Shown in pieces: positions 1-38,276 of a stretch of 38,276 nucleotides of DNA. The position numbers and the translations under genes were made by a program. The stretch is from Nitrosomonas sp. (GTDB lineage Bacteria; Pseudomonadota; Gammaproteobacteria; Burkholderiales; Nitrosomonadaceae). The stretch covers positions 1 to 38,276 of the forward strand of contig JAGRFM010000036.1 in NCBI GenBank assembly GCA_020446045.1, written 5' to 3'. The notes under the pieces were generated by a model. The model was not told where the DNA came from and did not search any database. It saw only the letters and a program-made list of their open reading frames with translations. Every line of letters begins with the position of its first letter. The first letter of the stretch is position 1.

Positions 1-8
1 CAGGTCTT

Positions 9-173
9 GCAGGCAATGGTTATTCCCTTGTCAAAAGACCTAACGCAGTCAGTGGCACTGAAAAGCTAACCCAGCGGGCACTCACAAGATATCCTGTCAC
101 TGTGTTGCAGCACTTGTCAATGGAATAACCATTGTCTGCGTTCTGCGCCTTGTGACAAAATATCTTGTGGGTG
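9..173. repeat. Interlocking inverted-repeat element
   Basis: Two inverted repeats are interleaved in the order A-B-A'-B'. A is 9-26 and A' is 122-139 (17 of 18 positions complementary; core caatggttattcc / ggaataaccattg). B is 79-100 and B' is 152-173 (19 of 22 complementary). This is not the nested order that two inverted copies of one element would give; as RNA or single-stranded DNA the arms could form a pseudoknot or two alternative hairpins. A 61-codon open frame crosses the region on the minus strand, but it has no recognisable domain and lies inside the repeats, so I do not call it a gene. A transposon-end remnant is the main alternative. Confidence 0.6.
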
Positions 174-284
174 CTGTACACGGCAATATCAAATTGAAAT
201 AGCACTAGTATTTTGGTGATTAAATTCGGGCTTACTCATTGCATACGGCTTCTATTTTGACCTAACATAAAGTTAACTTCTATT

Positions 285-1649
285 TTATAGAAGAAAATAG
301 GTCGCCAATCCCAGGAAACTCATAAATCCAACAACATCTGTAACGGTCGTTAAAATAACCGCGCCGGATAGCGCTGGATCAATGTTTATACGCTGAAGAA
401 TCAAGGGTATGGCGATACCGGATACTGCAGCTGCGATTAGATTGATAACAATAGCTGCCGCAATCACCAGGCTGATACCGGTATCCCGGAACCAGAGCCA
501 GGCCAGCAGCGCAATGACCACTGCCCATAACATGCCGTTTAGAATTCCAATAAAGGCTTCTTTTCGCGCCAGCCAAAAACGATTGCCGCTGGTAATTTGA
601 TCAAGCGCGAGTCCCCTAATCGTCAACGTTAATGTCTGACTACCCGCAATTCCACCCATGCTTGCGACAATCGGCATTAGCACGGCCAGCGCAACGATTT
701 TATCAAGCGTATCGGTATACATACCAATAACCCAGGCAGCCAGAAATGCAGTAATTAAATTGATACCCAGCCATACCGTGCGACGCTTGGTGCTGCTGAT
801 AACAGGCGCAAACAAATCTTCTTCTTCATCCAGACCGTCTCGTCCCAGCATTGTACGATCAGCTTCTGCGCGTAAAATATCAATCACGTCATCCACAGTA
901 ATACGTCCGAGTAAACGATTATTTTCATCCACAACTGCAGCCGAGACCAAATGAAATTTCTCGAACAAAAGCGTGACCTCATGCTCATCGTCCGTTGCCG
1001 GAATAGCCTGATGTTGCGTATCCATGACGTCTTTAACCAGCATGTCTTCGTCCAAGGTCAGCACTTTGTTGAGTAACAGTTTTCCCTGGTAATACCCCTC
1101 ACGGTCTATCACCATCAAACCATCCGTATATTCGGGAAGTTCTTTATGCAGTTGCAAATAGCGCAGTACTACTTCAAGCGTAACGTCGTTTCTGACCGTG
1201 ATGACATCCTGGCTCATCAAACGGCCTGCCGTTCCCTCCTCGAAAGAAAGATTGGTTTCCAGGTGTTCCAGAATATCATCGGGTAATTTTTCTGCGATGG
1301 ATTGCCTGATATGATCCGGAAATTCCTCTATCATATAAGCCAGATCGTTTACATCCATTTGTTCGGCAGCGGCAACCAGTTCTTCTGGCTCCATCCTGAC
1401 GATCAAGCTGTTTCTGACTTCATCGTGCAGCAGTGACAGTGTGTCAGCTTCCAGAGATTCCGGGATTAACTCCCATAATTGTCCCCGCTTCTTGGGCGGC
1501 ATGGCTTCCAGAATATCGGCCAATTGCCCAGGGTGCGTTTGCTCCAATAAAGCTTTTAATTGATCAGTTTCCTGCTGCTCAAGTAGCAGAAAAACCTGGT
1601 CCAAAGAAAGACTTGAGGCTTCGACGGGTGTTTTGTCCTGCTCTGTCAT
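285..1649 (-). CDS. mgtE: Magnesium transporter MgtE
   Basis: Inner-membrane Mg2+ channel of the MgtE/SLC41 family, 454 residues, the usual length. Layout: an alpha-helical MgtE_N domain (about 15-135), a CBS pair (about 140-265) that senses cytosolic Mg2+, a charged linker helix, and five membrane segments from about 290 to the C-terminus. The pore-lining stretch MPIVASMGGIAGSQT and the C-terminal TTVTDVVGF, which carries the conserved Asp of the ion path, are both present. The start is supported by an AGGA ribosome site 7-8 bases upstream. The gene stands alone; its stop codon lies within a small AT-rich hairpin at 277-293. No Mg2+-responsive leader is evident in the 229 bases upstream. Confidence 0.95.
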   Translation of the reverse strand: MTEQDKTPVEASSLSLDQVFLLLEQQETDQLKALLEQTHPGQLADILEAMPPKKRGQLWELIPESLEADTLSLLHDEVRNSLIVRMEPEELVAAAEQMDVNDLAYMIEEFPDHIRQSIAEKLPDDILEHLETNLSFEEGTAGRLMSQDVITVRNDVTLEVVLRYLQLHKELPEYTDGLMVIDREGYYQGKLLLNKVLTLDEDMLVKDVMDTQHQAIPATDDEHEVTLLFEKFHLVSAAVVDENNRLLGRITVDDVIDILRAEADRTMLGRDGLDEEEDLFAPVISSTKRRTVWLGINLITAFLAAWVIGMYTDTLDKIVALAVLMPIVASMGGIAGSQTLTLTIRGLALDQITSGNRFWLARKEAFIGILNGMLWAVVIALLAWLWFRDTGISLVIAAAIVINLIAAAVSGIAIPLILQRINIDPALSGAVILTTVTDVVGFMSFLGLATYFLL

Positions 1650-1794
1650 TTTTTTAATCCTGTTATTTAATTGCGGTCATCAGTAATGTCTGTCGCTGTT
1701 CTTACTGAACTTGACCTGATAATCAGATAGTATGGTGCAAAAAAAGCCGAACAGAAAAGAACACTTTTTGTGCTGAGATCCGTATCGACCAGAG

Positions 1795-1820
1795 ATTGTT
1801 AACAATTATCGAATTGTTAA
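1795..1820. promoter_or_regulatory. Palindromic operator-like site between mgtE and the alpha-E gene
   Basis: The 12-bp perfect palindrome attgttaacaat (1795-1806) overlaps a 9+9 bp inverted repeat with a 4-base spacer (ttaacaatt at 1799-1807, aattgttaa at 1812-1820). The half-site ATTGTTAA thus recurs at 1795 and 1813. It lies in the only noncoding gap between the alpha-E stop and the mgtE start, about 150 bp upstream of mgtE, and has no U-tract, so it resembles a regulator-binding site more than a terminator. The regulator is unknown. Confidence 0.35.
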
Positions 1821-1878
1821 TATTTTAAGCCACCGAACTACGCAGCTAAAAAACACCAAATGCGGAAGATTTCCAGAA

Positions 1879-2805
1879 TTAGAAATAATTCTTACTGATT
1901 GTATCGTTGATTTTAATTACACCAAGCTGAAGCTCATCAATGAAGTCATGCAATTTGTCCTGATTGAATTTCTCTAAATTCGCACGTAACAGTTTCTTCT
2001 GCAATTGTGCTATGAGCTGCATAATTTTACCGTTGCGCGGCAAGTTATCCAAACAAGCGTTGACTTGGCATAAGGTATGGTAAAAAGAACGCGGAAAATG
2101 TTCTTCCTGAAGCAGAAACGCTAATACATCCGCTCTTCGAATACGTTGCCGTATTTTTCTCCGGTACATCTGATAGGCGGTCAATGATTTGAGCACACTC
2201 ACCCACTGGATGTTGGCAAAAGGCGTCAATTCTTCAGGCATATCGGGCAGCAGCGAAGCCGAACGCACATCAATAATCCGTGTCGTCATATCAGCACGCT
2301 CCAGATTACGCCCCATTCGCAAAAATTCATACGCTTCATCATGCGTCATGGTACCCGCCAACATACCGCTAATCGTCTGCACGCCTAAAATAACGGAACG
2401 CAGGTAATCATAGCGGTGCCGTTGCGTAACTGCACTACGGGAATGCGTCTTGCTGGTCAGGTAAAGGGTATTAACCTGTTCCCACGCTTCGCGCGGGATG
2501 ATATCCCGGATAGTACGCGAATTCTCACGCGCCATGTTCAATGAGCCGAGTATGGAATCAGGATTCCGGGTATCCGATACCATGAAACGAATCACATTGC
2601 GTTCATCGACCTCTTCATACAATTCATAAAAATAATCGCGGAGACTGGTAATATCGAGAATCGGTTCCCATCCCAATCGTATTTTTTTGGGCAAATCAAG
2701 CAACAAGTGTGTGTTGACATTAACCAACCGCGCGGTATTCTCCGCCCTTTCGAGATAACGCGCCATCCAGTACACCCGGTTGGCAACACGTGACAGCATT
2801 GTCAT
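1879..2805 (-). CDS. Alpha-E domain protein (DUF403)
   Basis: 308 residues, all alpha-helical in appearance, beginning with the hallmark VANRVYWMARYLERAENTAR of the alpha-E family. No signal peptide or membrane segment is evident, so it is probably cytosolic. The biochemical function is not established. The family almost always travels with circularly permuted ATP-grasp proteins and often with transglutaminase-like and Anbu peptidase genes, and comparative genomics has placed these in predicted peptide-synthesis or peptide-tagging systems. Here the start ATG overlaps the upstream ATP-grasp stop by 4 bases (ATGA), with a GGAGG ribosome site inside the upstream gene, so the two are translationally coupled. 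A second ATG two codons later is an equally possible start. Confidence 0.9.
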   Translation of the reverse strand: MTMLSRVANRVYWMARYLERAENTARLVNVNTHLLLDLPKKIRLGWEPILDITSLRDYFYELYEEVDERNVIRFMVSDTRNPDSILGSLNMARENSRTIRDIIPREAWEQVNTLYLTSKTHSRSAVTQRHRYDYLRSVILGVQTISGMLAGTMTHDEAYEFLRMGRNLERADMTTRIIDVRSASLLPDMPEELTPFANIQWVSVLKSLTAYQMYRRKIRQRIRRADVLAFLLQEEHFPRSFYHTLCQVNACLDNLPRNGKIMQLIAQLQKKLLRANLEKFNQDKLHDFIDELQLGVIKINDTISKNYF

Positions 2806-4256
2806 GTCGCCTCCATATCCACAATCCAGGTATCCTTACTGCCGCCACCTTGTGAAGAATTGACAACGGTTGAACCTTTGCGTAACGCAACGCGGGTCAG
2901 TCCTCCCATCGTTACATTGATCTGTTCACCGCTCAGGATAAAAGGCCTTAAATCCAGGTGGCGCGGCTCTACATGATTATCCACCAGCGTCGGAGCGGTC
3001 GATAAAGTCAGCATCGGTTGCGCGACATAGTTGCGCGGATCACGCCTGATCAAACGGATAAATTTTTCGCGTTCTTTCTTACTGGCCTGCGGCCCGATGA
3101 GCATGCCGTAACCACCCGATTCATTGGCCGGTTTCACAACCATCTCATCGATATGGTCTATCACATACTGCCGTTCCGGCTTGTTAATGCATTTGTACGT
3201 TGGCACATTGGGAATAATGGCATCCTGATCCAGGTAATATTTAATGATTTCAGGCACGAAAGCATAAACAACCTTGTCATCAGCCACGCCCGCACCCGGT
3301 GCATTGGCCAGCGCCACCTTGCCGGCTTTCCAGGCGCGCATCAACCCGGGCACACCCAGTAGCGAATCCGGGTTAAACACTTCAGGATCAAGAAAAAGAT
3401 CGTCGATACGGCGATAAATGACATCAACGCGTGTCAAACCTTCAATGGTACGCATGTAGACAATGTTATTGTCATCAACTGTCAAGTCGCCACCTTCTAC
3501 CAGTTCTGCACCCATTTGCTGTGCGAGATAAGCATGTTCAAAATAAGCCGAATTATAAATGCCGGGGGTCAGGACAACGATTTCGGGTTGATCCCCTGGC
3601 CGTGGTGACAAGGCCGCCAGCGTGTCATAGAGTTGTGAAGGATAATCATCGACAGGCAGGATATTGTATTGTTCAAACATTTCTGAGAACAGGCGTTTCA
3701 TCACCAGCCTGTTCTCCAGCATATACGAAACGCCTGAAGGAACCCGCAGATTGTCTTCCAGTACGTAAAAAGTCCCGTCCTTATCGCGCACCAGATCCGA
3801 ACCGCAAATATGCGCCCAGATACCCAGAGGTGGATTGACACCAACACATTCGGGACGGAAATTTTTGGAATCTTCCAATAACACTGCTGGAAAAATCCCA
3901 TCCTTAACAATTTTCTGCTGATGATAAAGATCGTCTATAAACAGGTTCAGAGCCTGAACACGTTGTTTAAGCCCTTGTTCGACTGTCAGCCATTCTTGCT
4001 TATCGATAATGCGTGGAATAATATCAAAAGGCCACGCGCGGTCGATGGAGCCTTCTTCTTCGGTATAGACGGTAAACGTGATACCCATGACATGGATAGC
4101 AGACTCTGCGGCCACCTTATATTCTTCAATTTCCTTGTCTTTTAAGGTACGCAAATAACTGCACAATGCCTGCGCTGCAGGTCTTGGGCGGCCTGTTGCA
4201 CGCAGCAACTCATCGTAAAGATTTTTTACCTTGTAACTGCCCCAACGGATAGCCAT
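2802..4256 (-). CDS. Circularly permuted ATP-grasp protein (DUF404/DUF407 type)
   Basis: 484 residues of the circularly permuted type 2 ATP-grasp family (COG2308-like). Visible motifs are YVLEDNLRVPSGVSYMLENR near residue 165-185, and VVKPANESGGYGMLIG near 375-390, which has the Lys-Pro and glycine-rich loop of the ATP-grasp fold. By family knowledge it should catalyse an ATP-dependent carboxylate-amine ligation through an acyl-phosphate; the substrates are unknown. It is the first gene of a two-gene minus-strand unit with the alpha-E gene and is transcribed divergently from the Anbu peptidase across an 84-131 bp gap, depending on the Anbu start. No transglutaminase partner, frequent in such clusters, is seen here. 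The start MAIRWGSYKVK is the first good ATG but lacks a clear ribosome site. Confidence 0.9.
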   Translation of the reverse strand: MAIRWGSYKVKNLYDELLRATGRPRPAAQALCSYLRTLKDKEIEEYKVAAESAIHVMGITFTVYTEEEGSIDRAWPFDIIPRIIDKQEWLTVEQGLKQRVQALNLFIDDLYHQQKIVKDGIFPAVLLEDSKNFRPECVGVNPPLGIWAHICGSDLVRDKDGTFYVLEDNLRVPSGVSYMLENRLVMKRLFSEMFEQYNILPVDDYPSQLYDTLAALSPRPGDQPEIVVLTPGIYNSAYFEHAYLAQQMGAELVEGGDLTVDDNNIVYMRTIEGLTRVDVIYRRIDDLFLDPEVFNPDSLLGVPGLMRAWKAGKVALANAPGAGVADDKVVYAFVPEIIKYYLDQDAIIPNVPTYKCINKPERQYVIDHIDEMVVKPANESGGYGMLIGPQASKKEREKFIRLIRRDPRNYVAQPMLTLSTAPTLVDNHVEPRHLDLRPFILSGEQINVTMGGLTRVALRKGSTVVNSSQGGGSKDTWIVDMEAT

Positions 4257-4298
4257 AAAGTCATTTTATTTGTTTTCAACAATCTTTTTATAACATGA

Positions 4299-4327
4299 TT
4301 TCAAAGTAATATACTAATCGATATAAT
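4299..4327 (+). promoter_or_regulatory. Possible sigma-70 promoter for the Anbu gene
   Basis: A perfect -10 hexamer TATAAT lies at 4322-4327, with a poor -35 (TTTCAA, 4299-4304) at 17-bp spacing. The predicted transcript would begin near 4334. That leaves a leader of about 54 bases before the ATG at 4388 but only a few bases before the alternative ATG at 4340, which mildly favours the later start. The -35 matches only half of the consensus, so this is tentative. Confidence 0.3.
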
Positions 4328-4387
4328 GGCGACTTTTTCATGGCGCGATTTTTGTGCGTTGGACTGCTTTCTTTAACTTATTACTCT

Positions 4388-5146
4388 ATGACTTACTGTC
4401 TTGCCATCAGCGTCAACAAAGGCATTGTGTTTGCATCCGACTCAAGAACCAATGCGGGTGTCGATTACGTCACCACATACAGCAAGATGCATACTTTTGT
4501 TTGGCCTGATGACCGCACCTGCGTCTTGTTAACCGCCGGCAATCTGGCGACATCACAAGCGGTAATCAACAACATCAAAACCGATCTCGAAGAATCCAGA
4601 GCCAAAATGAGCCTGCACAAAGGCAAGCATTTGCACGAACTTGCCCATTATGTCGGTCAACTGAGCCAGAAAGAACAACGCCAACATGCCGACGCCATGG
4701 AAAAAAGTGGCAATGGCGGCATTGGGGCAAGCTTTATTCTGGGCGGCCAAATAACCGGACAGGCGCCGGAAATTTATCTGATTTATCCACAAGGTAATTA
4801 TATCAGCGCATCATCAGACACGCCATATTTGCAGATTGGTGAAAATAAATACGGCAAGCCCATACTGGACCGCATCATATCGCCGACCACGTCACTGGAG
4901 GATGCCGCACGCTGCGCCCTGGTATCGCTCGAATCCACGATTCGCAGCAACATCTCTGTTGGACCGCCGATAGAGCTGGCCATTCATACCTGCGATGCCA
5001 TTCAAAATCCTTATCACCAGAAACTGACGTTGAATTCACCGCTGTATAAATCATTGCAAAAAAAATGGAATGACGGACTGCGCCAGGCCTTCAATCGGTT
5101 GCCTCGTTTTGATTGGGAAAACAAAAACGCCAAGCCTGATGGTTAG
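4388..5146 (+). CDS. Anbu-type proteasome-like peptidase
   Basis: 252 residues of the Anbu family (ancestral beta subunit, related to HslV and 20S proteasome beta subunits; COG3484). I chose the ATG at 4388, giving MTYCLAISVNKGIVFASDSR: the family starts Met-Thr-Tyr-Cys, and the Thr exposed by Met removal is the N-terminal nucleophile. The reading frame is open back to an ATG at 4340, but that would add 16 residues and bury the Thr. Other expected residues are present: Asp of FASDSR (position 18 counting Met), Lys33, and the DTPYLQIGE block. Known Anbu proteins form open spiral or ring-like oligomers; the natural substrate is unclear. Its 3' end overlaps the convergent metallopeptidase gene by 56 bp. 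Neither start has a strong ribosome site. Confidence 0.85.
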   Translation: MTYCLAISVNKGIVFASDSRTNAGVDYVTTYSKMHTFVWPDDRTCVLLTAGNLATSQAVINNIKTDLEESRAKMSLHKGKHLHELAHYVGQLSQKEQRQHADAMEKSGNGGIGASFILGGQITGQAPEIYLIYPQGNYISASSDTPYLQIGENKYGKPILDRIISPTTSLEDAARCALVSLESTIRSNISVGPPIELAIHTCDAIQNPYHQKLTLNSPLYKSLQKKWNDGLRQAFNRLPRFDWENKNAKPDG

Positions 5147-6221
5147 CATCCGTCACAACCCGATGAACAAAACGAAGCTTGTCAAGCACTCTATTAGAAA
5201 TTACAAATGGATAGGCATCATCCATTCCCATACTGCGGTTCAGCGCGTTTAACGCAACCGAAAGCCGGCGCCAGTCTTCAAACAATGCATCGAAAATAAC
5301 CGGCTTAAAATAACCGCTTCCCATCTTTATTCCTGCTCCCGGAGCCGAAATATCATAGCCGTGAATGCGAAAACCAAAATCATGCGCCGTTTCAAGCGTA
5401 TCCACCATATGCAGATAATGCGCCCAGGTTTCAGCCCAATCTTCCCATGCATGAGCGCTGGCGTATGCGCTAATCCATTGATCCTGCCAAGATTGGGGCG
5501 GTCCATATTCATAATAGTTACTTAAAGCCTGATCATAGTCCAACCGTTCGTCACCGAACATTTCTCTGAAGGCATCAACGAAGACAGTCTCATTGATCAA
5601 TAGATCCCAGTAATAATGCCCCGATTCATGACGAAAATGGCCCAACAATGTGCGATAACGCTCATTCATTTTGTCGCGCATTGCCATACGTGAACTATGT
5701 TCCGCTTCAAGAAGATTAATGGTTATTTTGCCAAAATGGTGGCCTGTTATAATCTTTTGACTAGTGCCTGTTCCATCGTTGAACTCGCCCAAATCCGCTT
5801 TGTCGCTTAAGAACTCGAAACATAACCCTCTGGCGGGATCTTGAAAGCGATTGATAACCGGTAAATTCAAGCTATACAGCGTATAGAGCAGCCGTCTTTT
5901 GGCCTGCTCTATACGATACCACAAGGTAATATTTTTAGTTTCATTAAGGTTTGGAATAATATGGTTAAGTCGGCATGACAAGCACATTACAGAATCGTCG
6001 TCCTCTGCCACCATCCAGTTGCATACATTGTAATCCAGGTAATTTTTGCACTGTCGGTATGCCCGATCATTAAATAAAGCCCGCCAAAGGCCCTGTTGAA
6101 GCAGTTCAAAAGCACTTAACTGCCTTTCTTCGGGCAGATAACCGACCATCCGATTGCATGAAAGACAGTAGCTGTTTTCAAAATGCAGACTATTACCGCA
6201 ATGACATTGAAAAGTTTTCAA
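5091..6221 (-). CDS. Zinc-ribbon plus zincin-like metallopeptidase (COG4307 type)
   Basis: 376 residues. The N-terminus carries a Cys-rich zinc-ribbon-like segment (C6-x-C8, C19-x2-C22, with further Cys at 67, 80 and 83). The catalytic half holds the zincin signature HESGH at 198-202, with a conserved acidic/His region HAWEDWAETWAHYLH downstream that probably supplies the third zinc ligand. This matches the putative zinc-binding metallopeptidase family (Peptidase_Mx-like). There is no signal peptide, so it is probably cytosolic. It converges on the Anbu gene and shares its last 56 bp with it. Such zincins have been noted with alpha-E, ATP-grasp and Anbu genes, so a joint role in making or removing a peptide modification is plausible but unproven. 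Confidence 0.85.
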   Translation of the reverse strand: MKTFQCHCGNSLHFENSYCLSCNRMVGYLPEERQLSAFELLQQGLWRALFNDRAYRQCKNYLDYNVCNWMVAEDDDSVMCLSCRLNHIIPNLNETKNITLWYRIEQAKRRLLYTLYSLNLPVINRFQDPARGLCFEFLSDKADLGEFNDGTGTSQKIITGHHFGKITINLLEAEHSSRMAMRDKMNERYRTLLGHFRHESGHYYWDLLINETVFVDAFREMFGDERLDYDQALSNYYEYGPPQSWQDQWISAYASAHAWEDWAETWAHYLHMVDTLETAHDFGFRIHGYDISAPGAGIKMGSGYFKPVIFDALFEDWRRLSVALNALNRSMGMDDAYPFVISNRVLDKLRFVHRVVTDANHQAWRFCFPNQNEATD

Positions 6222-6279
6222 TGCGCTTTCCTTCGAATTTCGATTTAACCCAAAATAAACTCAAACCACTCAGGCCTTT

Positions 6280-7107
6280 TTAACGCAACAATATAACTGG
6301 AATATTAGCCTGCATGACTAAAGCCTGTTTTTGCAATTGGGTCAGAAAAGTGTTGTCACTTTCCACCAAAAATATACGGCCATGAAACTGCTGAATCACC
6401 GACAGAATCTGCTCAGCACTGTTTTCTTGCAGCCTCGCCAGACTGACTTGTAACCGTTGATCCACAATTTTTTCTTGAATCATTCTACACAGTTGCCGGT
6501 ATGTTACATCATCAACAGCCGGCAATATGACGATCAACTGATTATGGTCTTCATGGGCAAGCTCTATCGCTAACAAGAGTGCTCGCTGGCTGGCTTCGCT
6601 GCCGCTGAAACTCACCACTACCGGGCGTTCTATGTTACAACCATATTGCAGTACAGCCAGATTACAACCGGCGGAAGACAAAACAAGCCGCGTAATACTG
6701 CCGATTTTCTGACTTTTACCCAGTGTTAACGTATTTTTTCCGATGACCAGCAAATCAGACCGACCCGGGGTATTGCACAACTCATGTGCAACATTCCCGC
6801 GTAGCACATCAAATGGGATTTTAATCTGATTCTGTTGCGCAATTGTTTCAACCAGCTTGCGAAGCCGTGCTGTCTGTGAAGCTATCGAGCGCTCCATACC
6901 AGCGACATTCATCGTCTTACCCGATGAAGAACCGTATGTTACTTCACGCACGAACGGCAATTCGGCTGCTTTGAGCAAGTCAGCATCTTCAATGAACAGT
7001 GCGTTGAGTTGTGCGTTCAACCGGTTTGCCAATGTGATCGCGGCCTGCAAAATATGCCGGTTTGCGGTGCTCGTATCCAGTGCAACCAGGATTCGGTTAA
7101 TCGCCAT
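6280..7107 (-). CDS. Universal stress protein (UspA-like, tandem)
   Basis: 275 residues from ATG 7107, starting MAINRILVALDTSTANRHIL, the canonical beta1/nucleotide-loop opening of Usp domains. The first Usp domain spans about 1-145 and includes LLVIGKNTLTLGKSQKIGSITRLVLSSAGC, an ATP-loop-like stretch; the remainder (from about 150) resembles a second, degenerate Usp domain. The frame is open to 7200, but the extra residues lie inside the 3' end of the Lon-like gene and do not look like Usp. ATG 7116 is a possible alternative start adding three residues. It overlaps the end of the upstream protease gene by 11 bp, which suggests co-transcription and a shared stress-related role. Ligand and target are unknown. 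Confidence 0.85.
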   Translation of the reverse strand: MAINRILVALDTSTANRHILQAAITLANRLNAQLNALFIEDADLLKAAELPFVREVTYGSSSGKTMNVAGMERSIASQTARLRKLVETIAQQNQIKIPFDVLRGNVAHELCNTPGRSDLLVIGKNTLTLGKSQKIGSITRLVLSSAGCNLAVLQYGCNIERPVVVSFSGSEASQRALLLAIELAHEDHNQLIVILPAVDDVTYRQLCRMIQEKIVDQRLQVSLARLQENSAEQILSVIQQFHGRIFLVESDNTFLTQLQKQALVMQANIPVILLR

Positions 7108-9487
7108 TTTTTTCATTGCCGTTTGGTGTTTCTTTACTGCCTTTGGACAATTTCTGACGGATATTCTCCAGTTCACGCAGACGTTCTTCGACGTTGGCAT
7201 TTATCCGGTCTGCTGTTTCACCGGTTAACACTTCCATCGCTTCATCAAAATTTTTGTAGGCATAAACGGCAAATTGCCCGTTTGCACAGGCATCGATCAC
7301 ATCCGCTCTCAGCATCAAATGTTTGACATTACTGGCAGGAATCAATACCCCCTGATCACCGGTTAATCCACGAAACTTACAGATGTCGAAAAAACCTTCA
7401 ATTTTTTCATTAACCCCGCCTATAGCCTGAGCTTCACCGCGCTGATTGACCGAACCGGTCATGGCGAGACTCTGCCGTATCGTGAGCCCCGACAATGCGG
7501 AAAGCAAACTGCATAGTTCAGCCATAGATGCACTGTCGCCATCAATCCGCCCATACGATTGTTCAAACACCAGGCTGGCCGAAAGCGATAAAGGATAATC
7601 TTTGGCATAACGTTCCGCCAGAAACGAAGACAGGATGAAAACACCTTTGGAATGAATCGCCCCGCCGAGTTTTGTCTCGCGCTCAATGTCCACCACTTTT
7701 CCATTGCCAAGCCGGGTAGTCGCCGTGATCCGGGATGGAATGGCAAAACTGACATTACCCAGTTGCATCACCGCGAGGCCGTTGATTTGCCCTGTCTTGG
7801 AACCTTCGGTATCAATCATCAAGGTGCCGCGATTAATTGCCTCCTGCAACAGCTCCCGAACTCTGTCGCCGCGATAAATCTGTGCATCAATGGCCTGTTG
7901 CACATGTTCACCATTGACGACCGATTGATTAGACATGACGGCATAATGATCTGCCTCACGTAACACGTCGGACATATCCATTACATTGATCGAAAGCTTT
8001 TCTGCGTCTCCGGCAAGTCTGGCGCCGTGTTCAATAATACGCGCCACACCGGAACGATCAAACGGCCGCAATTGATCACGTCGCTGCAGTCCTGCTATCA
8101 TCTGGGCATAAACCTGTTGGTTATCATCGGTACGGTGCATTCGGTCATCGAAATCCGCCGCAATTTTGAACAACTGTTTGAATTCCGGATCATAGGCGTG
8201 CAACAGGTAATAAAGCCTGCGTTCTCCAATCAATACTACCTTGATATTCAACGGAATCGGTTCAGGTTCCAGCGACACTGTGCTGACCATACTGTAAATC
8301 TGACCAAGCGATTGAATCTTGATTTGCTGCGAAAACAACGCACGCTTGAGCCCTTCCCAGCCATACGGTTGCATCAGCAATTTCATCGCATCAATAATCA
8401 GATAACCGCCATTGGCCTGATGCAGCGCACCCGCTTTGATTAACGTAAAATCAGTCTGTAACGCCCCCATATGCACGGTATATTCTACGGCACCGATCAG
8501 GTTGGCATAATTGGGCAGATCGAGAAACACAACCGGCACACCACCGTCGTGCTGCGTATGATCGACAAGGATATTCACGTCATAGCGCTTGAAAGCCGGC
8601 ATTTTCATAAGCGGCACATGCATGTGCTGCGTGGTGTCTTCCTCACGGCGGAAATTCTGCTGATTATTGATGACGTCCTGCTGGACGGACTCCAAATATT
8701 TCAGAATCACCGGATGATATTGATACTTGTTTTTCAGTTCATCAATCAAATGACCAGAAGCAAACATCACGATTTCCCGGTTGAGTTCCTTTATTCTGTT
8801 ACGCGCCTCCCGTTGCCATTGCGGTTGCATACGTAAAAGCGCGGTCAGTTTTTCTTCCAGGGTATTAATCGCTTTTTCGATGCGCTGTTGTTCCTTTTCA
8901 GGCAGCGCATCAAATTCTTTGGGTTTGATGACTTCATTGTCTTTCACGGGCGCAAATGCAAAACCGTGTGGCGTTCGCAGCAACCGCATGTTGCTGGCTT
9001 CCGCTTCATCATTCAAGGTGCTGAAAGCGGATTCGATCGTTTTTTTCAGATCGTCATCAATTTCCTGTAAACGCAAATGATACTCGTCGGTCTCAAATGC
9101 GCTCGGAATGGCGCTACATAAGTCCTCAACCAACTGATGCATATCCTGACGAAAAATAGTGGCATGCTCGCTGGTCAGGCTGATCGAAATAGGTTCTGAC
9201 GGCTTATCGAAATTATTCACATAAACCCAGTCCGGCGGCATTTCTCGGGTTTGTGACTGCTTATCAAGATAATCCCGTACGACCGTATGTTTACCCAGAC
9301 CGGTTGGACCGAGCACAAACAAATTATACCCGTCATGCCGAATATTCACCCCCAATTGCAACGCCTTTAAAGCGCGATCCTGACCGGCCACCTCCTCAAG
9401 TACATCCAGTTGATCGGTGGTTTCGAAATCAAACTGATCCAGATCACATATTATATAAAGCTGATCTGCAGCAAGTGGTTTTATCAT
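7097..9487 (-). CDS. Lon-like ATP-dependent protease (LonB/LonH/YcbZ type)
   Basis: 796 residues. The N-terminal ATPase part has Walker A GPTGLGKHT at 60-68, followed by a long helical insertion. The C-terminal Lon protease domain carries the Ser-Lys dyad: Ser652 in GDSAS and Lys695 in NEKIEG, 43 residues apart as in E. coli Lon (679/722). The classic Lon N-terminal substrate domain is absent, so this is the AAA_32/Lon_C family (E. coli YcbZ/LonH-like, archaeal LonB-like), not Lon itself. No membrane segments are evident, unlike archaeal LonB. It should degrade misfolded or regulatory proteins in the cytosol. The stop lies 11 bp inside the downstream Usp gene. Confidence 0.92.
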   Translation of the reverse strand: MIKPLAADQLYIICDLDQFDFETTDQLDVLEEVAGQDRALKALQLGVNIRHDGYNLFVLGPTGLGKHTVVRDYLDKQSQTREMPPDWVYVNNFDKPSEPISISLTSEHATIFRQDMHQLVEDLCSAIPSAFETDEYHLRLQEIDDDLKKTIESAFSTLNDEAEASNMRLLRTPHGFAFAPVKDNEVIKPKEFDALPEKEQQRIEKAINTLEEKLTALLRMQPQWQREARNRIKELNREIVMFASGHLIDELKNKYQYHPVILKYLESVQQDVINNQQNFRREEDTTQHMHVPLMKMPAFKRYDVNILVDHTQHDGGVPVVFLDLPNYANLIGAVEYTVHMGALQTDFTLIKAGALHQANGGYLIIDAMKLLMQPYGWEGLKRALFSQQIKIQSLGQIYSMVSTVSLEPEPIPLNIKVVLIGERRLYYLLHAYDPEFKQLFKIAADFDDRMHRTDDNQQVYAQMIAGLQRRDQLRPFDRSGVARIIEHGARLAGDAEKLSINVMDMSDVLREADHYAVMSNQSVVNGEHVQQAIDAQIYRGDRVRELLQEAINRGTLMIDTEGSKTGQINGLAVMQLGNVSFAIPSRITATTRLGNGKVVDIERETKLGGAIHSKGVFILSSFLAERYAKDYPLSLSASLVFEQSYGRIDGDSASMAELCSLLSALSGLTIRQSLAMTGSVNQRGEAQAIGGVNEKIEGFFDICKFRGLTGDQGVLIPASNVKHLMLRADVIDACANGQFAVYAYKNFDEAMEVLTGETADRINANVEERLRELENIRQKLSKGSKETPNGNEKNGD

Positions 9488-9617
9488 TACCGGATTCCCG
9501 TGTTATTTTCCAACAAACCCCAAAAAGCAAAACTATCATAAATCTACATAGAATCTCATCGTCATGAATTTCCCGCCGGAAAATCAGACCGTGCTGACAA
9601 CTATCCGTCGCAATGTG

Positions 9618-9995
9618 TTATTCACAGGCATAAGCTTCTCCTGAAAAGATGATCTGCTTGATAACACCGGGCACCTCAAAACGTGTTGTATTGGAATTCA
9701 ACACATGAACAGTGTCTGCCCCCAAATCAGCCGCTGCTTTTTGAAGATTGGTTCTGGCGATAATCAAACGCTGTGGATACGGCTTTTCATTGTCACTTTC
9801 TTCCGATTGTCCGGCAACACTGCCAAGCTTTTCACAGCCGGCAAAATCGTTTCCTTCACCGATAACCAGCACTATCCGCTTGGCGGTCTTCGGCTCGGTT
9901 GATTCAACAGCCTCAGCCAACACAGCCTGACTCACTGTTACTAAAAGTAATACAGTTATTATCAGAAATAAGTTTCTAACCCAATTTACAAACAT
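9618..9995 (-). CDS. Small exported protein, DUF4156/RcsF-like fold
   Basis: 125 residues from ATG 9995. I chose this over the ATG at 10007 because GGAG stands 6 bases before it. A signal peptide is clear (hydrophobic NLFLIITVLLLVTVSQAVLA, likely cleavage after AVLA). The mature part has one Cys in FAGCEKLGSVAG, then RLIIARTNLQKAAADLGADTVHVLNS, and a terminal Cys in GEAYACE. The pattern 'gCe.lG.v.g ... lr..Aa.lGad.V' is that of DUF4156/RcsF-like envelope proteins. There is no lipobox, so it is probably periplasmic. The function is unknown. It is monocistronic on the minus strand, between the Lon-like gene and the transposase. Confidence 0.7.
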   Translation of the reverse strand: MFVNWVRNLFLIITVLLLVTVSQAVLAEAVESTEPKTAKRIVLVIGEGNDFAGCEKLGSVAGQSEESDNEKPYPQRLIIARTNLQKAAADLGADTVHVLNSNTTRFEVPGVIKQIIFSGEAYACE

Positions 9996-10128
9996 AAATA
10001 ACTCCATTTAAAGCTTCATTCTATCAATTCCAGTTAAATATTTATTCATGCAATTTTATTAGCACTGGAAACAACATGAATTCGGTCATAAAGCGCACAC
10101 AAAAGCCAGAATTTGAAATGTAACGCCA

Positions 10129-10965
10129 TCACAACCCGGCTTTCTTAATAATCCGGCTGACCGTTGCATAATGCAAGCCAAATTCATCCGCAATCGCTTT
10201 CATCGAATAATCACCCGTTTGATAGGCTGCTGCAATCCCTGTATTTCTGTTAGCAAAAGAAGAATAATACGAAAGCGGTCTGGCTGCTGCCCTTCTCTGC
10301 GCGCGCGGAATTTCACTGATATTTTTATCGGATTGCATATGCTGCTGCATGGTTTTGACAAATTCCTCCTTACCAAGATAAATCTGCCCGCGCAGATCAA
10401 CCCAAACGCTTGGCAATTTCATTCCCGCATGGACAAAATCAATATAGGCTGCAATGGCTCGCTTGCGTTGTTTACCAAACTGTCCCAGTACCCAATCTGT
10501 TTGCAACCAATCAGGACGATCGCTTTTGCCAGTCATCGCTGAATAACTGCTCCAGGACCATTGTTCGACAGCTTTGACTTCACCTGACCGTACCGGATTC
10601 AAAACAACATAACGCGACAATTCGAGCAGATAACTGTCTTTATCCACCAGAATTGCTTTATAACGCCCCTGATAAACATGCCCTACTCGATTGTGCCTGC
10701 GATTAAAATTCTGAGTATAAACACCATTTAATTGCCGCATCCCTTTGGACAAATTCGCTTCTGCTGTTTCCACAACAATATGATAGTGGTTATCCATCAA
10801 ACAGTAGGCGTGACAAACCCAGTTAAACCGTTTGCAAACATGGCCAAACAATGTCACCCAGTTACTGCGGTCAACATCATCCAGATAAATGTCCTCTCGG
10901 CGATCTCCTCGCGAGGTCACATGATACAAACCACCGGATAATTCAATTCTTAACGGCCTTGCCAT
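10129..10965 (-). CDS. REP-associated tyrosine transposase (RAYT/Y1_Tnp family)
   Basis: 278 residues from ATG 10965 (MARPLRIELSGGLYHVTSRG, the standard opening of this family; an upstream TTG at 10977 would add four residues). The HUH motif is His60-Tyr61-His62 in LMDNHYHIVVET, and the probable nucleophilic Tyr is at about 112 in DSYLLELSRYV. An HTH segment (SMKAIADEFGLHYATVSRI) ends the protein, as in the longer RAYT subgroup. Such proteins cut and rejoin single-stranded palindromic REP sequences and are usually domesticated single-copy genes. It appears intact. Candidate associated repeats lie upstream at 10975-10990 (small palindrome) and 11027-11050 (tandem repeat). Confidence 0.9.
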   Translation of the reverse strand: MARPLRIELSGGLYHVTSRGDRREDIYLDDVDRSNWVTLFGHVCKRFNWVCHAYCLMDNHYHIVVETAEANLSKGMRQLNGVYTQNFNRRHNRVGHVYQGRYKAILVDKDSYLLELSRYVVLNPVRSGEVKAVEQWSWSSYSAMTGKSDRPDWLQTDWVLGQFGKQRKRAIAAYIDFVHAGMKLPSVWVDLRGQIYLGKEEFVKTMQQHMQSDKNISEIPRAQRRAAARPLSYYSSFANRNTGIAAAYQTGDYSMKAIADEFGLHYATVSRIIKKAGL

Positions 10966-11026
10966 TATCAATTTCAATATTGGAATATTGCGCAGGTTAT
11001 AGCATTAATTGTTGCAACACAAGACT

Positions 11027-11050
11027 TGACCCCATAATTGACCCCATAAT
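11027..11050. repeat. Perfect 12-bp tandem repeat upstream of the RAYT gene
   Basis: The unit tgaccccataat occurs twice head to tail (11027-11038 and 11039-11050), preceded by aagact. It lies about 60-85 bp upstream of the RAYT start. TGACCCC-containing motifs near RAYT genes are something I associate with this family from general experience; whether this is the cognate element here is inference. Confidence 0.6.
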
Positions 11051-11056
11051 CAGGCC

Positions 11057-11105
11057 AAAAAAATACTGGATTCACGTTAACCAAAATTAACGATGAATCC
11101 AGTAT
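11057..11105 (-). terminator. Rho-independent terminator of the small lipoprotein gene
   Basis: Arms 11063-11080 (atactggattcacgttaa) and 11087-11105 pair over 18 bp with one bulged base and a 6-base loop. On the minus strand the stem is followed by a run of seven T (complement of 11057-11063). It begins about 25 bases after the lipoprotein stop, so it fits as that gene's terminator. The alternative is that the palindrome is a REP-like target of the neighbouring RAYT. Confidence 0.7.
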
Positions 11106-11129
11106 AGCTATTATATTATCTATAGCTGC

Positions 11130-11273
11130 TTAGCGGTGTTCTTCTGGTATATGATGATCAGGTTTAATGGTCGTACCATAACTATCTGGATCGGGTGAAT
11201 CAGGTGCAGATGGTGAACATGCCATTAACGCAAATGTAGATAATATAACAATTAAAAATGCTGAAAATTTCAT
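11130..11273 (-). CDS. Small lipoprotein, 47 residues
   Basis: Starts at ATG 11273 with AAGGA eight bases upstream; the open frame extends farther up but without a ribosome site. The sequence MKFSAFLIVILSTFALMACS is a textbook lipoprotein signal with lipobox LMAC (Cys19), leaving a mature peptide of only 29 residues rich in Pro, Ser and Asp (SPSAPDSPDPDSYG) and ending in a His/Glu-rich tail (KPDHHIPEEHR). No family was recognised. The gene is monocistronic, with its own terminator directly downstream. The His-rich acidic end could bind metal, but that is speculation. Confidence 0.7.
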   Translation of the reverse strand: MKFSAFLIVILSTFALMACSPSAPDSPDPDSYGTTIKPDHHIPEEHR

Positions 11274-11813
11274 TTTATTATTCCTTAAACAGTTACATTG
11301 AAAATGTATCGTTACAAAACGACACATAAGTCGCTATGTTGCCTATAATGCTTTATCTAATTATTGATCTACATCAACTTCTATTGTTTTGACAGTTTTG
11401 CTATCACCAATTACTGGCGATCAAGCAATCGCATTTCGCTCACACAGCGACGGCGCATTTTATAATCGGTTGCTACTGTTTGCAACGCTAGAGGTTATCT
11501 ATCAGTCGATAATTCGAACAATTTTACCGCCCTGCAGCGATTCGATATAAAACAAAAACACCACTGAAAAACTGCTTGACTAAACCTCTCGCACCTGCTG
11601 CGTTGATATTTGGGTTACGCAAAACGCGCGAATTATTTCATCCATTGCAGCAAACAAGATTGGCCTCTTCCGTGTCTCTTTTTGGCCGGTGTTATCCGGT
11701 TAATTCAGGATGTTTAAATACGGTGATGCTCTTGATTTTTGAATTGTGCGCCTGAACCCAATATATGAACCGAAAAAATCTGTCGGATTTTTTTACACTA
11801 CCAGGCTGAAACG
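11274..11813. other. Long noncoding stretch
   Basis: No convincing gene lies between the lipoprotein start and the regulatory region of the VWA gene. The only structure I note is an AT-rich hairpin (aaaaaatc 11773-11780, gatttttt 11786-11793, 5-base loop) flanked by CCGA, which ends in a T-run on the plus strand and could end a short plus-strand transcript. The remainder shows no tRNA-like or open-frame structure. Confidence 0.5.
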
Positions 11814-11862
11814 TTGCCTAATAATACAGGCCACCATAACAACCATCTGTTTTATTAGGCAA
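11814..11862 (+). promoter_or_regulatory. Inverted repeat upstream of the sigma-54 promoter (candidate activator site)
   Basis: Arms 11814-11829 (ttgcctaataatacag) and 11847-11862 (ctgttttattaggcaa) pair over 16 bp with one mismatch and a 17-base spacer. The repeat ends 11 bp before the -24 element of the sigma-54 promoter, a position where an enhancer-binding protein dimer pair could sit. In PEP-CTERM bacteria the PrsK/PrsR two-component system with RpoN is the known type of regulator for such genes; assigning it here is inference. Confidence 0.55.
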
Positions 11863-11872
11863 AATCAAATTC

Positions 11873-11888
11873 AGGCATGTTTTTTGCT
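11873..11888 (+). promoter_or_regulatory. Sigma-54 (RpoN) promoter of the VWA PEP-CTERM gene
   Basis: The sequence aggcatgttttttgct matches the -24/-12 consensus TGGCACGNNNNTTGCW at 10 of the 12 specified positions, including the essential GG (11874-11875) and GC (11886-11887) at the required spacing. It is 60 bp upstream of the VWA start, which would give a leader of about 50 bases with an AAAGGA ribosome site. Confidence 0.75.
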
Positions 11889-11947
11889 TAATTAAAGTAT
11901 GTACAGAAGTACATTTGTTTTTTTAATATCACATTAAAGGATAAACA

Positions 11948-12862
11948 ATGCAAAAACAATTCAAAAAAAGAGTTACCTATCTGGCATTAGCAACAGCTAT
12001 TGTAGCTGGCGGGATTTCAGCTGCTCAAGCAGCCCCTATAGCAGCTGATGTTGTGTTTATCGTGGATGAATCAGGATCGATGTCCGGCGAACATGCATGG
12101 CTTGGTGGCATGATTGGCTCTTTAGAAGCGGAGCTTACTGCAGCGGGTGTAGGTGTATCCGAAAGCAATAACTATGGACTGATTGGGTATGGTGCAACAG
12201 GCACCCATACATCAGCCGGATCGGGAGGTCATGCACATACTGTTGGCGGCGGCCAGTGGGGAAGTGCAGCTCAACTTGCCACAGCAACATCAGGTCTGGT
12301 TGCGTCCGGAGGATTTGAGGATGGGTATCAGGCCATAGATTATTTCTTCGATAATTATACGATTGATGCAAACCATGCCTTAAACATCGTTCTGATCACC
12401 GACGAAGACAGAGATGTATTGGATGGCTCCTTAAGCTATGCGTCTATTTTAGCGGAGATTCAATCACATGGCGGGTTATTAAATGCGGTTATAGATTGTG
12501 GATTCGCTGGCAGTGGTGGAGCACCCAGTAGCGCAATTGGTATAGATTCCGGCAATAATGCGTATCTCGCTGACGGTGCCGGTGGGTATACCACTACTGG
12601 CGGCGGTCATCAAAGTGGTGGCTGCTTTGGAACATCATATGCCAATTACGGTCAAATGGCTCTTGCTACTGGCGGCGCAGCATGGGACTTAGGTATTTTG
12701 CGTAGCGGCGGCCTAAACGCCACTTCATTTACGAATGCATTTGTAGACATTAAAGTTCAAGAAATTGTTACTATTCCTGAGCCAACAACACTTGCTTTAC
12801 TGGGTATGGGCTTGATAGGTTTCGGAGCGATATCTTCTCGACGTAAACAATCTGCAGCTTAA
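11948..12862 (+). CDS. VWA-domain PEP-CTERM sorting protein
   Basis: 304 residues. Signal peptide 1-28 (cleavage after AAQA). A von Willebrand A domain follows directly, with MIDAS motif DESGSM at 40-45 and a downstream ITDEDRD acidic loop, so divalent-metal-dependent adhesion or binding is likely. Two Cys (in IDCGFAG and GGCFGT) sit in Gly-rich loops and may form a disulfide. The C-terminus is a complete PEP-CTERM signal: PEP at 277-279, the hydrophobic LALLGMGLIGFGAI, then the basic SSRRK. Such proteins are cut and anchored or released by an exosortase (EpsH/XrtA-type), which is not encoded in this window. Expression is probably sigma-54 dependent. AAAGGA precedes the ATG. It is the only gene of its unit. 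Confidence 0.9.
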   Translation: MQKQFKKRVTYLALATAIVAGGISAAQAAPIAADVVFIVDESGSMSGEHAWLGGMIGSLEAELTAAGVGVSESNNYGLIGYGATGTHTSAGSGGHAHTVGGGQWGSAAQLATATSGLVASGGFEDGYQAIDYFFDNYTIDANHALNIVLITDEDRDVLDGSLSYASILAEIQSHGGLLNAVIDCGFAGSGGAPSSAIGIDSGNNAYLADGAGGYTTTGGGHQSGGCFGTSYANYGQMALATGGAAWDLGILRSGGLNATSFTNAFVDIKVQEIVTIPEPTTLALLGMGLIGFGAISSRRKQSAA

Positions 12863-12888
12863 TTTTCTATTCTGAACGAATACCGATT

Positions 12889-12925
12889 ATTGCCGCATAA
12901 AGCTGATTAAGCTTTATGCGTGCAA
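12889..12925 (+). terminator. Hairpin after the VWA gene
   Basis: Perfect 11-bp arms (cgcataaagct 12894-12904, agctttatgcg 12910-12920) with a 5-base loop; allowing one bulged T, the stem extends five more pairs (attgc / gcaat). It starts 27 bases after the stop codon. There is only a weak T-run after the stem, so it may be an mRNA 3'-stabilising hairpin rather than an efficient intrinsic terminator. Confidence 0.55.
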
Positions 12926-13287
12926 TTTCGGATGTAAATCATTACCCACCAGTCACAGCAGACTTTGAAATCTGTCCTATTTAACGAACTTCCTTACTTT
13001 GGCGTATTTTTGAAAAGGCGCAATGAGGTAATAACCTGTTATTACAACGAATTGCAACACTGAAAAAATTAAAAAACAATGGGCTATAAATAGCATAGTG
13101 TAATCTACCATTTGGGTGAAAGGATTCCCTTGAGATTGTTCTTTTTATTCATAAAGTTTATGTTCTTTTATATGGTCAGCTGAGGTTATTAGGATTTTGC
13201 TTACCTCTTTTATTTACCGTGTTGCGCCAAGCTAGAAAGCCTCTCAATATGCTAAACTCCCCGCAGCTTTAAAAGATAAGTTACACC
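12926..13287. other. Noncoding stretch before the hydrolase gene
   Basis: No open frame with gene-like features and no RNA gene was found in these 362 bases. A 27-base segment at 13167-13193 resembles one at 37964-37991 in the right-hand noncoding region (about 22 matches with two single-base gaps). The sequence is AT-rich and probably contains the promoter of the downstream hydrolase gene. Confidence 0.5.
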
Positions 13288-14286
13288 ATGAAAACCGACT
13301 CTGTCCCGCAGTACACCGAACCCTATATCGCACCGAAATGGCTGCGTGGTGGTAATGCGCAGACGATTTATCCTTACATGATGCGGCAAAAACCATTGTT
13401 CGCCTACCGGCGTGTTCGCTGGGAATTGGACGATGGGGATTTTATCGATGTCGACTGGCTGGATGGCAACACCAATGCGCCACTGGTCGTCATTTTCCAC
13501 GGATTGGAAGGTGGATCGAACAGTCATTACATTATCAGCATCAAAAACATCCTGCAGCAGTATGGCTGGCACAGTGTGGTGATTCATTTCCGCGGCTGTT
13601 CAGGAACACCGAACCGGTTGCCACGTGCTTATCATGCGGGTGATTCGACAGAAATTGACTGGATGGTCAAGCGTATCGTGCAGGAATACCGCCAAGCCAA
13701 TGACAGCGACCAACCGGCCTACGCTATCGGCGTGTCACTCGGCGGCAATGCGTTATTAAAATGGCTCGGCGAACGCGGCGAAGAAACCAGAAACTGGTTA
13801 AGTGGCGTTGCTGCCATTTCAGTACCGCTGGATCTCGCGGCAGCCGGTGCAGCACTGGATTCGGGTTTCAACAAGGTTTACACGCAACATTTTCTGACCA
13901 CATTGAAACGCAAAGCATTTGACAAACTGAAAACATTTCCGGATTTATTCGACGCCAAAGCGCTTGCGCAATGCCAAACAATATACGGTTTTGACAATAT
14001 CGTTACCGCGCCTTTGCACGGTTTCAAGGATACCGACGATTACTGGCAGCAATCGAGCAGCAAGCAATGGCTGCCGCATATTCTGGTGCCGACGCTGGTC
14101 ATTAATGCCCGCAACGATCCATTTATGCCTGCTTCAGTTTTGCCAAGACCCGAAGAAGTTTCATCGGCTGTGACTCTGGAATTTCCCGATGAAGGCGGCC
14201 ATGCCGGTTTTATCCAGTCACCCTTCCCCGGAAAAATGGAGTGGTTGCCGAGAAAGATCATCAGCTTCTTTGATCATCAATGTTGA
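13288..14286 (+). CDS. yheT: YheT-like alpha/beta hydrolase
   Basis: 332 residues, the usual length for the YheT/ABHD1-3 family. The N-terminal family signature PKWLRGGNAQTIYP is present, the oxyanion region is VIFHGLEGGSNSHY, the nucleophile is Ser150 in GVSLGGN, and the remaining triad is Asp277 (NARNDPFMP) and His305 (GGHAGF). The family contains esterases acting on short acyl or lipid substrates; the physiological substrate in bacteria is unknown. It is cytosolic, with no signal peptide. The gene is monocistronic and converges on trhP with only 12 bp between stops; a 6-bp stem with a 4-base loop (14283-14298) covers the junction. Confidence 0.9.
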   Translation: MKTDSVPQYTEPYIAPKWLRGGNAQTIYPYMMRQKPLFAYRRVRWELDDGDFIDVDWLDGNTNAPLVVIFHGLEGGSNSHYIISIKNILQQYGWHSVVIHFRGCSGTPNRLPRAYHAGDSTEIDWMVKRIVQEYRQANDSDQPAYAIGVSLGGNALLKWLGERGEETRNWLSGVAAISVPLDLAAAGAALDSGFNKVYTQHFLTTLKRKAFDKLKTFPDLFDAKALAQCQTIYGFDNIVTAPLHGFKDTDDYWQQSSSKQWLPHILVPTLVINARNDPFMPASVLPRPEEVSSAVTLEFPDEGGHAGFIQSPFPGKMEWLPRKIISFFDHQC

Positions 14287-14298
14287 TTGCCTAATCAA

Positions 14299-15663
14299 TC
14301 ACGACAAAAACCGCGCCACGAAAGCATTACTGACATCTTTTGCCATCGGAATCCGCACCCGGTGGCCACTTCCCGGCGCGGCAAACACCGGCTTGCCTTT
14401 GGTATCGAACATTAGCGTCAGTTCAACTACCTGGTTTCCGGACGGATGAATGATTTCCAGCTTGTCACCGACTTGAAAACGGTTTTTGACCATCACTTCG
14501 GCCATGCCGCTGGTTTCGTCAAATCCGGTAATATCACCAACATACTGGCTGCGGCTCGATTCGGAATGACCACGCAGGTAATTCTGCGTTTCTTGCGTCT
14601 GGTGACGCTGGTAAAAACCGCTGGTGTAACCGCGGTTCGCCAGCCCTTCGAGTTCGCCAAGCAATGACGGATCGAACGTTTTACCAGCCATCGCGTCATC
14701 AATCGCCTTGCGGTAGACCTGAGCGGTTCGTGCGACGTAGTAAACCGATTTCGTCCGGCCTTCGACCTTAAACGAGTCCACGCCGATTTTGACCAGCCGT
14801 TCGATATGCTCCACCGCTCGCAGGTCTTTCGAGTTCATGATATAGGTGCCGTGTTCGTCTTCCAGTATCGGCATCAGTTGTCCGGGGCGCTCTTTTTCTT
14901 CGATCAAATAAACTTGATCCGCTGCGGGATGGCGTTGAAAGTTCTGTTGCGGATCCTGCTGGCTGTTGGCTTGTTGCAAAGCTTCATTAAAATTGAAATC
15001 AATTTTCTCGACGGCTGTGATATCACCATTGTCGCCCTCCCCGCCTGCCATCACTTTATAATCCCAGCGGCAGGAATTGGTGCAGGTACCCTGGTTCGGA
15101 TCACGGTGGTTGAAATAACCCGATAACAGGCAACGCCCTGAATAGGCGATGCACAGTGCCCCGTGCACAAACACTTCAATTTCCATATCCGGGCATAAAT
15201 CGCGTATTTGCGCAATTTCATCGAGTGACAACTCACGTGACAAAATAACGCGCGTCAGACCGATTTTCTGCCAGAACTTGACGCCCATATAATTGACGGT
15301 ATTCGCCTGAACGGATAAGTGAATCGGTATTTCCGGCCACTTTTCGCGCACCATCATGATCAATCCGGGATCGGCCATGATCAATGCATCCGGCTGCATG
15401 GCAATGACAGGCTCCATGTCCGCCAGATACGTTTTCAACTTGGCGTTATGCGGCATAATATTGCTCGCGACAAAAAACTTTTTCCCCTGTGCATGCGCCT
15501 CGGCAATACCGGTCTTGAGTTGATCCAGCGCAAATGTGTTATTCCGCGCACGCAGCGAATAACGCGGTTGTCCGGCATATACCGCATCGGCGCCGTACGC
15601 ATAAGCGGTTCGCATTTTTTCGAGCGAACCGGCAGGAAGTAAGAGTTCAGGAGTCGTTGACAT
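14299..15663 (-). CDS. trhP: tRNA uridine-34 hydroxylation protein TrhP (U32 peptidase family)
   Basis: 454 residues, almost identical in length to E. coli YegQ/TrhP. It begins with the family opening ELLLPAGSLEKMRTAYAYGADAVYAG. Four cysteines placed to bind an iron-sulfur cluster are seen at 171, 178, 194 and 198 (GALCIAYSGRC ... GTCTNSC). TrhP makes 5-hydroxyuridine at the wobble position using prephenate-derived input, the first step to cmo5U/mo5U. U32 members were once called collagenases, but TrhP acts on tRNA. It is divergent from dnaE, whose start is 62 bp away, so the two promoters share that gap. Confidence 0.92.
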   Translation of the reverse strand: MSTTPELLLPAGSLEKMRTAYAYGADAVYAGQPRYSLRARNNTFALDQLKTGIAEAHAQGKKFFVASNIMPHNAKLKTYLADMEPVIAMQPDALIMADPGLIMMVREKWPEIPIHLSVQANTVNYMGVKFWQKIGLTRVILSRELSLDEIAQIRDLCPDMEIEVFVHGALCIAYSGRCLLSGYFNHRDPNQGTCTNSCRWDYKVMAGGEGDNGDITAVEKIDFNFNEALQQANSQQDPQQNFQRHPAADQVYLIEEKERPGQLMPILEDEHGTYIMNSKDLRAVEHIERLVKIGVDSFKVEGRTKSVYYVARTAQVYRKAIDDAMAGKTFDPSLLGELEGLANRGYTSGFYQRHQTQETQNYLRGHSESSRSQYVGDITGFDETSGMAEVMVKNRFQVGDKLEIIHPSGNQVVELTLMFDTKGKPVFAAPGSGHRVRIPMAKDVSNAFVARFLS

Positions 15664-15725
15664 GTTGTAAAATGAGAACCAATAGTTTAAATCAGTAAAT
15701 TACCAAGCCTGTTATTGTACCATTT

Positions 15726-18700
15726 ATGCCTTCTCATACCGCTGATCCTGCATTCGTCCACCTGCGGATGCATAGTGAGTTTTCTATTCTAGACAGCACG
15801 ATTCGTATCAACAATGCGGTATCCAAGGCGGTTGAGGACCAGATGCCGGCGTTGGCGCTGACCGATCTTGCCAATCTGTTCGGCGCGGTAAAATTTTATC
15901 AAACCGCTCGCCGCAATGGCGTCAAACCCGTCATCGGCTGCGATGTCTGGATAACCAACGAAACCGAATCCGACAAGCCATACCGCGTGTTACTGCTGTG
16001 CCAATCCTATACCGGGTATTTATTCTTATCCAGATTATTATCCCGCGCCTACCTCGAAAACCAGAACCGTAATCGCGCTGAAATCCGGCTTTCATGGTTA
16101 CAGGAAGAGAAACAAGGCACCCATGGATTAATCGCACTGTCGGGCGCACATTACGGCGACATCGGTCAGTTCATTCTGAAAAACGATTTGCAACAGGCTG
16201 AATTGAATGCACAGGAATGGGCGACATTATTTCCAGACCGTTTTTATATCGAAATCCAGCGTGATGGCCATGATCAAGCAGAGCATTTGTTGCAGCAATC
16301 CCTGATTCTCGCCAGCCAGTTAAACCTGCCTGTCGTCGCCACGCAGTCGATCCAGTTTCTGGAACCCGATGATTTTGATGCGCACGAAGCCCGCGTCTGC
16401 ATCGCTTCAGGTTATATTCTCGCCGACCAACGCCGACCAAAAAAATTTACCCGGCAGCAATATTTCAAATCCCAAAATGAAATGACCGAATTGTTCGCCG
16501 ATATTCCGTCCGCTTTAACAAACAGCGTCGAAATTGCACGACGATGTAACCTCGAATTCGAGTTGGGCGTCAATAAACTTCCTCTATATCCGACACCGAA
16601 CAACGAAAGCCTGGAAGATTACCTGCGCAGCCAGGTCGTTATCGGGCTTGAAAAACGGCTGCAGGCATTGTATCCCGACGCGGCCGAACGCGAAAATCAA
16701 TTGCCCCGCTATCAAGCGCGTATGGAATTTGAAGTTGAAACCATCATCACCATGGGATTTTCCGGTTATTTTCTGATTGTCGCCGACTTTATCAACTGGG
16801 CGAAAGAAAACAATGTGCCGGTTGGTCCGGGTCGCGGATCGGGTGCGGGTTCGGTAGTTGCTTATTCGCTCGGCATCACCGATCTCGATCCGTTACGCTA
16901 TGATTTGCTGTTTGAACGGTTTTTGAATCCTGAACGCGTATCCATGCCGGATTTCGATATCGATTTTTGTCAGGACCGGCGTGAACGTGTGATCAACTAT
17001 GTCAAACAACGCTACGGCACGGATAGTGTTTCGCAGATCATCACTTTCGGTTCGATGGCGGCCAAGGCGGTTATCCGCGATATCGGCCGTGTGCTGGATC
17101 TGCCGTATAATTTTGTCGACCAGTTGGCCAAACTGGTGCCGTTCGAAATCGGCATGACACTCAAAAAAGCGCGCGAGCAGGAGCCGCAATTGAATCAACG
17201 TGCAGCCGAAGAAGAAGACGTACGCCATCTTTTGGAACTGGCCGAAAGTCTCGAAGGAATCACTCGCAATGTCGGTATGCATGCCGGTGGCGTACTGATC
17301 GCACCCGGAAAAATTACCGATTTCTGCCCCGTCTACTGCCCGGATTCGGTGGATTCCGTAGTCAGCCAGCTCGATAAGGACGATGTTGAAAAAATCGGTC
17401 TGGTTAAATTCGATTTTCTTGGCCTACGTACGCTGACCACGCTCGACCGGGCGGTCAGTTACATCAACCAATCCCGCAGTGAAGCGGATGCCTTTTCCTT
17501 GATTGACTTGCCGCTTGACGATGCCGCCACGTATGCGCTGATGCGCAAAGGGAATGCGATAGGCATTTTCCAGTTTGAATCGCGCGGCATGAAAGATTTG
17601 CTGCAAAAAGCCAGACCCGACCGGTTTGAAGATATCATCGCTTTGGTCGCACTGTACCGCCCCGGTCCGATGGATTTGATTCCGGATTTTGTCGACCGCA
17701 AACACGGCATACAAAAAATCGAATACCTCGATCCGCGTCTTGAACCCATTTTAAGCCCAACATATGGCATCATGATTTACCAGGAACAAGTGATGCAAAT
17801 CGCACAAGTGATCGGCGGATACAGCCTGGGCAGCGCCGATTTGCTGCGCCGCGCAATGGGCAAGAAAAAAGTCGAGGAAATGGCGCAACAACGGGATATT
17901 TTTGTCACCGGCGCGATCAAGAACGGTCTGGATAAGGACAAAGCCACCGAACTGTTCGGCCTGATGGAAAAATTTGCCGGCTACGGCTTCAACAAATCCC
18001 ATGCCGCGGCATACGCGCTCATTGCCTATCAAACCGCGTATCTGAAAGCGCATTTTCCAGCCGAATTCATGGCGGCATGCTTATCAGCGGATATGGACGA
18101 TACCGACAAGGTACATGTCTTCATAACCGACAGTTTAGCCAACAACCTGACCATTTTGCCGCCAGACATCAATCACTCGGAATACCGCTTTGTTCCAATC
18201 GACAATAAAACAATTCGTTACGGGCTGGGAGCAATAAAAGGCACGGGAGAATCTGCAATCAATTCCATCATCCTGGTTCGCGAACAATCCGGTGCATTTA
18301 CGGATTTCTTCGATTTTTGCAATCGCGTCGACCGCCGCACCATCAATCGCCGCGCAATGGAAGCACTGATTTATGTCGGCGCATTCGACACACTGCACGA
18401 AAACCGTGCCGGTTTACTGGCATCGGTCGGCATCGCAATTGAAGCCGCCGAACAAACCAGCCGCACGGCGAACCAGGCCAGCCTGTTTGACGATATGGAA
18501 GAGTCGCAACTCAAGCCTGCGTTAATCAAAATAGAACCCTGGATTACCCGAAAAAAACTTTACTATGAGAAACAGGGACTGGGGTTTTATTTCAGCGGCC
18601 ATTTGTTCGATACCTATGTCGAAGAAATCAGTCCGTTTATCCGCACCGCTTTAAACCGGCTGACACCGCAACGCGAACCGCAACTGATTGCCGGCATAAT

Positions 18701-19244
18701 TCTATCCGTTCGGGTACAAATGACCGTGCGTGGCCGCATGGCGGTCATTACCCTGGATGACGGTAAAGCTTCAATTGAACTGGTCGTCTTCAATGAGTTA
18801 TTCACCGAACACCGCAACTGGCTTAAAGAAGATGAACTGCTGATTGCTGAGGCCAAAATCGGCCTTCGTGGTCAATATAATGACAAAGAAGGCGGAGAGG
18901 AACTACGCATTACGGCAGAAAAGCTTTATGATCTGGCAGGAATCCGTACGCATTACGCCCGGCAATTAAAAATACAATGCACTCCCGAAACGTTGCCGGA
19001 TTCCGGCACACTGAAAACGCTGTTAATCCCCTATATCAATCAGAGTCAGTCAACATCTGAAAATGAAATGATACAAAAGAATCCGTCCGGCCCAGCCACC
19101 TGCCCCGTTTCGCTGGTTTACCGAAATAAAGAAGCCATTTGTGACATTGCTTTGGGTGATAACTGGCAGGTTGTTTTACATGATGAGTTATTACACGTTT
19201 TATATCAGCAATTTGGCCCCGAAAATATCACTATAATATATTAA
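15726..19244 (+). CDS. dnaE: DNA polymerase III subunit alpha
   Basis: 1172 residues, close to the 1160 of E. coli. The replicative polymerase: an N-terminal PHP domain (FVHLRMHSEFSILDST), then the C-family polymerase core with catalytic PDFDIDF at 408-414 and the upstream glycine-rich GPGRGSGAGSVVAYSLG, the fingers region (MGKKKVEEM), a tandem HhH area, and a C-terminal OB fold (IIL..VRVQMTVRGRMAVITLDDG). It is dnaE, not the error-prone dnaE2: it is full length and no imuA/imuB neighbours are present. The start ATG lacks a clear ribosome site but matches the family N-terminus. Its last 4 bases overlap the convergent PIN-domain gene. Confidence 0.97.
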   Translation: MPSHTADPAFVHLRMHSEFSILDSTIRINNAVSKAVEDQMPALALTDLANLFGAVKFYQTARRNGVKPVIGCDVWITNETESDKPYRVLLLCQSYTGYLFLSRLLSRAYLENQNRNRAEIRLSWLQEEKQGTHGLIALSGAHYGDIGQFILKNDLQQAELNAQEWATLFPDRFYIEIQRDGHDQAEHLLQQSLILASQLNLPVVATQSIQFLEPDDFDAHEARVCIASGYILADQRRPKKFTRQQYFKSQNEMTELFADIPSALTNSVEIARRCNLEFELGVNKLPLYPTPNNESLEDYLRSQVVIGLEKRLQALYPDAAERENQLPRYQARMEFEVETIITMGFSGYFLIVADFINWAKENNVPVGPGRGSGAGSVVAYSLGITDLDPLRYDLLFERFLNPERVSMPDFDIDFCQDRRERVINYVKQRYGTDSVSQIITFGSMAAKAVIRDIGRVLDLPYNFVDQLAKLVPFEIGMTLKKAREQEPQLNQRAAEEEDVRHLLELAESLEGITRNVGMHAGGVLIAPGKITDFCPVYCPDSVDSVVSQLDKDDVEKIGLVKFDFLGLRTLTTLDRAVSYINQSRSEADAFSLIDLPLDDAATYALMRKGNAIGIFQFESRGMKDLLQKARPDRFEDIIALVALYRPGPMDLIPDFVDRKHGIQKIEYLDPRLEPILSPTYGIMIYQEQVMQIAQVIGGYSLGSADLLRRAMGKKKVEEMAQQRDIFVTGAIKNGLDKDKATELFGLMEKFAGYGFNKSHAAAYALIAYQTAYLKAHFPAEFMAACLSADMDDTDKVHVFITDSLANNLTILPPDINHSEYRFVPIDNKTIRYGLGAIKGTGESAINSIILVREQSGAFTDFFDFCNRVDRRTINRRAMEALIYVGAFDTLHENRAGLLASVGIAIEAAEQTSRTANQASLFDDMEESQLKPALIKIEPWITRKKLYYEKQGLGFYFSGHLFDTYVEEISPFIRTALNRLTPQREPQLIAGIILSVRVQMTVRGRMAVITLDDGKASIELVVFNELFTEHRNWLKEDELLIAEAKIGLRGQYNDKEGGEELRITAEKLYDLAGIRTHYARQLKIQCTPETLPDSGTLKTLLIPYINQSQSTSENEMIQKNPSGPATCPVSLVYRNKEAICDIALGDNWQVVLHDELLHVLYQQFGPENITIIY

Positions 19245-19816
19245 TGTATAAATTTATAACTAATACCTGAATCGGATTCTTGTACATATTCCATATTCAA
19301 GAGTTCTTTGTAAATAGATTCATGAGATGTTGCGTTTGCCAATTTCTGACACCTCGATTTAATCCAGTTCATTAAACTGGCTTTCTTACGCGGACGTTTT
19401 CTACCGTCAAGCGGCTTCAAACCGTTAATCACCAGCTTAGTATCTTCACTTAATACTGGTAGTTGTTCCGCCATAATAGGCCTGGATAATACTTTCTTAC
19501 ACCCCCTGCCAATCGTTTTAAGATGATTGACTAATCCATTAAAACCCTCATCATTACTTATAATATGAAATACAATGGTTCTTTCAGCAATTTCATGGAA
19601 TCGACCAAGATGAAATGCCAAATGAAAATCAAGATTATTAGATCCTGTTGTATTCACACTGATAAACTCAACCACACAAAAACGGTCGGACGGAAATTCA
19701 CCAAATTTGATTCTTTTATTTTTGGGACCACAAAAAATAAATATACGATCATATTTCTGAATATCTAGATTCTCTAATGAACCCACATTTTCATAATCGA
19801 CAAATGCCCAATTCAT
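19241..19816 (-). CDS. PIN/NYN-like domain protein
   Basis: 191 residues from ATG 19816 (a GTG two codons upstream is also possible). The N-terminal domain reads MNWAFVDYENVGSL ... NNLDFHLAFHLGRF ... HIISNDEGFNGLV, giving the acidic residues expected of a PIN_7/NYN-type nuclease fold: Asp in VDYEN, Asp in NNLD, Asp/Glu in SNDEGF. A basic linker (GRKRPRKK) leads to a small helical C-terminal domain that resembles a winged helix. Probably a metal-dependent RNase or nucleic-acid binding protein; the target is unknown. It is tail to tail with dnaE and noticeably AT-richer than its neighbours, so it may be a later acquisition. It stands alone. Confidence 0.8.
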   Translation of the reverse strand: MNWAFVDYENVGSLENLDIQKYDRIFIFCGPKNKRIKFGEFPSDRFCVVEFISVNTTGSNNLDFHLAFHLGRFHEIAERTIVFHIISNDEGFNGLVNHLKTIGRGCKKVLSRPIMAEQLPVLSEDTKLVINGLKPLDGRKRPRKKASLMNWIKSRCQKLANATSHESIYKELLNMEYVQESDSGISYKFIH

Positions 19817-19894
19817 AATCACATGCTCATCTTAAGCACAATTTAGAGAAAATTGAATACAAAACTTAATTTTATTTTTCAGTGTCGCATCTAT

Positions 19895-21157
19895 CTAACT
19901 TTCCAACAACGGACTCATCGGATATTCCAGTGCTTCCTTGATAGCCACCAGCGAGAGTACGGCTTCACGTCCATCGATAATGCGATGATCATACGACAAC
20001 GCCAGATAACTGATCGGACGAATGACTATCTGGCCGTTTTCAACGACAGGACGCTCTTTTGTCGCATGAATACCGAGTATTGCGCTTTGTGGCGGGTTGA
20101 TAATCGGTGTCGACAGCATGGAACCGAATACGCCACCGTTGGTAATCGAGAAAGTCCCTCCCGTTAATTCCTCAATCGTCAGTTTTCCTTCCCCTGCGCG
20201 TTTGGCAAAATCGGCTATCTGTAATTCAATCTGAGCGGTAGACATCCGGTCTGCATTTCGTAAAATCGGCACGACCAGGCCACGCGGACTGCCAACGGCA
20301 ATACCGATATCGTAGTAATCGTGGTAGATTATTTCATTACCATCGACAGATGCATTGATGATGGGATATTTCTTCAGCGCAGCAACCACTGCTTTGACAA
20401 AAAAGGACATAAAGCCCAATTTGACACCATGCTCTTTCTCAAAACCAGCGCGATAACGGGTCCGTAGATCCATTACAGCCTGCATATTGACTTCGTTAAA
20501 AGTTGTCAAAATGGCCGCTGTTGACTGTGAAGCAACAAGTCGCTCGGCGATGCGCATGCGTAATCGCGACATGGTAACGCGACGATCATTACGCTCACCG
20601 GTTTCACTTACCTCACCCGTATCCGGTGCTTTTACCTGTTTGTCAGACTGTTCTTCATGCTTAGGCGCCATTTCTACTTGCAGTTGATTGCTGTCCGGCT
20701 TGTGTTGAATATACGCCTGTACGTCTTCACGGGTTATCCGGCCGCCTCTGCCTGTGCCTCTAATTGACTGCGTTTCTATCGCTTTGAGGTGATTCTCTTC
20801 GGCAAGCTTTCGTGCAGCAGGCATCAGCATCGGAATCGTTGAATTGACCTCCTGCTGCTTCTCGGGTTTGGCTTCCTGGGATTTGGGTTTAGCCGCTGGT
20901 TTTGTTTCGGATTCGGCAGCTTCCGTATCGATCATGGCTATTACTTCGCCGCTGGTAACCGTTGCGCCATCCCCTTTGATAATTTCCTTCAATACGCCGG
21001 ATTGCACAGCAGGCAATTCCAAGACGACTTTATCGGTTTCGACATCGATCAGATTTTCACCGCGTTCAACCGACTCGCCCTGTTTTTTATGCCATGAAAC
21101 CAACGTCGCATCAGCAACAGATTCAGATAGCACAGGTACTTTGACTTCAATTAACAT
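19895..21157 (-). CDS. odhB: 2-oxoglutarate dehydrogenase E2, dihydrolipoamide succinyltransferase
   Basis: 420 residues. Lipoyl domain 1-75 with the lipoylated Lys in VETDKVVLE; Pro/Ala/Lys/Glu-rich linker; E3-binding domain about 110-150 (MPAARKLAEENHLKAIETQ, then RGTGRGGRITREDV); catalytic domain with the active-site His and Asp in SYDHRIIDGREAV. It transfers succinyl from lipoamide to CoA in the TCA cycle, as the core of the OGDH complex. A strong AAAGGAGGTG site precedes the ATG, and only 15 bp separate it from sucA, so the two are one operon. The E3 gene (lpd), often next, is not downstream; the noncoding gap and the PIN gene follow instead. Confidence 0.96.
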   Translation of the reverse strand: MLIEVKVPVLSESVADATLVSWHKKQGESVERGENLIDVETDKVVLELPAVQSGVLKEIIKGDGATVTSGEVIAMIDTEAAESETKPAAKPKSQEAKPEKQQEVNSTIPMLMPAARKLAEENHLKAIETQSIRGTGRGGRITREDVQAYIQHKPDSNQLQVEMAPKHEEQSDKQVKAPDTGEVSETGERNDRRVTMSRLRMRIAERLVASQSTAAILTTFNEVNMQAVMDLRTRYRAGFEKEHGVKLGFMSFFVKAVVAALKKYPIINASVDGNEIIYHDYYDIGIAVGSPRGLVVPILRNADRMSTAQIELQIADFAKRAGEGKLTIEELTGGTFSITNGGVFGSMLSTPIINPPQSAILGIHATKERPVVENGQIVIRPISYLALSYDHRIIDGREAVLSLVAIKEALEYPMSPLLES

Positions 21158-21172
21158 AGCACCTCCTTTGGT

Positions 21173-24022
21173 CTATATTTTTTCCCGGAATGCCGCTTCG
21201 ATAACTTCTCTTTGCTGCAGTTTGTGTTTAGCCGAATAGCCTACGGATGGTGAGGCGGACGATGGCCGCAGCGCATAACCAATGATCTGGTTCGGTTTCA
21301 TATTACGCAGCAGATAGTGCTGAATGCGATGCCATGCACCTTGGTTACCCGGTTCTTCCTGGCACCAAATCACTTCTTTGGCTTTACTGTAGCGCTTGAT
21401 TTCAGCTTTAAATTCCTCATGCGGAAAGGGATACAGCTGCTCCAGCCGGATAATGGCCATATCGGTAATTTGCTGTTCATTCCGATACGCCATCAGGTCA
21501 TAATAAATCTTCCCACTGCAGACAATAATGCGGCGTACCTTTTTAGAATCCAACGCTTCCACTTCAGGGATCACCGGATAAAAAGTCCCTTCGGCAATAT
21601 CTTCAAGACTTGAAACCGCTTCCCGATGCCGCAGCATGCTTTTTGGACTCATGATAATCAGCGGTTTACGCATATAACGCATCATCTGACGCCGCAGGAC
21701 GTGAAACATCTGCGCCGGTGTGGAAGGAACACAAACCTGTATATTATAATCGGCGCACAGTTGCAGGTAGCGCTCCAGCCGAGCCGAAGAATGTTCCGGG
21801 CCCTGTCCTTCGTAGCCGTGCGGCAACATCATTACTAATCCGCATAAACGTCCCCATTTGGCTTCACCGGATGCGATGAACTGATCGATCACCACTTGTG
21901 CACCGTTGGCAAAATCACCAAACTGCGCTTCCCAGATTACCAGTTCATCCGGCTGTGCAGTCGCATAGCCATACTCAAAACCCAACACAGCTTCTTCGGA
22001 CAATATGGAGTTAATGACAACAAAATCAGGCTGACCCGGCGCAATATGCCGCAACGGAATATGAATATTGTTTTCTTCAAGTGTTGTATCCTGGTTATGC
22101 AGTACTGCATGGCGGTGAAAAAAAGTTCCCCGTCCGGAGTCCTGGCCGGAAAGCCGAATCGGAAAGCCTTCATACAGCAATACCGCATAAGCCAGATTTT
22201 CAGCCATGCCCCAATCAAGTGGTAGTTTGCCAGCCCCCATCAAACGGCGGTCTTTGATAATTTTTCCGACACGCTTATGCAAGACAAAATGTTCCGGGAT
22301 ATCCGTCAGCCGTTCAGCGAGCTGTTTCAAAACTTCCATGGAAATTCCGGTTTTAACGGGATCGTTCCACTTGACAGGCTTCTTGTAGGCCAGCCAGTTT
22401 ACCGAGATCGGTGATTTATAGCTATAGCGGATTTTTTTATTAGGATTGATGCCAGCATCCATGGCTTCACGGTAGGCTTGCACCATAGTATCGGCTTCTC
22501 CCGGTTTAATGATACCTTCCGCTTCAAGTTTTTCGGCATACAGCTGCCGCGTTCCCGGGTGTTCACTGATAACCTGATACATTTTAGGCTGCGTCACCAT
22601 CGGATCATCCTGCTCGTTATGTCCCAGGCGGCGATAACACACCATATCGATGACAACATCCTTATGAAACTTCATGCGAAAATCCAACGCAAGCTCGGTA
22701 ATCATCGTCACCGCTTCTGGATCGTCACCGTTTACGTGAAAAACGGGCGCTTCGATCATTTTAGCCACATCCGTACAATACAACGTCGAACGGCTGTCAC
22801 GCGGATCAGAAGTTGTAAATCCGATCTGGTTATTAATGATAATGTGAACCGTTCCACCTGTACCATAACCGCGTGTTTGCGACAAATTCAGCGTCTCCAT
22901 GACGACACCCTGTCCGGCAAAAGCAGCATCGCCATGAATGAGAACGGGTAAAACACGATCGCCGGTTCGATCCCGCATACGGTGCTGCCGCGCACGTACC
23001 GATCCTTCAACAACCGGATCCACAATTTCCAGATGCGATGGATTAAACGCCAGCACCAATCTAACCAGACCACCCGGTGTATCCATGGCAGACGAGAAAC
23101 CCTGGTGATACTTCACATCGCCGGAAGGTAACTCCTGTACGTATTTTTCTTCGAATTCTCGAAACAAATTCTCGGGCATTTTCCCGATGGTATTGACCAG
23201 TACATTTAAACGCGCACGGTGTGCCATACCGATGACGGCTTCCTGAATACCGGATTTGCCGGCACATTCCAACAGGTAATCCAGCAACGGTATAAGGCTT
23301 TCATTCCCTTCACCCGAAAAACGTTTTTGACCGATATAACGGGTATGCAGATACTTTTCCAATCCTTCTGCGGCGCTAAGCCGTTCGAGTATATGCTTCT
23401 TATAATCGTCACTGTAGTTCGGGTTCGACCGTTGAGTTTCCAGTCTACCTTGTAGCCAGCGTTTTTGTTCTACAGACGAAATATACATATATTCGGCACC
23501 GATCGAGCCGCAGTATGTTTCCCGCAAAATCTGCAAAATTTCACGTAATGTCGCATGCTCGGGACCGGCCAAAGAACCGGTATTGAACACAGTATCCATA
23601 TCTTTTTCGGAAAAACCGAAACTGCTTGGATCCAACTCAATTCTACAGGGCTGGGTTTCAGTCTGTAATGGATCGAGCGAGGCCTGACTCAAACCTAAAT
23701 ACCGGTACATATTGATCAGTTGGAGCACGGCTACCTGCTTGCGGTCATCGGTATCCACGGCAAAAGCTTCAGGTAAAACCACCAATTTATCGGAGGCCTT
23801 GTCGCGCTTTAAATCCTTGGCCTGTTCTGTTTCCTTGGTACGGGAAGTGCTTTTGGCCAGTTGATTAGGCAATAAATTCGGCGATTGATGCAGGGCATCA
23901 AAATACGCACGCCATGCCGGATCGACTGAAATCGGATTAAACAGGTATTCCTCGTATATCGCTTCAATAAATGGAGCGTTACTGCCAAACAGTAAGGAGT
24001 CCTGTTGTTCTTTATTCATCAT
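21173..24022 (-). CDS. sucA: 2-oxoglutarate dehydrogenase E1 component
   Basis: 949 residues, typical length. The N-terminus has the E1o signature LFGSNAPFIEAIYEEYLFNP; the ThDP-binding motif runs from HGDAAFAGQGVV to the INNQIGFT Asn pair; the C-terminal transketolase-like pyrimidine-binding half contains PLDWGMAENLAYAVLLYEGF and GYEGQGPEHSSARLERYLQL. It decarboxylates 2-oxoglutarate and reductively succinylates E2. It sits between gltA (20 bp upstream) and odhB (15 bp downstream) in one transcription unit. There are two consecutive ATG codons at the start and no clear ribosome site. In ammonia oxidisers this enzyme is often discussed because of their obligate lithoautotrophy; here it is full length with the key motifs intact. 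Confidence 0.97.
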   Translation of the reverse strand: MMNKEQQDSLLFGSNAPFIEAIYEEYLFNPISVDPAWRAYFDALHQSPNLLPNQLAKSTSRTKETEQAKDLKRDKASDKLVVLPEAFAVDTDDRKQVAVLQLINMYRYLGLSQASLDPLQTETQPCRIELDPSSFGFSEKDMDTVFNTGSLAGPEHATLREILQILRETYCGSIGAEYMYISSVEQKRWLQGRLETQRSNPNYSDDYKKHILERLSAAEGLEKYLHTRYIGQKRFSGEGNESLIPLLDYLLECAGKSGIQEAVIGMAHRARLNVLVNTIGKMPENLFREFEEKYVQELPSGDVKYHQGFSSAMDTPGGLVRLVLAFNPSHLEIVDPVVEGSVRARQHRMRDRTGDRVLPVLIHGDAAFAGQGVVMETLNLSQTRGYGTGGTVHIIINNQIGFTTSDPRDSRSTLYCTDVAKMIEAPVFHVNGDDPEAVTMITELALDFRMKFHKDVVIDMVCYRRLGHNEQDDPMVTQPKMYQVISEHPGTRQLYAEKLEAEGIIKPGEADTMVQAYREAMDAGINPNKKIRYSYKSPISVNWLAYKKPVKWNDPVKTGISMEVLKQLAERLTDIPEHFVLHKRVGKIIKDRRLMGAGKLPLDWGMAENLAYAVLLYEGFPIRLSGQDSGRGTFFHRHAVLHNQDTTLEENNIHIPLRHIAPGQPDFVVINSILSEEAVLGFEYGYATAQPDELVIWEAQFGDFANGAQVVIDQFIASGEAKWGRLCGLVMMLPHGYEGQGPEHSSARLERYLQLCADYNIQVCVPSTPAQMFHVLRRQMMRYMRKPLIIMSPKSMLRHREAVSSLEDIAEGTFYPVIPEVEALDSKKVRRIIVCSGKIYYDLMAYRNEQQITDMAIIRLEQLYPFPHEEFKAEIKRYSKAKEVIWCQEEPGNQGAWHRIQHYLLRNMKPNQIIGYALRPSSASPSVGYSAKHKLQQREVIEAAFREKI

Positions 24023-24042
24023 TGGCCGCTACACAGTAAACA

Positions 24043-25341
24043 TTATTGATGATAACCGGCCGGTACATCGCGTTGTACGGTTCCAGTATATAACTGCCTA
24101 GGACGGCCGATTTTATGCTCTGGGTCTGATATCATTTCGTTCCATTGCGCTACCCAACCAATCGTGCGCGCCATGGCGAAAATTGCGGTAAACATACTGG
24201 TCGGAATACCTAATGCACGTTGCACAATTCCCGAGTAAAAATCAACATTCGGATAGAGTTTTTTGCTGATAAAGTAATCATCTTCGAGTGCTATTCTTTC
24301 GAGTTCAAGCGCCAGTTTGAATAAACGGTCATTTTCCAGTCCCAAGACATTCAGTACTTCGTGACAGGTTTCGCGCATCAGCGTCGAGCGCGGATCAAGA
24401 TTCTTATAAACGCGATGCCCAAAACCCATCAAACGATAGTTTTCATCGGGATCCTTGGCGCGTTTGATATATTCGTTTATCCGCGATACATCACCGATTT
24501 CTTCCAGCATATGCAAGCAGGCTTCGTTGGCGCCACCGTGTGCCGGCCCCCATAAGCAGGCGATACCTGCAGCAATACAGGCGAACGGGTTGGCGCCACT
24601 TGATCCCGCCAGTCTGACTGTCGAGGTAGAGGCATTTTGCTCATGATCCGCATGCAGAATCAATATACGATCCAAAGCACGCACGATCCTGGGATCGGCC
24701 TTGTAATCCTCGGTGGGTAATGAAAACATCATATGCAGGAAATTCTCAGCATAACTGAGGTTAGCGCGCGGATAAATAAATGGCTGTCCGATATTGTACT
24801 TATACGCCATAGCTGCAATGGTTGGCATTTTTGCAATCAACCGTACTGCTGATAGTTCACGATGGGTTACATCTGAGATATCCAACGCATCGTGGTAAAA
24901 CGCAGACAATGCACCTACAACCCCCACCATAACCGCCATCGGATGCGCATCCCTTCGGAATCCACTGAAAAACTTCACCAACTGCTCGTGCAGCATCGTA
25001 TGGCTTGTTACCAGCTTGTTAAAGTCGTTTTTTTCAGATTCATTTGGCAATTCACCATACATCAGCAAATAGCAGACATCGGTAAAATTACACTGTCTGG
25101 CAAGCTGTTCGATTGGATAACCACGATAAAGCAAAATACCTTTATCGCCATCGATAAACGTAATGCTGGATTTGTTACTTGCTGTCGACAAAAAGCCGGG
25201 ATCATAAGTAAAAACACCGCTTTTGGCATGTAATTTACGGATATCCACCACATCTGGGCCCATGGATCCCGAAATAACCGGCAATTCAATAGCCTCTTTC
25301 CCATCGCCCAAATTTAAGGTTGCTATGCCATTTTGTGTCAT
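24043..25341 (-). CDS. gltA: Citrate synthase (type II)
   Basis: 432 residues from ATG 25341, chosen because AGGAGA lies 7-8 bases upstream and the product then begins [20 protein letters not shown] like other proteobacterial GltA. Active-site residues are visible: His in [14 protein letters not shown] and in [12 protein letters not shown], the CoA/citrate loop [14 protein letters not shown], and the Asp of the FYSG region ([14 protein letters not shown]). It condenses acetyl-CoA with oxaloacetate at the entry of the TCA cycle. The length and N-terminal domain indicate the hexameric, NADH-sensitive type II enzyme. A gap of 134 bp separates it from sdhE, so it may have its own promoter. Confidence 0.97.
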
Positions 25342-25475
25342 TTTTACTTCTCCTGCATTAGTTTCACCACAATAATTCACGAATTTTATTGAGCATGAAA
25401 TCCTATTATCTACTTTTGACGATCCAGTTACAGATTACAGACAGGTCTAACGTTGAAATGCGTTGCAAAGTTTAT

Positions 25476-25715
25476 CTAACATCGTTGCAATAACTGTATT
25501 AGTGGCAATAAGTTTTTGTCGTTGTGTTCAGTCCGTGCACAAATCAAGTCCCACAAATCGTTATCCGCCATTGATAACAATTGCTCGAATTGCTCCAGCT
25601 CTTTACCATTGAGCTGTTTATAATAAGCGTCCATAAAGCGCTGCAAAATTAAATCCAATTCAAGCATACCACGCCGACAGCGCCAGCGTGCACGTTCGAA
25701 TGCTTTTTCATTCAT
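25476..25715 (-). CDS. sdhE: FAD assembly factor SdhE
   Basis: 79 residues of the SdhE/YgfY/CptB family, with the essential RRGMLELD motif at 14-21 and a following helical bundle (FMDAYYKQLNGKELEQFEQLL). It promotes covalent attachment of FAD to the succinate dehydrogenase flavoprotein SdhA. The start overlaps the sdhB stop by 4 bases (ATGA), so it is translationally coupled to sdhB. Its target sdhA is not in this window. Confidence 0.93.
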   Translation of the reverse strand: MNEKAFERARWRCRRGMLELDLILQRFMDAYYKQLNGKELEQFEQLLSMADNDLWDLICARTEHNDKNLLPLIQLLQRC

Positions 25716-26407
25716 ATCGTCCGTTTGACCATCATATCCTTAATTTTGCCGATTGCACTGGTCGGATTGAGGCCTTTGGGACACGCTGCAACACAATTCA
25801 TAATTGAATGGCATCGGAATAAACGATAAGGATCTTCCAGATAATCTAGCCTTTCCGCGGTTGCCTGGTCTCGACTGTCAGCCAGAAAACGGTAAGCCTG
25901 GAGCAAGCCCGCCGGACCGACAAATTTATCAGGATTCCACCAGAATGACGGGCATGAAGTCGAACAACAGGCACATAAAATACATTCATACGCGCCTTCA
26001 AGCGTCGCACGCTCTTCCGGAGACTGCAACCGTTCAGTTTCAGGCGGCGGGTTATGATTGATCAAATAGGGCTTGATTGAATGATACTGATTAAAGAATT
26101 GCGTCATATCGACAATCAAATCGCGAATTACCGGTAAACCGGGCAATGGCCTCACCTCGATGGGTTCTTTTAATCCCTGCAATGGCGTGATACAGGCCAG
26201 ACCGTTACGGCCATTGATATTCATGGCATCCGAGCCGCATACGCCTTCGGTGCATGAGCGCCTTAAGCTCAGGCTATCATCAATCGATTTGATACGCAGC
26301 AATGCATCAAGCAGCATTTTATCCGTTGCTGCCAACGCAATATCATAATCCTGCGTATAAGGTTTTTCATCTTTATCAGGATCATATCGATAGACAGAAA
26401 ATTTCAT
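25712..26407 (-). CDS. sdhB: Succinate dehydrogenase iron-sulfur subunit
   Basis: 231 residues, typical. The N-terminal plant-type ferredoxin domain binds [2Fe-2S] through RSCTEGVCGSDAM and the later Cys in GRNGLAC. The C-terminal ferredoxin domain has the [4Fe-4S] motif CILCACCSTSCPS and the [3Fe-4S] motif CHSIMNCVAACPKGL. It passes electrons from SdhA to quinone in the inner membrane as complex II. Unusually, sdhB is the first gene of its unit: the 179 bp upstream and then der contain no remnant of sdhA, which normally precedes it. Confidence 0.97.
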   Translation of the reverse strand: MKFSVYRYDPDKDEKPYTQDYDIALAATDKMLLDALLRIKSIDDSLSLRRSCTEGVCGSDAMNINGRNGLACITPLQGLKEPIEVRPLPGLPVIRDLIVDMTQFFNQYHSIKPYLINHNPPPETERLQSPEERATLEGAYECILCACCSTSCPSFWWNPDKFVGPAGLLQAYRFLADSRDQATAERLDYLEDPYRLFRCHSIMNCVAACPKGLNPTSAIGKIKDMMVKRTI

Positions 26408-26492
26408 TGCAAACTCCTATACTCCATTTTCATTACAAGCAAACCAAGACGCAACCTTTTCCATAAGACGCTTCAGTTTAGCAGAATGAAGT

Positions 26493-26570
26493 CTATATGG
26501 TACAGTGTATCGAATTAAAGTTTGCAATGTACAGATTGTCTCCGGCTAAAAACTTGAAGCGATGCAACAT
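26493..26570 (-). CDS. Candidate 25-residue small protein downstream of der
   Basis: A short frame, MLHRFKFLAGDNLYIANFNS plus five residues to a stop, begins 17 bases after the der stop codon. Its main support is an unusually good ribosome site (GGAGGAG, complement of 26575-26581) 4-6 bases before the ATG. The peptide has no recognisable family and no membrane segment. It lies between der and sdhB and could be a der-operon tail gene, a leader peptide for sdhB, or a chance frame. Confidence 0.3.
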   Translation of the reverse strand: MLHRFKFLAGDNLYIANFNSIHCTI

Positions 26571-26586
26571 CTGACTCCTCCAAAAA

Positions 26587-27990
26587 TCAACTGTATTTTT
26601 TCCGGTTACGTCGACGGCGGTTACGTGCACGCCGCAAATCGGCTTCACTCGGAGGTGCTGGTTTTTTGTTGGCATAAGGATTATGGCCGGTTTTGAATTC
26701 AATCCGTAATGGTGTGCCCGTCAAATGAAACGCAGTGCGCAGATAATTTTCCAGATAGCGGCGGTAGGTTTCCGGTATATGTTCGATCATGCTGCCATGA
26801 ATAACAATAAGCGGTGGATTGGAGCCACCCTGATGCGCATACCGTAGCTTCGGCCGCGACATGCCGCCACGTGGCGGCGCATGTTTTTCTACCGCTTCCA
26901 ACACTGTACGCGTCAACTTTGGCGTTGGCAGGTTCGCCATGGCAGCTTCATAGGCCTGATCGACAGAAGCAAACAATTGCCTCAAACCGGTACCTTTAAG
27001 CGCCGAAATGAAATGCAGCCTGGCGAATCCGAGAAAACTCAGTTTCCGGGTCAGTTCATGCTTGATCATTTCGCGCTGGTAACTGCCAAGTCCATCCCAT
27101 TTATTAACCGCAACAACCAAAGCACGTCCCGATTGCACTATAAAATCGGCGATATGCGCGTCTTGTTCTGCTATTTCCTGCCGCGCATCGAGAACCAGCA
27201 CAACAACGTTAGCGTCTTCTATCGTTTGCAGCGTTTTAATCGCCGAAAATTTCTCAACCACTTCATTGACACGGCCACGGCGTCTCAAGCCTGCCGTGTC
27301 GATCAGTGTATACTGTTTGCCTTGACGCTCAAAATCAATATAAATGCTATCGCGTGTAGTACCGGGCTGGTCGAATGCAATCACCCGTTCTTCACCCAGC
27401 AGTGTATTGATCAGTGTGGATTTACCAACATTGGGGCGTCCCACAATCGCAATTTTGGGTTTTTTATCCTGATTGTGCTCTTGCGCTTCCGGTTCATCCG
27501 GAAAATCTTCCAGCGCAAGTTCCACCAGTTCGTTAAGATGATCGCCATGTAACGCTGAAACCGCATGCGGCTCACCCAATCCAAGCTCAAAGAATTCCGC
27601 TATTGCCACCGCTTTAGGCATACCTTCCGTTTTATTGACGACAAGCAGGAATTTTTGATCTTTTTTTCTGAGCTGGTCGGCTATGATTTTATCCTGCGCG
27701 GTAACACCCTGACGGCCATCGACGATAAAAAGCACCTTGTCCGCTTCATCAATAGCCTGCATACTTTGCTGCGCCATTGCAAACAGTATACCGTCCTTGA
27801 CAACGGGTTCCAGACCACCGGTATCCATAACCAGATACGGTTTATCCCCAAGTTTTCCATGCCCGTAATGCCTATCCCGCGTTAAGCCAGGAATGTTAGC
27901 CACAATAGCGTCACGGCTGCGAGTAAGACGGTTAAATAATGTCGACTTACCAACATTAGGACGGCCAACGAGAACGAGTGTAGGTTTCAT
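26587..27990 (-). CDS. der: Ribosome biogenesis GTPase Der (EngA)
   Basis: 467 residues from ATG 27990 ([17 protein letters not shown]; the nine extra residues upstream are Cys/Tyr-rich and atypical). Two tandem G domains each carry GRPNVGKST (P-loop), followed by DTAG/DTGG-type G3 and NKTE/NKWD-type G4 motifs ([20 protein letters not shown]). A KH-like domain follows, with a strongly basic tail ([13 protein letters not shown]) for rRNA binding. It is needed for 50S subunit maturation. It is the last member of the block ndk-rlmN-pilW-rodZ-ispG-hisS-yfgM-bamB-der, as in E. coli, and is 127 bp downstream of bamB. Confidence 0.97.
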
Positions 27991-28117
27991 GATTACAGGA
28001 TAACAGCAGCAATACACATTTTGTTACAGAGAAGAATCAAGGAATATCCTTCAGAATCATGAGGTTTGCTGGATAAAAATATTAAAAATGTACCGTAAAA
28101 AAAGTGGGATCGGGTCG

Positions 28118-29326
28118 CTATCGGGTGCTAAAGGCAAAAACACCACCTTTGGCCGTTTGAACCACAAACCCACCCGGAATCTGTTGCGGCTGTGAAAGAA
28201 TCGGAGCGCCATCCGTTGACGATCGCGCCAGAATCACACCATCATAATTCCTGATCATGTTCACAAAGCCCTTATCGTCCCCAACAATAATATAATGGCC
28301 GTCGACGAGCGGGGTGGATAATTTTTTGCTGCCCAGTCTGGCCTGTTTCCACATTCCGGCACCGCTGTATTTATCGTAAGCTGCCAGTACACCGCCATCT
28401 TTTGTGACATAAACATAATCCTTGTCCATATCAAGACCAGCGGAACTGGAAGATTCACGCGTCCAGATCTGTGCACCGTCAAGAACCTGAAAACAGCCAA
28501 CCCTGCCCTGATAAGCAACCGCGCAGACCAATTGATCATCAATAGCCGGAGTACTGGTAATATCAGTCATGCGCTCCAGTTCGGTTACACCGCGTGGTTG
28601 CGATACCACTGCTTCCCAGCCAATGTTGCCGTTAAACAAACTCATAGCGACCATTTTACCGCCTGCAAAACCGGCGAATACGGCGCCCTGACTAATAGCA
28701 ACACCTGCGACACTACGCACAGTCAACGGCGGCGTGGCGCCTTGATAGACCCATTTGTGTGTCCCGTTAATGGCGTCTAAACCATACACCCGCGCATCGA
28801 CAGTACGAACAATAACGATATCGCGGTGAACCTGCGGAGGACTTAAAATTTCGCTGCTGACTTGTGCCGTCCACAATGAATGACCATCGTCATTATAGGC
28901 CAGCACTTCACCTTTTGAAGTACCGACCAGAACCATACCTTCTCCGGCGCCAACACCACCTGAAAACCGCTGCTTGGTCTTAACCGTCCAGTCTACATCG
29001 CCTGACCTGGGGTCCAGGCTGGTCAATTGTCCCTTCTCGTCGGCAACGAAAACAGCCTCGTTATCATAGGCAATCTGAAAACGTGCTATTTCGGTTTCAC
29101 CAACACGCTGCTTCCAGATCATCGGAATTTCTTCAAGTGCTTTAAGGGCTTCCAATTCTTCCGGGTCGATAACGATTTTTTCTTCCCGTTCCATCAATTC
29201 GGCAATTTGATAACCGAATGTCTGAAACAGTTTGGTATCAAACGGCATCGGCAAGCTGCTGCAACCGCTCAACAGCAGACCGGTAAAAACAACCGGGAAA
29301 CAGATTAAAACACGACGCAAGAACAC
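28118..29326 (-). CDS. bamB: Outer-membrane assembly lipoprotein BamB
   Basis: 402 residues starting at GTG 29326. Lipoprotein signal with lipobox LSGC (Cys22). The rest is an eight-bladed beta-propeller built of PQQ-like repeats (for example SLDPRSGDVDWTVKTKQRF, YGLDAINGTHKWVYQG, AAYDKYSGAGMWKQ). BamB is a periplasmic-facing, inner-leaflet outer-membrane lipoprotein that helps BamA insert beta-barrel proteins. It starts 15 bp after yfgM, with no clear ribosome site of its own, so it is probably co-translated with it. Confidence 0.94.
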   Translation of the reverse strand: MFLRRVLICFPVVFTGLLLSGCSSLPMPFDTKLFQTFGYQIAELMEREEKIVIDPEELEALKALEEIPMIWKQRVGETEIARFQIAYDNEAVFVADEKGQLTSLDPRSGDVDWTVKTKQRFSGGVGAGEGMVLVGTSKGEVLAYNDDGHSLWTAQVSSEILSPPQVHRDIVIVRTVDARVYGLDAINGTHKWVYQGATPPLTVRSVAGVAISQGAVFAGFAGGKMVAMSLFNGNIGWEAVVSQPRGVTELERMTDITSTPAIDDQLVCAVAYQGRVGCFQVLDGAQIWTRESSSSAGLDMDKDYVYVTKDGGVLAAYDKYSGAGMWKQARLGSKKLSTPLVDGHYIIVGDDKGFVNMIRNYDGVILARSSTDGAPILSQPQQIPGGFVVQTAKGGVFAFSTR

Positions 29327-29341
29327 GTTTCTAATGAAAAT

Positions 29342-30256
29342 TTATTCAAGTTCCTCTTCGTCGGAATCTTCGTCATCAGCATCGCCACTTTCCGTGGCAT
29401 CAGTTTCCACTGATGTTTCGTCATCTTCTGAAAATTCTTCCACAGTTTCACGATCATCAGCACCTTCAACGCTATCGATTGCAACATCCGTTTCATCAAC
29501 AACATTGACATCTACAGATTCAACGAATTCATCCGAGTCGATTAATGCTTCGGAATCTTCCGGCATGCCATCCGCATCATCGTGTTGAATATTATCCAGT
29601 TCGAGCAATTTATTTGCCATATACGGTTCACTTAGCGCATCGGCTTTCATTTGCACGATATTGTAATAATTATTTTGCTGACTCAACGCGTCAACTGCAG
29701 CTTCATACGATAAACGCGCTTCTTCAATTTTTCCGGAAGCTAACAGTACATCGCCCTTTAGATCAGCATACAGCCCATTAAAAGAACCGCCATGTTTGGT
29801 GTTCAATTGCTGCAATGCAGCCAAATAATTTTTTTCATCCAGCAAAATACCGGCCAGCCTTAACCGGGCAAGATCGATCATTTCGGGTTCTTTCGCGTTA
29901 TCGAGTATCCATTGCAAATGCTCCTTGGCACGTTTCAGATCACTCGCATCCATACTTGCCTTGACAACAATCATCGCCGCTCTTGGCGCATATCCGCTGG
30001 ACGTATAACCCTCGGTCAACAGATGTGCTGCATCGGTGATTTTCATCAGATCGCCACCGGCTTGCACCTGTTTCAACAAAGCATACAAATCTGCAGCCTG
30101 TTCAGCCTGCTGGCGCTGAAAATGATCCCAAACCTTGCCCCCGCCTATCGTTGCGACCGCCACCGCCAGTGCAATAGTAATAATCGTTCCATAGCGATTC
30201 CACCATGCCTTCAAGCTATCCAACTTTTCTTGTTCTTCCTGATCAAGTCTTGCCAT
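29342..30256 (-). CDS. yfgM: YfgM-like ancillary SecYEG translocon subunit with acidic tail
   Basis: 304 residues; the family is usually about 200-215. The normal part has a short cytosolic N-terminus, one membrane segment (about 24-44, ITIALAVAVATIGGG), and periplasmic TPR-like repeats to about residue 220. YfgM binds SecYEG and PpiD and takes part in periplasmic chaperone traffic. From about residue 222 an extra stretch follows in which 38 of some 83 residues are Asp or Glu and only one is basic; it has no recognisable domain. The reading frame is continuous to the stop, so it is a real extension of this frame. AGGA precedes the ATG. Position between hisS and bamB is conserved in proteobacteria. 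Confidence 0.9.
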   Translation of the reverse strand: MARLDQEEQEKLDSLKAWWNRYGTIITIALAVAVATIGGGKVWDHFQRQQAEQAADLYALLKQVQAGGDLMKITDAAHLLTEGYTSSGYAPRAAMIVVKASMDASDLKRAKEHLQWILDNAKEPEMIDLARLRLAGILLDEKNYLAALQQLNTKHGGSFNGLYADLKGDVLLASGKIEEARLSYEAAVDALSQQNNYYNIVQMKADALSEPYMANKLLELDNIQHDDADGMPEDSEALIDSDEFVESVDVNVVDETDVAIDSVEGADDRETVEEFSEDDETSVETDATESGDADDEDSDEEELE

Positions 30257-30300
30257 TCTATTTTCCTGAAAAATTGTCAGTTACATGAAAAAAATCGATG

Positions 30301-31566
30301 TTATGTTCTTGTCTGCACCAATTCACAGACCGCATTCAAATCAACCCGGGTCTGATCCGAGAATTCACGCAATGCTTTTAAAGTAACTTGCTGTGTTGAA
30401 GCTTCATCATCACCGATAATAGCAGCAAACCGCGCACCGCTGGCATCCGCCTTTTTCATTTGTGATTTAAAACTTCCTCCGCCGCAATGCAAAATAACCC
30501 GGCAATTTGCATTACGTAGATGTTCGGCTGTTTTCCACGCATATGCCGTTGCTTCGTTACCCTGGTGCACGATATAAATATCGGGTACTGCTTCCGGAAA
30601 AACTTTACCGCATTCCTGCATCAGTGCCAGCAACCGTTCCACACCCATGGCAAAGCCACAGGCCGGGGCTGGTTTACCGCCTACCTGTTCGATCAGTCCG
30701 TCGTAGCGTCCTCCCGCACAAACAGCGCCCTGCGCACCCAGTTTATCCGTTATCCATTCAAAAACAGTACGGTTATAATAATCCAGACCACGAACCAGGC
30801 GTGGATTGATTTCAAAACTGATGCCCTGATCCCGCAAAATATGTTGCACTGCCTCAAAATGAATCAGCGATTCCTCATCCAGATCGTCTATCAATCTGGG
30901 GGCATTCTCAATAACCGCCTGCATTTTCGGATTTTTACTGTCGAGTATCCGCAATGGATTGGTATGCAACCGCCGGCTGGCATCGTCGTCCAGGTGTTCA
31001 ACATGCTGTTTAAAATACTTAATCAAGCGCGTCCTGTGCAATGCCCTCGATTCTGCATTTCCAAGCGTGCCGATTTCAAGCCGCAAACCGGATATTCCGA
31101 GCATCTGCCATAACCGCGCGCTCATAATAATCAATTCCGCGTCGATATCAGGCCCGGAAAACCCCAATGCTTCAACACCAACCTGATGAAATTGCCGGTA
31201 GCGGCCTTTCTGCGGACGTTCATGCCGGAACATCGGGCCGGAATAATATAACCGTTGAGGACTGCCGTACAGCAGATTATGCTCGATAACTGCCCGTACG
31301 CAGGATGCAGTGCCTTCAGGCCGCAATGCCAGCTTGTCGTCATTGAGATGATCGACAAAACTGTACATCTCTTTTTCAACGATATCGGTCACTTCTCCGA
31401 TAGAGCGGACAAACAAATCAGTCAGTTCAACAATCGGTGTACGGATATTGCGGTAACCATACATTGCCAGCCAGTCCTGTACAGTTTGCTCGAAAAAATG
31501 CCATTGATAGGCTTCGTCGGGAAGAATATCGTTCATCCCGCGAATGGCCTTGATTACATTAGTCAT
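30301..31566 (-). CDS. hisS: Histidyl-tRNA synthetase
   Basis: 421 residues, typical for bacterial HisRS. The start [19 protein letters not shown] is the family N-terminus. Class II motif 2 is in [20 protein letters not shown], the histidine A loops are at [15 protein letters not shown] and GGRYDGL, and motif 3 is in [11 protein letters not shown]-terminal anticodon-binding domain follows (about 330-421). It charges tRNA-His in the cytosol. The ATG overlaps the ispG stop by one base (TGATG), indicating translational coupling. Confidence 0.97.
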
Positions 31567-32804
31567 CAGCCTGCTTTTCTCGGGTATTTTTCGCGCACAT
31601 AGTTTTCGACAATCTGCCGAAACTCACCTGCAATATTGTCACCTTTTAAGGTTACCGTTTTTTCGCCATCGACATAGACCGGCGCAACCGGACTTTCACC
31701 CGAACCTGGCAGACTAATACCGACATTGGCATGCTTACTTTCGCCGGGGCCGTTGACTACGCACCCCATTACCGCCAGCGACATATTCTCCACGCCTTCA
31801 TACTGTTCCCGCCACACGACCATTTCATCTCGCACATACGCCTGTATGCTTTCGGCGAGTTCCTGGAAATAGGTGCTGGTGGTTCTTCCGCATCCCGGAC
31901 ATGCAGCAACCAGCGGCACAAACGCGCGCAACCCCATCGTTTGCAGAATTTCTTGCGCCACCACCACTTCACGCGCACGCGAACCACCTGGTTCGGGTGT
32001 CAATGAAATGCGTATCGTATCTCCGATACCTTCTTGCAACAGCACAGCCAATGCAGCCGTTGAAGCGACTATACCCTTGGAACCCATCCCGGCCTCGGTT
32101 AACCCCAGATGCAATGCATAGTCGCAACGCGAAGCCAGTTCACGATAGACCATAATCAAATCCTGGACACCGCTCACCTTACATGACAGCACAATATGAT
32201 CACGTGGCAAGCCGATTTCTTCAGCTTTGGCCGCACTCTCCAGCGCGGATGTAATCAATGCTTCCCGCATGACATAGGAAGCATCTTGCGGGTCACTGGA
32301 TTTAGCATTCTCGTCCATAATACGCGCCAGCATTTCCTGATCGAGACTGCCCCAATTGACGCCGATACGGATGGGCTTATCATATTTGCATGCAGTTTCA
32401 ATCAATGTCGCAAATTGCTCATCGCGTTTTTTCCCCTTGCCGACATTCCCAGGATTGATGCGAAACTTGGCTAACGCTTGTGCGCATTCAGGATGCGCAG
32501 TCAACAATTTATGGCCGTTGAAATGAAAATCGCCGATTAACGGCACATGACATCCCATATCATCGAGCCGCTGACGGATAACCGGCACTGCTTTGGCTGC
32601 TTCTGACGAATTAACGGTGATACGCACCAGCTCTGAACCGGCGCGCGCCAACTGTGACACCTGTTCTGCGGTGGCAATATCATTGGCGGTATCGGTATTG
32701 GTCATCGATTGCACCACAACGGGCGCACCGCCGCCAATGGTTATGGAACCAACCTTAACGCCGACACAAGCACGGCGCAACGAAGCTAAATTATTCTGAG
32801 ACAT
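31566..32804 (-). CDS. ispG: 4-hydroxy-3-methylbut-2-enyl diphosphate synthase (IspG/GcpE)
   Basis: 412 residues. An N-terminal TIM-barrel ([21 protein letters not shown] start) and a C-terminal iron-sulfur domain with the [4Fe-4S] ligands CPGCGR and [10 protein letters not shown]. It reduces MEcPP to HMBPP, the penultimate step of the MEP isoprenoid pathway. It is coupled to hisS by a 1-base overlap and lies 74 bp downstream of rodZ. The start has no obvious ribosome site but fits the family N-terminus. Confidence 0.97.
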
Positions 32805-32878
32805 GATTTTTTGTTTTTGTCACTGTTACTATGTAATACATTTATCAATGGAAGCAATCGGAGTAATCAGGTCGGCAC

Positions 32879-33967
32879 TCATTCAAGCATTAAATTTGCA
32901 CTTCCCTTCGCAGGATGCGTGTAAGGTTTAATATCAATTACTCTGTCATTATAGTTCACTTCGACAGCCGATGCGTTTTCAATCTCAACCGATAACGGCC
33001 GCTTGCCGCTCACACGTTGTTGCGTCCCGCGGATATTGTTCTGCTCAAAAATAATATCATCATTACCATCGATTACCCTGACATGGGTATCCGCCGTGAA
33101 GTCAAAAACCAGCGTACCTATGGTATTTAAATTGTTTATGGGATTTTGTGAAACAACTGATGTTGAGGTCCCTGCATTGGGATTCAGTTGCACTGCATTT
33201 CCTTTATCTGTCGACAAATTCAATGATGGTAGTGCCAACTGCATCTCCACGGTTCCAGAGCCGCTTTCCTGTTGTACCAGAAAATCCTGAACATCGGTTT
33301 TCTCTTCAGTTTTATTCCCATAAGGTAGTTTCTGATACAAAAAGTAACCCACTCCGGCTAGCGCCACTAATATGAGAAGAATTTGCACCAGATTGCCGCT
33401 CACTTTGCTTTCACGCGAGGAAGGCGTCATTTCCTGAATTTTAAAAGGCGTATGTTCTACACGCGCCACTACAGTCGCCGGACCCGGCAGCATTTTCAGA
33501 ACCGCATTGACATCAAGCTGCATCAAATTGGCATAATTGCGTACAAATCCACGCATAAAAGTACGTCCCGGCAATGCATCAAAATCTTCTTTTTCGATAG
33601 CATCAACCTGATGAGCCGAAATACGCAGTTGGCGGGACACATCTTCCACGCTCATTTTTCTGGCCAATCGCTCATTACGCAACATATGTCCAACACCCAA
33701 CACTACACTTGCCGCATTCAGGGCATCCGGCTCAGGAGACTGAGAACCCACTTCCGCCTTTAAAAATTGGCTGATACCAGGTGTGTTGTCCTGCAACGGC
33801 TCTGTATTCGCCGGCTCCGGCTGCGTGGTGTTTCCTGAACCCAAATCAGGTTTTTCCCGGCCGGCGTCAGGCTCAACACCGGTGTTTTCAGGATGTTTGT
33901 TTTGTTCTTCATCCTGCATGGAATTTTGTTCGTGATCTTTATCAGCATTGTCGATAAGATGATTCAT
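32879..33967 (-). CDS. rodZ: Cell-shape protein RodZ
   Basis: 362 residues. Order: an acidic, low-complexity N-terminal extension (1-88), an Xre-like HTH domain (about 91-160, LGVGHMLRNERLARKMSVED ... GRTFMRGFVRNYANLM) that binds MreB, a basic juxtamembrane segment, one membrane helix (about 192-211), a disordered periplasmic linker, and the C-terminal DUF4115 beta domain (TLVFDFTADTHVRVIDGNDD). The E. coli protein has its HTH near residue 15-20, so the N-terminal extension here is long. The ATG follows the pilW stop without a gap, with GGTGGG upstream, so the genes are coupled. Confidence 0.93.
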   Translation of the reverse strand: MNHLIDNADKDHEQNSMQDEEQNKHPENTGVEPDAGREKPDLGSGNTTQPEPANTEPLQDNTPGISQFLKAEVGSQSPEPDALNAASVVLGVGHMLRNERLARKMSVEDVSRQLRISAHQVDAIEKEDFDALPGRTFMRGFVRNYANLMQLDVNAVLKMLPGPATVVARVEHTPFKIQEMTPSSRESKVSGNLVQILLILVALAGVGYFLYQKLPYGNKTEEKTDVQDFLVQQESGSGTVEMQLALPSLNLSTDKGNAVQLNPNAGTSTSVVSQNPINNLNTIGTLVFDFTADTHVRVIDGNDDIIFEQNNIRGTQQRVSGKRPLSVEIENASAVEVNYNDRVIDIKPYTHPAKGSANLMLE

Positions 33968-34762
33968 TTATAACCCACCTTCTCTTGCTGTTCTGGCTTC
34001 TTTCGAATCCGGAAAATTCTTTTGCAATTGGAATAAATAACTATCCACCGCACGGGGATTTCTTAAGGCACGCTCGATCTGTATACCGAGCACCAAACTT
34101 TTTATGGTCGGTGCATACCGCTGCATAAATCCGTTCAGCCTGGATTGCGCCAAATCAAGCTGTCCACGCTTATAATCCATTTCTATCAAGCCGACCAAAG
34201 CTGGCCGGTAACCCGAGTTTTGCGCCAACGATTCACGTAAATATGCAGAGGCTTCCGGATAATTATTACGCTTGATTTCACATAGCCCTGCATTTGCATA
34301 GGCTATATAACGCGTTTCATAAAGTGGATCGTTAATCGCGCGCTTAAAATGATCAATGGCGCTATCAATCCGGTCGGGATAACGTTCACACAGAAACCAG
34401 CCATAGTTATTGTGGATTTCGGGATCATTCGGAGAAAGTCGCAATGCGCGTTCAAAATGTAACTGCGCCTTACTGTTCTCGTCCAATGCCATATGGATCA
34501 GGCCAAGCATATTAAAAGCAGGTGCATAATTGGCGTCCGCTTTTAAGGCCGCGTCGACTTCTTCTAATGCTACTTTATACTGGCGGCGAAAAAAATATTC
34601 GGATGCCAGTTCGGTATGTATTTTGGCGCTTTTTGCTAGCCGGGCAGCTTCCTGTTCTGGCGTCAATTTACCTTCAGGAGGCTCATGCACGCATCCTGCA
34701 GCCAACACCACCAGTACACCAATCATACAACACAAGGCCAACTTTCTCAGCACTGTCTTCAT
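33968..34762 (-). CDS. pilW: Type IV pilus assembly lipoprotein PilW/PilF
   Basis: 264 residues from ATG 34762, chosen because it gives a lipoprotein signal ([19 protein letters not shown] ending in lipobox LAAGC, Cys24) and an ATGA 4-base overlap with the rlmN stop. At least five TPR units follow ([40 protein letters not shown]-type). PilF/PilW is the pilotin that brings the secretin PilQ to the outer membrane. Upstream in-frame sequence lies inside rlmN and is not used. No other pilus genes are nearby, as is usual for this conserved position. Confidence 0.93.
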
Positions 34763-35892
34763 CGCATGGTCTCCATAACAGCTTGTTTTGCATTGACATT
34801 GATCGTCCGGCGCGTTTTGTCCCGGACTTGTCCCGCAAGCTGTCCGCAAGCTGCTGCAATATCATCACCGCGTGTTTTGCGTACTGTGGTAACGATATCA
34901 GCCTGCATCAGAATATCACGAAACACACGTATCGTTTCGGAAGACGATCGCTCGAAACCTGAATTTGGAAATCCGTTGAACGGGATTAAATTAAATTTGC
35001 AAGGCACGTCCTTGACCAAACCGATCAATTCTTTCGCATGCATCATACTATCATTGACGCCAGCCAGCATGACATATTCAAACGTTATGAAATCTCTCGG
35101 TGCTGCTGTCAAATACCGGCGGCAAGCCGCCATTAATTCCTTGAGCGGATATTTTTTATTAATGGGTACCAAAACATCACGCAACGCATTATTGGGCGCG
35201 TGCAATGATACTGCCAAAGCAACCGGACATCGCTCGCGCAAGCGATCGAGTGCCGGAATCAGCCCCGATGTGCTGACGGTAACCCGCCTGCGCGACAATC
35301 CATACGCATGATCGTCCAACATCAGGTTTAATGCCGTCACCACGTTTTCAAAATTCGCCAGCGGTTCGCCCATACCCATCATGACGACATTCGTCACAGC
35401 ACGCTGATCCTGCCCGTTTTGTCCTGAAACCATTGGATTTTCAGCAGCGCTCTCACGGAGCGCATTATTCGCCAGCCATAGCTGTCCAATTATTTCGGCC
35501 ACAGAAAGATTACGATTGAATCCCTGCCTGCCTGTCGAACAAAACGTACAAGCTAACGCACACCCAACCTGGCTGGACACACACAAGGTACCGCGATTCG
35601 CTTCGGGAATGAAAACGCTCTCGATACCATTTTGTTCGCCAACTGACAGCAGCCATTTGCGCGTACCGTCAGCAGATACATGATCACGCATGACGCGCGG
35701 TGCTTCAATACGGGCTACAGATGAAAGTTTACCCCGCAGACTTTTGGCCAGATCGCTCATTCCGGCAAAATCCGCAGTGCCGGACTGATGTATCCATTTC
35801 AGTAATTGCCTGGCACGGAACGGTTTCTCACCTATGTCCGATAGATACTGCGTCAGCCCCTCTCTATCATAATCGAGCAAATTAACCGTCAT
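34759..35892 (-). CDS. rlmN: Dual-specificity rRNA/tRNA m2A methyltransferase RlmN
   Basis: 377 residues. The radical-SAM cluster is C111-x3-C115-x2-C118 in [12 protein letters not shown]; the second catalytic Cys is in [12 protein letters not shown] near the C-terminus; the GMGEPLANF motif binds SAM. It methylates C2 of A2503 in 23S rRNA and A37 of some tRNAs using a methyl-Cys intermediate. Placed between ndk and pilW as in E. coli; it overlaps pilW by 4 bases. 60 bp separate it from ndk. Confidence 0.97.
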
Positions 35893-35952
35893 AAATCACC
35901 AACCAGTCACTTTCCATCAATAACATTCAAATCGAAAACACTTAAATGAAAA

Positions 35953-36378
35953 TCAGCGTGAATACATTTCCAGGGTCGGAAAGAAACATGCAATTTCAAC
36001 TTCAGCCGTTTCCGGCGCATCAGATCCATGCACCGCATTGGCATCAATACTTTCTGCAAAATCAGCGCGTATTGTACCTTTATCCGCTTTCTGCGGATCG
36101 GTCGCACCCATTAATTCGCGGTTTTTTCTGATTGCGTCCTCACCCTCAAGGACTTGCACCATAACAGGACCGGAAATCATGAATTCGACGAGATCATTGA
36201 AAAAAGGACGCTCACGGTGAACGGCATAAAACTGCTCTGCTTCCGCTCTGGAAAGTTGTGTCATACGGGCGGCAATTATTTTTAATCCATTTGATTCAAA
36301 ACGTGAATAAATCTGACCGATCACATTCTTTGCAACGGCATCCGGTTTAATAATGGAAAAAGTTCTTTCAATTGCCAT
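35953..36378 (-). CDS. ndk: Nucleoside diphosphate kinase
   Basis: 141 residues from ATG 36378 ([21 protein letters not shown]), supported by GGAG seven bases upstream. The phospho-accepting His is in [12 protein letters not shown] near 117, and KPDAV and the Kpn-loop region are present. It balances NTP and dNTP pools by a ping-pong mechanism. First gene of the ndk-to-der block; its promoter should lie in 36379-36690. Confidence 0.97.
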
Positions 36379-36432
36379 CAAATAACTCCAATAAATTAGT
36401 AAATTAAAAGGGTATTTTAACAAAAAAATATT

Positions 36433-36630
36433 TCAAAATCTGGAAAAACAGTTTTTATTATTTCTCTTCTGACCGTGATCTAAAAAAACTAGTGAATGTT
36501 CAACGGGATGACGCAAAAGAAAACACTTAATTCTGTATAATCCACCGTTCAGTAAGTCTATTAATCGGTCATTTGATCCATTGCAAAACACTGTTTCATC
36601 AAAATCCTGAAAATCAAACACCAACCGCAT
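36433..36630 (-). CDS. Doubtful 65-residue open frame upstream of ndk
   Basis: Frame from ATG 36630 (MRLVFDFQDFDETVFCNGSN) to a stop at 36433. It has no recognisable domain and no ribosome site; a TTG at 36639 is an alternative. It fills most of the 316-bp gap between ndk and the glycosylase gene, where the ndk promoter must lie. It could be a small unknown gene or a chance frame. Confidence 0.2.
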   Translation of the reverse strand: MRLVFDFQDFDETVFCNGSNDRLIDLLNGGLYRIKCFLLRHPVEHSLVFLDHGQKRNNKNCFSRF

Positions 36631-36694
36631 ATACTGCAAATAAACTACAGCACTTAAAATAGCCGATACGCATCAATAACACTTTTTAGAAACA

Positions 36695-37312
36695 ATGACA
36701 CCTATTTTTTGGCAACAGGCAATCCGGGAATTGAATGGGACTGACCCGGTAATGCGCCGGATTATTGAACAGTATGACGATACTGTGTTGAGATCGCGTG
36801 GCGATGCGTTCGCTACACTGGCGCGTTCGGTTGTCGGACAACAAATTTCGGTCAAGGCAGCCGAGAGTGTCTGGCAAAAAGTAATCGACTCCTTACCGGA
36901 TGTCGATCCGCTAACCGTCTACAATACGGATGAAACGCAGTTGCGCCAATGCGGGCTGTCGTTGCGTAAAATCAGTTACCTGAAGGATTTGGCGTGGCAT
37001 TTTTCCGAGGGTAAGCTGGATGTATCGCAATGGCATGTAATGGATGATGAAGCACTGATCAGGCAACTGATTCAGGTCAAAGGCATCGGCCGCTGGACCG
37101 CAGAAATGTTTTTGATTTTTCATATGCTGCGCCCGGATATTCTGCCCCTCGACGATATCGGCCTGCAACGCGCGATCAGTAAGCATTATTTTGACTGTCA
37201 GGCAGTGAATAAAAAGGCAATCGAACAACTGGCGCAACAATGGAAGCCGTGGCGTTCGGTGGCGACCTGGTATTTATGGCGCAGCCTCGATCCGTTACCG
37301 GTTGAGTATTAA
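36695..37312 (+). CDS. DNA-3-methyladenine glycosylase II (HhH-GPD family)
   Basis: 205 residues, the short AlkA/MAG type lacking the AlkA N-terminal domain. Family landmarks: ARSVVGQQISVKAAESVW (43-60), the helix-hairpin-helix VKGIGRWTAEMFL (128-140), and the catalytic Asp in PLDDIGLQRA (153/154). It excises alkylated purines from DNA in base-excision repair. It is divergent from ndk and convergent with the Hpt gene, 27 bp apart. ATG 36695 gives the standard family N-terminus; no clear ribosome site is seen. Confidence 0.92.
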   Translation: MTPIFWQQAIRELNGTDPVMRRIIEQYDDTVLRSRGDAFATLARSVVGQQISVKAAESVWQKVIDSLPDVDPLTVYNTDETQLRQCGLSLRKISYLKDLAWHFSEGKLDVSQWHVMDDEALIRQLIQVKGIGRWTAEMFLIFHMLRPDILPLDDIGLQRAISKHYFDCQAVNKKAIEQLAQQWKPWRSVATWYLWRSLDPLPVEY

Positions 37313-37339
37313 CCCTGAAAATCTAAGTTGGGTGAACTG

Positions 37340-37714
37340 TTATTCTTGATTAAGCCGCTTTTTAATTTCGGCGATGACCTGTTGATAGTGTTGATTAGCG
37401 TCATTCTGTACCGCACGCACCTGTGACAGATCACCAGAATTACCTGACATTTCAAGCACCTTACACAGAGCCGACAAGCTATCAGCACCGATACTGGCGG
37501 AAGCAGATTTTAACGAATGCGCCGCGATTTGCAAACTCTTGGCATCTTCGTCATTTATGGCAGCTTCTATTTTTTTGACAAGATCGGCTGATGAATCGAG
37601 GTATGTCTGCAAGATTTGATTCACTAACACGTCTCCCATTTCAGGGTTGATTTCACGAATCTGGCCCAGTGCGTCTGAATTGAGTACAGTTTGATCATTT
37701 GATTCAGTTGCCAT
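37340..37714 (-). CDS. Orphan Hpt-domain phosphotransfer protein
   Basis: 124 residues, a single four-helix Hpt domain with the phospho-accepting His66 in AAHSLKSASASIGA. It would relay phosphate from a hybrid sensor kinase to a response regulator. No kinase or regulator gene is adjacent, so its partners are elsewhere. It is monocistronic and convergent with the glycosylase gene. Confidence 0.88.
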   Translation of the reverse strand: MATESNDQTVLNSDALGQIREINPEMGDVLVNQILQTYLDSSADLVKKIEAAINDEDAKSLQIAAHSLKSASASIGADSLSALCKVLEMSGNSGDLSQVRAVQNDANQHYQQVIAEIKKRLNQE

Positions 37715-38174
37715 ATCTTGTCCTCTGGTATCGTATTGCCGATGATTAGCAGGTTTAATAATACAGGTTCATTACGTCCCCGGATCATTTGGTTTTTGGC
37801 AACTTATTGAATCAAAATGAATAACCCGAACACAAACTATTATAGTACATTCCAGATTCAAACACTAAAATTATTGTGGTACAGGGAACCGGAATGGAAT
37901 CTCAATCCGTATCCGTATCTGCACCCAAAACGATCCCTGATCGAAAGGTTGGTTGATGCTGTTTTTATAGCGGTCAACTGAGGCTTATAGGTTTAACAGG
38001 GCAATCGGGCTTAAATTCTCTTGACTTTTTAATCCACATATTAATCATCAGGTTAGAGGTGCCTAAAATTTGAGACAGTCAAAACTAGTAGCTAGTCATT
38101 GTAAAACAAAGTAGTAGAATACAATATTAATGTATGGTATGAATAATGAAGCGTAATCCATTAGGAGAAACTTC
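37715..38174. other. Noncoding region before the IS630-type transposase
   Basis: 460 bases without a secure gene. It contains a doubtful 54-codon frame (37817-37981), a segment (37964-37991) resembling 13167-13193, and, just before the transposase, a short palindrome actag-tag-ctagt at about 38084-38096. The left end of the insertion sequence must lie somewhere in its right half, but I cannot place it because the right end is outside the window. Confidence 0.5.
37817..37981 (+). CDS. Doubtful 54-residue open frame
   Basis: Frame MNNPNTNYYSTFQIQTLKLL onward, containing an aromatic/Pro-rich middle (YREPEWNLNPYPYLHPK) and ending at a TGA within the segment similar to 13167-13193. There is no ribosome site and no recognised family. 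It might be a remnant of a larger gene or chance. Confidence 0.15.
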   Translation: MNNPNTNYYSTFQIQTLKLLWYREPEWNLNPYPYLHPKRSLIERLVDAVFIAVN

Positions 38175-38276
38175 ATGCCATCAAAAAAATACAAAGTAAA
38201 TTTAAGCGAGGAGGAAAAGCTTCACCTACAAGCAGTGTTACGAAAAGGCAAGAGTGCCGCGCGCAAGCAAACACGA
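38175..38276 (+). CDS. IS630-family transposase, N-terminal fragment (cut by window end)
   Basis: The first 34 residues (MPSKKYKVNLSEEEKLHLQA ...), ending KGKSAARKQTR, match the start of IS630-family transposases, which open with a 'KK(Y/H).V.Lt.eEr..L' and 'GK..ArK...AR' pattern ahead of the HTH domain. AGGAG precedes the ATG by 7 bases. The gene runs off the right edge, so integrity cannot be judged. IS630 elements insert at TA dinucleotides. Confidence 0.7.
   Translation, partial: MPSKKYKVNLSEEEKLHLQAVLRKGKSAARKQTR

Follow-up and report, generated by a model that had tools for sequence, protein, structure and literature searches.

The four-gene block

The window, by which we mean the whole 38,276-nucleotide stretch of Nitrosomonas sp. 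DNA that was analysed, carries a block of four genes encoding an alpha-E protein, a circularly permuted ATP-grasp protein, the proteasome-like subunit Anbu and a predicted zinc peptidase (hereafter PepMx), and open reading frames together with Pfam matches confirm that all four are real and correctly placed (Table 1). A preliminary description had assigned the contiguous genes to these families and had seen the ATP-grasp and alpha-E genes coupled by ATGA, which we find as a 4-nt overlap. It also had a zinc-ribbon/HESGH peptidase gene converging on Anbu, and the arrangement is more than mere convergence: the 3' ends of the two genes overlap tail-to-tail by 56 bp. On the flanks, MgtE adjoins alpha-E also in genome G006 and in Nitrosomonas aestuarii, and G006 likewise has the universal stress protein and LonC genes beyond PepMx, at a distance of 3.6 kb.

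Table 1. Features of the block and its flanks, in window coordinates
Feature	Position	Strand	Evidence or remark
MgtE Mg2+ transporter	285..1649	-	syntenic flank, outside the system
Alpha-E protein, 308 aa	1879..2805	-	PF04168 E=2.9e-89; ER motifs E19-R20, E169-R170
Circularly permuted ATP-grasp, 484 aa, predicted carboxylate-amine ligase	2802..4256	-	CP_ATPgrasp_2 PF14403 E=2.7e-168
Divergent region between ATP-grasp and Anbu	4257..4387		no sigma-54-like site on the ATP-grasp strand
Anbu proteasome-like subunit, 252 aa including Met	4388..5146	+	Proteasome PF00227 E=6.3e-11 (ORF 4340-5146)
PepMx, zinc ribbon and zincin, TTG start	5091..6221	-	Zn_ribbon_DZR_6 PF10005 E=6.1e-27; Peptidase_Mx PF15887 E=1.3e-100
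Universal stress protein and LonC-type protease	6280..9487	-	PepMx side, outside the system

Anbu, first described in 2008, ranks among the nearest relatives that the proteasome has in bacteria, and published relatives of the present protein form an open dodecameric ring. Judged from sequence, its start here is the ATG at 4388 (MTYCLA...), because the N. aestuarii orthologue and the solved Anbus begin alike, and Thr is therefore residue 1 once Met is removed, so that the divergent Anbu with an N-terminal Thr of the earlier description stands with a corrected start. A start at 4340 was rejected since orthologues begin at MTYC, and the 16 codons from 4340 very probably lie outside the gene. The best solved matches are 5loy (E=4.5e-77), 5lox (E=5e-62) and 5nyw, and the catalytic set Thr1, Asp17 and Lys32 is present in the alignment to 5lox and 5loy. 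Residue numbers were counted by eye on the solved-structure alignment and compared with those in PMC5666114 and PMC6376114; of the Anbu-1 type S1 pocket as given in PMC5666114 (T20, F30, T48, L52 and S55), the Nitrosomonas protein has T20, T48, L52 and S55 identical and Tyr, conservative for F30, at position 30.

PepMx is a full-length match to the Peptidase_Mx/DUF2248 family (PF15887 with PF10005) and shares its HExxH motif and zinc ribbon; the section of PMC3650047 on DUF2248/PF10005 predicts a zincin-like protein. The HESGH motif spans H198-H202, with E260 and E264 downstream, and H198, E199, H202, E260 and E264 are invariant in both PepMx alignments (16 and 27 sequences). The ribbon cysteines C6, C19, C22, C58, C67, C80 and C83 are invariant in the 27-sequence alignment, and C6, C19 and C22 are absent from two divergent solo rows of the 16-sequence alignment. 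The TTG start codon is common to the window and G006. Sequence search yielded no solved relative of PepMx, and a literature search pairing such family names returned no paper with DUF2248 or Peptidase_Mx.

The ATP-grasp protein is a near full-length match to the solved 3n6x (E=1.7e-162), and its family match is full-length and includes the ATP-grasp core. Both ER pairs of alpha-E are invariant in 20 and in 39 aligned sequences, and no credible solved relative of this protein was found by sequence search. At 49 of 228 loci a single ORF encodes both the ATP-grasp and the alpha-E domain (56 by a looser count on frame length, which takes in extended frames like those of L088 and L116), which argues for a physical partnership of the pair.

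Conservation of the set

Of 25 genomes of the genus, three have alpha-E, and the same three are those with Anbu and with PepMx. In a class survey of 369 genomes, alpha-E is found in 51 of the 52 genomes with PepMx, against 106 of 369 overall (Fisher P = 1.8e-31), where PepMx was counted by full-length matches only and 15 of 67 genomes with partial matches alone were left out. Where a locus holds both PepMx and Anbu, the two genes converge in 37 of 38 cases, 30 times within 150 bp and 19 times with overlap, and they are at most 111 bp apart in G006, G010, L083, L102 and L108. At 26 of 83 PepMx loci the gene comes next after alpha-E, co-oriented with it and no more than 150 bp away, seven times with a 4-nt overlap. 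Two different layouts retain the same partners, and PepMx stands apart from the other system genes in 17 of 52 PepMx genomes, as judged from the stretch around it. The repeated co-occurrence that the preliminary description had claimed for these families is thereby upheld, and the neighbourhood comparison it had proposed finds the zincin and Anbu genes conserved beside the ATP-grasp/alpha-E pair, supporting a conserved set of four genes. A fifth conserved partner did not emerge from 134 mechanically chosen flanking ORFs of at least 130 aa at 24 loci, which matched 152 Pfam families; even the most frequent of these occurred in only 3 of the 134.

Purely vertical inheritance within the order does not fit the block: the window ATP-grasp groups with L139, L083, L102, L108 and L200, apart from order-mates, and Anbu is 70-74% identical to the proteins of G164, G376 and G167 but only 37-45% identical to those of order-mates. 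The copies of PepMx and Anbu in plasmid records all fall below 60% identity; on a plasmid of Caballeronia sp. M1242, PepMx lies between alpha-E and a gene for a transglutaminase-like protein (TGL).

Predicted ligation and hydrolysis, and possible nitrogen control

We read the block, at about an even balance of probability, as a cytosolic module of ligase plus hydrolases and a variant of the known Anbu operon. By their families, ATP-grasp and alpha-E would activate a carboxylate with ATP and form an amide bond, the substrate being a peptide or an amino acid, and Anbu (an N-terminal Thr hydrolase) and PepMx (a gluzincin-like metallopeptidase) would process or recycle the product, the ligase pair and the hydrolases presumably sharing a substrate. 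Of the peptide-ligation and proteolysis system named in the preliminary description, the conserved gene set is observed, whereas ligation and proteolysis are what the families would predict. PMC6376114 describes phosphate release from ATP by the ATP-grasp protein encoded in the Anbu operon of Yersinia bercovieri; the part of that paper dealing with the operon partners shows no specific interaction of Anbu with them.

The canonical operon (ATP-grasp, alpha-E, TGL and Anbu, as in Y. bercovieri and in Pseudomonas putida PP_2685-2688, where the gene assignment other than for Anbu and TGL is by inference) has the same ATP-grasp, alpha-E and Anbu families and, as in the window, ATP-grasp followed by alpha-E. 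It differs in having TGL, whereas in the genome studied here none was found, PepMx is added, and this gene and Anbu meet tail-to-tail. Anbu and ATP-grasp point the same way in 1 of 25 PepMx-only loci against 15 of 33 TGL-only loci (P = 3.7e-4), and in 0 of 8 loci with both and 4 of 25 with neither, the last also a low proportion. A second subsystem, found beside many loci, uses the same ligase and alpha-E families but has the ligase fused to alpha-E and two TGLs, a DUF2126 transglutaminase and a short TGL. RimK/RimB and RloABC of Pseudomonas likewise place an ATP-grasp gene beside a peptidase gene but, as presented in PMC12239564, with another ATP-grasp, an aspartic retropepsin, a secreted RloA, and operons without Anbu or alpha-E.

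An unlikely but substantial alternative is protein turnover, with Anbu and PepMx degrading proteins for amino acids under nitrogen shortage and ATP-grasp/alpha-E using the released amino acids or regulating the process, and making no substrate for the two peptidases. Canonical operons do respond to nitrogen limitation, a response attributed to NtrB/NtrC for P. putida PP_2685-2688 in the relevant section of PMC7801951, and reported as NtrC- and sigma-54-dependent for Burkholderia cenocepacia I35_5080-83 in that of PMC5491218. Sigma-54-like sites (10 of 12 or better) precede ATP-grasp in 54 of 170 loci, where shuffled sequences would lead one to expect 1.6 and the antisense strand has 11, near-copies having been removed (180 to 170 loci, the window going as a near-copy of L039). 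Such a promoter is frequent but not universal in canonical operons. Speaking against this alternative, the site is rare in TGL-free PepMx loci, at 1 of 28 against 53 of 142 others, and the window has no candidate on the ATP-grasp strand. Loss of RpoN does not account for the missing sites, since RpoN is present in our genome and was found in 79 of 80 genomes searched (from 108 first listed), among them each of the 26 genomes of the class survey that have PepMx but no TGL; a tree-aware link of the missing site with PepMx was not significant. The discussion in PMC5666114 favours degradation and judges a peptide-synthesis role less likely, but it also knows of no AAA+ partner of Anbu, and no AAA+ gene recurs among the flanking genes, though a LonC protease lies nearby in Nitrosomonas. 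The assays described in PMC6376114, moreover, found Anbu inactive on model substrates, with no peptidase activity on proteasome substrates.

The zinc peptidase and the transglutaminase-like gene

The lack of a transglutaminase-like gene in this copy, as first described, extends to the whole genome: neither Bact_transglu_N nor DUF2126 has a match in our genome (97.5% complete), in the one-contig G006 or in G010. The single Transglut_core match of the genome, a protein on contig 23, was rejected as the missing TGL, having no Bact_transglu_N and only 27 bits on the TGL profile. The suggestion that the block may be a minimal version fares worse if it is taken to mean a reduced copy of a fuller set. 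The nearest loci in the tree from other orders (L083, L102 and L108) are also without TGL at this place, PepMx is partly complementary to TGL at the genome level, and the divergent TGL gene in the same block of N. aestuarii resembles an insertion.

Among alpha-E genomes, PepMx is present in 26 of 33 without TGL and in 25 of 73 with TGL (P = 2.3e-5), and with one genome per family in 16 of 21 and 15 of 48, respectively (P = 7e-4). At least one of the two is found in 99 of 106 alpha-E genomes and neither in seven. Linkage of PepMx to further genes of the system is seen in 22 of 26 genomes lacking TGL against 13 of 25 that have it (P = 0.017). These counts take a strong TGL as Bact_transglu_N E<1e-10, so that 11 of 84 genomes, whose matches are weaker and for the most part partial, are not counted as having it, and the table drops to P = 0.0047 when weak matches are included; G133 was counted as TGL-positive on a contig-cut DUF2126, without which the table reads 27 of 34 against 24 of 72. 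Strict exclusion is not seen in a sample of 80 neighbourhoods around alpha-E, where TGL occurs in 13 of 26 PepMx loci and 29 of 54 others (P = 0.81), and the Caballeronia plasmid likewise combines the two. Tree-aware tests of the complementarity are only suggestive, with 5.3 opposite and 0.5 same pairs and a median P of 0.125, or 0.06 with the traits swapped.

The genome-level pattern suggests replacement and not simple loss, and PepMx would then fill the slot of the transglutaminase-like cysteine protein of the canonical operon. That such non-orthologous replacement occurred repeatedly in alpha-E/ATP-grasp systems, with the consequences set out below, is a proposal we make tentatively, as a possibility that falls short of probable. 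Unlikely, in turn, is a plain loss, by which the block would be a canonical Anbu operon minus TGL with PepMx as an independent auxiliary gene. It would agree with the coexistence of PepMx and TGL in 25 of 106 alpha-E genomes and 13 of 80 neighbourhoods, and with the TGL-domain gene of so close a relative as N. aestuarii. That TGL, however, shares only 26-30% identity with the 12 system TGLs that match it with the highest scores, and it splits the PepMx/Anbu pair, which is kept within 111 bp in G006, G010, L083, L102 and L108; an insertion is therefore the simpler account.

Protein tagging, in which the ligase would modify proteins with a peptide or amino acid, a tag that one peptidase would mature or remove, and Anbu would degrade the tagged proteins in a ubiquitin- or Pup-like manner, is improbable. 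It has been proposed for Anbu operons (in the discussion of PMC6376114), and one ligase with two hydrolases of different chemistry fits attachment, trimming and removal, but no tag gene or conserved small ORF was noticed in an unsystematic look, and the flanking ORFs of at least 130 aa include no conserved fifth gene. Chance neighbours without joint function are a very remote prospect: convergent genes do not form one transcript and PepMx can stand apart, but the co-occurrence, the near-constant convergence and the two layouts with the same partners contradict this reading.

If the replacement proposal is true, the operon 'transglutaminase' would act on the ligase product as a peptidase or amidase and not as a cross-linker; PepMx and Anbu would be a co-regulated tail-to-tail unit whose overlapping 3' ends may permit mutual control of their messages; and this unit would no longer answer to nitrogen starvation as the canonical operon does. 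For the product of that operon, nitrogen limitation is the condition under which to search, a choice also supported by the sigma-54-like sites upstream of many ATP-grasp genes. The four-gene set is small, has no sigma-54-like site and could be expressed as a whole in a laboratory host. A natural Anbu set with a zinc peptidase and without TGL narrows the role of the third enzyme, and if two unrelated folds can serve in the same position, the reaction at that step is probably hydrolysis. An ammonia-oxidising bacterium may carry a zinc peptidase where a transglutaminase-like protein usually stands.

Composition and arrangement of the block

The preliminary description had placed four adjacent ORFs in the window and assigned them to ATP-grasp, alpha-E, Anbu (proteasome-like) and a zinc-ribbon zincin (PF10005 and PF15887, here PepMx), and both placement and families hold, with strong family-model scores for all except Anbu, whose match is to the general Proteasome model and is weaker. 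This Anbu nevertheless aligns clearly with solved Anbus (5loy, E = 4.5e-77; 5lox, E = 5e-62), and solved 3n6x aligns with most of the ATP-grasp's length, while sequence searches with alpha-E and PepMx returned no credible solved relative. In sequence alignments, Anbu and PepMx keep their active-site residues. The described coupling of ATP-grasp and alpha-E is a four-base overlap, and the zincin does converge on Anbu, their 3' ends sharing 56 bp. An Anbu start at 4340 was rejected in favor of the tabulated one.

Features of the block and its neighbors in the window
Feature	Position	Strand	Remarks
alpha-E	1879-2805	minus	
ATP-grasp	2802-4256	minus	
Anbu	start 4388	plus	
PepMx zincin	5091-6221	minus	zinc ribbon + HESGH
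Universal stress protein (USP)	6280-7200	minus	frame begins within LonC; apparently likelier start near 7107 (MAINRILVALD)
LonC-type Lon protease	7097-9487	minus	
Y1 (IS200-like) transposase	10129-10977	minus	weak C-terminal HTH match; presumably a REP-associated type
PEP-CTERM protein	11948-12862	plus	sorting motif at C-terminus

The class sample of 369 genomes includes 52 with full-length PepMx, 106 with alpha-E, 87 with Anbu, and 73 with a strong match (E < 1e-10) to Bact_transglu_N, which marks the transglutaminase-like gene (TGL) of the canonical Anbu operon. All PepMx genomes but one (51/52; the exception is G319) also hold alpha-E. We compared layouts in 56 loci (54 PepMx loci of the class, the window and the congeneric genome G006): at least one further system gene lies within the stretch around PepMx in 35, and PepMx stands alone in 21, part of them close to contig ends. 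The commonest linked layout is that of the window, PepMx> <Anbu ATP-grasp> alpha-E> (10/56), followed by ATP-grasp> alpha-E> PepMx> <Anbu (5/56), and PepMx faces Anbu in both. The two genes are convergent in 37 of the 38 loci carrying both, 30 being at most 150 bp apart and 19 overlapping, with spacing of at least 1.9 kb in six of the 37; because these loci are phylogenetically non-independent, common descent accounts for part of the convergence. Flanking genes vary between loci.

Three unlinked PepMx ORFs are long, at 530-601 aa (L084:7828-9633, L091:8938-10530 and L085:9400-11034); the 177-242 residues ahead of the zinc ribbon in L084 and L091 matched no Pfam family, and the long N-terminal parts may be upstream frame extensions rather than protein. 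A second, distant zincin, which may be a related peptidase family, appears as a partial PF15887 match in 15 of the 67 PF15887 genomes in the class survey, within profile positions 83-165 in 10 of the 15 and nearly always in ORFs of 350-450 aa.

Distribution in Nitrosomonas and origin

In our sample of 25 genus genomes, part of them incomplete, the same three hold alpha-E, Anbu and PepMx alike: that of the window (97.5% complete), G006 (one contig, 100% complete) and G010. Bact_transglu_N was not found in any of these three, in line with the reported absence of TGL; one further genus genome, G004, has it. The closest named relative found for alpha-E is from Nitrosomonas aestuarii Nm36 (82% identity), which makes the genus probably Nitrosomonas or a near neighbor. 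In N. aestuarii USP and MgtE flank the block, and PepMx and Anbu are separated by an additional TGL-domain gene and an unassigned ORF. That ORF (L214:6288-7181, 297 aa) adjoins the TGL gene and matched no Pfam family. In G006 the flanks are LonC/USP and MgtE, with 3.6 kb of other DNA separating USP from PepMx. The window's USP occurs in 4/25 genus genomes, the three with the block and G002.

The window's ATP-grasp falls in a starred tree group of eight rows, three from the genus and five (L139, L083, L102, L108 and L200) from other orders of the class, whereas of the 11 same-order genomes outside the genus that the tree includes, nine are in another starred group and two elsewhere. Anbu identities agree with this tree (70-74% to G164, G376 and G167 vs 37-45% to order-mates). 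The grouping, these identities and presence in 3/25 genus genomes make horizontal gain of the block as a unit, or repeated loss, likely.

PepMx in relation to the transglutaminase-like gene

The families and the ATP-grasp/alpha-E/Anbu association were already known. The accessible parts of two Anbu papers describe an operon of four genes, TGL among them, and metallopeptidase terms looked for there were not found; we found no literature linking PepMx to Anbu or alpha-E in a search that did not extend to the key 2009 paper.

Per genome in the class sample, 26 of the 33 TGL-free but 25 of the 73 TGL-bearing alpha-E genomes have PepMx (P = 2.3e-5; P = 7e-4 with a single genome per family; median P = 0.0025 over 1000 random one-per-family draws). 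When the combination of PepMx without TGL is mapped on a quick ATP-grasp tree (109 sequences), 19 changes are needed, of which well-supported branches force at least 10; this state has therefore changed many times. Independent tree pairs (5.3 opposite, 0.5 same; median P = 0.125, or 0.06 with traits swapped) are too few to reach significance. The different question of neighborhoods was addressed with another sample, consisting of the 80 best alpha-E loci from a scan of public genomes, and there we saw no exclusion (PepMx only 13, TGL only 29, both 13, neither 25; P = 0.81). In eleven of these 13 PepMx-plus-TGL loci an adjacent fused subsystem (fused ATP-grasp/alpha-E with a DUF2126 transglutaminase and a short TGL) is present too, and their TGLs may belong to it; with fused-subsystem loci left out, a post hoc split, TGL lies near PepMx in 2/15 and near PepMx-less alpha-E in 9/34. 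Strict replacement of TGL by PepMx is suggestive only, and the 80-locus sample speaks against it.

Possible nitrogen regulation and proposed function

Of 170 non-redundant loci, 54 carry a sigma-54-like site (at least 10/12 consensus positions) in the 250 bp upstream of ATP-grasp plus 60 bp of the gene; mononucleotide shuffles predict 1.6 such loci, and the antisense strand gave 11. This agrees with reports that Anbu-operon genes are NtrC- and sigma-54-dependent in B. cenocepacia (PMC5491218), that nitrogen limitation induces the P. putida operon (PMC7801951), and that these domains and urea metabolism are correlated across marine metagenomes (PMC3597751). Such sites are scarce at TGL-free PepMx loci (1/28 vs 53/142 others, P = 2.3e-4), but a tree-aware test of this link was flat, so shared ancestry could account for the scarcity. 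None was found upstream of ATP-grasp in the window, and its genome contains RpoN. The full 12/12 consensus precedes ATP-grasp in L049, L182, L259, L265, L270 and L275; L049 comes from a same-order relative, G025, in which neither PepMx nor Bact_transglu_N was found.

ATP-grasp and alpha-E are naturally fused, by domain scores, in 49 of 228 loci, which supports their physical partnership. The genes may serve general proteolysis for nitrogen recovery, or protein tagging. Most economically, the set can be read as a ligase-plus-hydrolases module, whose common substrate, cycle direction and physiological purpose we infer: ATP-grasp and alpha-E would form an amide bond, and Anbu and PepMx would process the amide product.
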